This document shows positions 1 to 64,000 of a stretch of 64,000 nt of DNA, piece by piece. Under the pieces are notes generated by a model. The model was given only the letters and a program-made list of their open reading frames with translations, was not told the origin of the DNA and searched no databases. Within the stretch, counting starts at the first letter, position 1. Every line of letters starts with the position of its first letter. The stretch is from Aurantibacter crassamenti. Its GTDB lineage: Bacteria > Bacteroidota > Bacteroidia > Flavobacteriales > Flavobacteriaceae. The stretch is taken from assembly GCF_016811105.1 (NCBI RefSeq), contig NZ_JAFBGM010000001.1, positions 1,383,126-1,447,125 on the forward strand, in the 5' to 3' direction. Position numbers and translations under genes: made by a program.

Positions 1-123
1 AGCTTTGAAAACTTTTTCATTATCAGAATCTAGTAACCATTTCTCCAATTCATCTAATTCAGAAATAGAGGCCTGATTAGTGATGAATTTTACAATTAAA
101 ATTTCTGTTTTAGGGGCAATCAT
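1..123 (-). CDS. FecR-type anti-sigma factor, N-terminus only (runs off the left edge)
   Basis: Forty-one in-frame codons read leftwards from an ATG at 121-123 to the window edge with no stop. The visible peptide contains a SISELDELEKWLLD stretch, which resembles the cytoplasmic sigma-binding N-terminus of FecR-family anti-sigma factors in Bacteroidota. It is divergent from the ECF sigma gene at 234, with about 110 bp between the starts, so the two could be partners, although FecR normally lies downstream of its sigma gene. The FecR sensor domain itself lies outside the window. The assignment rests on the short N-terminus and the context. Confidence 0.5.
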   Translation of the reverse strand, partial: MIAPKTEILIVKFITNQASISELDELEKWLLDSDNEKVFKA

Positions 124-233
124 TAAATATGCTTGTTTTCTGTAATACGTGCGATTTTTTCAATACCCTACTCATTTGTGTAATTTTTTTTTATTTTCGT
201 AATAAATAATGCGTATTACTGCTATATTATCAT

Positions 234-818
234 ATGATTGAAGATTATTCTGACAACACGTTATTAATTAATGCTTTAAAAAGTGGTGATTCAAAGGCGT
301 ACAATTATTTAGTTGATACGTACCACCATAAGCTTTGTGTTTATGCATTTACCCTTATTCATGATCAAGATTTTGCAGAAGATATAGTTCAAAATGTTTT
401 TGTACGTACTTGGCGCAAACGGGAAAAATTAAAGACTGATTTTTCGATTAATAGTTTTTTGTACAAATCTGTATATAATGAGTTTATTGATCAATATCGA
501 AAACAAAAACCATTTTTTCCATTAGAAAAAAAATATATTGATGCCATTACAGATACCGTAAAAGAGGATGATGAGCGCTCACTTGAACGCGTTATTACAT
601 TAGTAAAACGAGAAATTCAAAATCTTCCACCAAAGTGTAAAGAGGTTTTTTTGCTGAGCAAACAAGATGGGTTAAGTAACGTTGAAATTGCAGAGTACAA
701 GAAGGTTTCTATTAAAGCTGTTGAAGGCCACTTGAGCAAAGCATTCAATATTTTGCGTAAAACTTTTGATGGAAAATTAGATAGTTATTTCTTTTTAGTT
801 TTTGGAATTAAAGAGTAG
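234..818 (+). CDS. ECF-type RNA polymerase sigma-70 factor
   Basis: A 194-residue extracytoplasmic-function sigma factor. Region 2 spans about residues 24-92 (AEDIVQNVFVRTWRKRE is the core-binding and -10 recognition helix). Region 4 spans about 125-176, with the helix-turn-helix segment LSNVEIAEYKKVSIKAVEGH. Members of this family usually switch on SusC/SusD operons when a FecR anti-sigma releases them. No FecR follows on the same strand. The nearest candidate partner is the divergent fragment at 1-123, so this sigma probably serves a PUL lying to the left. A second ECF sigma starts 223 bp downstream. Confidence 0.9.
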   Translation: MIEDYSDNTLLINALKSGDSKAYNYLVDTYHHKLCVYAFTLIHDQDFAEDIVQNVFVRTWRKREKLKTDFSINSFLYKSVYNEFIDQYRKQKPFFPLEKKYIDAITDTVKEDDERSLERVITLVKREIQNLPPKCKEVFLLSKQDGLSNVEIAEYKKVSIKAVEGHLSKAFNILRKTFDGKLDSYFFLVFGIKE

Positions 819-1041
819 TGTTATGAAAATTTTTACTTGAATTTTTTTTTGTCTACGAATGATGAATTTTACGAACAAACTTCCTTAAATAGTACAATCA
901 TTTTAAGCTTCAAAAATAACTTTCTAATCATAATGTTTATTTCTTTTTAAGAAATTATAATAATTATAAAGAAAGGGCATCTATCACTTTTGAATATTGA
1001 CAACTTAACGTTACATTTAAAGAGTTAAAGTCAGCATTCAG

Positions 1042-1608
1042 ATGTCGTTGGAAAAGGTTCAAACAAATAAATTGCTTTTAAGAGCATTTAAAGAAAGTAA
1101 CAAAAAAGCTTTCCGAAAATTGTTTGAAATATATTGGGAGCCAATGATTGTTAAGGCAAAAATTATTGTTGGTGATGAAAGTGTTGCTAAAGATCTTGTA
1201 CAAGATATTTGGATAAAATTGTGGCAGAAAAGAGAAGAGATAGAAATTAAGAACTTTGAAGCTTATATTTTTAAGGCTGTACAGAACGGGTGCTTTAAAT
1301 ATTATAGAAATAGAAAGTTTGATAGTGTACAATTAGAAATAATTGAAAAACTACAACCCATTACAGAATCCGATATTAGTAGGCAGTATGATTTAGAGGC
1401 CACACAAAGTCTAATAGGGCATTCTTTGAATGAACTACCACAACGTTGTAAAGAAATTTTTGAGTTGAGCAGATTTGAAGACTATAGTAATGATGAAATA
1501 GCTTCAAAACTAGGAATCTCAAAAAGGTCTGTTGAAAATCAAATTTCATTGGCAATTAAGTATCTACGCCATAGTCTTGCCACAATTCTTATTTTTTTCA
1601 TCCCTTAG
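1042..1608 (+). CDS. ECF-type RNA polymerase sigma-70 factor of the first SusC/SusD locus
   Basis: A 188-residue ECF sigma factor. Region 2 is at about residues 24-92 (AKDLVQDIWIKLWQKREE) and region 4 at about 126-176 (YSNDEIASKLGISKRSVENQ is the DNA-binding helix-turn-helix). The last residues are hydrophobic (ATILIFFIP). It is followed on the same strand by a FecR anti-sigma, an STN-containing SusC and a SusD. This is the classic trans-envelope signalling order, so it most likely drives that operon. It is clearly distinct in sequence from the sigma at 234, so the pair is not a recent duplication. Confidence 0.92.
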   Translation: MSLEKVQTNKLLLRAFKESNKKAFRKLFEIYWEPMIVKAKIIVGDESVAKDLVQDIWIKLWQKREEIEIKNFEAYIFKAVQNGCFKYYRNRKFDSVQLEIIEKLQPITESDISRQYDLEATQSLIGHSLNELPQRCKEIFELSRFEDYSNDEIASKLGISKRSVENQISLAIKYLRHSLATILIFFIP

Positions 1609-1741
1609 TCATAGTTGCTGCTGCATATCATATAGAATGGGAAGTGCTATTCTCATTGGTTTTTTAAAAATAAAATTGTTAATAAAATGTTAAATACGAA
1701 TAATCAATGTGAGTATTAACTCATTTTGGGGTCATACTTAT

Positions 1742-2863
1742 ATGCAGGAAAAAAAGTTTAGAAAATTGATGGAGAAATCCATTGAAGGTACGCTGACAGA
1801 TGATGAGCAGCAGCTTCTTAATGAGTTTCAAGTCAGACTTGCAGCCAAATCTAATCAACCACATTTTGAAAGTGAGTCGCAAAAAAAATATTTGAAAGAT
1901 TCAACATGGGCTGATATTTCAAAACATTTAAATTCTACACAAAAAGTAAAAAACTGGAAACTTGTTAGCGCGGTAGCGGCGGTTTTTTTGGGAGTTATTA
2001 CTGTTAGTTATATCTATTGGTCTCCAACCGGCGGTAAACTAAATTCAATTGACGAAAATGCTATCACATTAGAGCTTGATGATGGCACGGTAAAAGTTTT
2101 AAATGAGGGTAGTGTTGTTGATGTGTTTGATAAATCAGGGGCTGTGCTGGGTAGACAAAATAAAAGTAAGTTGATTTATGAAGGTACAGAGGCTCCTGTA
2201 GAAAAATTGGTGTACAATACCCTTAATATTCCACATGGTAAAACTTTTGAAATTCTACTTTCTGATGGTACTATAGCACATCTTAATGCAGGATCTTCAT
2301 TAAGATATCCGATTCAATTCTTAGAAGGTAAAAATAGAGAGGTTTATGTTGAAGGTGAAGTTTTTTTAGACGTTGCTAAAGATTCATTGAACCCATTTAT
2401 TGTCAATGTAAATGATATTAATATTCGGGTATTAGGTACACAATTTAATGTTCAAGCTTATCCTGAAGATAGTGTAACAGCGATAGTACTTGTTGAAGGT
2501 TCAGTAGGCTTATATGAAAGAGGAAAAATTTATCAAGAAGATACGGCTACTATGTTAGCCCCAGGTTTTAAGGCAAGTTTTAACCCCATAAATAAAAAAT
2601 TCACAAAAGAGGCTGTAGTCACAAATACGTATACATCTTGGATGGACGGAGAATTAGTATTTAGAGATATGTCTTTTGATAACATTCTCAAAAAACTGGA
2701 ACGCCATTATGCAGTTACTATCATTAATGAAAATCAAAAACTATCAAAAGTGAAGTTCAATGCCAGTTTTGGTAAAGTAAGCTTAGATAGAGTACTAGAA
2801 AATTTAAAAATCTATCATGGTATAAAGTATACAATCAACAAAGATATAATTACAATTAATTAA
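1742..2863 (+). CDS. FecR family anti-sigma factor
   Basis: An inner-membrane anti-sigma factor. The cytoplasmic helical N-terminus covers about residues 1-70, one transmembrane segment lies at about 73-91 (LVSAVAAVFLGVITVSYIY), the FecR domain spans about 161-260 (NIPHGKTFEILLSDGT, VYVEGEVFLDV, VLGTQFNVQAY), and a DUF4974-type C-terminal domain spans about 305-373. The C-terminal part is expected to contact the STN domain of the SusC protein encoded next and to release the sigma at 1042. I start at the ATG at 1742. A GTG at 1709 in frame would add 11 residues that do not look like the family. Confidence 0.9.
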   Translation: MQEKKFRKLMEKSIEGTLTDDEQQLLNEFQVRLAAKSNQPHFESESQKKYLKDSTWADISKHLNSTQKVKNWKLVSAVAAVFLGVITVSYIYWSPTGGKLNSIDENAITLELDDGTVKVLNEGSVVDVFDKSGAVLGRQNKSKLIYEGTEAPVEKLVYNTLNIPHGKTFEILLSDGTIAHLNAGSSLRYPIQFLEGKNREVYVEGEVFLDVAKDSLNPFIVNVNDINIRVLGTQFNVQAYPEDSVTAIVLVEGSVGLYERGKIYQEDTATMLAPGFKASFNPINKKFTKEAVVTNTYTSWMDGELVFRDMSFDNILKKLERHYAVTIINENQKLSKVKFNASFGKVSLDRVLENLKIYHGIKYTINKDIITIN

Positions 2864-3026
2864 TAAACTAAAACTAATTGCCAATGGAATAAACTTTTAA
2901 ATCATCAATCAATGACACTTTGATTTCTCAATTGTATAAGAGAAAAAAAATCGGAAAATGCTGTAACATTTCCCGACTATAAAGTGATTAATCGCAAATG
3001 ATAAACCACAAAAACACTATAAAAGT

Positions 3027-6000
3027 ATGAAAAATCTTCTTACGAATTTAGGAGGTACACCTCCTTTGTTCCAATATGACCTAAAGATGAAAATTAGTAC
3101 GCTGTTTATTTTTATCGCCATGTTTAACATGCAAGCTAATTCGTATTCACAGCTAACAAAAATTACCCTTGAAATGGAAAACGTTTCTGTAGAACGGTTT
3201 CTTGATGAAATAGAACATACTACCGAGTTTAGATTTGTTTATAAAACCAAGGATGTTGATTTAGGTCGTTCAATTACTGTTAAGGCAGAGAAAGAAACAA
3301 TTAATGATATTCTAAGACGCGTATTTAAAAATACGAAAACAGTTTTTTCTGTAGTAGGCGGAGATAAGCTAATTCATTTAACGAAGAATACGCAACAGGC
3401 TTCAAAAACTCCAAAACTTCAAAAAGAACTAGATGAGGTGGTTGTTGAACATGCTGTAGAAGGTACTGTCACAGATGAGAACGGTCTTCCGTTAATAGGT
3501 GCAAGTATTGTGGAAAAAGCCACAACTAATGGTGTTACAACTGATTTTGATGGTAATTTTTCAATTTCAGTTTCCGATACAGATGCGATACTTGTTATTT
3601 CTTATGTAGGTTTTGCAACAAAAGAACTACAGTTAAATGGTCAGTCAAATGTTCAAATAACTTTATTAGAAGATTCTGCTAAGCTAGATGAAGTTGTTGT
3701 AACAGCTTTAGGTATATCTCGTGATGAGAAATCAGTAGGTTATTCGGTTACTCAGGTGGGTGAACTAGAAAAAACAGGAGCTTATAATGTTGCAAATGCA
3801 CTTTCAGGAAAGGTTGCAGGTGTTAATATTTCGCAATCGGCATCTGGAGTAGGAGGTTCTTCAAAAGTAATTATTCGTGGTAATAATTCCTTGGTAGGTA
3901 ATGGTCAACCTTTATATGTGGTTGATGGTATTCCGTTGAATAATGACGTAAGAGACGAGGCCATTAAATGGGGTGGAACTGATTATGGTGATGGTATATC
4001 AAGTATCAATCAAGATGATATAAAAAGTATTTCGGTATTAAAAGGGCCAAATGCAGCCTCATTATATGGTCAAAGAGGAAGCAACGGGGTTATTTTGATT
4101 ACGACAAAATCAGGTAAGGCAAGAAGAGGTATAGGCGTTTCTATAAATAGTGCTTTCTCGGTAGGAGACGCGGCTATATTGCCAGATTTTCAAAACACAT
4201 ATGGTCAAGGTTTAAATGGTGATTTCACACACTTAAGAGCTGATGATGGTACTATTTATAGTATGACAGATGCTATCGCAGGAGGTTTTACTGGAATTCC
4301 TAAAGCTAGTGCTGGTAGAAATAGGCTAACCAGAGGTAGTTGGGGAGCCCCATTTAATAATGAATTATATGAAGACCAATTTGGTAATGTGCTACCATAT
4401 GTAGCTCAACCCAATACTTTTCAAGAGTACTTTGAGACTCAAATTACACAAAATAATACGGTTAGCTTAACAGGTGGTAATGAAGATGTAACTTATTTTT
4501 CTTCTTTTTCAAATTTTAAAGTTGACGGTTATGTGCCGACCAATGAAATTAAAAGGAATACTTTTAATTTGAGGGTGAACGCTCAAGTGACACCGAAGTT
4601 AAAACTTGATGCAAAAATTAACTATTCTATTCAAACGGGGGTCAATAGACCGCAATTGAGTGATGCTGCAGCGAACCCAGCATATTTGCTAGTAAGTCAG
4701 CCAAGAAGTATTGCCGCAGAATCGCTTGCAGATTATACATGGACAGCCGAGCAGTTGACTGGTGCGTTAGGTGTAGGAAGTAGAGCAATACCGGGGAATG
4801 AAAAAACCTATGCAACTAATGGCTCTACTGCGAATCAATATTGGACTATCAATAATACGAGAAACTCTGACAAAAGAGATCGTATTCTGGCATCTTTAAA
4901 TTTGAACTATGATTTTGCTAAAAATATCAGTTTAAATTTAAGAGGTGGTACAGATAGTTATACATTTCAAAGGCATGAATACCGAGCTATCGGTACCCGT
5001 ATAACTTCAGACCAAAGAGGTGATATCGTAGAAGTTGTTGATAGGGTAAATGATAATAATTTTGAGGCTTTGGCTACTTTTAAACTAAATCCTATAAGTG
5101 ATTTTAATATTGAATTTAGCGCAGGTACAAGTCTTCAGAGCAAATTCTTCAGACGCGTAGGCAGTACAGGGCAGCGCTTTAAAGTGCCAGACCTTTATAT
5201 AATTCAGAACACAGAGCAGGTTACCCCAATATACGATCTTGTTGAATCAGAGATTCAATCGGTTTATGGTTTAGCACAAATGTCATATAAGAATTATCTA
5301 TATGTTGACATTACCGGAAGAAACGATTGGTCATCAACTTTGGCAAAAGATAATAATTCGTTCTTTTACCCATCTGTTAGTGCTAGTGTAGTAGTAAGTG
5401 ATGCCTTAAATATTTCAAGTCCTTTTTTGACTTTTCTGAAATTAAGAGGGTCTGTTGCGCAGGCAGGTAATTCTGGTGATCCATATCAACTAACTGGCGC
5501 TTATTCTGTTGCTAGCAATAGTTTTGTGGGTCGTCCGACAGCTACTTTTTCGCAAACGATTGTGGATCCAAATTTAAAAAATGAGCTGACTACCTCTTAT
5601 GAGTTTGGTGCAGATCTTAATCTGTTTCAAAATCGTTTAGGGTTTAATTTTACCTATTATTCTGCTAGTACTGAAAATCAAATTGTTAGTGTACCTGTTT
5701 CTGAAACGACTAATTATAATAATTACAGGTTCAATTCTGGAGAAATTACGAATAAGGGACTGGAAGCATTAGTGACTGCCACGCCCATAGAATTAGAAAG
5801 TGGATTTAGCTGGGAAACATCTTTTAGTTTTGCCAAAAATAAAAATCAGGTGGTCACTTTGGCTGATGGGGTTGAGTCTTTTTTGCTTGGTGATGATAGA
5901 GGTGTCAGCGTTCTGGCAATACCAGGTGAGGCATTTGGCGAATTGTACGGTACAAGCTTTGCTTGGTTGAAAGACGATGCAGGTAATATATTAATTGACC

Positions 6001-6626
6001 CTTTAAGTGGTCTACCACTGAAAACAGATGATAAATCTCCACACCGTATTGGAAATGCTTTGCCAGATTGGACTGGCGGATTCTCTAATACTTTCAGATA
6101 TAAAAACTTGTCATTATCGGCGCTTGTAGATATAAGACAAGGAGGGCAAATATATTCACAAAGTTTACGTGAAGAAATTATTTATGGTACCACCAATAAA
6201 ACTGTTGAAGGTAGAGATGGAACTTATGTTGCCGATGGTGTGATTGCAGAAAAGAATGTTGCCGGTGAATGGGTAAGTACAGGAGTGAGAAATGCGCAAC
6301 AAGTAAACGCCCAAGATTATTGGAATGTAGTGGCAAGTACCAAAGAAGATGTTATTTCTGAGGAAATGTTACAAGATGCTAGTTATATTTCTATGCGAGA
6401 AATGACCATTGCATACCAGCTACCACAAAAGATTCTTTCAAAAACTCCTTTTGAAAATATAGGAATCTCAATTTATGGCAGAAACCTTTTCTATTTTGAA
6501 AGGCATACTGACGGTTTTGCTCCTGAAGCAAGTGCGTTTAACGTGAATAATTCTTCAGTAGGTCTAGAATCTACCGCACTTCCATTATTGAGAACCTTTG
6601 GAATTAATTTGAATTTAGGATTTTAA
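3027..6626 (+). CDS. SusC/RagA TonB-linked outer-membrane protein with STN signalling domain
   Basis: A 1199-residue outer-membrane glycan or nutrient transporter. After the export signal (about 1-41) comes an STN domain (about 44-121), which in FecA-type transducers talks to a FecR anti-sigma. A CarboxypepD_reg-like domain follows (about 145-214, GTVTDENGLPLIGASI and TTDFDGNFSI). The plug spans about 220-360 (KLDEVVVTALG, QPLYVVDGIPLN, SISVLKGPNAASLYG) and is followed by a long beta barrel ending in FGINLNLGF. A DEVVV motif appears twice (about 136 and 221). The STN domain and the upstream sigma/FecR pair indicate substrate-induced autoregulation. The SusD partner starts 13 nt downstream. 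The substrate is unknown. Confidence 0.95.
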   Translation: MKNLLTNLGGTPPLFQYDLKMKISTLFIFIAMFNMQANSYSQLTKITLEMENVSVERFLDEIEHTTEFRFVYKTKDVDLGRSITVKAEKETINDILRRVFKNTKTVFSVVGGDKLIHLTKNTQQASKTPKLQKELDEVVVEHAVEGTVTDENGLPLIGASIVEKATTNGVTTDFDGNFSISVSDTDAILVISYVGFATKELQLNGQSNVQITLLEDSAKLDEVVVTALGISRDEKSVGYSVTQVGELEKTGAYNVANALSGKVAGVNISQSASGVGGSSKVIIRGNNSLVGNGQPLYVVDGIPLNNDVRDEAIKWGGTDYGDGISSINQDDIKSISVLKGPNAASLYGQRGSNGVILITTKSGKARRGIGVSINSAFSVGDAAILPDFQNTYGQGLNGDFTHLRADDGTIYSMTDAIAGGFTGIPKASAGRNRLTRGSWGAPFNNELYEDQFGNVLPYVAQPNTFQEYFETQITQNNTVSLTGGNEDVTYFSSFSNFKVDGYVPTNEIKRNTFNLRVNAQVTPKLKLDAKINYSIQTGVNRPQLSDAAANPAYLLVSQPRSIAAESLADYTWTAEQLTGALGVGSRAIPGNEKTYATNGSTANQYWTINNTRNSDKRDRILASLNLNYDFAKNISLNLRGGTDSYTFQRHEYRAIGTRITSDQRGDIVEVVDRVNDNNFEALATFKLNPISDFNIEFSAGTSLQSKFFRRVGSTGQRFKVPDLYIIQNTEQVTPIYDLVESEIQSVYGLAQMSYKNYLYVDITGRNDWSSTLAKDNNSFFYPSVSASVVVSDALNISSPFLTFLKLRGSVAQAGNSGDPYQLTGAYSVASNSFVGRPTATFSQTIVDPNLKNELTTSYEFGADLNLFQNRLGFNFTYYSASTENQIVSVPVSETTNYNNYRFNSGEITNKGLEALVTATPIELESGFSWETSFSFAKNKNQVVTLADGVESFLLGDDRGVSVLAIPGEAFGELYGTSFAWLKDDAGNILIDPLSGLPLKTDDKSPHRIGNALPDWTGGFSNTFRYKNLSLSALVDIRQGGQIYSQSLREEIIYGTTNKTVEGRDGTYVADGVIAEKNVAGEWVSTGVRNAQQVNAQDYWNVVASTKEDVISEEMLQDASYISMREMTIAYQLPQKILSKTPFENIGISIYGRNLFYFERHTDGFAPEASAFNVNNSSVGLESTALPLLRTFGINLNLGF

Positions 6627-6639
6627 AAACACATAAATT

Positions 6640-8133
6640 ATGAAGAATAATAAAAATATAGTAAGTAGTACCTTGCAAATTGCAGTGTTTTTAGCTTTTG
6701 TTTTCTTGCAGTCTGGTTGTACTGATGACTTTGAAGAACTTAATACACCACCAAAATCGGTAGTTTCTGTAGACCCTGGTTTGTTGCTTTCAGATGTGCA
6801 AAAGAATATTATTTTGTCTGAGCTAGGAGAGTTGCCTAATAATATTCAAGGGTCATGGGTTCAGCATTGGGCAGGAGGTCAAATCTTAGGCCAATCAAGG
6901 TATATAGCACAACCATTTGATTTTGATAGTTATGATAAATTAAGAAGTTTAGCTCTAATTAAACATGAACTACTTGAAGGCTTAGAAGATGATCCAAAAG
7001 GTAGAACAAAGCTCGCAATCGCGAAAATAATGGAGATATATACTTGGCAGAATCTGACTGATAAATTTGGCCCAATACCTTATACTGAATCTTCAAGACC
7101 TATTGAAGATATAATAACGCAGCCAAAGTATGATTCGCAAGAAAGTATCTATCAATCATTAATTGTTGAGCTTGATGCTGCTAAGGCCCAGTTAAATGCA
7201 TCTGATGAATCTTTTGGTAATGCAGATCTCTTTTATAATGGTGATGTTGCACTTTGGACAAAGTTTGCAAATTCACTCAAATTAAGATTAGGTATGCGAA
7301 TTAAATATGCAGACGCAGCATTGGCAAAAGCTACTGTAGAAAGTGCTTTGTCTGGATTATTAATCGACAATAATTCTGAGAACGCAAAAGTGCCAACAAG
7401 TAATGATATCACAAGTAATAGAAATCCTAACCTACGTCAATTTTCGTCGGGTAGTCCTGATTTGTTTTATTTGGCTGAAAAGTTTGTTGATGTGCTAGTA
7501 GCGACAGACGATCCAAGATTACCATTATTGGTAGCGCCAAATGTTGCTGGTCTATTGCCTGAATATCAAGGCATAAAAGTGGCAGAAACTGATGACTACT
7601 ATTCTGGTATTATACGTAATCAGTTTTCAACACCATCAATTTATTTTGATGATAGTTATGAAATTCCAGTGTATGCATTTAGTTATGCTGAAGTTTGTTT
7701 CTTTAAAGCAGAGGCGGCACTTGAAAATTGGGCAGGCTTTACAGAAGTAGATGCTGAAAATTTTTACAAACAAGGCGTGCTTGCAGCAATGTCTATGGAG
7801 CCTTTTAATATTTTAGAAGCCGACATACCTACAGCTTATGCCACATCTGAATTTTCACTGACGGGGACCAAAGAGCAGAAATTGGAAAAAATAATGACGC
7901 AGAAGTGGATTCATTTGTTTGGAAGAAATCAAGAGGCTTGGTCAGAATGGAGAAGAACCGGTTACCCTGTTTTGAACCCTGGGCCCTTTGCAGGAGGTGC
8001 TCAACAGATTCCTAGAAGATTAATTTATTCTTCTGAAGAACAATTGGTAAATAAAGATAATTATGAAGCCGCTGTGTCTACTTTGAGTAATGGTGATAGT
8101 TACACCACAAAAGTATGGTGGGATAATAAATAG
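6640..8133 (+). CDS. SusD/RagB-like outer-membrane lipoprotein (SusD-like_2 type)
   Basis: A 497-residue surface glycan- or nutrient-binding lipoprotein partnered with the preceding SusC. It has a type II signal peptide with the lipobox Cys at residue 27 (LQSGC), followed by TDDFEELNTPP, the usual SusD opening. The motifs KIMEIYTWQNLTDKFGPIPYTES and the C-terminal QKWIHLFGRNQEAWSEWRRTGYP are characteristic of the SusD-like_2 branch. It lies 13 nt from SusC and is followed by a strong hairpin terminator at 8196-8226, which probably ends the sigma-FecR-SusC-SusD transcript. Confidence 0.93.
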   Translation: MKNNKNIVSSTLQIAVFLAFVFLQSGCTDDFEELNTPPKSVVSVDPGLLLSDVQKNIILSELGELPNNIQGSWVQHWAGGQILGQSRYIAQPFDFDSYDKLRSLALIKHELLEGLEDDPKGRTKLAIAKIMEIYTWQNLTDKFGPIPYTESSRPIEDIITQPKYDSQESIYQSLIVELDAAKAQLNASDESFGNADLFYNGDVALWTKFANSLKLRLGMRIKYADAALAKATVESALSGLLIDNNSENAKVPTSNDITSNRNPNLRQFSSGSPDLFYLAEKFVDVLVATDDPRLPLLVAPNVAGLLPEYQGIKVAETDDYYSGIIRNQFSTPSIYFDDSYEIPVYAFSYAEVCFFKAEAALENWAGFTEVDAENFYKQGVLAAMSMEPFNILEADIPTAYATSEFSLTGTKEQKLEKIMTQKWIHLFGRNQEAWSEWRRTGYPVLNPGPFAGGAQQIPRRLIYSSEEQLVNKDNYEAAVSTLSNGDSYTTKVWWDNK

Positions 8134-8195
8134 TATTGCTGTCGTAAGGTAAACATTAGCAATATGAAAATTGAGTGTTGAGTTGATTGAAAGAG

Positions 8196-8226
8196 GGGAA
8201 AGGAATTAATTTTCCTTTCCCTTTTT
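8196..8226 (+). terminator. Rho-independent terminator after SusD
   Basis: A perfect 10-bp stem (GGGAAAGGAA at 8196-8205 pairing with TTCCTTTCCC at 8212-8221) with a 6-nt loop is followed directly by five T. It sits 63 bp after the SusD stop and separates the SusCD transcript from the DUF4832 gene. Confidence 0.85.
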
Positions 8227-8307
8227 GTACTACTCTATTTTTGTTAAATACTAAAATTTCGCAACTTGATGATTTTTAGGGTAAGCTCTGCGCGAAAAAT
8301 AAATACT

Positions 8308-9810
8308 ATGACTTTAAAAATGAAGGAATACAAGATTTTACCAATTATTTGTTTATTACTTTTTTTAGCAAACGGAACTTCACTTTTCGGACAAAGTACT
8401 ACTTCGAAAGTAGTAAAGGTTTATCCTAAAGAAATAAATGATGTTTTAAATAATCCAGGAATTGGTTTTACAACATTTCAACGATTTAATGGTGATGAAT
8501 TAAATTCCGGAAATGGATGGACCGAAGGATATCCTATAGAATATCAAGAATTTAATGGAGATTTATCAAATAAAGACTACCCGAATACAAGTATTGCCTA
8601 TTATCGTGTTGTGTGGAATTTCCTTGAAACGGGGCCAGGGGTCTATAATTGGGATCTGATCGATAAGGCTCTAAAGACGTCAGCAGAAAGAGGGCAAACT
8701 TTAATGCTTCGTATTTCACCCTATGATGGTGAAGGTGTCAAAGATGCCCCTATTTGGTATAAAGAAATAGTAGGTAAAGAAAATCTTAAAATTAAAAGCT
8801 GGAGAGTTGACCCTGAAAGTCCTGAGTACATCCGTTATTTTGGAGGTATGATTGCGGCGCTTGGGCAACGATATGATGGACATCCAGACCTAGAAGCTGT
8901 TGATGTTTCTATTGTTGGATTGTGTGGTGAAGGGTCAGGTATGTATTTGCTAGCAGATAAAACAAGATTATCTCTTATTAATTCTTATTTAGATAATTTC
9001 AAGAAAACACATTTAATTTTTCAGCCTTTAAATGGCGACGCTCCCCGTCCAGAACGATTGGTGAAAGGCACTAATATAGCTGCGTATTGGCCTGATGGAA
9101 CTAATAATGGGGAGGGTTCAAATATGAGAAATTTAGGTTGGCGAATAGATTGTTTAGGTGATTTAGGTTATAAGCCTACATTTAGTCATATGGGAGATAT
9201 ATATCCTCAAGATATTATTAGAAGTGGAATGAGTGAAGCATGGAAAAAAGCACCCATTACAATGGAAATATGTCACACCTTTTTAAGGTGGTTAGAAAAT
9301 GAGAAATATGATGAAAAAGACGTTAATTATATTTTTGAACAAGCATTAAAATGGCATGTGTCTTCCTTCAATGCTAAAAGCTCTCCTGTTCCCGAAAGAT
9401 GGAGTCCGCTGGTTAACGATTGGTTAAAGAAAATGGGATATCGATTTGTTTTAAGAAAATTTTCTTATCCATCCAAGATAAAGCCTCACGGTCAGTTATT
9501 AATTAAAGGCTGGATAGAAAACAAAGGTGTAGCACCAATTTATAAAGACTATAAATTTGCAGTTCGATTAAAGAATAAAACAACAACAAAAGTATTTTCT
9601 TTTAATGTAGATATTAGAGATTGGTTACCTGGTGATGTTTATTTAGAGGATAAGCTATACATACCCAATGATATGCCACTCGGAGATTATCAAATAGAGG
9701 TAGCAATTGTTGATCCAGTGATGTTTGAATCTCGTGTAAAATTAGCAATTGAGGGAATTAATGATGAAGGTTGGTATTCAATGGGAGAAGTGAATATATC
9801 CAACAAATAG
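8308..9810 (+). CDS. Secreted DUF4832/DUF4874-type protein (glycosidase-like barrel)
   Basis: About 500 residues. A signal peptide (KILPIICLLLFLANGTSLFGQ) is followed by a TIM-barrel-like region with NPGIGFTTFQRFNG, YRVVWNFLETGPGVYNWDLI, RISPYDGEGVKDAPIWY and SIVGLCGEGSGMY, then a C-terminal beta-sandwich. This matches the DUF4874 plus DUF4832 arrangement seen in predicted glycoside hydrolases of PULs; no catalytic activity is assigned. It lies just past the SusCD terminator, so it may have its own promoter while belonging functionally to that locus. Start choice: 8308 precedes the signal peptide; 8320 is equally possible. The longer frame from 8266 adds non-signal residues. Confidence 0.75.
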   Translation: MTLKMKEYKILPIICLLLFLANGTSLFGQSTTSKVVKVYPKEINDVLNNPGIGFTTFQRFNGDELNSGNGWTEGYPIEYQEFNGDLSNKDYPNTSIAYYRVVWNFLETGPGVYNWDLIDKALKTSAERGQTLMLRISPYDGEGVKDAPIWYKEIVGKENLKIKSWRVDPESPEYIRYFGGMIAALGQRYDGHPDLEAVDVSIVGLCGEGSGMYLLADKTRLSLINSYLDNFKKTHLIFQPLNGDAPRPERLVKGTNIAAYWPDGTNNGEGSNMRNLGWRIDCLGDLGYKPTFSHMGDIYPQDIIRSGMSEAWKKAPITMEICHTFLRWLENEKYDEKDVNYIFEQALKWHVSSFNAKSSPVPERWSPLVNDWLKKMGYRFVLRKFSYPSKIKPHGQLLIKGWIENKGVAPIYKDYKFAVRLKNKTTTKVFSFNVDIRDWLPGDVYLEDKLYIPNDMPLGDYQIEVAIVDPVMFESRVKLAIEGINDEGWYSMGEVNISNK

Positions 9811-9911
9811 TTATATGTGTTAGGATGGTAATATAGTGGAGAATCTACTATTGTCTATTTATCAGTTTATTCAAGTATCGAAATTTCAAAAAAGATTTAG
9901 AATGTAAAAAG

Positions 9912-9971
9912 AAAAAGCCTTCAACTTGCGTTGAAGGCTTTTGCGGTCTGGACGGGACTCGAACCCGCGAC
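9912..9971 (-). repeat. Duplicated 3' end of tRNA-Asp plus terminator (attachment-site-like copy)
   Basis: These 60 bases match 15447-15506 at 59 positions; the only difference is in the hairpin loop. On the minus strand the copy holds the T arm, the 3' strand of the acceptor stem and the discriminator base of tRNA-Asp (9944-9971), then the same terminator hairpin (9916-9939) with a minus-strand T run. The D arm and anticodon arm are absent, so this is a tRNA remnant, not a gene. A 3'-tRNA remnant in the same orientation as an intact tRNA 5.5 kb away is the usual footprint of tRNA-targeted integration. Confidence 0.85.
9916..9939 (-). terminator. Terminator hairpin in the tRNA-Asp remnant copy
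   Basis: A perfect 10-bp stem (AGCCTTCAAC and GTTGAAGGCT) with a 4-nt loop. On the minus strand it is followed by a T run from 9916 down to 9912. It lies about 80 bp after the stop of the large minus-strand gene and probably ends its transcript. Four T on the plus strand also allow it to act after the DUF4832 gene. Confidence 0.8.
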
Positions 9972-10017
9972 ACCTTTGTCACCATTTGTTCATATTCTTG
10001 ATAAGAAAAATATTCCT

Positions 10018-13000
10018 TTATTCCTTAATAACTTTTAAAATTTGTTCTGATTTGTTTTGCAACGATTTAATTATGTAAATACCTTTAGGATAAATGGAAA
10101 GGTCTATTTCGGGTTCATGTTCATCAGTTTTTAGAGTTATTATTACACGATTAGAGAAATCTGTAACTATTATCTCTTTATCTCCAATGGGAATACCCGT
10201 TATTCTAAATTTACCTGTGGTAGGGTTGGGATGAACAAAAGCGGAAAGGTAACCATTATTTATTATGGATGTTTGCCATATTCTTGCCTTTAAATTACTT
10301 GATGTTGTATTACTCTCATTATATAAAACAGATACCTGTGTTTGTGATAGTTCATCGTTATATAGTTTAACTTCATCAATAATACCTTCGAAAAATTCAT
10401 TACTATAACCTGACCAACCAATATATCCATTACTACGATCTGATACCTGTCCATCATGAGCGTGAGTGCCAACTAATATTCCATCAATATACCATGACAT
10501 GGTACTTCCGTCGTACGTTACAGCAATATGTTGCCATTGGTTTGAAACAATTGAGCCAAAGTCCTTAATCTCACGACCAGTATCCGTACGTAAAACAAAT
10601 GTAAGCTTACCGTTATGAACAAATGTCATAAATCCTGATGATGTATCGGTGCCAGCAATTGCATGATAACCATTTGTATTAGTTGGATTAATCCAGGCAG
10701 ACAGAGAAAAACCTTCATTCAAGTCATTATCAATATCTGGTAAGTTAATCTGGTCGTCTAATCCATCAAATGTCAACGCACCTGCTATTTGGCCATTTGC
10801 ACTATTGTTATTAAAATTAAAACCATTTATAAGTAGTCCGTCATTTCCTTCTCCACTTATATCGTTTGCAGTTGTACCATTTTGTTCGTCAAATGGCCAA
10901 TAGCCAACACTATCAGGAAGCGGTGTTAAGCTTTCTGAATAAATATCATTGATTTGATTATTCGATAGAGCGCTTTCAAAGATTCTAACATCATCAAGTT
11001 TTCCATTAAAATATTCTTGAGCATAACCTGAATAGCCGATATAGCCTGTGTTTTGATCTAAAAGAGTGCCTGTGTGGTTTAAGGTTCCTACTGGTAATCC
11101 ATTAACAAACCAAGACATGGTATTGCCGTCGTAAGTGACTGCGATATGCTGCCACTGACTTGCAACAATTGTACCATGACTCATTAGTTTACGACCTGTA
11201 TTGGTTTTTAAGGCAAAACCAAGTTTGCCGTTATGGACAAATGTCATGAAACCTTGACTAGAATTAGTTCCAGTAATTCCTTGGTAACCATTAGTATTCG
11301 ATGGATTAATCCAAGCGGAAACTGAAAAGCCAGTTTGCATTCCATCATCGATATTAGGTAAAGTAATATGATCGTTAAATCCATCAAAAGACAAGGCATC
11401 ACCTATTTGGCCATTTGTACTATCATTAGTGAAATTTACACCATTTACAAGTGTTCCGTCATTGTCTTCACCACTCATATCACTCGCAATTGCGCCGTTT
11501 TGTTCATCTAATGGCCAGTGACCAACTAGGTCGCCAGCTGTACCATTATCTTCGATTCCTAAAATCTCAATGGCATTAATGATAGGGTGTCTATTCCCAC
11601 CTACTGCGGTTCTTGAATCAAAATCGATGTTCAGTTGCCCATCGGTAATAGTTACAGTGTATGACTTGGTGAGCACAGCCTCTGCTCCAACTTGGGCGAA
11701 AACATCTAAATTGTCTTCAACTAATGTGCTTTCTAAGTTCACATCGAATACACGACTGCCTATACCGCCACTACCGCCACCAGTAGCACCAAACCAAATT
11801 TCAGCAAAGTGTAAGTTAACGGTATAATCCCCATTGCTTAGTGGAATATCATAGCCCATAATCTCAGATGTGCTGTATCGTATGGATTTCATGGGTGCTG
11901 GAAGTCCTGTTTGCGGTCTATCTAAGGTACTTCCCGTGTCGAAATAGTTATCAGCCATATAGTTGTTTCCATTATAGGTAGTCACAGCTCCACCAGTGTT
12001 GATGCGCAACGCGAAACTATTGGTGTTTGGTTCTGGATTTACCGAAATTGTAACCGTATCTGAAGTGGTTTCAGTTTCATCATCAGTTACGATAAGTTCA
12101 AATATATATGAGCCTTCTTGTAAATTCGAAATTGTTGGTGTGGCCGAAGTTGCTCCAGTGATAGTAGCCGTAGATGGACCTGAATTTTGGGACCAAGAAT
12201 AAGTAATGTTACCGCCATCTGGATCACTACCTGAGCCTGTAAGTTGCAGACTATTATTTGGTAGTGTAGTCGTTTGGTCGGATCCTGCATTTGCAATGGG
12301 AGGGTCTCCAGCTTCAATTTCCAAAATTTCAATGGCGTTAATAATGGGGTGCCTTTCACCACCTACGGCGTTCCTTGAATCGAAATCGATATTTAGAACT
12401 CCATCTGTTATGCTTACAGTGTGAGTCCTAGTTAGTAAGGTTTCAGCTCCCACCTCTGCAAACACATCTAAATTGTCTTCGGCTAATTGACCTTCGATGC
12501 TTACGTCAAAAATTCGGCTACCGGTTCCTCCACTTCCGCCACCAGTAGCTCCGAACCAAATTTCAGCAAAATGTAAGTGCACAGTATAGTCTCCATTGTC
12601 CAACGGAATATCATAACTCATAACTTCAGATGAGCTGTAACGGATGGACTGAAAGGGTTCTGGAAGGCCTGTCTCAGGTCTGTCTAATGAAGTGCCAGTA
12701 TCGTAATGGTTATCGGGTAGATAGTTGTCTCCATTATAATTAACTCCCGTTCCTCCAGTATTTATTCGAATTGCTGTGCTATTTGGAGTCGGATTTCCAT
12801 TTATATAATCTAATGATCGAATACGATACGCCCAGTTTTTCGTGTTATCTGGTCGATTAGGAATTGTAAGTTGACCTCCAGAAGTAGTTGTTAGATCACC
12901 TGCATTTGTCCAACCCCCATTGGTTACATCCCACCATTCAAACCGATAGGGTTCTGACGTTAATAGATTTGTTAAAGTAGGTATGCTATAACTAGTAGTC

Positions 13001-14727
13001 AAAAATCCTAATGCAAATGCCTTATCATCAGATATGGATAAGGTCTGAACGTAGTTCTGGTTGTTGTTTAGATTAGATTCTGCTGCCGGAATCAATCGCT
13101 CATACTCATGGCCAGCATCCAATATAAAACTTTTTAAATGGCCCATGGCCTGTGATTCAAAATTTGTTGTCTGGCCAGTAATTTCTGATACGAATGCACC
13201 CAATGCGTTCACCTGGGGATTGTCTTCTCTAACGATTCTATTCGAAGTTGAAGATGCTGCACCTGCATACCATACATCTCCCCATGCATGGCCTGCCAAG
13301 CCACCACTAAGTACCGAGCCATACATCTGCATTTGCGCCATGGTAGCATCATTTAGACCATTGTTTATCTCATTATTTGAATGTAGACCCCAACCTGGGT
13401 AAAACGGCTCCAAATTAAGGGCAGGTTTCACCGTTGTCGGTTGATTAGGTTGGTCAGGTCGATAATAATATATGTCTGCCAACCATCTATGCATATCTTC
13501 ATCCCTTTCAGCATTACTAACATTTTGAATGTCAAGCGCATCAGGTATATCTCTTTCCCAATTATTTAAAGATGTGTTAAAAGACATTGCAGTTCTAGGT
13601 TGTCCATAAGGCATCCGATTTCCTAGCCTTGCGCTTAATTTAAGGTGTGCAGGTTTTACCAATTCATCTCGCCACTGGGGATAGACATTAAAAGCATTCG
13701 TATCATGGTGCACCCAGCTAAAAATCATGTTGTAACAGCCATATCGTGCCCATAGATAGCGGACATAATTATAAAAGGCATCTTTTTCACTCTGCTGGGT
13801 GCGAAAGGGCCAACGCTCATGCCGTCGTATTGTTTCGAATAAGGTCACAAATCCTTGGTCAGCCAAAAACTGCATTCGTTCGTCAACAGATTGCCAATAG
13901 GTTGGATTGATTTTTTTGTAGTTGACCTCATCATTCCAATGGGTAAATGATTCTGGAGGGGCTTTCATCTCGAACGGTGTTTCTCCGTTAGGACCTACCT
14001 TCATCCTGTCAGTAGCATTTGACCACAATCCCGATTCAGTCCCTGGTTGGTCTCGGTTTCTTCCCAGTTCATCCAAGTAGGTGTCATCCGGAAAACTGGC
14101 AATTACATTAAGTCCATTAAAACCCTGGTTTTTTCTTGCCAAAATATAGTCTTGAAAAGATATATCGGTTATGGTATTTGCCTGATTAAAACCAAACACC
14201 GCGGTCAATGCAGACCAAGAAGTATCTGCCGTATAAAAGAATGGCGCGCCATCGGCATACTCTAAAGTTCGGTTGTTGGCCGCAACTCTTATAAACCCGT
14301 GGTTATTAGGATTTGCACTTGTATTTCCCGCAGGAGTGGCATTAAATGAACCACTTTTCACATTATTCCCTATAAAACCCTGATCTGAATTGGTGACGCT
14401 GCTCTCGTCTATGCTCCAATTCCAAGTTCCAGTTGAAGTAGCGACTAAACGGGCTCGAAAGACATTGCCACCATCCCAGAATACAGGAATCTTATAGGTG
14501 CCTCCAGGCCCCGTTAAATTTACCCAAACATCTACATCCAGATAGGCGCTAAAATTACTATTGTATTGTGCCTGGCTTGTAAATGATACTTCAACTACAT
14601 GCATGACTGGGTAGCTATTTCCTGAAATATAGGGGCTTTTTCCTTGAGCAAAAACCTGTACATTGGAAAAAAAATAAAATATTATTACTAAAATAAGACC
14701 GTATTTGTTAATAAACATTGATTTCAT
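10018..14727 (-). CDS. Secreted multidomain DUF5060/DUF4038 (GH140-like) glycoside hydrolase with malectin, PKD, LamG and T9SS domains
   Basis: 1569 residues. Signal peptide 1-28; DUF5060 beta domain about 33-115; DUF4038 apiosidase-like barrel about 145-510 (HGFIRVAANNRTLEYADGAP, FFYTADTSWSAL); collagen-binding-like beta domain about 520-640; malectin 652-803; PKD 808-897; second malectin 906-1057; two LamG/concanavalin-like domains 1067-1254 and 1273-1461; type IX sorting domain about 1495-1569 (HPNPTTGKFRI, YPKGIYII). The two malectin units and the two LamG units are near-duplicates. Expected to be secreted through T9SS and act on complex plant or algal glycans; GH140 members cleave apiosyl links, but the substrate here is not shown. 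The gene lies alone inside the tRNA-Asp direct repeats. Confidence 0.88.
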   Translation of the reverse strand: MKSMFINKYGLILVIIFYFFSNVQVFAQGKSPYISGNSYPVMHVVEVSFTSQAQYNSNFSAYLDVDVWVNLTGPGGTYKIPVFWDGGNVFRARLVATSTGTWNWSIDESSVTNSDQGFIGNNVKSGSFNATPAGNTSANPNNHGFIRVAANNRTLEYADGAPFFYTADTSWSALTAVFGFNQANTITDISFQDYILARKNQGFNGLNVIASFPDDTYLDELGRNRDQPGTESGLWSNATDRMKVGPNGETPFEMKAPPESFTHWNDEVNYKKINPTYWQSVDERMQFLADQGFVTLFETIRRHERWPFRTQQSEKDAFYNYVRYLWARYGCYNMIFSWVHHDTNAFNVYPQWRDELVKPAHLKLSARLGNRMPYGQPRTAMSFNTSLNNWERDIPDALDIQNVSNAERDEDMHRWLADIYYYRPDQPNQPTTVKPALNLEPFYPGWGLHSNNEINNGLNDATMAQMQMYGSVLSGGLAGHAWGDVWYAGAASSTSNRIVREDNPQVNALGAFVSEITGQTTNFESQAMGHLKSFILDAGHEYERLIPAAESNLNNNQNYVQTLSISDDKAFALGFLTTSYSIPTLTNLLTSEPYRFEWWDVTNGGWTNAGDLTTTSGGQLTIPNRPDNTKNWAYRIRSLDYINGNPTPNSTAIRINTGGTGVNYNGDNYLPDNHYDTGTSLDRPETGLPEPFQSIRYSSSEVMSYDIPLDNGDYTVHLHFAEIWFGATGGGSGGTGSRIFDVSIEGQLAEDNLDVFAEVGAETLLTRTHTVSITDGVLNIDFDSRNAVGGERHPIINAIEILEIEAGDPPIANAGSDQTTTLPNNSLQLTGSGSDPDGGNITYSWSQNSGPSTATITGATSATPTISNLQEGSYIFELIVTDDETETTSDTVTISVNPEPNTNSFALRINTGGAVTTYNGNNYMADNYFDTGSTLDRPQTGLPAPMKSIRYSTSEIMGYDIPLSNGDYTVNLHFAEIWFGATGGGSGGIGSRVFDVNLESTLVEDNLDVFAQVGAEAVLTKSYTVTITDGQLNIDFDSRTAVGGNRHPIINAIEILGIEDNGTAGDLVGHWPLDEQNGAIASDMSGEDNDGTLVNGVNFTNDSTNGQIGDALSFDGFNDHITLPNIDDGMQTGFSVSAWINPSNTNGYQGITGTNSSQGFMTFVHNGKLGFALKTNTGRKLMSHGTIVASQWQHIAVTYDGNTMSWFVNGLPVGTLNHTGTLLDQNTGYIGYSGYAQEYFNGKLDDVRIFESALSNNQINDIYSESLTPLPDSVGYWPFDEQNGTTANDISGEGNDGLLINGFNFNNNSANGQIAGALTFDGLDDQINLPDIDNDLNEGFSLSAWINPTNTNGYHAIAGTDTSSGFMTFVHNGKLTFVLRTDTGREIKDFGSIVSNQWQHIAVTYDGSTMSWYIDGILVGTHAHDGQVSDRSNGYIGWSGYSNEFFEGIIDEVKLYNDELSQTQVSVLYNESNTTSSNLKARIWQTSIINNGYLSAFVHPNPTTGKFRITGIPIGDKEIIVTDFSNRVIITLKTDEHEPEIDLSIYPKGIYIIKSLQNKSEQILKVIKE
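10345..11529 (-). repeat. Tandem LamG-domain duplication inside the large glycosidase gene
   Basis: The segments 10966-11529 and 10345-10911 encode two closely similar LamG domains. Shared peptides include DEQNG near the start, GFMTFVHNGKL, SQWQHIAVTYDG or NQWQHIAVTYDG, and GYIG followed by SGY. The similarity points to an internal duplication that doubles a carbohydrate-binding or adhesion module. Confidence 0.85.
11557..12774 (-). repeat. Malectin-domain duplication flanking a PKD domain
   Basis: The segments 12319-12774 and 11557-12012 encode near-identical malectin-like domains (both contain LHFAEIWFGATGGGSGG and RHPIINAIEIL). They are separated by a PKD domain at about 12037-12306. High identity over about 450 bp suggests recent duplication or gene conversion. 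Confidence 0.85.
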
Positions 14728-15445
14728 TGATTGGGTTTTTAGAGGTTTTTATTTATTTAATATAATTACATATTAATATTTAACCGTTTTTAGGTCATTC
14801 TGATTCATATTATTTGTTTAGTTCAATATTTGCGTCAGAGGATTCTTCTAAATATGACGCGTTAAATATAATAATTTTGTAAGAATTGTAGGAAAAAAAG
14901 CAGTCTCAATAATTTTTCAAGCAATTAGGGAATACTTTGAACCTTGAATTAAATGCTTGCGGCCATATTTGTAATCGGAATTATTACCATTAAGCAATAT
15001 GCTTTTTAATGGAATTTTGTGCTTTTGGAGTAAGTAGAAAAACAATATAATATACTATGACAAATTTGCTATAAATAATGTGGTCTTAAATAACTACAAT
15101 TTGTTTTAAATTGCATAAACCTTGAGCAATTAGAATATTATACACATTGCTTTATATATAATAAACCTATTTTATTTTTATTTGTCAGTTATGAAGGAAC
15201 ATATGCTATAGCTAAATATCATAGGTGTATTGTAAAGATTTATAAGAGAAGGTATTGCGAAATTTATGCATGTGCTTAGTGTTGTACGTGCTATTCTATT
15301 TGTCTATTTTTCACCATTAGTTTTTTTGAATTAATTTGCCCTTTAGAGGTCTTTGTATTAGGTTATTACAATAACAACTAATCGGTAAAATATATTAATA
15401 TTTTAAATGGATGACTACTTTAGAAATATGTAAATACGGTGAATA
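14728..15445. other. Non-coding, AT-rich stretch between the large glycosidase gene and tRNA-Asp
   Basis: About 720 bp with no open frame of useful length on either strand and no recognisable gene fragment. It must hold the promoter of the minus-strand glycosidase gene, but I could not pick a convincing -7/-33 pair. If the flanking repeats are attachment sites, this is where a lost integrase gene would be expected. Nothing resembling one is seen. Confidence 0.6.
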
Positions 15446-15474
15446 AAAAAAGCCTTCAACTTGTGTTGAAGGCT
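15445..15474 (-). terminator. Terminator of tRNA-Asp
   Basis: A 10-bp perfect stem (15451-15460 with 15465-15474) and 4-nt loop, followed on the minus strand by a run of T from 15451 down to 15445. It starts 5 nt past the tRNA 3' end. Confidence 0.85.
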
Positions 15475-15506
15475 TTTGCGGTCTGGACGGGACTCGAACC
15501 CGCGAC
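15447..15506 (-). repeat. Intact-tRNA copy of the tRNA-Asp 3'-end direct repeat
   Basis: The partner of 9912-9971 in direct orientation, identical at 59 of 60 positions. It covers the tRNA-Asp 3' end and its terminator. Identity stops inside the tRNA at the start of the T arm (position 15506), which is where a crossover or the end of an attachment core would lie. Confidence 0.85.
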
Positions 15507-15552
15507 CCCCTGCGTGACAGGCAGGTATTCTAACCAACTGAACTACCAGACC
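15479..15552 (-). tRNA. tRNA-Asp (anticodon GTC)
   Basis: A 74-nt cloverleaf on the minus strand. The acceptor stem is GGTCTGG with CCAGACC and discriminator G. The anticodon stem is CCTGC/GCAGG around the loop CTGTCAC, giving anticodon GTC. The T arm contains GGTTCGAGTCC. CCA is not encoded. The 3' third is duplicated at 9944-9971, which marks this tRNA as a probable integration site. Confidence 0.95.
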
Positions 15553-15703
15553 AATGATTTTATTTGCCTAAGGCTAACTCTGACAACAGTCAGATTCAAA
15601 TCTTGTTCAAATGCTTTTTGCAAAGCGTGTGCAAATATACATTGCTTATTCAATTGCGCAAACATTTTTCTTTAAAATCAGATTAAAATATTAAAAATTC
15701 GTC

Positions 15704-16351
15704 TTAAAGGGGTTTTACCATAATGTCTTTATAGTAAATAACACTGTTTGGATCGTGCCCCTGCAGGGCAAAAGTGCCGCTTGTCAGTACTCGGTATACG
15801 CCATTTCCTTCTCGTAATGGCTTTTCGGGTTCTGTGTAATCAACTACTACAATATCATTTATTTTAATAATTATCCGTTTTCCTTCCACTTTAATATATT
15901 CAGTATACCATTCATCATCTTTTACATACGTTTCTTTTACATCAACAATGCTATATAAACTACCTGTACGTCTCCAATCTCCTTGTGAGTTGTTTACTTG
16001 CACTTCATAACCATGAAGAGGCCAACTTGCTTCTTGGTATTTCGTGTGTATATAGATGCCTGAATTGGCGCCAGGTTTGGTTTTTACTGAAGCTTTGAAT
16101 TCAAAATTTTTAAAATCGTGGTTTTCAACATCGCCAACATAAAATAAATGCGCTTTAGGTCCGGCTACTTTTATAGTGCCATCAACAATTGAAAAGGTAG
16201 CAGCATTTTCGCCAACTTGCCAGCCATCAAAATTTTTTCCATTGAACAAAGAAATCCAACCTTCATTATTCGGGTGGTCTTGTGCGAAAATTGGACTGAG
16301 AAATAGACAATATAATACTAAGGTGCAGAGCGTTTTGATGTTTTTTGTCAT
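15704..16351 (-). CDS. Secreted DUF1080 (3-keto-disaccharide hydrolase-type) protein
   Basis: 215 residues with a signal peptide ending FLSPIFAQ. The body is a single concanavalin-like beta-jelly-roll of the DUF1080 family: EGWISLFNGKNFDGWQ at the start, then GANSGIYIHTKYQEASWPLHGYEVQV and the terminal IYYKDIMVKPL. Some family members act on 3-keto-glycosides made by Gfo/Idh/MocA oxidoreductases. One such oxidoreductase gene lies 4 kb away at 20637, which makes a functional link plausible but unproven. The start is divergent from the hydrolase gene at 16477, with about 125 bp of shared promoter region. Confidence 0.85.
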   Translation of the reverse strand: MTKNIKTLCTLVLYCLFLSPIFAQDHPNNEGWISLFNGKNFDGWQVGENAATFSIVDGTIKVAGPKAHLFYVGDVENHDFKNFEFKASVKTKPGANSGIYIHTKYQEASWPLHGYEVQVNNSQGDWRRTGSLYSIVDVKETYVKDDEWYTEYIKVEGKRIIIKINDIVVVDYTEPEKPLREGNGVYRVLTSGTFALQGHDPNSVIYYKDIMVKPL

Positions 16352-16476
16352 AATGGCGACTTTAATTAGTGTATCAAAGTATAAAAATTATATAGAGCAA
16401 ACAATTCTGTTGAATTATTAGTTAGTTCAATTTTGATAACCAAATTGTCACTATTTTTAAAGCAAAGCAATTTTTG

Positions 16477-17304
16477 ATGTTAAAGAATATTTTACTTTTC
16501 CTATGTTTTGTAATTGGTGCAACCAATCTTGTTGCGCAAGAGACTGAATATGCACTTGAAAAAGACATTCCGTATTATGCAGATGATATCATTAAAACTG
16601 ATACATATATTTCAGAAAGATGCAAGTTAGATGTTTACTACCCAAAAGACGGTACAAATGTGGCGACTGTAGTTTGGTTTCATGGCGGCGGAATTACTGC
16701 TGGGAATAAAAACATACCTGAAGGTCTTTTAAAACAGAATGTAATAGTAGTAACTGTAAATTATAGATTATATCCGAAGGTAAAACAACCTGAATATATA
16801 AAAGATGCCGCTGCTGCCGTTGCGTGGACCTTCAATACTATTGAAAAATATGGAGGCAGAAAAGATGCTATTTTCGTTTCAGGACATTCAGCCGGGGGAT
16901 ATTTAGCAAGTATGGTTAGTCTTGATAAAAGTTACTTAGCAGCATTTAATATTGATGCTAATGATATTGCTGGGTTAATACCTTTTAGCGGACATACAAT
17001 AACTCATTTTACTGTACGAAAAGAACAAGGTATTGAGGGCACGCAACCAACAATTGATAAATATGCGCCATTATTTCATGTACGAAAAGATGCACCGGCC
17101 ACACTTTTAATAACTGGTGATAGAGAGCGTGAACTTTTAGGAAGATATGAAGAGGTTGCTTATTTTTATAGAATGATGAAGGTGGTGGGGCATGAAGATA
17201 TTACACTATATGAGATGGATGGCTATGGACATAATATGGTGTATCCTGCCATACCTATGTTAGTAAAATTTGTATCAGATAAAACCGCTAAAATAATTGA
17301 ATGA
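16477..17304 (+). CDS. Secreted alpha/beta hydrolase (esterase/lipase family)
   Basis: 275 residues. A signal peptide ends near NLVAQ. The oxyanion-hole motif HGGG is at 69-72, the nucleophile elbow GHSAG places Ser138, and the likely acid and base are Asp215 (LITGD) and His252 (GYGHN). This is the layout of BD-FAE or carbohydrate esterases related to acetyl-xylan or feruloyl esterases. Given its sugar-gene neighbours it may deacylate glycans, but the substrate is inferred. The ATG at 16477 is preferred over an immediately upstream TTG. The galM-like gene follows at once. Confidence 0.85.
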   Translation: MLKNILLFLCFVIGATNLVAQETEYALEKDIPYYADDIIKTDTYISERCKLDVYYPKDGTNVATVVWFHGGGITAGNKNIPEGLLKQNVIVVTVNYRLYPKVKQPEYIKDAAAAVAWTFNTIEKYGGRKDAIFVSGHSAGGYLASMVSLDKSYLAAFNIDANDIAGLIPFSGHTITHFTVRKEQGIEGTQPTIDKYAPLFHVRKDAPATLLITGDRERELLGRYEEVAYFYRMMKVVGHEDITLYEMDGYGHNMVYPAIPMLVKFVSDKTAKIIE

Positions 17305-17339
17305 CAATGTTCATTCGTAATTCAACTAAAACAACTAAA

Positions 17340-18518
17340 ATGAAGAAAGTCGTTACCATACTATTAATTGCAGTACTATTTTCTTCTTGTAAACAAAATA
17401 AGAAATCAACAACTATGCAAGATAATACTGAGGCTACATCTAAAAAGAGCTTACATTCATTAAACCCTTCTGATTTTGAAAAAGATATTGATGGGGTGAA
17501 AACTAAGTTTTACACATTGACAAATGCCAACGGATTGGAAGTCACTTTTACCAATTTCGGACAACGATTAATTTCACTTTATGTGCCTGATAAGAATGGT
17601 GATTTTGCTGATGTTGTTTTAGGGCCTGATAAACTCGAAGGATTTATGGCGCCAGGTGGAGCATTTTTTGGTGCAACTATTGGTCGGTATGGAAACAGAA
17701 TAGCCAATGGTGAATTTGAATTAAAAGGAACAAAATATTCACTTGTTGGCAATAACAATGGTAATCACTTGCATGGCGGAACAAAAGGTTTTAATGCGGT
17801 TGTTTGGGATGTAGATGAGCATTCGGATAATTCTATTGTCTTTTCAAGAGTATCACCTGATATGGAAGAAGGTTACCCTGGTAATCTTAAAGTAATTGTC
17901 AGTTATCAATTAACTGATGATAATGAATTAGAAATAGATTATAAGGCTACAACTGATAAAGCAACGGTTATCAATTTAACACATCATTCATTTTTTAATT
18001 TAGCTGGCGAATCTTCAGGCAATGTTAATAAGCACGTAATGATGATTAATGCCGATGCATATACACCAGTAGGTGATGGTTTAATACCTACAGGTGAAAT
18101 TAGAAAAGTAGAAGGTACGGCCTTTGATTTTAGAAATCCGAAACCAATTGGTCAAGATATAGATGCTGAAAACGAGCAATTAAATTACGGTAAAGGTTAT
18201 GATCATAATTTTGTACTGAATAGTCTTCCTGTAAATGCAGACGGCCATGTTTTAGCTGCCAAAGTAGTAGAGCCTGAAAGTGGTCGTACGCTAGAAGTTT
18301 ACACCAATGAACCTGGCGTGCAGTTTTATTCTGGCAATTTTTTAAATGGCACTTTTATAGGGAAATCAAAAAAAGCATATGAGTCTAGGGGTAGCTTTTG
18401 TTTAGAGACGCAACATTATCCTGATTCACCAAATCACCCTGAATTTCCGAGTACTGTTTTAGAACCGGGTGAGAATTATCATTCAGTATGTATCTATAAA
18501 TTTGGAACTACTAACTAA
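17340..18518 (+). CDS. galM: Aldose 1-epimerase (mutarotase), lipoprotein
   Basis: 392 residues. GalM family enzymes interconvert alpha and beta anomers of hexoses. Family motifs are present: GATIGRYGNRIANGEF, NHLHGGTKGFNAVVWDV, the catalytic His region LTHHSFFNLAG, YDHNFVL and ETQHYPDSPNHPEFPST. A type II signal peptide with LFSSC places lipid-linked Cys17, so it acts in the periplasm or at the outer membrane. An ATG at 17301 overlaps the upstream stop, but its extra 13 residues spoil the signal peptide, so 17340 is preferred. It probably forms an operon with the preceding hydrolase gene. Its end overlaps the convergent kinase gene by 8 nt. Confidence 0.92.
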   Translation: MKKVVTILLIAVLFSSCKQNKKSTTMQDNTEATSKKSLHSLNPSDFEKDIDGVKTKFYTLTNANGLEVTFTNFGQRLISLYVPDKNGDFADVVLGPDKLEGFMAPGGAFFGATIGRYGNRIANGEFELKGTKYSLVGNNNGNHLHGGTKGFNAVVWDVDEHSDNSIVFSRVSPDMEEGYPGNLKVIVSYQLTDDNELEIDYKATTDKATVINLTHHSFFNLAGESSGNVNKHVMMINADAYTPVGDGLIPTGEIRKVEGTAFDFRNPKPIGQDIDAENEQLNYGKGYDHNFVLNSLPVNADGHVLAAKVVEPESGRTLEVYTNEPGVQFYSGNFLNGTFIGKSKKAYESRGSFCLETQHYPDSPNHPEFPSTVLEPGENYHSVCIYKFGTTN

Positions 18519-19584
18519 GAAGCTTCTCAGTTGTAACTTCTTTCATGAAGTCAAGATTATTTATGGCCTTTTTGGTAAAGTCAAAAAGGCTTCTGCTTCG
18601 GTCTAAGTTTTGATTTTCGTAGGCTACTTTGTAATATATATTATTATTTAGATAGTCAGTAAGTGCTCGTAATCCGTGTAAAAATGGAAGTAATATTGCA
18701 CCATAAGGCAATGCGTCTATTTCTTCCTTAGAGAGAAAGGCTCCATTTGAAGCTATGCCACTAACAAAAGATTCAAAAAGTGATTTTTTGAAAGTGATTT
18801 TATCATGTTGTTGTTCGTCTTCAGGTGCTGTATTGACAATGGTGCGCACGGCATCGCCAAAATCATAATGAAACTTACCTTTCATAATTGTGTCTAAATC
18901 GATAAGACAAAGTGCTTTACTGTCCTTTTGAGAAAAGAGAATATTGTTTAGTTTGGTATCATTATGGCAAATTCTAGTTGGTAATTCAACTTGACGCATT
19001 GCGGATAACTTTGACAACGTTTCAATTGCAAAATCAATATCTATTGCTGCAACCTCTTTTTTATGCTGTTGTGCATTCTGCAAAGCTTCTTCAAATTGAG
19101 ATTTTCGAAGCTCTAAATCATGAAATCTAGGTATGGTATCGATATAGTTGTCAACCTTAATGTCGTTTAAAAGAACATGAAATTTTCCAATAACTCGGCC
19201 AGCTTCAAAAGCTATTTCTTGGTTTTCAGTTGTATTGTAAGTAGTGCTTTCGTTGATGTAAGTCATTAGGCGCCAATACGCTTTGTCGTCTTCATTGTTT
19301 TCGTAAAAACTCTTTCCGTCTTGTGTCTTTACGAGCGTGATTTTATGGTAATCAACATCGTCTAAATTCTCAAGGGCATTATGAATATTATTCATTAGGC
19401 CGTCAATATTTTTAAAAACAAGGTGATTTACCCGCTGTAAAATATACAAAGGTTTATCATCAGTTAAAACCAAAAAAGTATCATTTATAAAACCATCAGT
19501 TAATGGCTTAAAAGTGTACTCTTTGTTGGCTATTGAGAAATTAGCCAACAAACCAATTAATATGTTATCTGTGAAATTACTCAT
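18511..19584 (-). CDS. APH-family small-molecule (sugar) kinase, NahK-like
   Basis: 357 residues, aminoglycoside-phosphotransferase fold. The Brenner motif CHNDTKLNNILF holds the catalytic Asp, and LIDLDTIMKGKFHYDFGD holds the metal-binding Asp. The opening YTFKPLTDGFINDTFLV resembles the N-terminus of N-acetylhexosamine 1-kinase relatives. It is encoded 2 nt after the stop of a sugar nucleotidyltransferase, a pairing that suggests salvage: 1-phosphorylation of a free sugar, then nucleotide activation. The substrate is not determined. An upstream TTG at 19596 would overlap the neighbour and is less likely than the ATG. Confidence 0.8.
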   Translation of the reverse strand: MSNFTDNILIGLLANFSIANKEYTFKPLTDGFINDTFLVLTDDKPLYILQRVNHLVFKNIDGLMNNIHNALENLDDVDYHKITLVKTQDGKSFYENNEDDKAYWRLMTYINESTTYNTTENQEIAFEAGRVIGKFHVLLNDIKVDNYIDTIPRFHDLELRKSQFEEALQNAQQHKKEVAAIDIDFAIETLSKLSAMRQVELPTRICHNDTKLNNILFSQKDSKALCLIDLDTIMKGKFHYDFGDAVRTIVNTAPEDEQQHDKITFKKSLFESFVSGIASNGAFLSKEEIDALPYGAILLPFLHGLRALTDYLNNNIYYKVAYENQNLDRSRSLFDFTKKAINNLDFMKEVTTEKLLS

Positions 19585-19586
19585 CC

Positions 19587-20471
19587 TTATGGCCAAAGGG
19601 GAGCAACGTATTTTCCGGCATCTGTTTTCTGCTGTAAGCTAGCTACGGCTACTTCGCGATCACTAGCATAAGTAACACCAAACCATTCACCACCCGAAGG
19701 AACAACTTTTACTTCTATCTCACCAGCTTGCAACATTTCTTGAATAGTTTTCGGAATATAGAGTTCGCTAGTTTTTGCTAATTTGTCATCAGCAAGAAAG
19801 GTTCTAAAATCACTTTCAATTTTTTCAAAAATAGAAGGCTTGCAAACCCAGAAATTCATACTTACATGCTCTTCGCCAGTATAAGTATTTTTTGAATCTT
19901 CATCATAAACACTACCATCTTTTGGTACTAACTTCAAGCGTTCATTAACAGATACTAAATCATCACCATTTACCTCGCAAACACCTCTTGAAACCGATCC
20001 GTGTTCAGAAAGTGTATCTTTTAAAGTGTAACCAACAAGTGCATAGCAATTGTCATCATGATGTGCTCTCATGAAATTGGCGGCATTTTCATATGCTGGT
20101 TGCCCGTAAAAGTCATCAGCATTAAGAACAGCAAATGGTCCGTCAATAACGTTTCTAGCTGTCCAAACTGCATGAGCAGTTCCCCAAGGTTTTGGACGTT
20201 CACCGTCAAAAGTGCATCCGTGCGGTAAATCTGTAACTTCTTGTGCTAATACATCAAGCTCAATATTTTCAGGTAAACGAGGTCTAAGATGTTCTTCTAA
20301 AAACGCAACATGTTCTTTTTTTGTAATTACCACAATATGTTCAAATCCATTTTTGATAGAATCATATATGCCAAATTCCATTAAGAATTCACCATTAGGG
20401 CCTAAATCATCAAATTGTTTTAGTTTTCCATATCGGCTACCACTTCCTGCAGCCATTAAAAGTAAGGTCAT
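19587..20471 (-). CDS. Sugar-1-phosphate nucleotidyltransferase
   Basis: 294 residues from the ATG at 20471. The Rossmann-like GT-A fold begins with the nucleotide-binding signature LLMAAGSGSRYGKLKQ; FAVLNADDFYG is the metal-binding and substrate loop. It belongs to the NDP-sugar pyrophosphorylase family. Nucleotide and sugar specificity cannot be read by eye. The kinase gene follows 2 nt later, implying coupled translation and a two-step activation route. A longer reading from 20534 adds residues before the beta-1 strand that the family lacks. Confidence 0.85.
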   Translation of the reverse strand: MTLLLMAAGSGSRYGKLKQFDDLGPNGEFLMEFGIYDSIKNGFEHIVVITKKEHVAFLEEHLRPRLPENIELDVLAQEVTDLPHGCTFDGERPKPWGTAHAVWTARNVIDGPFAVLNADDFYGQPAYENAANFMRAHHDDNCYALVGYTLKDTLSEHGSVSRGVCEVNGDDLVSVNERLKLVPKDGSVYDEDSKNTYTGEEHVSMNFWVCKPSIFEKIESDFRTFLADDKLAKTSELYIPKTIQEMLQAGEIEVKVVPSGGEWFGVTYASDREVAVASLQQKTDAGKYVAPLWP

Positions 20472-20636
20472 GTATGTGTTTTTATGAATTGTAAAAATAA
20501 GATATAGAATGCGAAATGTAAACCCTGAAGGCATCCAATCAGCAATTAGTTTGAATTATAACAGAATTCTCATTTGGTTAGTATATCATACCCGAATATT
20601 TAAGTATTACTAGGTGTGAATCGAATGAAACAATTA

Positions 20637-22037
20637 TTAAATCATCTTCATGGCTGTTGGGTCCCAGATAACGGCTTTTTTGCCAAAATAACTATAGTTC
20701 GCCAATAGCGAAGCACCTCCGGCTCTAAGTCCGAATGTTGGGTCTTGAATAATTTTACCTTTACCTCGGATGGCTTGGAAAAAATTATAAAAATGATCGT
20801 AATGACCTCCCTTGTAATCGTTTGATGCTTTCCATGAAGTTTCACCTGTATTGAGCTGTGAATTTCTGCTGCCTAAATTTTGTGCATCGTAATCGGCAAT
20901 AATTTTTTTCTGCGTTTCTTCAGTATAAGCTACCAGCGAATAGGCTTGTGGTACCAAACCTAATTTTGCTCTTTTTAATTTAACTGAATTTTGGCCTACA
21001 TGTAATTCTCCTTCGGTTCCAGTTAGCTTAAAGCCACCACCTCCACCATTTCCAGCAATAAAGTTGATCCTAAAGGCCGCATTAAAAGCGGCATGAGTAT
21101 CGGTTTTTGGATAATCATAAAGTGTTAAACTTACATCAGGAACATCACGGCCATCTTTCCAATAACGTAAGCCGCCAGTTGCTTGAGCTCTATTTGGTCC
21201 ATGTGAACTGATAACATGGTTTAAAGTTGAAAACGCATGTACAAATAAGTCTCCAGCAATTCCGGTCCCATAATCTTGGTAGTTACGCCATCTAAAAAAT
21301 CGTTTTAATTCAAATGGGGTCTTAGGCGCATTGCCAAGAAAGGTGTCGAAATCAACAGAGTCAGCAGTAGCATCAGGTGGAATAGGATATTGCCATGAAC
21401 CTTCAGAAGAAAATCGGTCACTATAAAAATCTACCATCACTATATCACCAATTGCACCATCTTCATACAATTGTTTCGCTTTTTCATTTCCCAATGAAGC
21501 CATGCCTTGACTACCAATTTGGCAAATTTTACCTGAAGCTTTATGTGCAGAAATAATAGCCTGACCATCTTCCCATTTATGAACCATAGGTTTTTCACAA
21601 TAAACATGTTTACCCGCCTTAAGTGCATCTATGGCGATTTTTTTATGCCAATGATCTGGTGTGGCCACAATTACAGCGTCAATATCATTTCGATTTAATA
21701 ATTTTCTATAATCTCTAGTAGTAAAAATATCGCCGCCCCAAAGTTCTTTTGCTCGATCCAATCGGCCAGTATATAAATCACAAACGGCAACTATTTTAAC
21801 GCCGGCCACCTTTATTGCGGTATTGGTGTCATTAATACCTTGTATGCCTGATCCAATTAAGCCTAAATTAATTTGGTCGTTAATTACATAAGAAGAATTA
21901 TCGTAGACTCTCTTTAATTGTAGTTTTTGATTTTTCGAATTTGCGAAAATCGTAGGTGCAATAGTTATTGCTGTTGTGCTTAAAGTTGCTTTTTTAAGAA
22001 ATTTACGCCTTGAGCTAGAGTTTTTTTTTGGTTCCAT
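20637..22037 (-). CDS. Tat-exported Gfo/Idh/MocA family oxidoreductase
   Basis: 466 residues. The N-terminus carries a twin-arginine motif (SSRRKFLKKATLS, 8-20), so it is probably folded with its cofactor and then exported. The NAD(P)-binding Rossmann signature GLIGSGIQG is at 59-67, and the family-defining EKP is at 148-150. The C-terminal part has a GFO_IDH_MocA_C-like domain with WRNYQDYGTGIAGDLFVHAF. Exported members of this family oxidise glycosides, for example at C3, with the cofactor carried through the Tat system. The DUF1080 protein at 15704 may act on such products. The specific reaction is inferred. Confidence 0.88.
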   Translation of the reverse strand: MEPKKNSSSRRKFLKKATLSTTAITIAPTIFANSKNQKLQLKRVYDNSSYVINDQINLGLIGSGIQGINDTNTAIKVAGVKIVAVCDLYTGRLDRAKELWGGDIFTTRDYRKLLNRNDIDAVIVATPDHWHKKIAIDALKAGKHVYCEKPMVHKWEDGQAIISAHKASGKICQIGSQGMASLGNEKAKQLYEDGAIGDIVMVDFYSDRFSSEGSWQYPIPPDATADSVDFDTFLGNAPKTPFELKRFFRWRNYQDYGTGIAGDLFVHAFSTLNHVISSHGPNRAQATGGLRYWKDGRDVPDVSLTLYDYPKTDTHAAFNAAFRINFIAGNGGGGGFKLTGTEGELHVGQNSVKLKRAKLGLVPQAYSLVAYTEETQKKIIADYDAQNLGSRNSQLNTGETSWKASNDYKGGHYDHFYNFFQAIRGKGKIIQDPTFGLRAGGASLLANYSYFGKKAVIWDPTAMKMI

Positions 22038-22190
22038 ATAAAATTTAATTTGTGTAGCAAATACGTCAAGTAAGGTACAGAAATTTTGAGTTTATAGAAA
22101 AGTATGGTTTACCAAAAACTGAAGAACCTAAAAATGTAGGATTCGATTTATTTAGCATCACTTGCTTGCTAAATATCTAAAAAGCTTTGT

Positions 22191-22198
22191 TATCTTTG
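22191..22198 (+). promoter_or_regulatory. Bacteroidota-type -7 promoter element
   Basis: TATCTTTG matches the Bacteroidota -7 consensus TAnnTTTG. A TTG lies about 22 nt upstream and may be the -33 element. It stands just before a short two-hairpin transcript and no coding gene. Confidence 0.5.
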
Positions 22199-22203
22199 TA
22201 GCG

Positions 22204-22273
22204 TTGTGTTGTAACCCTTACCTTAAGTAGGTGTGGGCCAATGAAAGGCTTTCCTAGTTGGAAGGCTTTTTTT
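22204..22273 (+). ncRNA. Candidate small RNA (two hairpins, about 70 nt)
   Basis: Downstream of the promoter element lies a hairpin at 22215-22237 (CCC-TTA-CCT with AGG-TGT-GGG around a 5-nt loop, one T-T mismatch), then a terminator hairpin at 22246-22268 and seven T. No open reading frame fits inside. Start and function are inferred. It could be a known family that I cannot recognise from memory, or the leader of nothing, since the next gene is on the other strand. Confidence 0.5.
22246..22273 (+). terminator. Terminator of the candidate small RNA
   Basis: The stem pairs AGGCTTTCC (22246-22254) with GGAAGGCTT (22260-22268), including two G-T wobbles, over a 5-nt loop. Seven T follow from 22267. 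Confidence 0.7.
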
Positions 22274-22358
22274 GTGGGTATTACTTTGAAGCAAATTGGG
22301 CTACTTGATATAATTCAGCTACCAATTATTAAAGCAAATTTGTGTTGGTCAGTTAAAA

Positions 22359-22610
22359 TTAAGCGCTATCACGAAGCTCTTGATTCGTCTTTTGTTCTTT
22401 AACTATACTAATGCCTTTAACCTTGGTTTTTGGTATTGCTAGTTTGTCAATAAGATCAGCCATTGTTCGCTCGATACTTTGATCTTCCATTTCTGTACTA
22501 GTCTTAGGAGAATCTTTAAAATCAGTTGATTTTTGATTTTTTTGAGCCTGTAGACGTTTCCAATTTTCTGCAGCTAAGGCTGCCCTTTTTTTGTAATCAG
22601 GAATTTTCAT
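22359..22610 (-). CDS. Small hypothetical protein
   Basis: 83 residues from the ATG at 22610 (MKIPDYKKRAALAAENWKRL). It is highly charged, without signal or membrane segment. The first 25 residues look helical; the middle is Ser/Thr/Lys-rich and probably disordered; the end (MADLIDKLAIPKTKVKGISI) may form a short helix-strand unit. I do not recognise a family. A longer frame from 22649 adds 13 polar residues. The candidate small RNA ends about 85 bp past its stop on the opposite strand. A cytosolic role is likely; the function is unknown. Confidence 0.6.
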   Translation of the reverse strand: MKIPDYKKRAALAAENWKRLQAQKNQKSTDFKDSPKTSTEMEDQSIERTMADLIDKLAIPKTKVKGISIVKEQKTNQELRDSA

Positions 22611-23048
22611 GTATGTGTCTTTCTTTTCAAGTGAATTTGGTTCGGTCAAAAAACAAACTTCTTTTTAAGTTAACAGCAAATTATGAACTATTCGTTGTTT
22701 AGTAAATTTTCATCGCCAAGGAGCTAATCCATCCGATGAACGGTAACTTTTCTTAACATTTATTGAAAATTAGATTCGTAATTCAAATCCCAAAAAAATG
22801 CCAATATTTTTTCAAAACGCGAAATTACTAAATATAAATTCCTTTGTATCATAAGTTTGGAAAATATTTTAAGAAATTACGCGCTCACCTCTCAAAGGTA
22901 AATAGGGTAATTAAATTTTAACATATGGAATCGCCATAGGTTTTGGAGCTTTTGGCAATAAAAGCCAGTTAGGGAAGAAATTTCGGTAGCTTTTATTTTT
23001 AAATTTATGGTATTTACAATGCTATTTGTGAGATTGAAATCTCCACTT
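22611..23048. other. Intergenic stretch without a recognisable gene
   Basis: About 440 bp between two small minus-strand genes. No usable reading frame exists on either strand. I see no tRNA, no long dyad and no riboswitch signature that I recognise. It should contain the promoter of the 83-residue protein gene. Confidence 0.55.
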
Positions 23049-23315
23049 TTAAGCGGTTTCCGGTTTTGATTTATTGTACTTGGTAAAGCTAATTTTCTTG
23101 TCTTCTAAAATTGCATAAAAACGACGATGTGATATTTTTAAATCTTTGGTGATTTGAGCGACTTTTTTCTTTTTCTTCTTGTATAATTTTATTTCTGCCG
23201 TCACCGCCTTATTGAAATAATAATTCTTTAAAGCTTCAATAATTTCTAATTCTGAATTTTTAGAATCACTTGCGAAAGCCTCAATTTCAGTTTTAATTTT
23301 GTTTAATCCTCTCAT
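23049..23315 (-). CDS. Small helix-turn-helix-like hypothetical protein
   Basis: 88 residues. A helical N-terminal half (KIKTEIEAFASDSKNSELEIIEALKNYYFN) is followed by a lysine run (six consecutive Lys at about 50-55) and then VAQITKDLKISHRRFYAILEDKKI, which reads like a helix-turn-helix. It is small and basic, so DNA or RNA binding is plausible. I do not recognise a named family. It lies alone, 89 bp past the stop of the larger minus-strand amidohydrolase-like gene. Confidence 0.55.
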   Translation of the reverse strand: MRGLNKIKTEIEAFASDSKNSELEIIEALKNYYFNKAVTAEIKLYKKKKKKVAQITKDLKISHRRFYAILEDKKISFTKYNKSKPETA

Positions 23316-23403
23316 GGCAGTATTTCATTTTAGTAGTTGTCCATTTCATTAGTGCCCGAATATTGACAGTGTTCAAAATATTCATTTTCAATTTAAACAT
23401 TTA

Positions 23404-24522
23404 TTAATGCTTATCAAAAACTACTTCACCCTTTTTGTAAACCACACAAGGCTTGAATGCCCCTTGATTGTATAAAATATCTTTATAATCATTCGTGTGA
23501 AATAAAATAAAGTCAGCCAATTTACCAGTTGCTAATTGACCACTGTTTTTTAAGTTTAATTCCGCAGCGGCTCGAACGGTAATTGCAGCAAGAACTTCAG
23601 CATTTGTTAATTTTTCAAAAGCACCTAAGATTGTTGCTTGCGTTAATAAATCGCCCATGGGTGCTGTTAATGGGTTGTGATTACTAGCTATGGCTAATGA
23701 ATCGCCATTGTCTAAGATTTTTCTAGCAGGTGTGAAATTTGTTCCTAAACCAATTGAAGTTCCTGCAAGTGCAGTGAAAATAACTTCTTCATGAGTTGAA
23801 GCTAAAGTTGTGGTATTGCATTTTGAAAGTCCATTTTCGATTGTAACTATATTGAATTCCATGGCTCTAGCTTTTTCCAAATGAGATGCTATTTGGTCTT
23901 CATTAAAACCTGAAGTGTCTGTTACTGCAATTCTTTCGGTTAATTTTTCTTCCTTTAAAACAGGAAAAAGTTCTGAACTGATTTCTTGTAAATAGGTTGA
24001 TTTGTTTTTTGTAGCATCTTTAGGAGACCTTTGCGCGGCAAAACAAGTAGTAATTATATCGACCTTGGTTTGTGTTGCCGCATCTTTAATTGCACGAAGC
24101 ATTTTTAATTCTTCAGCTACTGAGAGTCCGAAACCACTTTTTATTTCAATAGTTGTGGTACCATTTTTTAGATGTCTGTTTGCTAGTTTAGCAGTCTTTT
24201 TACTCAGAATTTCTTGGCTTGTATTTCGTGTAGCGACTACTATTTCCCAAAAGTCTTTTGTAATACCAGAACCACCGAAACAGATTTGTGTTTGTGAATC
24301 TATAAAGCCGGGTAGGCAGGTATGGTCTCCTTTTAGTTCATGAATTTCCGCATTAGCATATTTTTGTTTTAGAACGATAAATGAATCTATCGCTACTATT
24401 ATTTCGCCTTCAATCAAAATTCCGGCATCCTTGAGAATCACAAGTTGATTATCAGCTAATGCACCTTTAAGCGGTAAACCGGTCATTGGTAAAAGTTGTT
24501 TGAAAGGGCCAATTAGTTTCAT
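23404..24522 (-). CDS. Imidazolonepropionase (HutI) homologue lacking metal-binding residues (probable pseudoenzyme)
   Basis: 372 residues, amidohydrolase superfamily. The opening LIGPFKQLLPM and the segments PGFID, TTTIEIKSGFGLSVAEELKMLRAIK, LATGKLADFILF match HutI, which hydrolyses imidazolonepropionate in histidine breakdown. The usual ligands are missing: the HxH pair is Gln77 and Gln79 (DSQTQ), the AAH position is Gln164 (AAQ), the HADQ position reads TIENG (227-231), and the ASD aspartate is Asn281 (ASNHNP). About 18 residues around the substrate-binding GGG loop are deleted, and HutI is usually about 410 residues. The frame is intact, so it is maintained, probably with a non-catalytic or changed role. 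No other hut gene lies nearby. Confidence 0.85.
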   Translation of the reverse strand: MKLIGPFKQLLPMTGLPLKGALADNQLVILKDAGILIEGEIIVAIDSFIVLKQKYANAEIHELKGDHTCLPGFIDSQTQICFGGSGITKDFWEIVVATRNTSQEILSKKTAKLANRHLKNGTTTIEIKSGFGLSVAEELKMLRAIKDAATQTKVDIITTCFAAQRSPKDATKNKSTYLQEISSELFPVLKEEKLTERIAVTDTSGFNEDQIASHLEKARAMEFNIVTIENGLSKCNTTTLASTHEEVIFTALAGTSIGLGTNFTPARKILDNGDSLAIASNHNPLTAPMGDLLTQATILGAFEKLTNAEVLAAITVRAAAELNLKNSGQLATGKLADFILFHTNDYKDILYNQGAFKPCVVYKKGEVVFDKH

Positions 24523-24654
24523 TATTACTGTTTTGTGTTCCCGCTTTTGCGGAAATTAATCCTATTAGCTTTATAAACCAATTTTTAAAAGTATTGATTC
24601 CGTTATAAAATAGCGAAATGAATGTGCTAACTTTATAGGATTAAAATTCAATTT

Positions 24655-25209
24655 ATGATTTTCGATTTAATACAAAAAAGGCGTTCTGTTTTTCCAGCAC
24701 AATATATTGATAAAGCAATTTCAAAATCGGATATTGAAAAGGTTTTAGAAGCGGCAAATTGGGCGCCTAGTCACCGAAAAACTGAGCCATGGCGATTTAA
24801 GGTAATGCAGGGTGAAGCTAAGGAAAAATTGGGTTTATTTCTTTCATTGAAATATATGGAAACCGACCCAAAACCAAAGGAGATTAAAGTAAAAAAGTTA
24901 ATAGAAAATCCTAAAAGGGCAGGGGCAATAATTGTTATTTGTATGCAACGAGATCCTAATGAAAGTGTACCTGAATGGGAAGAAATTGCAGCTACGGCAA
25001 TGGCTGTTCAGAATATGTGGTTATGTTGTACTGAATTGGGTATTGGCAGCTATTGGAGTTCACCCGGTCTCCTAAAATATATGAATGAATTCTTAGAATT
25101 TAATGATGGTGAAAAATGTCTTGGATTTTTCTATATGGGCTATTCGGATGATGAGCCAGCAGAAGCAACAAGAGGTTCAATTGATGAAAAAGTGGTTTGG
25201 CTCGATTAA
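24655..25209 (+). CDS. Nitroreductase family protein
   Basis: 184 residues. FMN-dependent NAD(P)H oxidoreductase fold: the N-terminal FDLIQKRRSVFPAQY supplies the FMN-phosphate-binding Arg residues, followed by AANWAPSHRKTEPWRF, AVQNMWLCCTELGIGSYW and the C-terminal CLGFFYMGYSD. This resembles YdjA/nitroreductase-family members that reduce quinones, nitro compounds or enoate-like substrates. It is cytosolic. Its end overlaps the convergent DUF456 gene by 4 nt. It is divergent from the HutI-like gene, with about 130 bp between the starts. Confidence 0.88.
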   Translation: MIFDLIQKRRSVFPAQYIDKAISKSDIEKVLEAANWAPSHRKTEPWRFKVMQGEAKEKLGLFLSLKYMETDPKPKEIKVKKLIENPKRAGAIIVICMQRDPNESVPEWEEIAATAMAVQNMWLCCTELGIGSYWSSPGLLKYMNEFLEFNDGEKCLGFFYMGYSDDEPAEATRGSIDEKVVWLD

Positions 25210-25715
25210 TTTAAAAATGGAAATAGGGTAGCGCTATTATCCCAAACCTTACCGATAAATAGTCCGATAAAAATAATTGAAACTACAAATTTCAAAAAAG
25301 CACCAGTTAAGAATCCTAAAAACGAACCAAAGGCAGCTTTTAATGCTGTTTTATTATCAGCTTTTGCCGTAAGTTCACCAATAAAGGCACCTGCGAAAGG
25401 ACCTATTATAATGCCACCAGGTATGGGTGCTAAAAGTCCAACAATTAGACCAATAGTTGTGCCTATCATTCCGGCTCTTGTGCCACCAAATTTTTTGGTT
25501 CCCATTGCAGGTATTATATAATCTAATGCGAAAATAACTAGGGCCACAACACCTGTAATACCTAAAAACCACCAATCATCGGGCACTGCCTTAGTTAGGT
25601 GTAATAACAGAAGTCCAATCCAGCTCACGGGTGGGCCAGGCAATACCGGTAAAAAACTACCGATAATACCAACAAGCATTAAAATAAAACCAATTACTAA
25701 TAAAGCAATATCCAT
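25206..25715 (-). CDS. DUF456 domain membrane protein
   Basis: 169 residues, almost all membrane-embedded. The opening ALLVIGFILMLVGIIGSFLPVLPGPPVSWIGLLLL has the DUF456 signature (G-x-FLPxLPGP). The middle segment MGTKKFGGTRAGMIGTTIGLIVG and the motif GPFAGAFIGELTAK complete the family pattern. Four to five transmembrane helices. The function of the family is unknown. It overlaps the nitroreductase gene tail to tail. Confidence 0.85.
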   Translation of the reverse strand: MDIALLVIGFILMLVGIIGSFLPVLPGPPVSWIGLLLLHLTKAVPDDWWFLGITGVVALVIFALDYIIPAMGTKKFGGTRAGMIGTTIGLIVGLLAPIPGGIIIGPFAGAFIGELTAKADNKTALKAAFGSFLGFLTGAFLKFVVSIIFIGLFIGKVWDNSATLFPFLN

Positions 25716-25766
25716 TTCAATATTTTTCTATTTGACGAAGATATGAAGGATTTGTTACAGATTTTT

Positions 25767-25833
25767 AACTAAAATATTAGTTTAAACTAATATTTTAGTT
25801 ATATTTGATTTTTATTTCAACTATTAAATTAGT
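25767..25833. promoter_or_regulatory. BlaI-type operator array with a perfect 34-bp palindrome
   Basis: Positions 25767-25800 form a perfect 34-bp inverted repeat. It consists of two ACTA-N6-TAGT dyads (25768-25781 and 25786-25799), and a third copy, ACTATTAAATTAGT, lies at 25820-25833. The array ends 44 bp before the BlaI-family repressor gene and fits autoregulation by that dimeric winged-helix protein. Confidence 0.75.
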
Positions 25834-25877
25834 TATATAATTATTTTCTCAGCAATAAAGTCAAAGAATAGAAGCAT

Positions 25878-26267
25878 ATGAAACAGCTAACAAAAGCAGA
25901 AGAAGAGGTAATGCAACAATTGTGGACATTAGAAAAATGCAATGTCGCGAGCATTATTGATGAATTGCCAACGCCCAAACCCGCTTATAATACGGTGTCA
26001 ACAATTGTACGCATTTTAGAAGATAAGGGTTTTGTTGGGCATGAAAAAGAGGGTAGAGGATACTTGTATTTTCCGTTAATTAAGAAGTCTGACTACAGTA
26101 ATCAAAGCATTAATAAATTGGTTGATGGTTATTTTCAGGGTTCCTTTAAAAGTATGGTTTCATTTTTTATGAAGAAAAATGATATGAGCCTATCAGAACT
26201 AGAATCTGTTTTGAATGAAATTAAAAAAAGTGACGCGTCTGCTAAGACAAATAAGAAAACAAAGTAG
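25878..26267 (+). CDS. BlaI/MecI/CopY family transcriptional repressor
   Basis: 129 residues. The winged helix-turn-helix domain occupies about 1-75 (KAEEEVMQQLWTLEKCNVASI, KPAYNTVSTIVRILEDKGFVGHEKEGRGYLY), followed by a dimerisation tail. Such repressors are cleaved or released when a partner M56 peptidase senses an envelope signal. The partner is encoded 18 nt downstream. The three-dyad operator at 25767-25833 upstream is its likely binding site. This is the first of two such modules in the window. Confidence 0.92.
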   Translation: MKQLTKAEEEVMQQLWTLEKCNVASIIDELPTPKPAYNTVSTIVRILEDKGFVGHEKEGRGYLYFPLIKKSDYSNQSINKLVDGYFQGSFKSMVSFFMKKNDMSLSELESVLNEIKKSDASAKTNKKTK

Positions 26268-26285
26268 TATTAAAAACGAAATCTC

Positions 26286-28226
26286 ATGGTACAGTATATT
26301 TTAGAGTGCATCGCCTTTCAGCTAGTATTTCTTCTTATTTACGACCTATTCTTAAAAAAGGAAACTTTTTTTCAGTGGAATCGGGTGTATCTTTTGGGTA
26401 CGTATGTTTTGTCATTGCTCTTGCCGTGGATAAAAATTGAAGCCTTAAAGACTAGAGCTCCTGAGGTGTTTCAGGGGTATCCTGAATTTATGTGGAATGC
26501 AAATGATGCGGCAATTATAGTTGCAAATTCGCAGCAAACGGGCTTTAGTATTTCATGGGAATATATGGTTCTGTTTGGTGGAATGTTGTTGGCCACTGTT
26601 TTCTTCGGATACAAACTTTTTCAACTGTATGCGCTTAAACAGAAAGGGGAGGTTCAATATTTTAAGGACTTTACGCAGGTTGTTATCAAGAATAGCTCAA
26701 TGGCTTTTTCATTTTTCAAGTCCATCTTTTTAGGAGATCAAGTGCTTGAAAAAGAGCATCAAAATATTTTAGAACATGAGTTAGTACACATAAGAGAAAA
26801 GCATTCGTATGATTTATTCTTTTTTGAGATTATGCGAATTGTGGGTTGGTTTAATCCGTTAGTATATGTCTATCAAAGTAGAATAGCTGAGTTGCACGAG
26901 TTCATCGCCGATGCAAAAGTTGCCAAGACAAGTAAAAATGAGCAGTATGAATTTTTGCTTTCACAAGTTTTTCAAACACAAAATATATCATTCATCAATC
27001 AATTTTTTAATTCATCATTAATCAAAAAACGAATCGTCATGTTACAAAAAACGAAATCTAAAAAAATCTTTAAACTTAAATATTTAGCTCTATTGCCAAT
27101 GGTTGTGGTTATGTTGATTTATTCTTCATGTGAAATGGAGCATACAGAAACAGTAACAAAAGATACCGAGATGGTAGTAGAAGACATAAGTAATATGTCC
27201 GAAATTGAAGATCAAAAACTATTTGCAACCTTAAAAGCATATTCAGATAGTGGTGAATATTGGGAATTTGTTTTAAAAGATGACGATTCTTCAATTAAAT
27301 ATACAAGTTCAGCGGAAAAGTCATATATAAAATTTGATGGCCGCGACGAGAAAATTTGGGCAACTATGGTTATAGAAGGGCCAGACAGCGTAAGTCTTCT
27401 AGGAAGCGATTCTTTAGGAATTGCAATTGCATTCGCTGTAGTAGATGAGGTGCCAATTTTTCCGGGCTGTGAGAATGTTGGAAATCCACGGGAGTGCTTT
27501 CAAAAAAGTATACAAAAGCATATTAGTAAGAATTTTAGATATCCCGAAGAAGCACAAGAAAAAGGAATTCAAGGTAGGGTTAGTGTAATGTTTACAATTA
27601 GTACAGATGGTTTGATACAAAACGTAAAAATGCGCGGCCCAGATAAATTATTGGAGGAAGAAGTGGCTCGAATAATCAGTAAGTTGCCTACAATGACACC
27701 CGGTAAGCAGGATGGTAAAGTAGTAAATGTGCCGTTTTCTATTCCAATTACTTTTAAACTACAAGGGCCATCTACCTTACATGCCAAAACTAATGGGAAT
27801 GCAATTCAAGTTAATGAGAAAGGATTTAAAATAAAAGGCGAAAATGGCTTGGAACCAATTTATATTATCGATGGTGAAAAATCTACTTCAGAAAAATTGG
27901 CAGCTATAAATCCTGACGATATTGCAACAATTAATGTTTACAAAGATGAAATTGCGACTAAATTATATGGTTCAGAAGCAATAAATGGGGCAGTGGTAAT
28001 TAATTTGAAAAATGATAAAATTCAGATTAAAAACATTGAATCGAAAAATGGTTTGGATCCCATTTATATTGTTGATGGCAAAGTAACTACCAAAGAAAAA
28101 TTTGAGAAAATTAAACCTGAAGATGTAAAATCGATGAACGTTTTAAAAGATGAATCAGCAATTAAAAAACACGGTTCTACAGCTACCAACGGTGTTATAG
28201 AAATTGAAATGAAAAATAAAGATTGA
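26286..28226 (+). CDS. M56 family metallopeptidase fused to TonB C-terminal domain and two receptor-plug-like modules
   Basis: 646 residues. Transmembrane helices lie near 1-22, 36-52, 92-112 and 265-281. The zinc-peptidase motif HELVH is at 164-168 with a downstream HEFIAD. After the last helix comes an outer segment, then a TonB C-terminal domain (about 405-493, YPEEAQEKGIQGRVSVMFTI) and two repeats (about 521-576 and 588-643) that resemble the SusC plug signature: PIYIIDG, then INPDDIATINVYKDE, KLYG and NGAVVI. The M56 part should sense a signal and inactivate the BlaI repressor. The TonB and plug modules may be the sensory part; that is inference. It overlaps the next gene by 4 nt. Confidence 0.88.
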   Translation: MVQYILECIAFQLVFLLIYDLFLKKETFFQWNRVYLLGTYVLSLLLPWIKIEALKTRAPEVFQGYPEFMWNANDAAIIVANSQQTGFSISWEYMVLFGGMLLATVFFGYKLFQLYALKQKGEVQYFKDFTQVVIKNSSMAFSFFKSIFLGDQVLEKEHQNILEHELVHIREKHSYDLFFFEIMRIVGWFNPLVYVYQSRIAELHEFIADAKVAKTSKNEQYEFLLSQVFQTQNISFINQFFNSSLIKKRIVMLQKTKSKKIFKLKYLALLPMVVVMLIYSSCEMEHTETVTKDTEMVVEDISNMSEIEDQKLFATLKAYSDSGEYWEFVLKDDDSSIKYTSSAEKSYIKFDGRDEKIWATMVIEGPDSVSLLGSDSLGIAIAFAVVDEVPIFPGCENVGNPRECFQKSIQKHISKNFRYPEEAQEKGIQGRVSVMFTISTDGLIQNVKMRGPDKLLEEEVARIISKLPTMTPGKQDGKVVNVPFSIPITFKLQGPSTLHAKTNGNAIQVNEKGFKIKGENGLEPIYIIDGEKSTSEKLAAINPDDIATINVYKDEIATKLYGSEAINGAVVINLKNDKIQIKNIESKNGLDPIYIVDGKVTTKEKFEKIKPEDVKSMNVLKDESAIKKHGSTATNGVIEIEMKNKD

Positions 28227-29368
28227 GAAAGTTAGTATTAATTCTATTTTTTATAAGTTATTGTCAAACAAAAGCGCAAACAACCGCCATAGCAGACAGT
28301 TTGTATGCAACGGGCAATTATGCCAAAGCTATCAATAAATATGCAGAAGAGGGTTCTGTAAAAGGTGCCTTGCAAATTGCTAGAGCTTACAATGCTATCG
28401 GTAATAGTGAAAAAGCAATTACACAATACCGTAGCGTAGTTGAGAAAAATCCTGATTTTCAAATTGCGAGTTTTGAATTGGGTAAACTTTTGGTCAAAAC
28501 AAAAGACTATGATGCGGCGAGAAAACGCTTTGCAAAATTGGTTAGTGAAACCAAAGATAATCCTGAGTACTATTTTTATCTCGGTGAAATTTATGCTGAA
28601 ATAGATCAGCCAGCAAGTAGTATAATAGCCTATAAAAATGCCATTAAAAATGATTCAACTCATTTGAGAAGCTTATTTAAGTTAGCGAAGTATTTTGTTA
28701 TCAAAAACGATAAGAATCAAGCACTACATTATATAGAGAAAGGTTTGAATTTCTATCCAGATGATGTTTCATTAATCAATCTTAAAGCACTTACACATTT
28801 TAATGATAATGCTTATGAAGAAGCAATTCCGTTTTTTGAGCGGGTTTTAGCCTTGGGTGAAACCAAAGAATATGTCTATGATAAATTAGCCTATTGCTAT
28901 TATAAAAATTGGGAATTTGAAAAGGCTAGGGCCAACTATAAAAAGATGCTTGAAATTGATGATGGCAACTCAGATACATATTTCAAGCTCGCAGAAGCAT
29001 ACCGAAAAGACAAGGTGTTAGATAGTGCTGAAATTTATATCAATGAGGCAATGAATATTCAAAAACCAGTATTTGCCCAAGGGTATAGTTCATTGGGCAG
29101 TATGGCACGAGAACGTGAAGATTTTAAAACCGCCCTTGATTTTTATAAGCGTGCTCATGCTGAGGACCCATCAGATCCTCATTTGTATCATAATATTTGC
29201 ACCTTAGTCGATCGTAATTATAAAGACCTGAATCTAAAATTAGAGTACTACGAAAAGTACTTAGAGAAATATGGTAAATTAAGAGATAGGCAAGCTTTGT
29301 ATTATACTACCATGGTTTCAAAACGTATCTCACAGCTAAAAGAGGAAATACATTTGAATGCTGAATGA
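28223..29368 (+). CDS. Exported tetratricopeptide repeat protein
   Basis: 381 residues with a signal peptide (KLVLILFFISYCQTKAQ). It consists of consecutive TPR units, for example ALQIARAYNAIGNSEKAITQYRS... and ASFELGKLLVKTKDYDAA, continuing to about residue 340. Probably a periplasmic protein-protein interaction scaffold. The start codon is a TTG that overlaps the stop of the M56 gene, so translation is likely coupled. It belongs to the BlaI-controlled operon. The interaction partner is unknown. Confidence 0.82.
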   Translation: MRKLVLILFFISYCQTKAQTTAIADSLYATGNYAKAINKYAEEGSVKGALQIARAYNAIGNSEKAITQYRSVVEKNPDFQIASFELGKLLVKTKDYDAARKRFAKLVSETKDNPEYYFYLGEIYAEIDQPASSIIAYKNAIKNDSTHLRSLFKLAKYFVIKNDKNQALHYIEKGLNFYPDDVSLINLKALTHFNDNAYEEAIPFFERVLALGETKEYVYDKLAYCYYKNWEFEKARANYKKMLEIDDGNSDTYFKLAEAYRKDKVLDSAEIYINEAMNIQKPVFAQGYSSLGSMAREREDFKTALDFYKRAHAEDPSDPHLYHNICTLVDRNYKDLNLKLEYYEKYLEKYGKLRDRQALYYTTMVSKRISQLKEEIHLNAE

Positions 29369-29443
29369 TGTCCTTGAAAAGTTGTAATTTATCCGAGGGA
29401 TTTTTTTAAACAGTTTTTTTAAAATTCATCTAAAAATCGGGTA

Positions 29444-29923
29444 GTGCGAAAATTTTTCATTTTACTTGTTTTTTGCTTGATGACTTCTTGCGGATGGCTT
29501 ACTTCTAAAGAGGAAAGAACCCAAGAACTTGTTCAACAAGAATTGCTTGAAATTGACTTTAATGAAGTTGATAACTATCCGCTATTTGAGAATTGCGATG
29601 AAACGCTAAGTAAAAGTGGACAACGTCAATGTTTTGAACAAGAGGTTTTATTAAACTGTGCAAAAATCTTAGAGCAATATAAATTTGTGCTCAATAAAAA
29701 AACAAACAAAAACGTACTCGTTGATTTTTTAGTGGATCAGAATGGCAAAGTATCCGTTTTAAAAATAGAAAAGGATAGTCAAATTGACGATTTAATGCCC
29801 GAATTTAATCAGTTAATTACGCAAGGCTTAGAAGAATTACCATCTTTGCAACCAGCATTAAAAAGAGGCATTCCGGTTAAAGCTAAATTTCGCATTCCAA
29901 TTGTCTTGAACAACACCGAATAA
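29444..29923 (+). CDS. TonB-like lipoprotein
   Basis: 159 residues from a GTG start. A type II signal peptide gives the lipobox MTSC (Cys at 16). The segment NYPLFENCDETLSKSGQRQC followed by a Cys-containing helix is the pattern that precedes the C-terminal domain in flavobacterial TonB-type proteins, and VDFLVDQNGKVSVLKI is the first strand pair of that domain. There is no proline-rich linker or inner-membrane anchor, so it cannot be a standard energy transducer. It may compete for, or sense, TonB partners alongside the M56/TonB fusion upstream. ruvC starts 4 nt after its stop. Confidence 0.65.
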   Translation: MRKFFILLVFCLMTSCGWLTSKEERTQELVQQELLEIDFNEVDNYPLFENCDETLSKSGQRQCFEQEVLLNCAKILEQYKFVLNKKTNKNVLVDFLVDQNGKVSVLKIEKDSQIDDLMPEFNQLITQGLEELPSLQPALKRGIPVKAKFRIPIVLNNTE

Positions 29924-29926
29924 CTA

Positions 29927-30481
29927 TTGAAAACGGAGAGAATAATATTAGGCATTGACCCTGGTACAACCATCATGGGTTTTGGTATCATTAAAGTGGT
30001 GGGTAAAAAGATGGAATTTGTTCAAATGAATGAATTGTTATTGAATAAATACAAAGACCCATACACCAAGTTGAAGCTTATTTTTGAACGTACCATTGAG
30101 CTTATTGACACATATCACCCAGATGAAATCGCAATTGAGGCGCCATTCTTTGGTAAAAATGTACAGTCGATGCTTAAACTAGGTCGTGCGCAAGGTGTTG
30201 CAATGGCAGCCGGACTTTCACGGCAAGTTCCGATTACAGAATATCTTCCTAAAAAAATAAAAATGGCCATTACAGGTAGCGGTAATGCTAGTAAAGAACA
30301 AGTGGCCAAAATGTTGCAAAGTACATTAGGGCTTAAAACGCTTCCGAAAAATCTGGATAGTACAGACGGACTTGCAGCAGCTGTATGTCATTTCTATAAT
30401 TCAGGTCGTGTTGAGGTTGGAAAGAATTATTCTGGCTGGGGAGCCTTTGTGAAACAGAATGAGTCACGAGTTAAGAAGTAA
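29927..30481 (+). CDS. ruvC: Crossover junction endodeoxyribonuclease RuvC
   Basis: 184 residues. RuvC resolves Holliday junctions together with RuvAB. The RNase-H-like fold shows the four acidic catalytic residues: Asp11 (LGIDPGT), Glu71 (IAIEAPFFGKN), Asp144 and Asp147 (LDSTDGLAAAVCH). The start is a TTG, 4 nt after the lipoprotein stop, so ruvC is probably read through from the BlaI-controlled operon. That is an unusual setting for a housekeeping repair gene. No ruvA or ruvB is in the window. Confidence 0.95.
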   Translation: MKTERIILGIDPGTTIMGFGIIKVVGKKMEFVQMNELLLNKYKDPYTKLKLIFERTIELIDTYHPDEIAIEAPFFGKNVQSMLKLGRAQGVAMAAGLSRQVPITEYLPKKIKMAITGSGNASKEQVAKMLQSTLGLKTLPKNLDSTDGLAAAVCHFYNSGRVEVGKNYSGWGAFVKQNESRVKK

Positions 30482-30513
30482 GAAGTAAATGTCAAAAAAC
30501 AATTAACAGTAAG

Positions 30514-30953
30514 CAATTATCAACAAACAATAGGTTATGAGCTATGACAAAAATCCGTTAGCTGATAAGTCATATGCATTCGCATTGCAAATTGTGAAAG
30601 TGTACAAGTTTATAATTAACGATAAGAAAGAGTATGTGATTTCTAAACAATTGCTACGCTCGGGCACTTCAATTGGGGCTAATATTGCTGAAGCAAATGG
30701 GGCAATTTCTACTGCTGATTTTTCTGCGAAAATATCAATTGCTTATAAAGAAAGTTTAGAGACTAAATATTGGCTTAGATTATTGAAAGATGCAGATTAT
30801 TTGATTGAACCAAGAGCCCAAGAGTTAATTGAAAATGCAGATGAATTGTCTAGGATTATGTTTGCCATTCTTAAAAATACAAGGATTAAAAAGAATTGAA
30901 TTTTAAATTTCAGGTATTGATCATTGATAATTGTTTTCTGATAATTGATAATT
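30514..30953. repeat. Inverted repeats bracketing the four-helix-bundle gene
   Basis: CAATTATCAA at 30514-30523 is the exact reverse complement of TTGATAATTG at 30924-30933, and a partial further copy lies at 30945-30953. The repeats enclose the 120-residue gene between ruvC and hemW. They could be remnants of an inserted cassette, or hairpin-forming ends of no significance; both flanks are AT-rich. Confidence 0.4.
30537..30899 (+). CDS. Four-helix-bundle protein (S23/23S rRNA-IVP family)
   Basis: 120 residues. The family signature is clear: KSYAFALQIVKVYKFI at the start, then QLLRSGTSIGANIAEANGA, KISIAYKESLETKYWLRLL and ELSRIMFAILKNT. Proteins of this fold are encoded in rRNA intervening sequences, scattered singly in Bacteroidota genomes, and as the Avd accessory of diversity-generating retroelements. 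No reverse transcriptase or template repeat is present here. The gene separates ruvC from hemW and has short inverted repeats on both sides, so it may be a small insertion. Confidence 0.9.
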   Translation: MSYDKNPLADKSYAFALQIVKVYKFIINDKKEYVISKQLLRSGTSIGANIAEANGAISTADFSAKISIAYKESLETKYWLRLLKDADYLIEPRAQELIENADELSRIMFAILKNTRIKKN

Positions 30954-30963
30954 CTGCGAATAG

Positions 30964-32088
30964 ATGAGCGGAATATACATTCACATACCTTTTTGTAAGC
31001 AAGCTTGTCATTATTGTGATTTTCATTTTTCGACTTCAATGGCGAAGAAAGAGCCTATGGTTCTCGCTTTATTAAAAGAGCTAGAATTACGAAAAGATGA
31101 ATTTAAAGATGTTGAAGTTGAAACCATTTATTTCGGAGGTGGAACCCCGTCTATTCTAACTGCAGCAGAAATAAATCAAATTATTACTTCCGTTTATGAA
31201 TATTATAAAGTTGCTGAAAATCCAGAAGTAACCTTAGAAGCAAATCCTGATGATTTGTCTAAAGAACGAATTGAGGAGTTGTCGAAAAGTCCCATAAATA
31301 GATTGAGTATTGGTATTCAATCTTTCTTTGAGGAAGATTTAAAAATGATGAACCGTGCGCATTCTGCAAAAGAAGCCGAAAATTGTTTAACAGAAGCTAC
31401 AAAGCACTTTCAAAATATTTCGCTTGATTTGATTTACGGAATTCCCGGAATGTCAAACGAACGATGGAAGCAAAACATTGATAAAGCATTGTCTTTTAAT
31501 ATTCCACATATATCAAGTTACGCATTAACGGTTGAGCCAAAAACAGCTTTGGCGCATATGATTAAAAAAGGCACAATTAAAAATGTTGATGATGAACAAG
31601 CGCATAATCAATATAATATTCTCAATACAGTTTTAGAAAAGGCAGGGTATATCTGTTATGAGATTTCTAACTTTGGTAAGAAAGGTTATTTTTCGAGAAA
31701 TAATTCAGCCTATTGGCAGGGTAAAAAATATTTAGGTATTGGACCGTCAGCACATTCTTTTGATGGACAACGTAGAGGTTGGAATATCAGTAACAATTCA
31801 AAGTATTTAAAATCAATTGAAGAAGGAATACTTCCTATTGAAACTGAAATGCTAACCATTGTTGATCGATATAACGAATATATAATGACAGGCCTGCGAA
31901 CTATTTGGGGCGTATCCTTAGAGAAAATCCACAAAGAATTTGGAGAACAGTATTTAAGTTATCTAAATAAACAGATGGTAGAGCCGATTACTAAAGAATT
32001 GTTGCAAATAGAAAATAATACACTAAAGGTTACGAAGAAAGGCAGGTTTTTAGTAGATGGATTAGCATCGGATTTGTTTATGGTATAA
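30964..32088 (+). CDS. hemW: Radical SAM heme chaperone HemW
   Basis: 374 residues. The [4Fe-4S] radical SAM motif CKQACHYC is at 11-18, followed by FHFS as in HemW. ETIYFGGGTPSILTA is the glycine-rich SAM-binding segment. RLSIGIQSFFEEDLKMMNRAH and ISLDLIYGIPG complete the family pattern, and the C-terminal HemN_C domain starts near residue 290 (RYNEYIMTGLRTIWGV). HemW inserts heme into respiratory proteins and is often misnamed coproporphyrinogen III oxidase. It is cytosolic and begins the long plus-strand gene run up to 40555. Confidence 0.93.
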   Translation: MSGIYIHIPFCKQACHYCDFHFSTSMAKKEPMVLALLKELELRKDEFKDVEVETIYFGGGTPSILTAAEINQIITSVYEYYKVAENPEVTLEANPDDLSKERIEELSKSPINRLSIGIQSFFEEDLKMMNRAHSAKEAENCLTEATKHFQNISLDLIYGIPGMSNERWKQNIDKALSFNIPHISSYALTVEPKTALAHMIKKGTIKNVDDEQAHNQYNILNTVLEKAGYICYEISNFGKKGYFSRNNSAYWQGKKYLGIGPSAHSFDGQRRGWNISNNSKYLKSIEEGILPIETEMLTIVDRYNEYIMTGLRTIWGVSLEKIHKEFGEQYLSYLNKQMVEPITKELLQIENNTLKVTKKGRFLVDGLASDLFMV

Positions 32089-32161
32089 TTGAAGTAAATT
32101 TGTATACTTAGCTTTTATCAGGAAGTTTCTTGATAAAAACCATAAATGAGACCTGTTTAAT

Positions 32162-32911
32162 ATGATTGCAACCATAAAACATAATAGTAGAAATTTTAAA
32201 ATAGACTTATCTAAACCCTTAGATATTTCGATACCTATAAGTGGTGCTAAATCAGATGTGAACGCATGGTATATTGAGCATTCGAAAATTGAACCGCACA
32301 CAGAGGGTGAATTTGTAGGTAAAGTATCAGAAGGTTCTGCCACCAATTTTAATGATATTTGGTTTAATCCGCATGCGCATGGTACCCATACAGAATGTGT
32401 TGGGCATATTACTGAGAAATTTCATTCGGTAAACAAAAATCTAAATCGTTTTTTCTTTTTTGCGGAAGTAATAACAATAGCTCCTGAAATGTATGAAAGT
32501 GATTTTGTGATTTCTAGAAAGCAATTGCAATATGCTATCGGGAATAAAAAAAGAGAAGCAGTAATAATTAGAACGCTACCAAACTTAAAAGAAAAAAAGT
32601 CTGTTCAGTATTCAAATACTAATCCGCCTTATCTACTAGAAGATGCTGCTGAATTGTTTGTAGATAAAAACATTAATCATGTGCTAATTGATTTGCCTTC
32701 TGTTGATAAAGAGAAAGATGAGGGTGCACTTTTAGCGCATCGTGCCTTTTGGAATACAAAAGGTAAAGTGCGGAAAAATGCAACCATAACAGAATTCATT
32801 TATGTGCCTAATAAAGTGCCTGATGGTACTTATTTTCTCAACTTACAAGTAGCACCCTTTGAAAATGATGCAAGCCCTAGCCGACCAGTATTGTATAAAA
32901 TAGAAGATTAA
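32162..32911 (+). CDS. Cyclase family protein (kynurenine formamidase-like)
   Basis: 249 residues. The metal-binding signature is HAHGTHTECVGH (71-82), a variant of the family HxGTHxDxPxH with Glu-Cys replacing Asp-x-Pro. VLIDLPSVDKEKDEGALLAHRAFW is the C-terminal conserved segment. Related enzymes hydrolyse N-formylkynurenine or similar amides and use a divalent metal. The substrate cannot be deduced. Its stop overlaps the next start (TAATG), so translation is probably coupled. Confidence 0.85.
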   Translation: MIATIKHNSRNFKIDLSKPLDISIPISGAKSDVNAWYIEHSKIEPHTEGEFVGKVSEGSATNFNDIWFNPHAHGTHTECVGHITEKFHSVNKNLNRFFFFAEVITIAPEMYESDFVISRKQLQYAIGNKKREAVIIRTLPNLKEKKSVQYSNTNPPYLLEDAAELFVDKNINHVLIDLPSVDKEKDEGALLAHRAFWNTKGKVRKNATITEFIYVPNKVPDGTYFLNLQVAPFENDASPSRPVLYKIED

Positions 32912-33264
32912 TGAAAGCATTAATTAAATTAGAAGAAGTGCTACTCTTTGTTTTGGGTATTTACCTTTTTAGTTTGCTAGATTATAAATGGTGGTGGTTT
33001 TTAGTGTTGATTTTAACGCCAGATTTCGGAATGTTAGGGTATCTCATTAATTCAAAAATCGGAGCTTTAGTTTATAATATATTTCATCACAGAGGTTTGG
33101 CAATTGTCATTTACCTTATTGGTATTTACCTGTCTGAGCCTTTGTTGCAATTGATAGGGGTAATCTTATTTTCACACGCTTCAATGGATCGCATTTTTGG
33201 TTATGGACTTAAATATGAAAAGGGATTTAGGTTTACACATTTAGGTGAAATAGGAAATGGTTAA
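32911..33264 (+). CDS. DUF4260 family membrane protein
   Basis: 117 residues with three to four hydrophobic helices: LEEVLLFVLGIYLFSLL, WWWFLVLILTPDFGMLGYLI and IVIYLIGIYL. The motifs TPDFGMLGY, YNIFHHRG and FSHASMDRIFGYGLKY are the DUF4260 pattern. His and Asp residues near the membrane might bind metal, but the function is unknown. It shares a TAATG junction with the cyclase gene and is followed by a DUF4230 gene 12 nt away. Confidence 0.85.
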   Translation: MKALIKLEEVLLFVLGIYLFSLLDYKWWWFLVLILTPDFGMLGYLINSKIGALVYNIFHHRGLAIVIYLIGIYLSEPLLQLIGVILFSHASMDRIFGYGLKYEKGFRFTHLGEIGNG

Positions 33265-33276
33265 TTTAGCAATACT

Positions 33277-33900
33277 ATGGATGGTATTTTAGAGGTATTT
33301 CTAGGTTTAATATTAGGTACTATTGCAACCTATTGGGTGTATTCTTTTTTTAGAAAAAAGCAAAAAAAAGAGCTTACTTCACATCAGTCAACAGTGCTAT
33401 TAGAACGTATTAAAAGTGTTTGTAAGCTAATTTCTGTGGAAGGTGATTTTGCTGAAATTTACAAATATGAGAATACCAAAGAGCATTTTATGAGCTTGGT
33501 GATAAGCAAAAAAAAAGCGCTCATTGTAATAAAAGCAAAAGCCCAAATTGGCTATGATTTAAAAAAGATATTAATGCATGCTGATGAGGGAAAAAAGAAA
33601 ATAATCTTAACAAATTTCCCCCAGCCCGAAGTGCTTTCTGTTGAACCTGAATTAGATTTTTATGACATTAAGAATGGACTATTTAATTCTTTTACTCCAA
33701 ATGATTTAACCAGTTTAAATGCAGAAGCCAAAAAGCATATTTTAGAAAAAATTCCAGAAAGTGGCCTGATGGAAACCGCTAGAAAAGAGGCATTACAAAC
33801 CGTTTTATTGATTGAAAAAATAGTTGAAACTATTGGATGGAAATTAGATTATTCAGCTATAGAACTTACCGAAAAGCAAAAAGAATTATTAGAAAAATAA
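33277..33900 (+). CDS. DUF4230 domain protein, membrane anchored
   Basis: 207 residues. One N-terminal transmembrane helix (ILEVFLGLILGTIATYWVYSFF) is followed by an outer DUF4230 domain with LERIKSVCKLISVEGDFAEIYKY and ALIVIKAKAQIGYDLKKI. The C-terminal half is helical (EKIPESGLMETARKEALQTV). No function is known. It lies in the tight gene run downstream of hemW. Confidence 0.82.
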   Translation: MDGILEVFLGLILGTIATYWVYSFFRKKQKKELTSHQSTVLLERIKSVCKLISVEGDFAEIYKYENTKEHFMSLVISKKKALIVIKAKAQIGYDLKKILMHADEGKKKIILTNFPQPEVLSVEPELDFYDIKNGLFNSFTPNDLTSLNAEAKKHILEKIPESGLMETARKEALQTVLLIEKIVETIGWKLDYSAIELTEKQKELLEK

Positions 33901-33915
33901 TATTTTAAAACAACT

Positions 33916-34308
33916 ATGAAAACACTAACCGCAGTATTAATATTAACACTGACCTTTACAGGTTATAGTCAAACAAAAAATGAAATGAGAGAATTTGACC
34001 CTAATTTTGCACACACCGTTTACTTTTGGTTTAATAATCCAGATAGTGTTGAAGATCAAAAAGCTTTTGAAACTTCATTGCAAAAATTCTTAGACAATTC
34101 GGCATATGCTAAAACTAGTTTTATTGGAAGACCACCAAGTGCTAGTCGTGATGTTGTAGATGGTTCATTTACGTATTCATTGATTGTTACTTTTGAATCC
34201 GCTGAAGCACAGAAAGCATATCAAGATGAAGAGCCACATAAGGTGTTTATCGAGGAGTCAAGTTCGCTTTGGTCTAAAGTTATTGTATATGATTCTATGA
34301 GCATTTAA
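33916..34308 (+). CDS. Exported Dabb-domain (stress-responsive A/B barrel) protein
   Basis: 130 residues. A signal peptide (TLTAVLILTLTFTGYSQ) precedes a Dabb-like ferredoxin-fold domain: FAHTVYFWFNNPDSVEDQKAFE, then IGRPPSASRDVVDGSFTYSL and AQKAYQDEEPHKVFIEE. The final His (PHKVF) is typical of this dimeric alpha-beta barrel. The role in the periplasm is unknown. The acetyltransferase gene starts 4 nt after its stop. Confidence 0.8.
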   Translation: MKTLTAVLILTLTFTGYSQTKNEMREFDPNFAHTVYFWFNNPDSVEDQKAFETSLQKFLDNSAYAKTSFIGRPPSASRDVVDGSFTYSLIVTFESAEAQKAYQDEEPHKVFIEESSSLWSKVIVYDSMSI

Positions 34309-34311
34309 TGA

Positions 34312-34839
34312 ATGTTTACATATCGAAAAGCAAATTTTAAAGATGCCGAATCTATTGCTAGGCTTCATGCATTAAGTTGGCAACAGAATTATCGCGGTAT
34401 TTTTAGTGATAATTTTTTAGATGTTGAAGTTGTTGAGGATCGCTTATCGGCTTGGAGACTGCGTTTTGAAAATAGTGCAGAAAATCAGTTTGTCCATGTA
34501 GTAGTGGATGAAGATGTTGTTGTCGGTTTTGTATGTGCCTATTTTGATAAAGATGCTACCTACGGTACCTTGGTAGATAATTTGCATGTTCATTCGGATT
34601 ATGCTGGTCAAAGAATAGGTGAGAACTTATTGGTTGCTGTAGCTCGAGAGATTATGCAGAATCAGGTAAAGCAAGAAATGTATTTATGGGTACTTGCACA
34701 AAATAAGCGAGCAATTAAATTTTATGAGCGTGCAGGTGGTAATGCAGTAGAGACGATAAATGATTTTGATATAGGAGACCGCGAAATTACGAAAACAAGA
34801 TATCACTGGTCTAATTTGAAGATTTTCGAAAAGAATTAA
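34312..34839 (+). CDS. GNAT family N-acetyltransferase
   Basis: 175 residues. The GNAT acetyl-CoA fold has an N-terminal FTYRKANFKDAESIARLHALSW, a central strand VVGFVCAYF, the pyrophosphate-binding loop region LHVHSDYAGQRIGENLL, and a C-terminal motif LWVLAQNKRAIKFYERAGG. The substrate is unknown. It is cytosolic and lies between the Dabb and MmcQ/YjbR genes with 1-4 nt gaps. Confidence 0.88.
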   Translation: MFTYRKANFKDAESIARLHALSWQQNYRGIFSDNFLDVEVVEDRLSAWRLRFENSAENQFVHVVVDEDVVVGFVCAYFDKDATYGTLVDNLHVHSDYAGQRIGENLLVAVAREIMQNQVKQEMYLWVLAQNKRAIKFYERAGGNAVETINDFDIGDREITKTRYHWSNLKIFEKN

Positions 34840-34840
34840 A

Positions 34841-35200
34841 ATGAATATTGAAGAATTCAGACAATACTGTTTATCTAAGAGAGGTGTTACTGAAGAATTT
34901 CCTTTTGATGAGCATACCTTAGTCTTTAAAGTCATGGGCAAAATGTTTGCATTGTCTGGTTTACAAAGGCTTCCACCTCAAGTAAATTTAAAATGTGATC
35001 CAGAGCGTGCAATTCAACTCCGCGAAGAATTTGATGGTGATATTATACCCGGATATCATATGAGTAAAGTGCATTGGAATACGGTTATAATTCAAAATAT
35101 TTCACCAAAATTAACTCTCGAATTAACGGATCATTCATATGATTTAGTTGTTTCAAAAATGACAAAAAAGTTACAGGCCGAACTTAAAAAGTTAGACTAG
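34841..35200 (+). CDS. MmcQ/YjbR family protein
   Basis: 119 residues. The YjbR fold pattern is clear: the CLSKRGVTEEFPFDEHTLVFKV start, then GKMFALSGL, VNLKCDPERAIQLREEF, IIPGYHMSKVHWNTV and the Asp-Ser/Tyr end LTDHSYDLVVSKM. The family has a double-wing DNA-binding-like fold, but the molecular role is not settled. The gene starts 1 nt after the acetyltransferase stop. Confidence 0.88.
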   Translation: MNIEEFRQYCLSKRGVTEEFPFDEHTLVFKVMGKMFALSGLQRLPPQVNLKCDPERAIQLREEFDGDIIPGYHMSKVHWNTVIIQNISPKLTLELTDHSYDLVVSKMTKKLQAELKKLD

Positions 35201-35247
35201 TTTCGAAACAAAATCAAACTAATTATTTTTAAATTAATTCATATCGA

Positions 35248-37020
35248 ATGCAGGATATAAAGTCCTTTTATCAAAGTAAAATACTAGTACATAAAGAGGC
35301 TTTAGAAAAGTTTAAACAAGTTTTGTTTGCTTCAAGTATGTTGCGTTTGGTTATTTTTTGTGTCGCAGCATTAGTCCTTTATTTTTTTGGAGGAAACACA
35401 AAATTGGCATTAGCAATTGTGCTGTTAACAATTGTCGCTTTTCTTTTTTTGGTGTCAAGGCATTCTAATTTGCAGCACAAAAGAGATAAAACAAAGGCGC
35501 TATTGAAAATTAATGAAACTGAAATTAAAGTTTTAAATCGTGATTTTCATGAAATGCCAGCAGGTGATGAATTTAAAGACCCATTGCATTTCTATAGTCA
35601 AGATATTGACCTTTTTGGTAGAGGGTCTTTTTTTCAATATGTGAATAGAGCAGGTTTGGTGCAAGGCGCAGAAACCCTAGCGAAAATCTTTAAAGAAAAT
35701 ACCATAGATGCTATTCTAAGAAAACAAGAAGCAATAGCTGAACTTTCAAAAATGGCCGACTGGCGTCAAGATTTTTCGGCGACGGCATCATTGACTAAAA
35801 CGGAAACAAGCACCAATAAAATAGTGGATTGGTTACATGGTTATAAGCCATTTATTCCTAAAATTATGGGTTGGCTTCCTATGGTGTTTTCCATTGCCTC
35901 GTTAAGTGTTTTCGGTTTGTATTTTTTTGATTTTTTACCCGAATCAGCTTTGATATTATGGTTGTTTATAGGGGTGATTATTTCAGGTGCATTCTTTAAA
36001 AAAATTATGGGGCTAACTGGTTTTGCATCAAAAATTCAAAGCACATTTCAGCAATACAATGAATTATTATTACAAATAGAAAAGCATGAATTTACTGCTG
36101 AACTTTTAGTAGCAAAGAAGAAACAAATTTTAAATGAGGGTAAAAAGACATCTGAGATAATTAAGAGTTTTTCAAACTTGTTGAATAGTTTAGACAAGAA
36201 CAATAACATGCTTTATGTGATTCTTGCTAATGGTTTTTTTCTTCGAAGTTTAACGCATGTGTATCATATCGAAAAATGGATAGCAACCCATGGTAATTCT
36301 GTTCAAAATTGGTTTGAAACTATAGCATTTTTTGATGCCTATAATAGTTTGGGAAATTTCGCTTTCAATCATCCGAAGTATACATTTCCGAAGTTAACGA
36401 AAGAAAATATTGTGCTCCAATCACAAGGAGCTGGCCATCCGTTAATGGATCCAGAAAAATGTGTCTTAAATGATTTTAAAATTGATGATGAACAGTTTTT
36501 TATCATTACAGGAGCTAATATGGCTGGCAAAAGCACATTTTTAAGAACGGTTTCACTGCAAATTGTTATGGCGAATATTGGTCTGCCAGTTTGTGCACAG
36601 CAAGTAGTTTACAATCCTATTAAATTAATTACGAGTATGCGTACTACCGATTCATTAACGGATGATGAGTCGTATTTTTTCTCCGAATTGAAGCGCTTAA
36701 AATATATTGTTGATGAAATTCAGACCGATAAATATTTTATCATTCTCGATGAAATCTTAAAAGGTACAAACAGTACAGATAAGGCAATTGGGTCTCGAAA
36801 GTTTGTAGAACGTTTAGTTAAATCAAAATCTACGGGTATTATAGCTACCCACGATTTAAGTTTATGTGAGGTTGCTAACGAATTGCCAATGATTGAGAAT
36901 CATTATTTTGACGCTGAAATAATCAATAACGAACTTCATTTTGATTATAAATTTAAAGATGGAATTTGTAAAAATATGAACGCTTCTTTTTTATTGAAGA
37001 AGATGGAAATAGTAGAATAG
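35248..37020 (+). CDS. Membrane-anchored MutS-like ATPase
   Basis: 590 residues. Four hydrophobic helices lie at about 31-47, 55-70, 207-227 and 233-250. The C-terminal MutS_V ATPase has Walker A GANMAGKS (422-429), Walker B FIILDE (497-502), the MutS motif TDDESYFFSELKRL and a THDL H-loop. The mismatch-binding and connector domains of MutS are missing, so classical mismatch repair is not expected. The family is widespread in Bacteroidota without a known role. It lies in the operon-like run, 47 nt after the MmcQ/YjbR gene. Confidence 0.85.
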   Translation: MQDIKSFYQSKILVHKEALEKFKQVLFASSMLRLVIFCVAALVLYFFGGNTKLALAIVLLTIVAFLFLVSRHSNLQHKRDKTKALLKINETEIKVLNRDFHEMPAGDEFKDPLHFYSQDIDLFGRGSFFQYVNRAGLVQGAETLAKIFKENTIDAILRKQEAIAELSKMADWRQDFSATASLTKTETSTNKIVDWLHGYKPFIPKIMGWLPMVFSIASLSVFGLYFFDFLPESALILWLFIGVIISGAFFKKIMGLTGFASKIQSTFQQYNELLLQIEKHEFTAELLVAKKKQILNEGKKTSEIIKSFSNLLNSLDKNNNMLYVILANGFFLRSLTHVYHIEKWIATHGNSVQNWFETIAFFDAYNSLGNFAFNHPKYTFPKLTKENIVLQSQGAGHPLMDPEKCVLNDFKIDDEQFFIITGANMAGKSTFLRTVSLQIVMANIGLPVCAQQVVYNPIKLITSMRTTDSLTDDESYFFSELKRLKYIVDEIQTDKYFIILDEILKGTNSTDKAIGSRKFVERLVKSKSTGIIATHDLSLCEVANELPMIENHYFDAEIINNELHFDYKFKDGICKNMNASFLLKKMEIVE

Positions 37021-37035
37021 TATACATTTAAATTT

Positions 37036-38037
37036 ATGGACTCGTTAACTCAAATTGTACTAGGTGCAGCTGTCGGTGAAGCCGTGCTGGGTAAAAAGGT
37101 AGGTAACAGAGTCATGCTTTGGGGTGCGGTTGCCGGTACTATTCCGGATCTTGATGTACTCACTAGGTTTTTCTTAGATACCGTTTCGGCAATTGAGTGG
37201 CATAGAGGCTTTAGCCATTCCATTTTATTTTCGGTATTATTTGCTCCGGTATTTGGTTGGTTGGTTTTTAAATTAAATCGGAATCAAACAGCATCTTTTA
37301 AAGATTGGTCTTGGTTGTTTTTCTGGGGCCTATTCACACACCCTATTCTTGATGCATTTACAACTTGGGGTACACAACTTTTTTGGCCATTTAAAACTCG
37401 ACTGGCGTTTCAGAATATATTTGTTATTGATCCACTTTATACGATACCTTTTTTAGTGTGTTTGATTTTAGCAATGCGTCAAAAAAAGACTTCAGAAAAA
37501 CGTAGAAAATATAATAAGTTAGGGTTGCTATTAAGCACATCATATTTACTAATCACATTAATTTTAAAAGGAATTTCATATCAGAAATTTACCAATAGTC
37601 TTGATGCTCAAGGAATTTCATATATTGCAATTGACACACGCCCAACACCTTTTAATACAATTTTGTGGACAGCCAATATTGATGTTGGTGATGCGTATTT
37701 AATTGGCAACTATTCATTCTTCGATTCAAAGGAAATAGAATTTACAGCATATCCTAAAAATCACGAATTATTGGGTAGTTTAAAATCAAATGAAAATGTT
37801 GAAAGGTTAATTGCTATTAGTGAAGGATGGTTTACAATTACAGAAAAGGAAGGAGTATTATTTTTTAATGATTTGAGATTCGGTCTAATGAGTCTCAATC
37901 AAGATGAAGAAAAATTTGCATTTACATACCAACTAACAGAAGTTAATAATACTGTCAATGTGACTGAAATGCCCAAATACAAAACCGATGCCAAGAAACT
38001 TTTTTCCGCGCTTTTAAATCGTATTATTGGAAATTGA
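37036..38037 (+). CDS. Membrane metal-dependent hydrolase (DUF457/YdjM-like)
   Basis: 333 residues. The N-terminal half carries the family metal-binding pattern: DSLTQIVLGAAVGEAVLGKKVG, AGTIPDLDVL, WHRGFSHSILF and FTHPILDAFTTWG, embedded in four to five transmembrane helices. The C-terminal third is a soluble beta-rich domain with no match that I recognise. Related proteins such as YdjM are predicted phospholipase-like hydrolases. The substrate is unknown. It starts 15 nt after the MutS-like gene. Confidence 0.85.
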   Translation: MDSLTQIVLGAAVGEAVLGKKVGNRVMLWGAVAGTIPDLDVLTRFFLDTVSAIEWHRGFSHSILFSVLFAPVFGWLVFKLNRNQTASFKDWSWLFFWGLFTHPILDAFTTWGTQLFWPFKTRLAFQNIFVIDPLYTIPFLVCLILAMRQKKTSEKRRKYNKLGLLLSTSYLLITLILKGISYQKFTNSLDAQGISYIAIDTRPTPFNTILWTANIDVGDAYLIGNYSFFDSKEIEFTAYPKNHELLGSLKSNENVERLIAISEGWFTITEKEGVLFFNDLRFGLMSLNQDEEKFAFTYQLTEVNNTVNVTEMPKYKTDAKKLFSALLNRIIGN

Positions 38038-38087
38038 ATAGCCCTATTCAATTAGGCTTTAAGTTGAATCCTATTTTAATATTTAAT

Positions 38088-38711
38088 ATGATTAGATATC
38101 TGTTGTTTGTTAGTGGGATTATGGGAGCAATGCTATTTGTAATTGCAAGTATTTTAGGCGGACTACAAATAGAAGGTTATAGTTTTATTGGTCAATACAT
38201 AAGCGAAAGTTTCTCAAGCGGTTTGCCAAATACAGGGTATTTGAGAGTGATGTATGTTATTAGTGGATTTTTATTGTTGGTTTTTGGTGTATTAGCTCCG
38301 TCATTTTTACCAAAGTTAAAAGGGATAAAATTGAGCTTTTACCTATTTGCTATTTTTTATGGTCTAGGTACTATTATTGTTTCAATTTTCCCCTGTGATT
38401 TTGGTTGTCCAACTGATGTTGAAACGGTAAGCATTGCTCAATTTATACATAATACTACAGCTTTTTTTACCTATACGGTAGTTCCCTTTTGCATTATAGG
38501 GTCTGGGCTGTTTTTTAAAAGTGACCCGAACACCATTTCTTTATCACGGTTTTCGTTGATAAGCGGAATACTGTCTCTTGTTTTTGTGGTACTTTTATTT
38601 AATAATACCTCTAGCTTATATATTGGTTTGTTTCAAAGAATAATTGAATCAAGTATACTGGGGTGGGTGATTTCCACCAGTTTTTTTATGTTTCGAACTT
38701 CAAAAAAGTAA
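38088..38711 (+). CDS. DUF998 family membrane protein
   Basis: 207 residues from the ATG at 38088, five to six transmembrane helices. It matches the DUF998 pattern: SILGGLQIEGYSFIGQYISE near the start, FLLLVFGVLAPSFL, FPCDFGCPTDVETVSIAQFIHN and a C-terminal ISTSFFMF. The function is unknown. A TTG at 38034, overlapping the preceding stop, would add 18 residues lacking family similarity. The next gene starts 2 nt past its stop. Confidence 0.82.
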   Translation: MIRYLLFVSGIMGAMLFVIASILGGLQIEGYSFIGQYISESFSSGLPNTGYLRVMYVISGFLLLVFGVLAPSFLPKLKGIKLSFYLFAIFYGLGTIIVSIFPCDFGCPTDVETVSIAQFIHNTTAFFTYTVVPFCIIGSGLFFKSDPNTISLSRFSLISGILSLVFVVLLFNNTSSLYIGLFQRIIESSILGWVISTSFFMFRTSKK

Positions 38712-38713
38712 TT

Positions 38714-40555
38714 ATGTTTAAGAATAGTTTATTGTGTTTGATACTTGTGATAATAATATCCTCCTGTAAAGAGGAAACCAAAACCCAAGAATTAGTTGAA
38801 TATCAAAAATACCACACGGTTACTTTGTCTTTTGAAGGTCCTGAAACTTCAGAGGAGGCCAGTGAGAATCCATTTTTAGACTATCGATTAAATGTTAATT
38901 TTAAAAATGAAAACAGCGAATATACTGTCCGTGGTTTTTATGCAGCTGATGGTAACGCAGCTGAAAGCAGTGCAAACAGTGGTAAGGTTTGGCAGGTGCG
39001 TTTTAATCCGGAAGAAGAAGGAGAATGGCACTATACAGCTCAATTATTTAAAGGTGATTCAATTGCGTTGAAAACTGAAAGTAGTGGCGAAGCAATTGAA
39101 ATCACAAATGCTAACGGAGCTTTTAAAGTGATTGCTTCAGATAAAAAAGGAAAAGATTTTAGAGCAAACGGGAGGCTGGTAAATGACAACGGATATTTCC
39201 GTTTTAAGGAATCAGGTAAGTATTGGTTAAAGGGAGGAGCTGATAGTCCTGAAAATTTATTGGCTTTTAAAGATTTTGACGGTACATATCGCATGCAAAC
39301 CTCTAGTGATGATGGCGAGGCTAAAACCAATGATACCATTCATAGTTATGCGCCCCATGTAAATGATTGGGAAGCAGGTGATCCAACTTGGCAAGATGGA
39401 AAAGGTAAGGGCCTAATTGGGGCACTCCATTATTTGTCTTCAAAGAAAATGAATGTGGTTTATTTTTTAACAAATAACATTTTAGGGGATGGCAAAGATG
39501 TATGGCCCTATGTGAGTCCGGATGATTTTACAAGGTTTGATGTAAGTAAGCTAGATCAATGGGAAATAGTTTTTGAATACATGCAGTCTAAGGGTATTCT
39601 AATGCATATGGTGTTACAAGAAACAGAAAATGAAACCATGCTAGATGGTGGTGATACTGGGCCAATGCGTCAATTATATTTACATGAACTAATAGCACGT
39701 TTTGGTCATCATTTGGGTATGAATTTTAATTTAGGAGAAGAAAATGGTTATGCAGAATTTACACCCATTTCACAGAACGATGCACAAAGAAGGTCAATGA
39801 CTAGTTTTATTAAGAAAATTGATCCTTTTAATCATCCGGTGCTGTTACATACGCATTCACACGAGCCAGCTAGAGCAGATATTTTAGACTCTATTGTTGG
39901 ATTTAAAGAGTTAGATGGACTTTCATTGCAGGTAGACAAACGAGAAGAAGTAGCAGATGTTGTTGAGACGTGGAAGCGTAAATCGAAAGAATCTGGTAAT
40001 GAATGGATGATTACTATGGATGAAATAGGGATGTGGCATACAGGGGCTAGATCTGATTCTTTAGACGGAAATCACGATTCATTACGGCGTTATGTTTTGT
40101 GGGGAAGCTTATTGTCTGGTGCTGCAGGTGTAGAATGGTACTTTGGGGCTAATAATCGCTATCATGATCTTAATACGGAAGATTGGCGTAGCAGAGACCG
40201 TTTGTGGGAAATTACCGATTTTGCACTTCATTTTTTTGAAAATTATATTCCGTATTGGGATATGAGTGCATCACCAACTTTAATCAATTCTAAAGAAGCG
40301 TATTGCTTAAGTAAACCAGGTGAAATTTATGCCGTTTATATTCCAGATAATAAGTCAACCTATTCAATCGATTTAACTGATATTACAGGTGATTTTGAGG
40401 TAAAATGGTATAATCCGTTAAGCGGTGATGGTCTTCATGAAGGTTCTGTAAATGCAATTATGGGGGGTGGTAAGCGACTTTTAGGTCTTCCTCCAGAAGT
40501 TAATAATACTTCCGATAAGCAAGATTGGGTTGTTTTAATCAAGAAAAAGAATTAA
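38714..40555 (+). CDS. DUF5060 domain lipoprotein, predicted glycoside hydrolase
   Basis: 613 residues. A type II signal peptide ends ILVIIISSC, so it is anchored to a membrane. The DUF5060 beta domain covers about 30-155 (KVWQVRFNPEEEGEWHYTAQ). A TIM-barrel-like part follows, with KYWLKGGADSPENLLAF, the acidic motif NFNLGEENGYAEF and MDEIGMWHTG. The end is a collagen-binding-like beta domain (VKWYNPLSGDG). The two Glu residues in these motifs are candidate catalytic residues. It resembles the N-terminal part of the large protein at 10018 in design, but lacks T9SS and accessory modules. It ends a run of mostly housekeeping or unknown genes. Confidence 0.82.
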   Translation: MFKNSLLCLILVIIISSCKEETKTQELVEYQKYHTVTLSFEGPETSEEASENPFLDYRLNVNFKNENSEYTVRGFYAADGNAAESSANSGKVWQVRFNPEEEGEWHYTAQLFKGDSIALKTESSGEAIEITNANGAFKVIASDKKGKDFRANGRLVNDNGYFRFKESGKYWLKGGADSPENLLAFKDFDGTYRMQTSSDDGEAKTNDTIHSYAPHVNDWEAGDPTWQDGKGKGLIGALHYLSSKKMNVVYFLTNNILGDGKDVWPYVSPDDFTRFDVSKLDQWEIVFEYMQSKGILMHMVLQETENETMLDGGDTGPMRQLYLHELIARFGHHLGMNFNLGEENGYAEFTPISQNDAQRRSMTSFIKKIDPFNHPVLLHTHSHEPARADILDSIVGFKELDGLSLQVDKREEVADVVETWKRKSKESGNEWMITMDEIGMWHTGARSDSLDGNHDSLRRYVLWGSLLSGAAGVEWYFGANNRYHDLNTEDWRSRDRLWEITDFALHFFENYIPYWDMSASPTLINSKEAYCLSKPGEIYAVYIPDNKSTYSIDLTDITGDFEVKWYNPLSGDGLHEGSVNAIMGGGKRLLGLPPEVNNTSDKQDWVVLIKKKN

Positions 40556-40746
40556 TAAAGCGAATATGACAAGATTTTAATGGTGTCATTATAACGCTTG
40601 TAAAATATGTTATACAACAAAGTTTGTAATTTAACCTTCCTAAAATTGCGGTTTCACAACATAATTTTTTAGATCAGTAGTATAATTCTTACATTTATCA
40701 TGTAAAAGTAATAATTCCCCAAACTAAAGATTACTTACGTGTATTT

Positions 40747-41094
40747 ATGGAGGTCGAAATGGAATATATAGAAGAGTTTCCGAATATGGATTATGTGATT
40801 CATCTCGGAGGAACCGATTTCGATTTCGAGAAGAAGTTCATTGCTATCCTTAAAAAAGAGTTTACATGGCAATTAGGAAATTACCTATATCATATTAAAA
40901 AGGATGAACCAAGGGCAGCTGCTGAAGTGGTGCATAAAATTAAATTTAAGTTTAGTATTTTAGGAATGAACCATGCGTTTGCATTTTCAGAATATTATGA
41001 AACCAGGTTGCATGTAGGTAACTCGGATTTGGATGAAGATTTTAAGAAGTATTTGAGAAAAATAAATGAGTTTCTTAAAACTTTAGAAGATTAA
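40747..41094 (+). CDS. Hpt-domain-like phosphotransfer protein
   Basis: 115 residues, all helical. The segment AAAEVVHKIKFKFSILGM places a phosphorylatable His63 with the H-x-x-K context of histidine phosphotransfer domains, and the length fits a single Hpt four-helix bundle. Such proteins shuttle phosphate between hybrid sensor kinases and response regulators. No partner kinase is adjacent; the only hybrid sensor in the window is at 48953 and has its own receiver. The stop is 6 bp from the convergent DUF4407 stop. Confidence 0.75.
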   Translation: MEVEMEYIEEFPNMDYVIHLGGTDFDFEKKFIAILKKEFTWQLGNYLYHIKKDEPRAAAEVVHKIKFKFSILGMNHAFAFSEYYETRLHVGNSDLDEDFKKYLRKINEFLKTLED

Positions 41095-41100
41095 CTGTTC

Positions 41101-42201
41101 CTATAAATTTTTTAATTGTATTTCGTGAAAAGCATCAGCTTGGCTCTTTAAAAGTGCTTCTGTTTTTTTCTTTTTATAGGCGTAAACTTCGTGTTCCTCT
41201 TCAATTTCAGTGTAAATCCTTTCGTTTAAAAATGTGTCCGTAGCTAATAGTTTTTCACGCTGTGTTACTTTTTGTCTAATCCAAGTTTGGAGGATACTTT
41301 CTTCCTCTTCTAATTTTAAATCATATTCGCCTTTTGGCGCCAGTAGTTTTGCAATAATAGGTGAGGTCTCGATGGCTAAGAATAGCAAAAAGATAAACAA
41401 TGAAGGCATTAGTGGTAATTGTTTGAGTGCGTTAATACGAGCCATGAGTCCGTCAAAACCATCAATTACCGGTTGCGAATTTTTTACTACTTCTGCATAG
41501 TCATCATTTAATACCTTAATCTGGGTTTCAATGCCGTTTATTTTTTCAGCGTTTGTGGCTTTTAATTGGGTTAACTCAGCCAATGTAGCATCATGCTTTA
41601 CACGCTTTTCAGCATAAACCGGACCTTTGCCTAAAAGTTTGGTGCCTGCTGTGCCTTCAGCTTCATTAATATAAATATCATATAGTGCATTTGTTTCAGC
41701 TTCTTTTGTAATAATTTCAGATTTTAAAGCAGCAATATCTTGCTTTAATTTTTCAATTGCTGGAGTGTATTGTAATGCCAATTGTTGTTTATTGGCTAGC
41801 GTCATTTCGTTTTTTTGTTCTAAAAGCACTTGATTAATTTCTTTTTCAAAAATTTTCATTTCTAATGGCTTCGAAATAACAACGGCTATTATAAGTGCAA
41901 GAACTATTCTAGGGCTGGCTTGTACTAATTCGCTTTTAAAACTATCTCTTTTTTTAATAGTAGAGACAATATAACGGTCTAGGTTAAAAATGAGCAACCC
42001 CCATAATAATCCGAAGAAAACGGAAGAATAGATGGTATCAAAAACTGTGAAAAGAGCATAACTGCAGGCAATAAAAGCCATAACAGCGGTGAAGAAAACA
42101 GTAGCGCCTATGCCGGCATATTTGTTTTGTTCACCTTCCGAACAGGTTGCTAGAATTACAGAATCTGCACCTGAACAGCGAATAAAAAATTGCTGTAACA
42201 T
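41101..42201 (-). CDS. DUF4407 domain membrane protein
   Basis: 366 residues. The N-terminal region opens with FIRCSGADSVILATCSEGEQNKYAGIGATVFFTAVMAFIA, matching DUF4407. Three transmembrane helices precede a long coiled coil (about 120-245, rich in Lys, Glu and Leu), then another helix pair near 262-285 (PLMPSLFIFLLFLAIETSPIIAKLL) and a charged cytosolic tail. The function is unknown. The gene stands alone on the minus strand. Confidence 0.88.
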   Translation of the reverse strand: MLQQFFIRCSGADSVILATCSEGEQNKYAGIGATVFFTAVMAFIACSYALFTVFDTIYSSVFFGLLWGLLIFNLDRYIVSTIKKRDSFKSELVQASPRIVLALIIAVVISKPLEMKIFEKEINQVLLEQKNEMTLANKQQLALQYTPAIEKLKQDIAALKSEIITKEAETNALYDIYINEAEGTAGTKLLGKGPVYAEKRVKHDATLAELTQLKATNAEKINGIETQIKVLNDDYAEVVKNSQPVIDGFDGLMARINALKQLPLMPSLFIFLLFLAIETSPIIAKLLAPKGEYDLKLEEEESILQTWIRQKVTQREKLLATDTFLNERIYTEIEEEHEVYAYKKKKTEALLKSQADAFHEIQLKNL

Positions 42202-42323
42202 TGTGATTTATTTTGATTGATGAATGAAAAAACACTGCGGTTACAGCACTCATTTAAAGATGCCAAACCATATAGAACAATGCCTTTAAGTAGTATTAGA
42301 CTTCGCCCAGCATAAAAAGTTAC

Positions 42324-42349
42324 AAAAAAGCCTCAATAAAATGAGGCTT
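42324..42349 (-). terminator. Terminator of the second BlaI/BlaR1 operon
   Basis: A perfect 8-bp stem (AAGCCTCA at 42328-42335 with TGAGGCTT at 42342-42349) around a 6-nt loop. On the minus strand it is followed by six T, about 20 bp past the peptidase stop. Confidence 0.8.
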
Positions 42350-42369
42350 ATACTTGGTGATAGTTTCTT

Positions 42370-44148
42370 TTAATTGCCAATTTCAATTGGCTCAGTTGTA
42401 AGTTTAACTATTGGTTTATTGTCTTTTGATTTTTTTGACTCTATGTTGATTTCATCATTTTCTTTTAGAAGCTTGATGGCCTCATCAGCACTTATTTCTT
42501 TTTTTTCAAAGTAAAAAATAGCATCTTTTTTGGCCATTTCAATGATATGGTCTAAGGGTGTTTTTGGTTTGGGTGGCGCTGGTGGAGCAGGCATGTAAAA
42601 CTGTTCTCCTTTTTCTTCCACCGCAATTATATCATCAATAGAATTTATACTTTCTATTTCATTGCGATAATAATTTAATGATACTCGATTAGGAGCAACT
42701 GGTTTTATTGGACTATAAAATTTTGAACCAACTACATCATTTGGATCTTGATGTGCAATAATTTCTTTAATGATTTCTTCCGCCTTGTCTTTTTTCATAG
42801 GATGAGGAGGCATGGGTGGTTCTGGTGGTTCCGGAAAATCTGGAAAAGGTTCAGCGTTCGAACGTTGGTCCTCGGTCATCTGATTATGAAGATATTCTAG
42901 TCGATTTACATCTCCTTTTTTTATCCTGATGTTTACTTCCTCTTCCATCATGAGATTGTATTTTTTTGCTAGGGCATTGTATTCGGTAACTTGTTCTTTG
43001 GTAGCTCCATCTTGAGGGCATTCAGGAAAAGGCAGTGCTTTTGTTTTTTGGTCATCAGACATTTTTCTGTAAATGACTTCCAGTGTTTTTAAATCTTTCA
43101 ATGGAATCACTCTTTTTTCCACAGATATTGCATTATATTTTTTAGCAAGGCTGTTGTACTTTTTAATTTCTTGAGGTGTTGCGTTGGTATAAACCACTGC
43201 ACTCTCTTTTTGTTGTTTTACCTGTATTGAGTTAACAGGTGTAGCTTCAATAATAGTTATAGTTTTTTTATTACTAAATCCGTAAAGTAAAACTGTTAGC
43301 AAGGGTAGAAGCAGCAGACTTCGAAAGAGTACTGCTTTTTTTGATGTTGTTGATTTCATGATTGTAATTCGTTTTTTGATTGATGAATAATTGATGGCAT
43401 TCGATACTGATGGTTGAAATATATTTTCGTTTTCTGATGACAAAAACGACAATAATGTATTTTGATAAGTTACTATATCAACGGAATTGGTAAGAACAGC
43501 TTGATCAGCTAGAAATTCATGATTTAGTTTTATAGCTTTTTTAAAGAAATAGAACAACGGATTAAACCAAAAAACGACTTGTAGCATTTCAATTAGCAAT
43601 ACATCTGTACTATGCTTTTGGCGTGCATGTGTTTCTTCATGTAATAATACTTCCTTCGGGATAGTGTTTGTTTCAAACTTGGTTTTGTTTAAAAAGATGT
43701 AGTTGAAAAACGTATGCGGTACAATTTTTTCTTGCAGTAGCACTTGTATGAAGCTAGCATTTTTGTATTTCGGATTCCGTTTAATTCGATGTACTATTCG
43801 AAACAGATTTTTAAAGAATTTGTATCCGAAGAAAAACAATCCTAAGGCATAAATAATCCATAAAATAGGTTCGTAGTTAAGAACAAATGATTCTGTATTT
43901 TGGGTTTTTTCGAATTCAGCGTTGGTATTTTGCTGAACGCCTATAGGAACTAATTCGTTGATAGTTGGTGTAGATGATACTATTATATATTCAGTAAACA
44001 CCAGTGCCGGAATAGCTAATGATAAAACTAAAGAACCTATTAAGTAAAAGCGTTTAAACACATGCATGTTTTCCTTTTCTAAAAATATTTTATAGAATAG
44101 GAGTAATAGGGCTAAACAGGCTGCAGATTTTACGATATAGATTAGCAT
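42370..44148 (-). CDS. BlaR1-type M56 family metallopeptidase with repeat-rich sensor region
   Basis: 592 residues. Transmembrane helices lie near 3-21, 35-55, 94-114 and 275-290; the zinc-peptidase motif HEETH is at 170-174. The region beyond the last helix is unlike beta-lactam sensors: two related units at about 328-378 and 387-440 (each with YN, LAKKYN, then DDQ or EDQ and PFP) are followed by proline-rich segments (PEPPEPPMPPHP and APPAPPKPKTP) and a helical end. It should relay an envelope signal to the BlaI protein encoded 2 nt upstream. The ligand is unknown. Not similar in its C-terminus to the M56 protein at 26286. Confidence 0.88.
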   Translation of the reverse strand: MLIYIVKSAACLALLLLFYKIFLEKENMHVFKRFYLIGSLVLSLAIPALVFTEYIIVSSTPTINELVPIGVQQNTNAEFEKTQNTESFVLNYEPILWIIYALGLFFFGYKFFKNLFRIVHRIKRNPKYKNASFIQVLLQEKIVPHTFFNYIFLNKTKFETNTIPKEVLLHEETHARQKHSTDVLLIEMLQVVFWFNPLFYFFKKAIKLNHEFLADQAVLTNSVDIVTYQNTLLSFLSSENENIFQPSVSNAINYSSIKKRITIMKSTTSKKAVLFRSLLLLPLLTVLLYGFSNKKTITIIEATPVNSIQVKQQKESAVVYTNATPQEIKKYNSLAKKYNAISVEKRVIPLKDLKTLEVIYRKMSDDQKTKALPFPECPQDGATKEQVTEYNALAKKYNLMMEEEVNIRIKKGDVNRLEYLHNQMTEDQRSNAEPFPDFPEPPEPPMPPHPMKKDKAEEIIKEIIAHQDPNDVVGSKFYSPIKPVAPNRVSLNYYRNEIESINSIDDIIAVEEKGEQFYMPAPPAPPKPKTPLDHIIEMAKKDAIFYFEKKEISADEAIKLLKENDEINIESKKSKDNKPIVKLTTEPIEIGN

Positions 44149-44150
44149 GA

Positions 44151-44516
44151 CTACTTATTTTTAATTTCGCTGTCGATTAATTTTCTCAAATCTTCCAACT
44201 CTTCTTTTGAGAGGTTAGTCTCTTGGGTAAAGAAAGAAGCAAATTGCCCCGGACTATTATTAAAAAAGTTTTTGATAAGTCCGTTTACATGTTTCGAGAA
44301 ATAATCTTTCTTTTTCACAAGCGGATAATATTCTCGAGACCTGCCAAAACTGTTATAGGTGATAAAGTTTTTATCGGTCATTCTTTTTAAAAGAGTAGCT
44401 ACAGTTGTTGTAGCGGGTTTTGGTTCTGGATAAGCATCAAGTAAATCTTTCATGAAAGCCTTTTTCTGCTTCCATAAAATATTCATTAATTCTTCTTCAG
44501 ATTTAGATAATTGCAT
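44151..44516 (-). CDS. BlaI/MecI/CopY family transcriptional repressor (second copy)
   Basis: 121 residues. The winged helix-turn-helix domain is clear: LSKSEEELMNILWKQKKAFMKDLLDAYPEPKPATTTVATLLKRMTDKNFI. The C-terminal helix (LSKEELEDLRKLI) resembles the dimerisation segment. It starts the operon with the M56 peptidase gene 2 nt away. CTACAAATGTAG and a similar dyad lie just upstream and are likely operators. The sequence and the operators differ from the module at 25878. Confidence 0.92.
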   Translation of the reverse strand: MQLSKSEEELMNILWKQKKAFMKDLLDAYPEPKPATTTVATLLKRMTDKNFITYNSFGRSREYYPLVKKKDYFSKHVNGLIKNFFNNSPGQFASFFTQETNLSKEELEDLRKLIDSEIKNK

Positions 44517-44538
44517 TTCTACAGTTTTAGAATGTGTT

Positions 44539-44578
44539 CTACAAACATAGAGTAAATATTTTAATTCTACAAATGTAG
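44539..44578. promoter_or_regulatory. BlaI-type operator dyads
   Basis: CTACAAATGTAG (44567-44578) holds the TACA/TGTA half-sites typical of BlaI/MecI operators. A second, weaker dyad CTACAAACATAG lies at 44539-44550. The centres are 28 bp apart and immediately upstream of the repressor gene. Confidence 0.65.
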
Positions 44579-44738
44579 AGTTTAAATATTAGTGTGGTTC
44601 GTTTGACTGAGAAAGAGTATTACCAGTAGTTATCGATTTTAGTCTACTGTAAATATTGCGTTTGTAGGCGTAATTAGCTGAACTATGAGATGCTAATTTT
44701 TCTGTAGATTGGGTAGTTGAGAATCTTTTTAAGGATGT

Positions 44739-45281
44739 TTATTTTCCAAATTCTTTTGAATTGGTCATAATAGAAATTAGGGCAGATAAAAGGCCAATAA
44801 CAAGTAAAGTATTGGTGTTTATGATTCCAAATTCCCAATGAAAAATTTTAAATAACGAAGCCAACACAATATAAACCGTTGCCAAATCAGCTAGCAAAAG
44901 AGATAAGTTTTCAGTACTATAGTTTGATAGAAATTGAATGTTTTCTGTACTCCCCTGCTTCGTAGGTATTAGTTCTTTGATATAAAGTAAAAGAAAAGCT
45001 ATAAGTGCAACCTTTGTAAGCAAACTACTTACAGTGCTATATGGTAGGTTAAAAGCACTGAATAAATAATTAGATAAAAATGTTACAATGAGTATGTATC
45101 TAGAATAATCTAGGGGTGATTTTTGTTTTTTTTGAAAAAATTGGATACCATGAAAAATGACCATTCCAAATGAACCTAGTAAAATCAAAGGCCATGCGTT
45201 GTATTTTAAAAGTGCACCAAATACAGTAATAGAAATACTTAGTTTAAAAAATAGATTGGTTTTTTGATCTGAAATTGTCAT
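44739..45281 (-). CDS. Multi-pass membrane protein of unknown function
   Basis: 180 residues with five to six hydrophobic helices. The opening LFFKLSISITVFGALLKYNAWPLILLGSFGM recalls the short Lys-Phe-rich membrane segments of gliding-protein-like families, but I cannot assign one. A second block (LADLATVYIVLASLFKIFHWEFGI) has the same flavour and may be an internal repeat of the first. No neighbour gives a hint. It faces the PhnA-like gene divergently. Confidence 0.6.
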   Translation of the reverse strand: MTISDQKTNLFFKLSISITVFGALLKYNAWPLILLGSFGMVIFHGIQFFQKKQKSPLDYSRYILIVTFLSNYLFSAFNLPYSTVSSLLTKVALIAFLLLYIKELIPTKQGSTENIQFLSNYSTENLSLLLADLATVYIVLASLFKIFHWEFGIINTNTLLVIGLLSALISIMTNSKEFGK

Positions 45282-45415
45282 TAGAAGTAGGTTATTTACA
45301 GTCTGTTAAGAACGAAAAAAAGTGAAGTATAGTGCGATCAAATAAAAATTAGATACGCATCAATCGCTGCGATTACTTTTAAAGCCATAAGTTTATACCG
45401 TTAAAAAAATTATTG

Positions 45416-45994
45416 ATGAGTTTATTAGAAGGTTTACAAGCAAGAAGTGGTTCAATATGTGAATTGTGTGCTGCTACAGAAAAGTTAGAAGTTTATGAGG
45501 TACAACCAAAGTCAACAGGTGGTATTGACGGTAGTGTTTTAGCTTGTAGTACGTGTATTGGGCAAATTGAAGATCCAGATACAACAGATGCCAATCATTG
45601 GCGCTGTTTAAATGATAGTATGTGGAGCGAACATGATGCGGTAAAAGTAATAGCATGGCGCGTGCTTTCTCGCTTGAAAAGCGAAGGCTGGCCTAAAGAT
45701 TTGTTAGATATGATGTATCTAGAAGGGGATGCATTAGAATGGGCCAAAGCAACAGGTGAAGGAGTAGCCGAAGCAGATAAAATTATACATAGAGATGTCA
45801 ACGGCGTAATTTTAGAGAACGGTGATTCTGTTGTATTGGTGAAAGATTTAAAAGTAAAAGGTAGTAGTTTAGTTGCTAAACAAGGTACAGCGGTTAGAAG
45901 AATCTCACTAGACCGAGAAAATGCAGAATTTATTGAAGGAAAAGTAGGGCCTACTCAAATTGTTATTATTACAAAATACGTTAAGAAGTTATAA
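45416..45994 (+). CDS. PhnA-like zinc-ribbon protein
   Basis: 192 residues from the ATG at 45416. A zinc-ribbon N-terminus contains SGSICELCAATEKLEVYEV and VLACSTCIGQI, giving two CxxC pairs. The C-terminal PhnA domain (INGVILENGDSVVLVKDLKVKGSS, then GPTQIVIITKYVKKL) is intact. Despite the name, the family is not part of phosphonate lyase and its role is unclear. It is divergent from the membrane-protein gene at 44739. A TTG directly before the ATG is the only alternative start. Confidence 0.85.
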   Translation: MSLLEGLQARSGSICELCAATEKLEVYEVQPKSTGGIDGSVLACSTCIGQIEDPDTTDANHWRCLNDSMWSEHDAVKVIAWRVLSRLKSEGWPKDLLDMMYLEGDALEWAKATGEGVAEADKIIHRDVNGVILENGDSVVLVKDLKVKGSSLVAKQGTAVRRISLDRENAEFIEGKVGPTQIVIITKYVKKL

Positions 45995-46005
45995 AGTAAA
46001 AATTA

Positions 46006-46038
46006 GGGTTCTGATTAGTTAATTGCAAATCAGAACCC
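46006..46038 (-). terminator. Terminator between PhnA-like and dipeptidase genes
   Basis: A perfect 11-bp stem (46006-46016 with 46028-46038) around an 11-nt loop. On the minus strand it is followed by TAATTTTT, so it suits the minus-strand dipeptidase transcript. It may also stop the plus-strand PhnA-like transcript less efficiently. Confidence 0.65.
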
Positions 46039-46050
46039 CCTATTCAATAC

Positions 46051-47442
46051 TTACCCTTTACTCATTTCAGTATAATACTTATAGAAATAAGGTATAGTTT
46101 CAATGCCTTTTAAGTAGTTCCATACTCCAAAATGTTCATTGGGTGAGTGAATTACATCACTGTCTAGACCAAATCCCATTAGTATAGTTTTACTTTTCAA
46201 TTCTTCTTCAAAAAGTGCTACAATAGGAATACTACCACCACCACGTTGTGGTAATGGCTTTTTGCCAAATGTTTTTTCATATGCTTTTTCAGCTGCAGCG
46301 TATCCTAAGCTATCAATAGGAGTAACATAACCTTGACCACCATGATGCGGTGTAACTTTTACTTTTACACCTTTAGGGGCGAGTGAAAGAAAATGTTTTG
46401 TGAATAGATCCGTAATCTCATTCCAGTCTTGATTCGGCACCAAACGCATTGATATTTTAGCAAAAGCTTTGCTAGGTAAAACTGTTTTTGCTCCTTCACC
46501 TATGTAACCGCCCCAAATACCGTTTACGTCTAGTGTTGGTCTGATTGAATTACGCTCGTTTGTAGTATAGCCTTCTTCACCATAAACAGCATCTATGCCC
46601 AGGTCTTTTTTATATGCTTCTAACGAGAAAGGCGCTTCTGCCATTTTCGCTCGTTCAGCCTTTGAAAGATTTTCTACTTTATCATAAAACCCAGGAATTG
46701 TTATTCTGTTTTGGTCATCTTGAAGGGAAGCAATCATCTTAGATAAAATGTTTATTGGGTTGGCTACAGCACCACCATAAACACCACTATGCAAGTCTTT
46801 ATTTGGGCCAGTAACTTCTACTTCTACATAGCTCAATCCGCGTAAACCAGTGCTAATGCTTGGTACATCATTAGAAATCATACTAGTGTCAGATATAAGA
46901 ATAATATCATTTGCCAGTTTTTCTCTATTTGCCGCAACAAAAAGCCCTAAGTTATCACTACCAACTTCTTCTTCGCCTTCTATCATGAATTTTACATTAC
47001 ACGGCAATTGATTGGCTTGTATCATATACTCAAAAGCCTTGACATGCATGTACATTTGACCTTTGTCATCACAAGAACCACGCGCGAAAATAGCCCCTTC
47101 AGGGTGTAGTTGTGTTTTTTTGATGACGGGGTCAAACGGTGGTGAATCCCATAATTCTATTGGATCTGGTGGCTGAACATCATAGTGGCCATAGACCAAT
47201 ATTGTTGGTAAATTGGGATCTATTAGTTTTTCGCCATAAACAATTGGGTAACCTGCAGTTTCGCAAATTTCAACAGTATCACAACCAGCATCCGCTAAAC
47301 TTTTTTTAACCACGGCTGCGGTTTTAATAACATCTTTAGCATAGGCCTTGTCGGCACTAATTGATGGAATTTTTAAAAGCTCAATAAGTTCATTTAAGAA
47401 ACGATCTTTGTTTTGACTGATGTAAGCCGAAATATCTTGCAT
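46051..47442 (-). CDS. M20 family metallo-dipeptidase
   Basis: 463 residues. The di-zinc peptidase pattern is present: His86 in VYGHYDVQPP, the bridging Asp in ARGSCDDKGQ, and the catalytic/ligand Glu pair in MIEGEEEVGSDN (155-164). The dimerisation lid domain spans about 210-350. It resembles carnosinase-type or PepV-like cytosolic dipeptidases (dipeptide to two amino acids). No signal peptide. It stands alone, upstream of tRNA-Leu on the opposite strand. Confidence 0.92.
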   Translation of the reverse strand: MQDISAYISQNKDRFLNELIELLKIPSISADKAYAKDVIKTAAVVKKSLADAGCDTVEICETAGYPIVYGEKLIDPNLPTILVYGHYDVQPPDPIELWDSPPFDPVIKKTQLHPEGAIFARGSCDDKGQMYMHVKAFEYMIQANQLPCNVKFMIEGEEEVGSDNLGLFVAANREKLANDIILISDTSMISNDVPSISTGLRGLSYVEVEVTGPNKDLHSGVYGGAVANPINILSKMIASLQDDQNRITIPGFYDKVENLSKAERAKMAEAPFSLEAYKKDLGIDAVYGEEGYTTNERNSIRPTLDVNGIWGGYIGEGAKTVLPSKAFAKISMRLVPNQDWNEITDLFTKHFLSLAPKGVKVKVTPHHGGQGYVTPIDSLGYAAAEKAYEKTFGKKPLPQRGGGSIPIVALFEEELKSKTILMGFGLDSDVIHSPNEHFGVWNYLKGIETIPYFYKYYTEMSKG

Positions 47443-47579
47443 TGATAAATTTTAGAATTCGATTCGAAGTTACAAAAAAGAAGTTTTTTGCCTGTTTAAA
47501 TATTTATCAAATAGGATTTTTACTTTATATTTGCACACCTTTTGCAGAATTGATGTAAAAGAAATATATTTTGACTAAT

Positions 47580-47661
47580 GCAGGCGTGGTGGAATTGGTA
47601 GACACGCTAGACTTAGGATCTAGTGCCGCAAGGTGTGAGAGTTCGAGTCTCTCCGCCTGTA
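47580..47661 (+). tRNA. tRNA-Leu (anticodon TAG)
   Basis: An 82-nt class II cloverleaf. The acceptor stem is GCAGGCG with CGCCTGT and discriminator A. The anticodon stem CTAGA/TCTAG encloses the loop CTTAGGA, giving anticodon TAG. A long variable arm follows (TGCCGCAAGGTGTGA), then the T arm with GTTCGAGTC. CCA is not encoded. A terminator follows. Confidence 0.95.
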
Positions 47662-47668
47662 CAAAGAA

Positions 47669-47697
47669 AAGCTTCTCATAATTGAGAGGCTTTTTTG
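47669..47697 (+). terminator. Terminator of tRNA-Leu
   Basis: A 9-bp stem (AAGCTTCTC with GAGAGGCTT, one G-T wobble) with a 6-nt loop, followed by six T. It starts 8 nt past the tRNA. Confidence 0.8.
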
Positions 47698-47716
47698 TTT
47701 TATACAAACCGCTTTG

Positions 47717-48727
47717 TTATCTAATTACATGACCTTGGGTGTTTCCATGCATAATAGATGTTATTTCTTCTTCTGTACTTGTGTGCTGATCCCCTTTAAT
47801 TGTGTGCTTAAGTCCAAAGGCTGCGGTAGCAAAATCTAAAGCTTGTTGGTTTTTCCATTCTTTTCCATAAGCATGTAAGAAAGCTGCGGCAAATGCATCA
47901 CCCGTACCAAAGCGATCCATAATCTCAACATCGTAAGTATTGTTCGATTGTAGTATTGAATTGTCAGCTCTTAAAATTGCAGATATTTTATTTTTACTCG
48001 CAGAGGAGTGGTCTCGAACGGTAAAGGCAATTCTCGGAATTGTAAATATTTCAGAAGCTTTTTCTATGCTGTGCATTGATTTTTCTAGTGAAGAATCTCC
48101 TTTGGGTGTGTAATCAAAAACATCCATCATCATGCCGTAATTACCGAATAGTAAATCAGTTTGTTCAAGAATAGGTAAAAATATTTTTCGCGCCGCTGCG
48201 GTAGAAGACCAAAGTGAGCGTCTAAAGTTAGGGTCGAAGGCTACTTTTACACCCATATTTTTTGCAGTAGTAACCGCTTTTAAGGTTTCTGAAGCGCATG
48301 AAGCTGAAAGAACAGGAGTGATACCAGATACAAAAAGCCAATCTTGATTGAGTAGTATTTCATTCCAATTAAATGCTCCTTGTTTGATTTCGCTTATGGC
48401 TGAACCAGCTCTGTCATAAATTACTTTAGAAGGTCTAATTGATTTGCCGGTTTCAATGAAGTATATCCCTATTCTATTACCACCTTTTGCGATTTGACTG
48501 GTGTCAACTCCATATTTACGTAGAGAAGCGCAGGCAGCATCGCCTAAAGAATTGTCGGGTACTTTAGAAATAAATTTCACACGATTTCCTAGAAAACCAA
48601 GAGAAGAAGCTACATTAGATTCTGAGCCGGCAAAGTTCATTTCTAAGGTGTCTGTCGAGCCTATTTTGACGGCATTAAATGTTGGTGTTAGGCGTAATAA
48701 AATTTCTCCAAAGCTTACAAAGTTCAT
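47717..48727 (-). CDS. PfkB family sugar kinase (fructokinase or KDG kinase type)
   Basis: 336 residues, ribokinase fold. The N-terminal VSFGEILLRLTP and GSESNVASSLGFLG bind sugar; the C-terminal signature DRFGTGDAFAAAFLHA holds the catalytic base Asp277 and the anion hole. The segments YDRAGSA and FDPNFRRSLW resemble 2-keto-3-deoxygluconate kinases. However, the gene is divergent from the fructan sensor gene, where a fructokinase would be expected. Substrate choice is therefore open: context says fructose, sequence flavour says KDG. It is cytosolic. Confidence 0.85.
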   Translation of the reverse strand: MNFVSFGEILLRLTPTFNAVKIGSTDTLEMNFAGSESNVASSLGFLGNRVKFISKVPDNSLGDAACASLRKYGVDTSQIAKGGNRIGIYFIETGKSIRPSKVIYDRAGSAISEIKQGAFNWNEILLNQDWLFVSGITPVLSASCASETLKAVTTAKNMGVKVAFDPNFRRSLWSSTAAARKIFLPILEQTDLLFGNYGMMMDVFDYTPKGDSSLEKSMHSIEKASEIFTIPRIAFTVRDHSSASKNKISAILRADNSILQSNNTYDVEIMDRFGTGDAFAAAFLHAYGKEWKNQQALDFATAAFGLKHTIKGDQHTSTEEEITSIMHGNTQGHVIR

Positions 48728-48859
48728 ATAATAGTATTTGTTAATTCAATTAAAATGGTGGTTTTTTATAGTTGATAGATGAAGTTTGATTAACATGTAT
48801 CTTTTTTATAGGTCTTTTACACAATGTAATAATAGAATAAACTATCTCCTAATTTGATA

Positions 48860-48890
48860 TTCTATAATTTTGTATTTCTACATTATAGAA
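48860..48890. promoter_or_regulatory. Inverted repeat between kinase and hybrid-sensor genes
   Basis: TTCTATAAT (48860-48868) and ATTATAGAA (48882-48890) form a perfect 9-bp inverted repeat with 22 bp between half-site starts. It lies in the divergent promoter region. An operator is possible; the region is AT-rich, so chance is not excluded. Confidence 0.3.
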
Positions 48891-48952
48891 AAGTAGCCAT
48901 TCCCTATAATTAATTCATTTTTCACTATGTTTACGAATACCAACATTTATTG

Positions 48953-51703
48953 ATGAATCTTAAGTTTAAAGCATATTTATTTTTTTTATTGGCTTTACAG
49001 TCAATATTTTTTTCATGTCGTGATAAATTTCCCGATAATAGGATAAGAATTGGTTTCGCTCAAGCAATGACTAATGATGATTGGAGGCGTTCAATGAACA
49101 ATTCTATGAAATTGCAAGCCTCATTAAATCCTAATATATCGCTTACAATTTATGATGCTAATTATGACGTTGAAAAACAAATTAAACAATTAGAAAGTCT
49201 TATTGCTGATAGTTTGGATATAATTATTGTTTCTCCAATTCAATCGAAACCAATTACGCCAGTTGTACAAAAAGCTCTTAAATTAGGAATACCAGTGCTA
49301 GTGGTAGATCGAAAAACTGAAGATGAAAAGTATACTTCATATTTAGGTGCAGATAACATTGAAGTAGGGCGAAATGCGGCTAAAGAAATTATTGCATCCA
49401 ATTCAAAAGATTCAATTTCAATTATCGAAATAAGAGGTTTAAAGGGCTCATCGCCTGCCAAGGAAAGAACCTTGGGCTTTCATCAAATAATTGACCAATA
49501 TAACTACGCAGAAGTTAAAGCCGAAATTGAGGGAGATTGGGAGAAAGAATCAATTCAAAATAAATTAAAGGCATTATTAACGAAAGGTGTTTTTCCAAAT
49601 TACATTTTTGCTCACAATGATAGAATGGCCATTGGGGCCTGGGAAGTAGCTCGAGATTTAGGAATTGAAAAAAGTATAAATATTATCGGCGTAGATGGCC
49701 TCTCAGGTGTGCAAGGAGGCATACAAGCGGTTAAAAATGGGATTTTACAGGCAACTATATTATATCCCACAGGTGGTGACGAAGCAATAAAACTAGCGTT
49801 AAAAATTTTAAATAAAGAATCAGTTCCGAAGAACAATTTGTTGTCAACTACTATAATAAATAAGTTGAATGCTGATATAATGAACAATCAGTTCGAAAAA
49901 ATAAAAGATCAGCAAGCAGAAATGGAACTTCAATTAGATGCCATAAAAAAACAGAAAGAACTTTACTACTCGCAAAATAATTTACTAAAACTTACAATGT
50001 CGCTTTTAGCAGTTGTATTAAGTTTAGCCATATATAGTATCTATTCCATTTTTGCCATTCGCAAGAAAAATAGACAGCTAGAATTAACCAATGATAAGAT
50101 AACAGTACAGCGCAATCAAATAGAAAAAATTGCAGAAGAAGTTAAGGTTAGTAACGAAGCAAAACTTAATTTTTTCACAGGACTTTCTCATGAATTCAAA
50201 ACCCCAATTACCTTAATATTAAGTTCAATTGAATCGATGAGCGAATTTGTTAAAGAGAGGGGTTCAAATGTTAGAAACGAAGTAGAGTTAATTTATAACA
50301 ACTCTAATCGATTATTAAGATTAATCAATCAACTACTTGATTTTAGAAAAATTGAGGATCGCAAATTCAATTTAAAGGCATCGAAAACAAATTTGTATGG
50401 TTTTTCGAAAATAATATTTAAAGATTTTGAACGTGAAGCCAAGAAAAGAAATATTGATTTCAAATTAAATTCGAATAATAAGGACTTAGATGTTTTTATA
50501 GATAGAAATTTAATGGATAAAGTATATTTTAATTTACTATCTAATGCATTTAAGTTCACCCCTGATAATGGTAAAATTGAAATAGATATTGAAGATGATG
50601 TGAACGGAAATAAAGTAAATATTCGATTTAATGATTCCGGCATTGGTATACCAGCAAAAGACATGGATGGCGTTTTTCAAGCATTTTTTCAAGGTTCTAA
50701 TAATAATAAAAACAGCTCAGGCATTGGGTTGCATTTAAGCAAAGAGTTTGTTGAAATGCACAAAGGCACAATACAAGTGAAATCTATACATGGTGCCGAA
50801 TTTAGTATTAGCCTCTATAAAGGACAAGCACATTTTAATGAAACGGAAATAGTTACCGAGCAAGATTTGGTAGATACTAATATTATCGATTTTACATCAG
50901 AACATTTAATGGATGATAATTATTTGTTGCAAACTCCAAGTACAGACAATGAAAAATACTCGGTGCTTATTATTGAAGATAACAGAGATTTATCCCTTTT
51001 TCTTAAAAACAAATTACAAATTGAATATGAGATACATTTGTCAGACGGAACAGATGTTATTGAAAAGGCATTTGAAGTTATTCCAGATATTATACTTTGT
51101 GATATCAATTTACCCGATAAAAATGGTTTTGAAATCTGCGAGCTACTAAAAAAAGATTTGCGTACATCGCATATTCCCACAATAATACTTACTGCTTTAG
51201 GCAATAAAGAATCATATCTTAAAGGGTTGCAATCGGGTGCCGATTTATATTTAACTAAGCCGTTTAGTTACGCAATATTGGTTCAGTCAATTAAATCATT
51301 ACTCTATAATAGAGAGAAGCTTCGCTATTATTATACCAGCAACATTCATAAAATTGAAGAGATTGGTTCTTTTGGTAATATAGAGCAGCAATTTGTAAGT
51401 AAACTTAACACCCTTATAAACGACAATTTGGGTAATTCAGACTATTCAGTTGAACATCTTGCCGAAAACCTTAATATTTCTAGAGTTCAATTATACAGAA
51501 AAGTTAAGGCTATGATGGGTATTAGTATAAGTGATTATATTGGTAATATTAGATTAGAGAAAGCCAAATTAATGCTTGAAACAAGTACATTGACAGTAGC
51601 AGAAATTGCATATGCCAACGGCTATTCTTCCCCAAACTATTTCTCTACAACTTTTAAAAACAAGTACGGAACTTCTCCTGCTGCCTTTCGCAAATCCATT
51701 TAA
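48953..51703 (+). CDS. Hybrid two-component sensor (HTCS) with periplasmic sugar-binding domain
   Basis: 916 residues; positions below count from 48953. A lipobox-like FFSC lies near residue 22. A LacI-type periplasmic sugar-binding domain spans about 30-310 (RIRIGFAQAMTNDDWRRSM, IIIVSPIQSKPITPVV, NYIFAHNDRMAIGA). One transmembrane helix is at about 346-368. Then follow HisKA (GLSHEFKTP, His413), HATPase (NLLSNAFKFTPDN, SGIGIP), a receiver (Asp717 in ILCDINLPD) and an AraC helix-turn-helix (about 830-916). The layout matches the fructose-sensing BT1754-type HTCS of Bacteroides. It should bind fructose released from fructan and activate the operon starting at 51951. The ATG at 48953 is chosen over the TTG just before it. 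Confidence 0.92.
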   Translation: MNLKFKAYLFFLLALQSIFFSCRDKFPDNRIRIGFAQAMTNDDWRRSMNNSMKLQASLNPNISLTIYDANYDVEKQIKQLESLIADSLDIIIVSPIQSKPITPVVQKALKLGIPVLVVDRKTEDEKYTSYLGADNIEVGRNAAKEIIASNSKDSISIIEIRGLKGSSPAKERTLGFHQIIDQYNYAEVKAEIEGDWEKESIQNKLKALLTKGVFPNYIFAHNDRMAIGAWEVARDLGIEKSINIIGVDGLSGVQGGIQAVKNGILQATILYPTGGDEAIKLALKILNKESVPKNNLLSTTIINKLNADIMNNQFEKIKDQQAEMELQLDAIKKQKELYYSQNNLLKLTMSLLAVVLSLAIYSIYSIFAIRKKNRQLELTNDKITVQRNQIEKIAEEVKVSNEAKLNFFTGLSHEFKTPITLILSSIESMSEFVKERGSNVRNEVELIYNNSNRLLRLINQLLDFRKIEDRKFNLKASKTNLYGFSKIIFKDFEREAKKRNIDFKLNSNNKDLDVFIDRNLMDKVYFNLLSNAFKFTPDNGKIEIDIEDDVNGNKVNIRFNDSGIGIPAKDMDGVFQAFFQGSNNNKNSSGIGLHLSKEFVEMHKGTIQVKSIHGAEFSISLYKGQAHFNETEIVTEQDLVDTNIIDFTSEHLMDDNYLLQTPSTDNEKYSVLIIEDNRDLSLFLKNKLQIEYEIHLSDGTDVIEKAFEVIPDIILCDINLPDKNGFEICELLKKDLRTSHIPTIILTALGNKESYLKGLQSGADLYLTKPFSYAILVQSIKSLLYNREKLRYYYTSNIHKIEEIGSFGNIEQQFVSKLNTLINDNLGNSDYSVEHLAENLNISRVQLYRKVKAMMGISISDYIGNIRLEKAKLMLETSTLTVAEIAYANGYSSPNYFSTTFKNKYGTSPAAFRKSI

Positions 51704-51745
51704 AATACCACACGCTGTTTCTTTTGTATTGTATGTACTTATTTA

Positions 51746-51774
51746 CATGTAACAATTTTAAACATCATGTAACA
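51746..51774 (+). promoter_or_regulatory. Direct-repeat site, likely HTCS (AraC-type) binding
   Basis: CATGTAACA occurs at 51746-51754 and again at 51766-51774, 20 bp apart start to start, that is, on the same DNA face. It lies between the sensor gene and the sugar-porter operon. AraC-type output domains bind such direct repeats. Confidence 0.55.
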
Positions 51775-51950
51775 TAATTATACTTGTGTTTTTATAGAGC
51801 ATGTTAATTTTTTTACATAAACAACTGTATTTCAATTATTTATGATTTTTAGACGTAATTCTTAACGAAATCATAACACATTGATACATCATCAAAATAC
51901 ACCCTCTTTTTTTACGAATACTTTAGCTGCCATACTAGAGAATTACGATT

Positions 51951-53273
51951 ATGAAAAAAATATGGGTTTGGTCTATAACCGCTGCACTAGCAGGATTCCT
52001 TTTTGGGTTTGATACCGTTGTAATCTCGGGTGCCGATAAAAAACTTCAATCATTATGGAATTCTTCCGATGTATTTCATGGTACAGTTGTTATGGCAATG
52101 GCACTATGGGGAACAGTAATAGGAGCAATATTGGGTGGTATTCCAACCAACAAAATTGGCAGAAAAAAAACCTTATTATGGATAGGAATATTCTATACAG
52201 TATCTGCAATTGGTTCGGCATTTGCAAATGATCCCATAACATTTGCGGTCTTTAGATTTATAGGTGGTCTTGGTGTTGGCGCATCAACAATTGCGGCCCC
52301 AGCTTATATATCAGAAATAGCTCCAGCTAAAGACCGAGGAAAATTGGTCGGGCTTTATCAATTTAATATAGTATTTGGCATTCTAATAGCTTTCTTATCA
52401 AACTATTTATTGAGTGGTATTGGTGAGAATGCATGGCGATGGATGATTGGCGTTGAGGCAATTCCTGCACTAATATATACCCTATTTGTGGCTAGTGTGC
52501 CAAAAAGCCCAAGATGGCTATTAACTAAAATGCGAAATGATGAGGCGAAAAAAGTACTACAGCTCATCAATCCAGGACAAGACCCAGAGGTCTTAATGTT
52601 GGCATTAAAAACAGAAAGTGAGAATACAGTTTCTGGGGAAACACTTTTTATTAAAAAATATAGGTTTCCACTTATGTTGGCTTTTTTAATTGCTTTGTTC
52701 AATCAATTTTCGGGAATAAATGCATTTCTCTACTATGCACCCAGAATATTCGAAGAAGCAGGCCTAGGTGAAAGCACTGCACTGTTGAGCAGTATTGGCA
52801 TAGGTGTCACCAATATGATATTTACTCTTTTAGGAGTTTTTCTTATTGATAAACTAGGCCGAAAACAACTGATGTATATAGGTTCAGTTGGATATATAAT
52901 TTCCTTATCATTAGTTGCCTGTGCCTTTTTCTTTAATTGGACAGGCATGGCGGTGCCAATTTTCTTGTTTCTTTTTATAGCCGCCCATGCTATCGGACAG
53001 GGTACGGTTATTTGGGTATTTATCTCAGAAATATTTCCAAATCATTTACGGGGTTCGGGTCAGTCTTTCGGTAGTTCTGTTCATTGGGTTTTGGCCGCAA
53101 TTATACCATCATTGGTTCCAGTGTTATTTTCCTCGGTTGGTGCCGGCGCGGTATTCGCATTCTTTGCCTTTATGATGATTCTACAATTGATTTTTGTGGC
53201 AGTTGCCATGCCCGAAACAAAAGGGGTTTCCCTCGAAGTATTAAGTGAAAAACTAATTAAAAAGAAGGCGTGA
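51951..53273 (+). CDS. Sugar porter family MFS transporter (probably fructose/hexose:H+ symporter)
   Basis: 440 residues, twelve transmembrane helices. Sugar-porter signatures are present: GFLFGFDTVVISGADKKLQ in helix 1, DRGKLVGLYQ-type loop after helix 4, the PKSPRWL motif at the helix 6 end, NQFSGINAFLYYAPRIFEEAG in helix 7, and MPETKGVSLE at the C-terminus. It would carry the monosaccharide produced by GH32 across the inner membrane. It is the first gene of the porter-GH32-SusC-SusD unit, and its stop lies 21 bp before the GH32 start. Confidence 0.93.
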   Translation: MKKIWVWSITAALAGFLFGFDTVVISGADKKLQSLWNSSDVFHGTVVMAMALWGTVIGAILGGIPTNKIGRKKTLLWIGIFYTVSAIGSAFANDPITFAVFRFIGGLGVGASTIAAPAYISEIAPAKDRGKLVGLYQFNIVFGILIAFLSNYLLSGIGENAWRWMIGVEAIPALIYTLFVASVPKSPRWLLTKMRNDEAKKVLQLINPGQDPEVLMLALKTESENTVSGETLFIKKYRFPLMLAFLIALFNQFSGINAFLYYAPRIFEEAGLGESTALLSSIGIGVTNMIFTLLGVFLIDKLGRKQLMYIGSVGYIISLSLVACAFFFNWTGMAVPIFLFLFIAAHAIGQGTVIWVFISEIFPNHLRGSGQSFGSSVHWVLAAIIPSLVPVLFSSVGAGAVFAFFAFMMILQLIFVAVAMPETKGVSLEVLSEKLIKKKA

Positions 53274-53293
53274 GCTTTAAAAAATCAACAAAA

Positions 53294-54907
53294 ATGAAAA
53301 ATACCCTTTCAATACTAATAGGTTTTATAACAGTCTTTTGCATGCTTGTTTCATGTAAGGGAGAGCCAAAAAATAGTAAAAACGTGAGTATAGTAACTGA
53401 TTCAGTACCAAATGGTGAAAACGAAAAGTTATACCGACCTAATTTTCATTTTACTCCAAAAAAAGGATGGATGAACGACCCCAATGGTATGTTCTATTAT
53501 AATGGTTATTACCATCTCTATTATCAACACTACCCAGATGGTACAACCTGGGGGCCAATGCATTGGGGTCATGCCATCAGTAAAGACCTAATAAGTTGGG
53601 TTGAAAAACCAATAGCACTTTACCCAGATGATAAGGGATATATTTTTTCTGGTAGTGCGGTTGTGGATGTAGATAACACATCGGGATTTTCTGAAAAAAG
53701 TAAAACTCCAGTGGTTGCAATGTTTACATATCACGACATGAAAAAAGAAAAAGCAGATAAAATAGATGTTGAAACTCAGGCTATTGCTTATTCTTTAGAT
53801 GAAGGGTTAACCTATGAAAAATATGAAGGAAACCCAGTAGTGAAAAATCCTGATATTCGAGATTTTAGAGACCCTAAGGTTAATTGGGACGAAGAACGCA
53901 AGCAATGGACCATGGTTCTGGCCGCAGGCCAAGAAATTATGTTCTATGCATCGCAAGACCTTAAAGAATGGGAGCTAATTTCCACATTTGGAGAAGGAAT
54001 TGGAAACCATGGTGGCGTCTGGGAATGCCCCGATTTTTTTCAACTACCGGTTAAAGATTCCGAAGAAACCAAATGGGTCTTGTTGGTTAGCATTAATCCC
54101 GGTGGTCCGAATGGAGGTTCGGCAACCCAGTATTTTGTTGGTGACTTTGATGGTAAAGTTTTTACAATTGACCAAAATTTTAAAGAGCAGCAAGCAGATG
54201 ATCATACTTTTTGGGTAGATCATGGACGAGATAATTATGCTGGTGTTACATGGTCGAATGTAACAACTGCCAATGGTGGTAAACTTTTTATTGGATGGAT
54301 GTCCAATTGGCTTTATGCAAATAATGTACCCACTGATAATTGGAGAAGTGCTATGACCATAGCACGCGAACTTAGCTTGATTAAGTCTAATGGTACCTAT
54401 AGGTTAATATCAAACCCAGTAAATGAATTAAAGGGCTACCGCGGAAAAAAAGTAGCAGATAAGAATATAGCTATTGAAGGCGAAACAATTTTGGTTACTT
54501 CCAAAACGGTTAATCTAACAAAGACTGAAATAAATTTCGAAATACCCGATTTAGCTGATGGTACATACACTTTTGTGTTGTCAAATGATAAAGGAGACGA
54601 GCTTTCCTTTGGTTATGAAGCTACTGAAAATAGTTTTTTCGTAGATCGAAATAAAACTGGTGAAAATGGCTTTTCAGAAAAATTTTCTGATAGAATTTCC
54701 AAAGCAGTGAGAACTGCAAACTCAGATACATTGACCGGTAAAATTATACTAGACAAAACTTCTATTGAAATATTCTTTGATGAAGGTGAAACAGTAATGA
54801 CAGAAATTTTCTTTCCGAAAGTACCTTTTCAAACCCTATCTACATGGTCGGATATTAAAAACTTTACACTTGATAAACTTGAAATTCATGAATTTAACTT
54901 TAACTAA
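53294..54907 (+). CDS. GH32 fructan hydrolase (levanase/inulinase-type), lipoprotein
   Basis: 537 residues. A type II signal peptide gives Cys21 (CMLVSC), so it is anchored in the outer membrane. The five-bladed propeller has the nucleophile Asp62 in WMNDPNG, the transition-state stabiliser Asp193 in FRDPK and the acid/base Glu244 in WECPD. The C-terminal beta-sandwich (about 390-530) completes the family. It hydrolyses beta-fructosides; exo- or endo-action and inulin versus levan cannot be read from sequence. I start at 53294, where the signal peptide begins; a GTG at 53270 is upstream. SusC starts 12 nt later. Confidence 0.93.
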   Translation: MKNTLSILIGFITVFCMLVSCKGEPKNSKNVSIVTDSVPNGENEKLYRPNFHFTPKKGWMNDPNGMFYYNGYYHLYYQHYPDGTTWGPMHWGHAISKDLISWVEKPIALYPDDKGYIFSGSAVVDVDNTSGFSEKSKTPVVAMFTYHDMKKEKADKIDVETQAIAYSLDEGLTYEKYEGNPVVKNPDIRDFRDPKVNWDEERKQWTMVLAAGQEIMFYASQDLKEWELISTFGEGIGNHGGVWECPDFFQLPVKDSEETKWVLLVSINPGGPNGGSATQYFVGDFDGKVFTIDQNFKEQQADDHTFWVDHGRDNYAGVTWSNVTTANGGKLFIGWMSNWLYANNVPTDNWRSAMTIARELSLIKSNGTYRLISNPVNELKGYRGKKVADKNIAIEGETILVTSKTVNLTKTEINFEIPDLADGTYTFVLSNDKGDELSFGYEATENSFFVDRNKTGENGFSEKFSDRISKAVRTANSDTLTGKIILDKTSIEIFFDEGETVMTEIFFPKVPFQTLSTWSDIKNFTLDKLEIHEFNFN

Positions 54908-54919
54908 AACTCAATTATT

Positions 54920-57900
54920 ATGAAACTAAAACTCTTATTATTATTTCTATCATTTGTTCCGTTGGGGCTATTAGCTCAGGATCAAATAACAGGTACGGTG
55001 ATTTCTGCCGATGACGGAATGCCTTTGGCGGGCGCTACGGTCATTGTTAAGGGAACAACCACAGGAACAACCACAGATTTTGATGGAAACTATACCATCG
55101 AAACTGACGAATCAGATGCAATCTTGATATTTAGTTATATCGGATTTTTAACTACAGAAATGGCCGTTGATGGGCAAACTACTATAGATTTAGCAATGCA
55201 AGCAGATGCGCAGCAATTAGATGAAGTAGTTCTAACAGGTTATGCTACGGAAAGAAAAGCGGACTTAACAGGCGCGGTAACTGTAGTAAAATTAGGTCCC
55301 GTTGAAGGTCAGAGCATGAGTTCTGGTAGTGCTGTACAATCATTACAAGGTAGAGTGCCAGGGCTTTTTATCGAAAAATCTGGCGACCCTACAGGTAATG
55401 GTAATCGTATTCTCATTAGAGGTGTTACTACATTGGGTAACAATGATCCACTTTATGTTATTGACGGAGTACCAACGGTACGTCAAGAAGTATTTTCAAG
55501 TTTAAATCCTAGTGCAATAGAATCGGTTCAAGTATTAAAAGATGCATCCGCATCTTCTATATATGGTGCAAGAGCAGGTAATGGTGTTATTATAGTAACT
55601 ACCAAAAACAAAGCCAGAGCAGCAGGTGGCGAAAAATTAAGTATTTCTATTAATTCAAACATGTCTGTTTTATCTGAGAAGAAACAGCGCTATGATATGC
55701 TAAACGCGCAACAACGTGGTGAGGTTTTATGGCAAGCATCTGTTAATGACGGAGCTGATCCTAATGGAGGCTACGGTGAAATATATAATTTTGATTGGAA
55801 CGGAGATTTTAATAACCCTGTACTAAACAGTGTTAGTGTTCAACCATTTGTTGGTGGAGATCCGAATTTTCCTGCAGGCGATACAGATTGGCAAGATGAG
55901 ACTTATAAAACTGGATATGTTTTTAATAACGATGTTAGTGTATCTGGCGGTACAGAAAATTCTTTTCATTTATTAAATATTGGATATTTAAAGAACACCG
56001 GTATACTACAATACACAAATTATGATAGATACAGTGCAAAATTAAATTCGAACTTCAATTTCTTTAACAATAAGTTACGTGTCGGTGTAAATACACAATT
56101 TTCAACCTCCGATGAAACCTTGGCTTCTCCTGATGTTGGAAGTGCCCCCACACCAGGTTTAGCAATTACAAGTGCGCCAACTATTCCGCTATTTGGTTTA
56201 GATGGTGAATATGGTGGCCCTCTTGGAGCTGGATATTCCGATCGTAATAACCCTGTGTTAATGCAGTTCTTAAACCGTTGGGATAATACCGAACGTACTT
56301 CAATTTTTGGTAATGTTTTTGCTGAATTAGATTTAGCTAAGAACCTAACGTTTAGAACAAGTGTTGGCCTTGATTATAATGATATTAAACGTAAAGACAT
56401 TGAAACCACTGTTAATAATGGATTTGTAACAAGAGGTAATAATAGGTTAATAATAGATTCTAATAAGTTTACAAGTTTAATTTTTACAAACACGTTGAAT
56501 TATAATTTGGAATTAGGAGATCATCGATTTGGTTTACTTGTGGGTACTGAATCTGTTAGAAATGATTCTGATAATGTATTTGCTTCCGCTGACGGATTTG
56601 CAGTGGAGACTGAAAATTATTTTGTACTCGGTGCTGCTACAGGGGCAAGAACTTCAAATGGTAGTTCAACAGGAAGTAGACTACTATCTCAATTCGGTAA
56701 ATTTAATTATTCATATGCCGATAAATATATTGCATCTGTTACGGTACGTCGCGATGGTTCTTCAAGATTTGGATCAGATAATAGATACGGTATTTTTCCA
56801 GCAGTTTCTTTAGGTTGGAGAATTAGTGAAGAAAACTTTTTAAAGGACAATGAGCTAATTAGCAATTTAAAGTTAAGAGGTGGTTACGGTGAGGTAGGTA
56901 ATCAAAATATTGGTGATTTAGCACGTTTTGGAATTTATGAAGCAAGGTATGGTGATAATGAGGTGCAATTTACACCTGGGTTCTTTGAGATCTATTACAA
57001 TGTAGGTACAGCCTATGATTTAAATGGAAATAATGGAGGTACACTTCCTTCTGGTTTTGTTTCTACACAAGCAGCAAATCCAGCTTTAAAATGGGAGACT
57101 ACAAAAGAAATTAACGTAGGTCTAGATTTTGGCTTATTCCAAAATAAAATTGTGGGATCTTTCGATTATTTTACTAGACAAACAGACGATATATTAACAA
57201 CTCCACCTATAGCTTCTGCCATTGGTGAAGGACAACAACGTGTGTTGAACGGAGCTTCTACAGAAACCAAAGGTTGGGAACTATCGTTAGATTATGCAAA
57301 AACTTTCGACAATGGCCTTTCTTTAGGGGTTTCAACAAATTTTGGTGCATTTAAAGATAAGATAACTGCCTTACCTGAAGAAGTTAGACCTGCTTTTCCA
57401 GGAACTGCCGAGAACTCTATTGTTGGTCAATCGCAATTTTCAATCTTCGGATATCAAACAGATGGTCTTTTCCAAAGCCCAGAAGATGTTGCTAACTCCC
57501 CTACACAAGTTGGTGCTAGACCAGGTGGATTAAAATTCAAAGACATAAGTGGAAATGGAAGCATTGGTACTGAAGATAGAGATTTCATTGGTAATACTTT
57601 ACCAGATTTGGAATATGGTGTACGTATAGATTTAGGCTACAAAAACTTTGATTTTTCTGTTTTTGGTTCTGGGGTAACCGGAAGAATTGGTCAAGATCCA
57701 TATATCCTTTGGAACAATTTTGTGCAAGGTCGTGAGAATGCTGGTCTAGGAGTCTTAAATTCTTGGACACCGACTAACACGAATACTGATATTCCATCAA
57801 CTTCATTAGCATTTAACGATTTAAGAGTGTCCGATTATTTATATAGAAATAACTCTTATTTCAAAATTAGAAATATGCAAATCGGATATTCCTTGCCAGA

Positions 57901-58072
57901 AGATTTAATTAACAAATGGGGAGGTATGAGTAAGTTAAGAATCTATTTTCAAGGAGAGAATCTCTTTTGGTTTACTCCTAACGATTATATCGGATCTGAT
58001 CCAGAGCGTACTGATGTAAATAGAATTCCAGTACCAACTGTATTATCACTAGGACTTAACGTGAATTTTTAA
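54920..58072 (+). CDS. SusC/RagA TonB-linked outer-membrane transporter of the fructan locus
   Basis: 1050 residues. Signal peptide about 1-20 (LSFVPLGLLAQ), CarboxypepD_reg-like domain about 22-95 (GTVISADDGMPLAGATVIVK, TTDFDGNYTI), TonB-box-like DEVVLTGY at 101-108, plug about 114-230 (DPLYVIDGVPTVR, SVQVLKDASASSIYGARAGNGVI), then a beta barrel ending SLGLNVNF. Unlike the SusC at 3027 it has no STN domain, which fits control by the HTCS rather than by sigma/FecR. It imports fructo-oligosaccharides with SusD, encoded 11 nt downstream. Confidence 0.95.
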   Translation: MKLKLLLLFLSFVPLGLLAQDQITGTVISADDGMPLAGATVIVKGTTTGTTTDFDGNYTIETDESDAILIFSYIGFLTTEMAVDGQTTIDLAMQADAQQLDEVVLTGYATERKADLTGAVTVVKLGPVEGQSMSSGSAVQSLQGRVPGLFIEKSGDPTGNGNRILIRGVTTLGNNDPLYVIDGVPTVRQEVFSSLNPSAIESVQVLKDASASSIYGARAGNGVIIVTTKNKARAAGGEKLSISINSNMSVLSEKKQRYDMLNAQQRGEVLWQASVNDGADPNGGYGEIYNFDWNGDFNNPVLNSVSVQPFVGGDPNFPAGDTDWQDETYKTGYVFNNDVSVSGGTENSFHLLNIGYLKNTGILQYTNYDRYSAKLNSNFNFFNNKLRVGVNTQFSTSDETLASPDVGSAPTPGLAITSAPTIPLFGLDGEYGGPLGAGYSDRNNPVLMQFLNRWDNTERTSIFGNVFAELDLAKNLTFRTSVGLDYNDIKRKDIETTVNNGFVTRGNNRLIIDSNKFTSLIFTNTLNYNLELGDHRFGLLVGTESVRNDSDNVFASADGFAVETENYFVLGAATGARTSNGSSTGSRLLSQFGKFNYSYADKYIASVTVRRDGSSRFGSDNRYGIFPAVSLGWRISEENFLKDNELISNLKLRGGYGEVGNQNIGDLARFGIYEARYGDNEVQFTPGFFEIYYNVGTAYDLNGNNGGTLPSGFVSTQAANPALKWETTKEINVGLDFGLFQNKIVGSFDYFTRQTDDILTTPPIASAIGEGQQRVLNGASTETKGWELSLDYAKTFDNGLSLGVSTNFGAFKDKITALPEEVRPAFPGTAENSIVGQSQFSIFGYQTDGLFQSPEDVANSPTQVGARPGGLKFKDISGNGSIGTEDRDFIGNTLPDLEYGVRIDLGYKNFDFSVFGSGVTGRIGQDPYILWNNFVQGRENAGLGVLNSWTPTNTNTDIPSTSLAFNDLRVSDYLYRNNSYFKIRNMQIGYSLPEDLINKWGGMSKLRIYFQGENLFWFTPNDYIGSDPERTDVNRIPVPTVLSLGLNVNF

Positions 58073-58083
58073 AAATTGAAATC

Positions 58084-59829
58084 ATGAAAAATAGAAAAAT
58101 ATATTTATTAGTAATGTTGGTTTCAATACTCTTCGTCTCTTGTGAAGATGACTTTTTAGAGTATGAGCCAGAAGGTGTGCTGTCCAACGAAAATGTGGCT
58201 ACAGCAGATAATGCAGAGGCCTTAGTAGTGGCGGCTTATGCAGGAATCGCGAATGATGATATGATTGGTCCACTTACGCAAATGTGGGTTTATGGTAGCG
58301 TTCGATCTGATGATGCATATAAAGGCGGAGGTGGCCGTGGTGATGTGGATATTGTGGATAAATACGAACAATACAACCTAACGGAAGCCGATAATGGTAC
58401 AGATTGGATGGGACCAAGGACTTGGACCAACTATTATGCTGCAATTTCGAGAGCAAATTTTGCATTGTCTGTAATTAACGAAATTCCTGATGGTGATTAC
58501 CCAAATAAAACCATTCGACAAGCAGAGCTTCGTTTTTTAAGGGCTCATTCGCATTTTATTTTGAAGCAGTTGTTCAAGAAAATTCCATATATAACTGAAG
58601 AGCTAACACAAGATGAAATTGCCTCAGTTTCTAATGATCTTTCAAATGATGAATTATGGAATACCATAGCTCAAGATTTTCAATTCGCATTTGATAATTT
58701 GCCTCAATCGCAAGATCAAGTTGGAAGAGCTGATAAAAATGCAGCTGCGGCATATCTAGCCAAGCTACGTTTGTATCAAGCTTATGAGCAAAATGAAACG
58801 CACCAAGTTACAAATATCAACACTGCTCGGTTAGAAGAAGTTATCACTTTTGCTGATGCAGTAACTGCCAGCTTAGAACCAGATTATGCAAATAATTATT
58901 TAGATGGTTTTGACAATGGCCCAGAATCAATTTGGGCAGCACAATTCTCAATAAACGATGGTACAATAGTTAGTCGTGTAAGTTTTGTAACTGGTCTAAA
59001 TTCTCCGCACGGAACTGGTTTATACGGATGTTGTGGTTTCCATTTGGCAAGTCAGAACATGGTTAATGCCTTTAGAACAGACGCAAGCGGGCTTCCATTA
59101 TTAGATACTTTTAATGATGAGGATATTTTTAATACAGTAGAAGATGATGGAACTTCTGTTCCTGCTGCAGGTCTTACTATTGATCCGAGGCTCGACCATA
59201 CTGTTGGACTACCTGGAAGACCATTTAAATATAGAAATACGGTTAACGAAACGGGTGATATGGTGTATAATTTTAGTTGGGCTAGAGATCCTGGGGTATA
59301 TGGATACTTTGGTAATATGAAAGAACAACAAGCACCCGATTGTTCTTGTTATGTTAAAGAAGGCCCGTTTGTTGGTACATCTAAAAATGTTGATTTTATA
59401 CGCTATGCCGATGTGCTTTTATTTAAGGCCGAAGCTTTAATTCAGTTAGACAGATGGGATGAAGCATTGCCAATAATAAATCAGATTAGAACTCGTGCTG
59501 CTGCAAGTACCGCAAGGCCTATTGCTGCTGGTGCAGATGATATTTACAACATTGGTACCTATACAGATTTTCCAAGTAAAGAGTTTGCGCTTAAGGCATT
59601 AAAGTTTGAAAGAAGACTAGAGTTTGGAATGGAAGGACCAAGATTCTTTGATTTGGTTAGGTGGGGCGAAGCAGCTGAAGTGCTTAATGCTTATTTAGCT
59701 ACGGAAAAGACTAAAAGAGATTTCTTAGCGAGTGCACAATTTACTGCTGGTAGAGATGAGTATTACCCAATACCACAAAGAGAAATTGATTTTACAGGTG
59801 GCGTGTACGCGCAAAACCCAGGGTATTAA
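58084..59829 (+). CDS. SusD/RagB-like glycan-binding lipoprotein of the fructan locus
   Basis: 581 residues. A lipobox gives Cys20 (LFVSC), followed by EDDFLEYEPEGVLSNENV, the usual SusD beginning. TPR-like helices and the C-terminal motif PIPQREIDFTGGVYAQNPGY are typical; LRWD-type end segments include FERRLEFGMEGPRFFDLVRWGEA. It caps SusC on the cell surface. A strong terminator lies about 50 bp downstream, and the glucokinase gene begins just beyond it. Confidence 0.95.
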   Translation: MKNRKIYLLVMLVSILFVSCEDDFLEYEPEGVLSNENVATADNAEALVVAAYAGIANDDMIGPLTQMWVYGSVRSDDAYKGGGGRGDVDIVDKYEQYNLTEADNGTDWMGPRTWTNYYAAISRANFALSVINEIPDGDYPNKTIRQAELRFLRAHSHFILKQLFKKIPYITEELTQDEIASVSNDLSNDELWNTIAQDFQFAFDNLPQSQDQVGRADKNAAAAYLAKLRLYQAYEQNETHQVTNINTARLEEVITFADAVTASLEPDYANNYLDGFDNGPESIWAAQFSINDGTIVSRVSFVTGLNSPHGTGLYGCCGFHLASQNMVNAFRTDASGLPLLDTFNDEDIFNTVEDDGTSVPAAGLTIDPRLDHTVGLPGRPFKYRNTVNETGDMVYNFSWARDPGVYGYFGNMKEQQAPDCSCYVKEGPFVGTSKNVDFIRYADVLLFKAEALIQLDRWDEALPIINQIRTRAAASTARPIAAGADDIYNIGTYTDFPSKEFALKALKFERRLEFGMEGPRFFDLVRWGEAAEVLNAYLATEKTKRDFLASAQFTAGRDEYYPIPQREIDFTGGVYAQNPGY

Positions 59830-59877
59830 ATAAATTGAGAAAATTCAGTGTTCTGAATTAGTTGAGTTGGTTTTTGA

Positions 59878-59907
59878 AAGCACGGGTGTTGTTTCCCGTG
59901 CTTTTTT
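59878..59907 (+). terminator. Terminator after SusD of the fructan locus
   Basis: A perfect 9-bp stem (AAGCACGGG with CCCGTGCTT) around an 8-nt loop, followed by T residues to 59907. It stands only 22 bp before the glucokinase start codon, so that gene depends on leakage or on an unseen promoter. Confidence 0.85.
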
Positions 59908-59928
59908 CATGAATTTCTGTTAGATAAA

Positions 59929-60684
59929 ATGAAAATATTAGGAATAGATATAGGTGGGTCTGGAATAAAAGGTGCTGTAGTTGATACAGTAAATGGTAAA
60001 TTGGTTACCGAGAGAATTCGATTCGAAACACCGCAACCTGCACACCCAGAAGAAGTAGCTAAAACAGTTCAACAATTAGTTCGTCAATTAAATTGGCAAG
60101 GTGTTGTTGGATGTAGTTTTCCAATGGTAGTTGTTAACGACACCTGTAAAACTGCAGGAAATATGACGAATAATTGGGTTGATATAGAAATAGCTAAACT
60201 CTTTCAAAAGAAATGTGTGAATACCAATTTTTATATAGGTAATGATGCAGATTTGGCCGGGTTAGCAGAAATGAAATTAGGTGTTGGGAATGGTTTAAAA
60301 GGTAAAGTAATCATGGTTACTATAGGTACTGGTTTGGGTACGGGAGTTTTCTACAATGGTAATTTAATTCCGAATATTGAAATGGGTCGTGTTCTATACA
60401 AGGATGGATTACCCGTTGAATTTTTTGCTTCTGGATTGGCAAGGAAAAAAAATAATTTGAAATTGAAAGAATGGGCAAGTCGATTCGATTATTTTCTTAC
60501 GCATGTAAAAAGAATAATGTCTCCTGATTATTTTATAATTGGTGGAGGTTTAAGTAAGAAATTTAATAAGTTTAGTAAGCACCTTTCTATTGATACACCT
60601 ACAAGAGTTGCACATTTCGAAAACGATGCCGGAATTGTTGGTGCTGCCCTTTATGCAGCATCTTGTTTAGGAAATGAAGGTTGA
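59929..60684 (+). CDS. ppgK: Polyphosphate-type glucokinase (ROK family)
   Basis: 251 residues, the length of polyphosphate glucokinases rather than the about 300 of ATP-type ROK kinases. The phosphate-binding opening is GIDIGGSGIKG (5-15). The catalytic Asp106 lies in IGNDADLAGLAEM, TIGTGLGTGVF (131-141) is the glycine loop, and FIIGGGLSKK plus NDAGIVGAALYA close the fold. PPGK uses polyphosphate to make glucose-6-phosphate. The context suggests it uses the terminal glucose of inulin-type fructans; that is inference. It lies beyond a terminator and converges on the AraC/TPR gene. Confidence 0.85.
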   Translation: MKILGIDIGGSGIKGAVVDTVNGKLVTERIRFETPQPAHPEEVAKTVQQLVRQLNWQGVVGCSFPMVVVNDTCKTAGNMTNNWVDIEIAKLFQKKCVNTNFYIGNDADLAGLAEMKLGVGNGLKGKVIMVTIGTGLGTGVFYNGNLIPNIEMGRVLYKDGLPVEFFASGLARKKNNLKLKEWASRFDYFLTHVKRIMSPDYFIIGGGLSKKFNKFSKHLSIDTPTRVAHFENDAGIVGAALYAASCLGNEG

Positions 60685-60698
60685 GTAAATCAAAAATT

Positions 60699-62753
60699 TT
60701 AAAGAAGATCATTTTTCTCAAGTGAAGATTTTAATTTGGCTTGATTTTCCCAAAAACGATCTTTAATTTTTTGAATTGTCTTGTTATAATTTGGGTGACT
60801 TTTTAAAGGTGATATAAGTGGGTCTTTTTCTATAAATAAAAGAACCCAATATTGATAATGGTCCTGTGTCGCAAAAATGTTGAGTTGTTCAATGGCTTCA
60901 TCAATTTTACCTTCATGGGCATAAAGCATTGCTGTGCTGGCACTTTTATAAATAGATTTGTCATTTTTGCAATACGCCGCATAAGCATTATAAAATGTAG
61001 CTGATTTATCTTTAAAACCCATTCTCTCATATACATATCCAATTTTTAGATTTTCATGTGGGTAAATATTTAAATTAAGCTTTTCTTTTGTCTTAGAAAA
61101 TTTATCATAGTACTTATATGCACTCTTATAATCTTCTTGGAAATAATTAAGTTTTCCAATTTCCTGCATGATATCTAATCGAGTACTATCTTTATATAAT
61201 TCTCTAATTAAAGATTTTTTAGTTTGTTCAAGATTACCATCTTTAGCGTACTGAATGTAAGCTTTTGCGTAAGGTGCGTAATAGTTATTAGGGTCATAAT
61301 CTAACGACTGATTGATATAAGTCATAGCTTCTTCAGTAAAACCACTTTGAGCTAGAGCATTACTCAGGTTTAGATAAATGTAACTTTTTGAAATGGAATC
61401 ATTAGCGGCAATATCTAGCTTAACACCCATTAGTGCATACTTTAGGTATTTTGCTGTATTCGGAATAAAATTAGAATATAGGCTCGATAGCACTTGAACT
61501 ACAGCATTAGAATTAGGATTATATTCCAACGCTTTTTCTAGATGAGGCAATGCTAATCTATATTCTTCCGTATGCATATAATACAGTGCTTTAGCGATGA
61601 GGCTCACGTCAGATTTTGTATCGTATAACAATGCCTTATCTGCATAGTTGTTAATAATCTCTGTGTAGTGTTTTTGCTTCTGAAATTCATCTAGAAAATA
61701 ATAAGATATAGCCAATTTAGCATAGGCATGAGCAAATTGAGAGTCAAGTTCAACAGCTTTTTTAAGTAATTCAATTGCTTTTTCTAAACCTTCTTTACTT
61801 CTCGAATTATAAGGTTCCAGAGCCTGAAGGTATAAGTCATACGCCAATAAGTTATTGGTTGGTTTTTTTTCTATTTGTTCCAACTCCGCTGGGGTGACAA
61901 CCGCCTTAATTGCTGCAGCAATTTTTTTAGCAATATCGTTTTGCAAGGTAAAAATGTTGACCACTTCCTGGTTATACTGCTCTGCCCATATCGGTGTATC
62001 CGTAGCGGCCTCAATCAACTGTACCGTTAATAATACTTGATTGTCTATGCGTTGTCCGCTGCCTTCAACAATATAATTTACATTTAGTTCGCTAGCAATC
62101 TCAGGAACACCTTTATAAGAGGCTCTGTACTTTTCAACTGAGGTTCTGCTAATTACTCGAAGATCTTCAATTTTTTGCAAGTTGTTTAAAGCGGATTCCA
62201 TTAATCCATTTACAAAATATATATTGGTAGAATCATTACTTTCATTTTTGAATGGTAAAACAGCAATTGACTTTTCAATAGTTACTTGTTCTTTTGTCTC
62301 ATTTTTGCCAAAATGTAAAAAGAGGCCTATTAAAATTCCTACTGAAACAAGAATTAATAGGGGCCATTTGTAGTTGTTAATCGATTTTGCCTCAACTTTT
62401 TCAGTATTAATTTTTGCTACTTTTCCTATTTCACCTGGTGGATGTCCATAATGCTCGCGAAAACATTTGATAAAATAAGAGGTACTACCAAAACCAACTT
62501 GATGCGAAATCTCCGAAATGGTTAATGAATTTTCATTAAGTAGCGCAATACTTTCTTTCAGTCTAATTTGTCGAATATATTGGCTGGCTGAAAGCTGTGT
62601 TTGTTTTTTAATTTTTCTGAGCAGATTAGATCTACTCATATGCATAGCATTTGCTAACTCCGATACTCCAAATTGTTCATTAGATATATTTTCAAGAAGA
62701 ATAGACTCTGCTTGTTTAATAAAGTTTGAATTGTTTAATGGTTGGTCAGACAT
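60699..62753 (-). CDS. Membrane-bound AraC-type regulator with TolB-like and TPR sensor domains
   Basis: 684 residues. An AraC helix-turn-helix pair sits at the N-terminus (about 13-108: GVSELANAMHMSRSNLLRKI, LTISEISHQVGFGSTSYFIKCFREHYG), followed by one transmembrane helix (about 130-147). A FlgO/TolB-N-like domain (about 158-290, IAVLPFKNESND, LNVNYIVEGSGQR) and then at least six TPR units (about 305-650) make up the outer part. A one-component membrane-tethered transcription factor that reads a periplasmic signal; the ligand is unknown. It is divergent from the ankyrin lipoprotein gene, with a 13-bp direct repeat between them. Confidence 0.85.
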   Translation of the reverse strand: MSDQPLNNSNFIKQAESILLENISNEQFGVSELANAMHMSRSNLLRKIKKQTQLSASQYIRQIRLKESIALLNENSLTISEISHQVGFGSTSYFIKCFREHYGHPPGEIGKVAKINTEKVEAKSINNYKWPLLILVSVGILIGLFLHFGKNETKEQVTIEKSIAVLPFKNESNDSTNIYFVNGLMESALNNLQKIEDLRVISRTSVEKYRASYKGVPEIASELNVNYIVEGSGQRIDNQVLLTVQLIEAATDTPIWAEQYNQEVVNIFTLQNDIAKKIAAAIKAVVTPAELEQIEKKPTNNLLAYDLYLQALEPYNSRSKEGLEKAIELLKKAVELDSQFAHAYAKLAISYYFLDEFQKQKHYTEIINNYADKALLYDTKSDVSLIAKALYYMHTEEYRLALPHLEKALEYNPNSNAVVQVLSSLYSNFIPNTAKYLKYALMGVKLDIAANDSISKSYIYLNLSNALAQSGFTEEAMTYINQSLDYDPNNYYAPYAKAYIQYAKDGNLEQTKKSLIRELYKDSTRLDIMQEIGKLNYFQEDYKSAYKYYDKFSKTKEKLNLNIYPHENLKIGYVYERMGFKDKSATFYNAYAAYCKNDKSIYKSASTAMLYAHEGKIDEAIEQLNIFATQDHYQYWVLLFIEKDPLISPLKSHPNYNKTIQKIKDRFWENQAKLKSSLEKNDLL

Positions 62754-62840
62754 GCGGATTTTAACTTGTACTAATTTAGGTAAAATGTAAAGAAATATAC
62801 ATTATCTACTTACCCTATTTTAGCAGCACCTATTTGTCCA

Positions 62841-62874
62841 TTGCATCATAATTGTTATGCCTTGCGTCATAATT
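62841..62874. promoter_or_regulatory. 13-bp direct repeat, probable AraC-regulator site
   Basis: TTGCATCATAATT (62841-62853) and TTGCGTCATAATT (62862-62874) differ at one base and are 21 bp apart start to start, two helical turns. They lie between the divergent AraC/TPR regulator and the ankyrin gene, so they are a good candidate for binding by the regulator. Confidence 0.6.
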
Positions 62875-62990
62875 TATATACCCTCACGAAACTTTACAGA
62901 TTTGTCCGCATAGCTCATAAACGTTGCTTCATGTTGTGAAAGACCTTTGTAGAAACAAAAATGTAAACAATAATTTAAATTTTAAAAAAA

Positions 62991-63587
62991 ATGAAAACAT
63001 TAAGAATTAAAGTATCAAAATTATGGGTATTCACTTCAGCTATGTCATTAATATTTTGTGTGGCTTGTGGTCAAACGAATAAGAAGTTGAAAGGAGATGA
63101 AGCAATAGTTCATAATAATGCGGCTGTAGATAAACCATTTATAGATTTTCAAACGGCTATTTTGTCGGATGATTTAGAATCAGTAAAACAACACATTGCA
63201 TACGGTACTGATTTAGATCAACGAGATGCTATGAGCGGATCCACACCTTTAATTACTGCGGCCAGCTTTGGTAAAAGTAAAATTGCGCAGGAACTTATCG
63301 CGGCGGGTGCAGATTTGCATGCAAAAAATAATGACGGAGCAACAGCTTTACATACTGCTGCTTTTTTCTGTAGAATCGAGATTGTACAATTACTTATTGA
63401 CGCCAAAGTAGATAAATCTATAAAAAACAATTTTGGGCAAACGGCTAGAGAGTCTGTTATGAGTTCATTTACAGAGATAAAGCCAGTCTATGAAATGCTA
63501 AAGCAACAATTGCAACCTATAGGTTTGCAAATAGATTTAAACGAAATTGAAAAAGCGAGACCAGTTGTCGCAATGATGTTGCAATAA
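62991..63587 (+). CDS. Ankyrin-repeat lipoprotein
   Basis: 198 residues. The signal region MSLIFCVACGQ contains a lipobox-like Cys at about 28, so it is likely lipid-anchored. Ankyrin repeats follow: FIDFQTAILSDDLESVKQHIAYGTDL, then SGSTPLITAASFGKSKIAQELIAAGADL and DGATALHTAAFFCRIEIVQLLIDA, plus a partial fourth. It acts through protein binding in the periplasm; the partner is unknown. It is probably controlled by the divergent AraC/TPR regulator. The acyltransferase gene starts 21 bp after its stop. Confidence 0.85.
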   Translation: MKTLRIKVSKLWVFTSAMSLIFCVACGQTNKKLKGDEAIVHNNAAVDKPFIDFQTAILSDDLESVKQHIAYGTDLDQRDAMSGSTPLITAASFGKSKIAQELIAAGADLHAKNNDGATALHTAAFFCRIEIVQLLIDAKVDKSIKNNFGQTARESVMSSFTEIKPVYEMLKQQLQPIGLQIDLNEIEKARPVVAMMLQ

Positions 63588-63608
63588 TTAATTTAAAAAT
63601 TCACCAAA

Positions 63609-64000
63609 ATGACACTAGAAAGAAGATACGATATAGATTGGTTACGGGTTATTGCAATTGGCTTGTTATTAATTTATCATATAGCAATAATTTTTCAGCC
63701 ATGGGCTATGTTCATTGGTTTTATAAAAAGTGAGGAAACCGCAGAAGTGCTTTGGAAGCCTATGACAATGCTAAATGTTTGGCGAATACCACTATTATTC
63801 TATGTGTCGGGAATGGGACTTTATTTTGCTATGCGCAAGAGAAACTGGAGGCAATTGCTTGTTGAACGTACAAAACGAATTTTATTACCCTTCGTTTTTG
63901 GTATTTTGGTAATAACACCTATACATATGTTTATTTTTCAAAAATATTATAATATGCCCATGGGTTATTTTCCTCATCAAGGCCATTTGTGGTTTTTAGG
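63609..64000 (+). CDS. Acyltransferase family (acyltransferase 3) membrane protein, truncated by the window edge
   Basis: 130 codons are open to the right edge. The opening RYDIDWLRVIAIGLLLIYH is the acyltransferase 3 start with the catalytic-type His, followed by WRIPLLFYVSGMGLYFAMRKR and LVERTKRILLPFVFGI. These polytopic inner-membrane enzymes transfer acyl groups to surface glycans or lipids, which fits its neighbour, a periplasmic ankyrin lipoprotein. The C-terminal two-thirds are not in the window. Confidence 0.85.
   Translation, partial: MTLERRYDIDWLRVIAIGLLLIYHIAIIFQPWAMFIGFIKSEETAEVLWKPMTMLNVWRIPLLFYVSGMGLYFAMRKRNWRQLLVERTKRILLPFVFGILVITPIHMFIFQKYYNMPMGYFPHQGHLWFL

Follow-up and report, generated by a model that had tools for sequence, protein, structure and literature searches.

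A 5.5-kb segment behind the tRNA-Asp gene of Aurantibacter crassamenti (genome G000) was found to be, very likely, an integrase-less element inserted into the T-arm of that gene by site-specific recombination, a reading to which we assign a probability of about 85%. It is best read as a CIME-like cassette without an integrase, of the known "additive island" kind. The segment lies in the window, that is, the whole stretch of 64,000 nucleotides that was analysed (positions 1383126-1447125 of contig C1 of this genome). Integration at the tRNA gene, as proposed in a preliminary description of this DNA, is well supported by the repeat that bounds the segment, the zone in which the copies of the tRNA break off and the varying cargo at the orthologous site.

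ARAGORN called a single tRNA-Asp (GTC) at 15478-15552 on the minus strand (Rfam tRNA, 69.6 bits), which is the intact target gene, and no tRNA at the second copy of its tail. The last 29 nt of the gene and its terminator form the tRNA-side, attL-like direct repeat (15447-15506, minus strand), and the distal, attR-like repeat (9912-9971, minus strand) consists of a truncated tRNA-Asp 3' end with the same terminator. The 60 bp of the repeat comprise 29 nt of tRNA, identical at 29/29 positions, and 31 nt of downstream sequence with an intrinsic terminator and the one mismatch. The tRNA tail in the distal copy occupies 9943-9971 (minus strand), its edge falling on the 5' side of the T-arm, and this copy lies 5,535 bp downstream of the tRNA-Asp 3' end in the direction of the tRNA. 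A base-by-base comparison thus agrees with the 59/60 match given in the preliminary description, as ARAGORN does with its statement that only the right copy belongs to a complete tRNA. A repeat search paired 9904-9974 with 15439-15509 (71 nt at 93%), and past the 60-bp repeat no homology above chance was found, 171/300 shuffles being as good downstream and 21/300 upstream. When a 72-nt query was run against the 4.52-Mb genome (two contigs), only two good places were returned (E 1.2e-31 and 8.0e-24), which excludes a chance match; the opposite strand of the palindromic terminator gave a self-match (E 0.0018), and nothing elsewhere scored better than E 0.08. The window element therefore has the hallmark of a tRNA island, namely that the tRNA 3' end is directly repeated on either side while one tRNA stays intact, and repeats comparable to the attL and attR of a CIME are present at both ends as sequence.

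The sole long ORF between the repeats is the cargo gene (10018-14727, minus strand; 1569 aa), which is not a recombinase. It has matches to DUF5060, an apiosidase-like catalytic domain, two malectin stretches, a PKD domain, two LamG stretches and a T9SS sorting tail (Por_Secre_tail). The ORF is intact and oriented like the tRNA, and 44 bp separate its end from the truncated tail. From the cargo gene to the tRNA terminator there is an AT-rich, non-coding gap of 719 bp (14728-15446; GC 0.25), the place where several related elements have their integrase; an integrase profile run in all frames detected no remnant there. The ORF and all-frame profile searches are in agreement with the earlier claim of one large gene and no integrase between the copies. 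The label "PUL cargo" that had been given to this gene proved a loose fit, because the repeats do not enclose the SusC/SusD genes, which converge on it from outside; the DUF4832 gene of this neighbouring SusC/SusD locus (8266-9810, plus strand) likewise lies outside the repeats and converges on the cassette. The contrast in GC content is small (0.378 in the cassette, 0.346 in the window). Homologues of the glycosidase are patchy, occurring in 10/397 genomes at E <= 1e-50. At ten other glycosidase loci, each of 14-15.5 kb, neither a tRNA-Asp tail (up to four mismatches) nor any tRNA was present and, therefore, movement of this particular cassette was not seen.

Comparable truncated copies were then sought in other genomes. 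The survey covered 51 loci with a callable tRNA-Asp from 47 genomes and yielded 17 copy-bearing loci; 12 of the 51 loci had been fetched because pattern counts suggested copies. Without those 12, a tail copy was present in 8/35 family genomes (G000-G036 except G005 and G024) within the DNA fetched, which usually reached less than 20 kb downstream (longer for G000, G001, G002 and G027); four loci fell below 2 kb, namely those of G003, G008 and G020 plus one G035 locus out of three. L126, which had no callable tRNA, L124 and L125 (both from G141) and L081 (a second G020 contig) were excluded before these counts. Among 199 family genomes with a completeness of at least 90, a 20-mer of the tail (up to two mismatches) occurred in 192 and a 20-mer of the anticodon arm in 148, and a reversed control pattern gave zero hits in both genome tables. 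By pattern counts only, tails outnumbered anticodon arms in 24/199 genomes with at least one arm. Fourteen of these 24 were fetched with a callable tRNA, and a copy was found in 11, the others being G098, G183 and G187. A tRNA-Leu control matched in 95/199 genomes, but its pattern also matches other Leu genes and some genomes have extra Leu tails; since this control is not clean, no preference for tRNA-Asp is claimed.

The 17 loci hold 24 truncated tRNA-Asp copies. Twenty-two retain 13-29 nt of the tRNA and the others 10 and 43 nt, a clustering for which only the scarcity of longer tails is informative because the scan needed about 17 matching tail bases or the tail-terminator junction and very short tails were invisible to it. 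The breakpoints fall in the T-arm and at its edges, a zone of tRNA genes that we take to be a known position for tyrosine recombinases. The preliminary description had set against integration the alternative that the left copy derives from a tandem tRNA-Asp gene that has decayed. Tandem intact tRNA-Asp genes do occur in the family (377 bp apart in G016, 685 bp apart in G023). In the window copy, however, the tRNA sequence stops abruptly: nothing of its 5' part is there, and its 3' part is fully identical. Over all 24 copies the sequence upstream matches the 5' 30 nt of the tRNA at 177/720 positions (24.6%; 9/30 in the window), which is chance. When the tRNA 5' end was slid over the 170 nt upstream of each copy, none beat the shuffles at 0.05, the lowest shuffle fraction being 0.09 (100 shuffles). 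Decayed tandem tRNA-Asp genes were rejected as a candidate, the 5' half of the tRNA being undetectable before the truncated copies, and we regard this origin of the window copy as extremely improbable.

The orthologous site was located in a congener, G001. Three genes upstream of its tRNA-Asp are common with the window at about 80% identity (a DUF1080 gene, an aldose epimerase gene and a gene for a 361-aa protein). The DUF1080 gene (3-keto-disaccharide hydrolase family) lies at 15704-16351 on the minus strand of the window, upstream of the tRNA; its presence upstream of tRNA-Asp in G001 as well marks the site as orthologous. The interval at this tRNA-Asp in G001 is 29.5 kb long and ends in its own tail copy (23 nt of tRNA and 40 nt of downstream sequence). 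Ten of its 23 ORFs of at least 115 aa were scanned for protein families, and the matches include TssO, TssF, gp25, a ClpB-like AAA protein, TssC, PAAR, a VgrG-like protein and TssD, so that this interval holds a T6SS cluster. Beyond the insert the common genes return, from +28.8 kb in G000 and from +33.9 kb in G001, with five proteins at 78-87% identity and then more. After the distal copy, G000 has 23 kb of genes without a counterpart at this place in G001; these were taken for PULs on the basis of domain scans close to the window and of visual inspection farther out. Since this distal flank is unlike that of G001, the distal boundary is not common to both genomes. Another congener, G002 (84% complete, 670 contigs), had no tail copy in 36.8 kb, and its flanks are rearranged, so it does not provide a clean empty site. 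A search with the neighbouring DUF1080 gene gave relatives in Arenibacter, Eudoraea and others (best 80 of 189), and 25 of these 80 loci were scanned, none with a tRNA-Asp in the DNA scanned; no empty site could therefore come from them. Two observations in relatives had been put forward as checks on the integration. Different cargo between the same repeats was found, in the T6SS interval of G001 and in other genera, whereas an empty site with both flanks was found in no relative.

The cargo in other genera is diverse. G013 has 2.8 kb with an AbiEi/AbiEii-like pair (AbiEi_2 at E 8e-24, AbiEii slightly below its curated cut-off), for which PADLOC gave no AbiE match and one weak match of another kind. 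A GMC oxidoreductase and a small protein are encoded in the 2.4 kb of G036, a Fic protein (SoFic model, E 3.5e-50) and an unassigned 636-aa protein in the 3.4 kb of G121, and a PKD/CHU_C protein in the 4.3 kb of G069. G103 has three successive units, each with a tail copy: one with an Fe-S/molybdopterin oxidase pair, one with a cupin regulator, a CoA-transferase, a class III aminotransferase and a 481-aa protein, and one with an APH-like kinase. By eye the 481-aa protein is like lysine 2,3-aminomutase, with no Pfam match at 1e-5. Six tail copies were found in G027, where the cargo includes a DUF1989 protein, a methyltransferase and a met-zincin. The defining feature of additive islands, cassettes of varying cargo bounded by tRNA 3' ends, is thus seen over 17 loci and 24 copies, the window genome contributing one cassette.

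Integrases were searched for with HMMER, by iterated searches of the ORFs seeded with the G019 integrase and then with a profile of the eight finds in all frames. A tyrosine integrase was found in 6/17 tRNA-to-copy intervals (G014, G019, G115, G147, G197 and G198), and G004 and G187 have an integrase beside tRNA-Asp with no tail copy in the DNA fetched. It starts 190-505 bp 3' of tRNA-Asp and is oriented like the tRNA in G004, G019, G115, G187, G197 and G198; the G014 integrase starts at 1.7 kb, and that of G147 stands at the far end of its interval. The most divergent are those of G004 and G147. The G019 integrase has the domains Arm-DNA-bind_5, Phage_int_SAM_5 and Phage_integrase (PF00589), and relatives occur in viral contigs, with a top identity of 52% among the best 80 of 112 listed. 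In G186 a 124-aa integrase remnant lies 197 bp from tRNA-Asp and is a decayed integrase copy. With the one profile, no integrase of this family was found in 10/17 loci, G000 included. The ten innermost intervals without an integrase hold 55 ORFs of at least 115 aa, and the 30 that were scanned for families include no tyrosine or serine recombinase; G203 has an rve/HTH_21 transposase. Around the window tRNA, all frames were negative for an integrase of the local family over a stretch that begins about 4.4 kb upstream and reaches 55 kb downstream. The search of the whole G000 genome gave three matches to the tRNA-Asp integrase family, none of them close (the best at E 1.3e-13 in a 299-aa frame), and strong matches to the family occur elsewhere in some genomes, for example G001, G028, G069 and G203. 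An encoded integrase, which is part of what makes a tRNA island or a tycheposon, was not found in the window element.

These findings fit a simple model of insertion. A circular molecule with a tRNA 3' end and a terminator of its own would recombine into the T-arm of tRNA-Asp; the tail of the newcomer would complete the intact gene at 15478-15552, and the displaced original 3' end and terminator would stay behind as the copy at 9912-9971. The tRNA would remain functional, the cargo gene would be bounded by att-like repeats, and repeated insertion at the tRNA would make arrays grow. Such a model would explain the intact tRNA, the truncated copy, the common terminator and the arrays. The agent was presumably a tyrosine recombinase like those beside tRNA-Asp in relatives, which may have been encoded by a larger element and later lost or may have worked in trans on a cassette with its sites at either end.

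These two histories are forms of the best explanation and carry similar weight. The first, for which we would put the chance slightly short of even, is that of a decayed island: a larger element integrated, shed its integrase along with further genes and ended up with a single cargo gene between attL and attR, which would make it a CIME in the narrow meaning of the term. Integrase-bearing intervals at the same site in relatives and the fragment kept by G186 speak for it, as does the AT-rich gap of the window, which sits at the integrase position of several such elements. No remnant was found in the window, however, the cargo gene is intact right up to the neighbourhood of the tail, and intervals without a detected integrase are common, their contents differing as those of cassettes would. 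The second history, also a serious possibility that stays below even odds, has tail-flanked cargo excised and integrated by the integrases of other elements, with arrays growing at the tRNA. It is consistent with the tail-separated arrays of G027 and G103, in which no family integrase was found in the DNA fetched, with the compact units in G013, G036 and G121, each built around one or two main genes, and with the strong integrase-family matches elsewhere in G001, G028, G069 and G203. On the other side, no circular form or transfer was seen, G000, G027, G121 and G103 now lack a close member of the integrase family, and the glycosidase, the one cassette gene searched for elsewhere, was not beside tRNA-Asp tails. 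The mobilisation in trans considered in the preliminary description would thus have no close integrase in G000 to rely on today.

A site-specific recombinase might also be dispensed with. Homologous recombination between modules of tail and terminator, after uptake of DNA from relatives, could have placed the cargo, and the module extends 100-177 nt past the tRNA in several genera (174 nt at 97.7% in G036, 177 nt at 93% in G019), which is long enough for pairing. We consider this improbable because such recombination would not repeatedly set the 5' edge near the T-arm, and the window shares only about 60 bp.

The sequence past tRNA-Asp and its terminator is alike in many genera and is duplicated together with the tail in several cassettes; besides the example of G036, the duplicated stretch measures 153 nt at 96% in G069, 143 nt at 94% in G197 and 102 nt at 98% in G186. 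Nineteen sequences from 18 genomes are predicted to fold into a single-stranded GUUGUGUUG, two hairpins, a short AAUG-like link and a terminator, the first two helices being nested instead in G027 and G186. Fold z scores ranged from -3.6 to -6.8 against simple shuffles. A covariance model built from seven sequences gave 41 matches in 58 sources. In the resulting alignment, which leans to the model because it was fitted to it, 28/34 pairs changed on both sides and 93.2% of the cells pair, compared to at most 60.3% with partners slid. The putative small RNA was found in 24/60 genomes, all 24 among the 37 family genomes and 0/23 in other families, by a search whose filters lose weak matches. In 14/24 genomes a copy is found no more than about 150 nt 3' of tRNA-Asp, and some copies are solitary and preceded by a TAnnTTTG box, described in PMC9723704 as the flavobacterial promoter. 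The window holds a candidate at 22203-22275 (plus strand), a weak covariance-model match of 29.7 bits that is missing from the stricter genome search, and TATCTTTG precedes it at 22191-22198. Rfam had no family at cut-off for this RNA; the best overlap in the window was Phe_leader, with 20 bits against a cut-off of 55. The RNA is possibly identical to one of the F. psychrophilum Rfp RNAs.

Flavobacteriaceae are known for the degradation of algal polysaccharides. In this family tRNA-Asp is a recurrent insertion site, and the same kind of slot holds a CAZyme-like gene, a T6SS island and TA- or Fic-like genes. The compact units without an integrase raise the question of whether they are leftovers or cassettes moved by the integrases of other elements. 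A broader reading, which we think unlikely, would be an integron-like trade at tRNA-Asp across the family, in which a family of tRNA-Asp tyrosine integrases from other elements moves compact integrase-less units in trans, so that they build arrays and pass between genera. Each cassette would then be one gene or operon ending in a tRNA-Asp tail and terminator, with the small RNA gene added in many genera, and the goods exchanged would be CAZymes, defence pairs, secretion systems and metabolic operons. The breakpoint rule, a tail of about 13-29 nt followed by the post-tRNA sequence, provides a simple cassette finder for any genome. Titles and abstracts of open-licence papers, among the matches listed, contained no description of tRNA-Asp cassettes in Flavobacteriaceae; PMC8694125, in the portion available, mentions tRNA-Asp once.

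Several known systems resemble the window element. A CIME is defined, in PMC5704250, by the absence of integration and transfer genes and by attL and attR flanks. The window element likewise has no such genes and has attL/attR-like repeats, and the accretions of elements at a tRNA 3' end described in the same source are seen here in relatives; it differs in holding one gene only, and descent from an ICE or IME and function of the att-like sites are putative here. CALINs, integrase-less arrays of integron cassettes, are similar in being arrays of units without an integrase (PMC11389934), but a tRNA tail forms the repeat here, and the recombinase is likely of a phage-type family. The tycheposons of Prochlorococcus, as described in PMC10872708 and PMC11389934, are also bounded by tRNAs and linked to tyrosine recombinases, with metabolic cargo, whereas the window element has no recombinase, 5.5 kb and one gene. 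A further comparison may be drawn with the additive islands of "Ca. Methylopumilus", which range from 330 bp to 42 kb and come with repeats of the final 20 nt of tRNA-Lys (PMC10872708), and with the tRNA-fragment repeats at the end of inserted cassettes in "Ca. Actinomarinales" (PMC7771536). In these accounts, as here, cassettes inserted at a tRNA are marked by tRNA 3' fragments, vary in cargo, are sometimes very small and form arrays. The present cassettes differ in belonging to another phylum and another tRNA, the tRNA-Asp of Flavobacteriaceae, and in that the duplication takes in the terminator as well as the tail, and in some genera a small RNA gene too.

The small RNA, a covarying family found in 24 of the 60 genomes by genome search, consists of GUUGUGUUG, two hairpins, AAUG and a terminator. 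Changes on both sides were seen in 28 of its 34 base pairs, a count taken from an alignment that was fitted to the covariance model and leans toward it. No Rfam match to the small RNA reached the cut-off. The copy in the window, at 22203-22275 on the + strand, is a weak match (29.7 bits), and a TATCTTTG promoter box precedes it at 22191-22198. In relatives, the small RNA lies directly 3' of tRNA-Asp, as seen in genomes G036 (L105:1715-1817) and G007 (L087:18108-18225). Downstream of tRNA-Asp in these two genomes, it occurs in several consecutive copies (L105:1715-5327 and L087:13950-18225, respectively). The tRNA tail is not recognisable at the outer copies of either row, and these are perhaps older cassettes of an array.

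On contig C3 of the same-genus relative G001 (L070/L109), the 29.5 kb that follow tRNA-Asp, up to a copy of its tail, contain a T6SS gene cluster; a search of this interval for an integrase of the local family found none. In the cargo gene of the window, the LamG and malectin parts contain internal duplications at 10466-11383 and 11550-12611, which are 300-nt direct repeats with identities of 70 and 74%. Elsewhere in this genome, at G000:C2:229895-231742 (L338), there is another glycosidase gene of this type, with 72% identity over residues 19-645, and the tRNA-Asp tail is absent from the 15 kb around it.

In other genera (e.g. G027, G028 and G186), a thioredoxin gene and a 309-aa gene, DUF58-like as read by eye, stand immediately before tRNA-Asp. 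In G000 and G001, the pair is inverted and found 43-50 kb downstream, adjoining a 1459-aa gene. This is a rearrangement at the tRNA-Asp locus in their genus.

Extra matches to the tRNA-Leu tail, spaced about 105 bp to 2 kb, were found in four genomes (G143, G138, G183 and G225), with mismatches mostly toward the 5' end of the search pattern. tRNA-Leu may thus have received insertions like those at tRNA-Asp.
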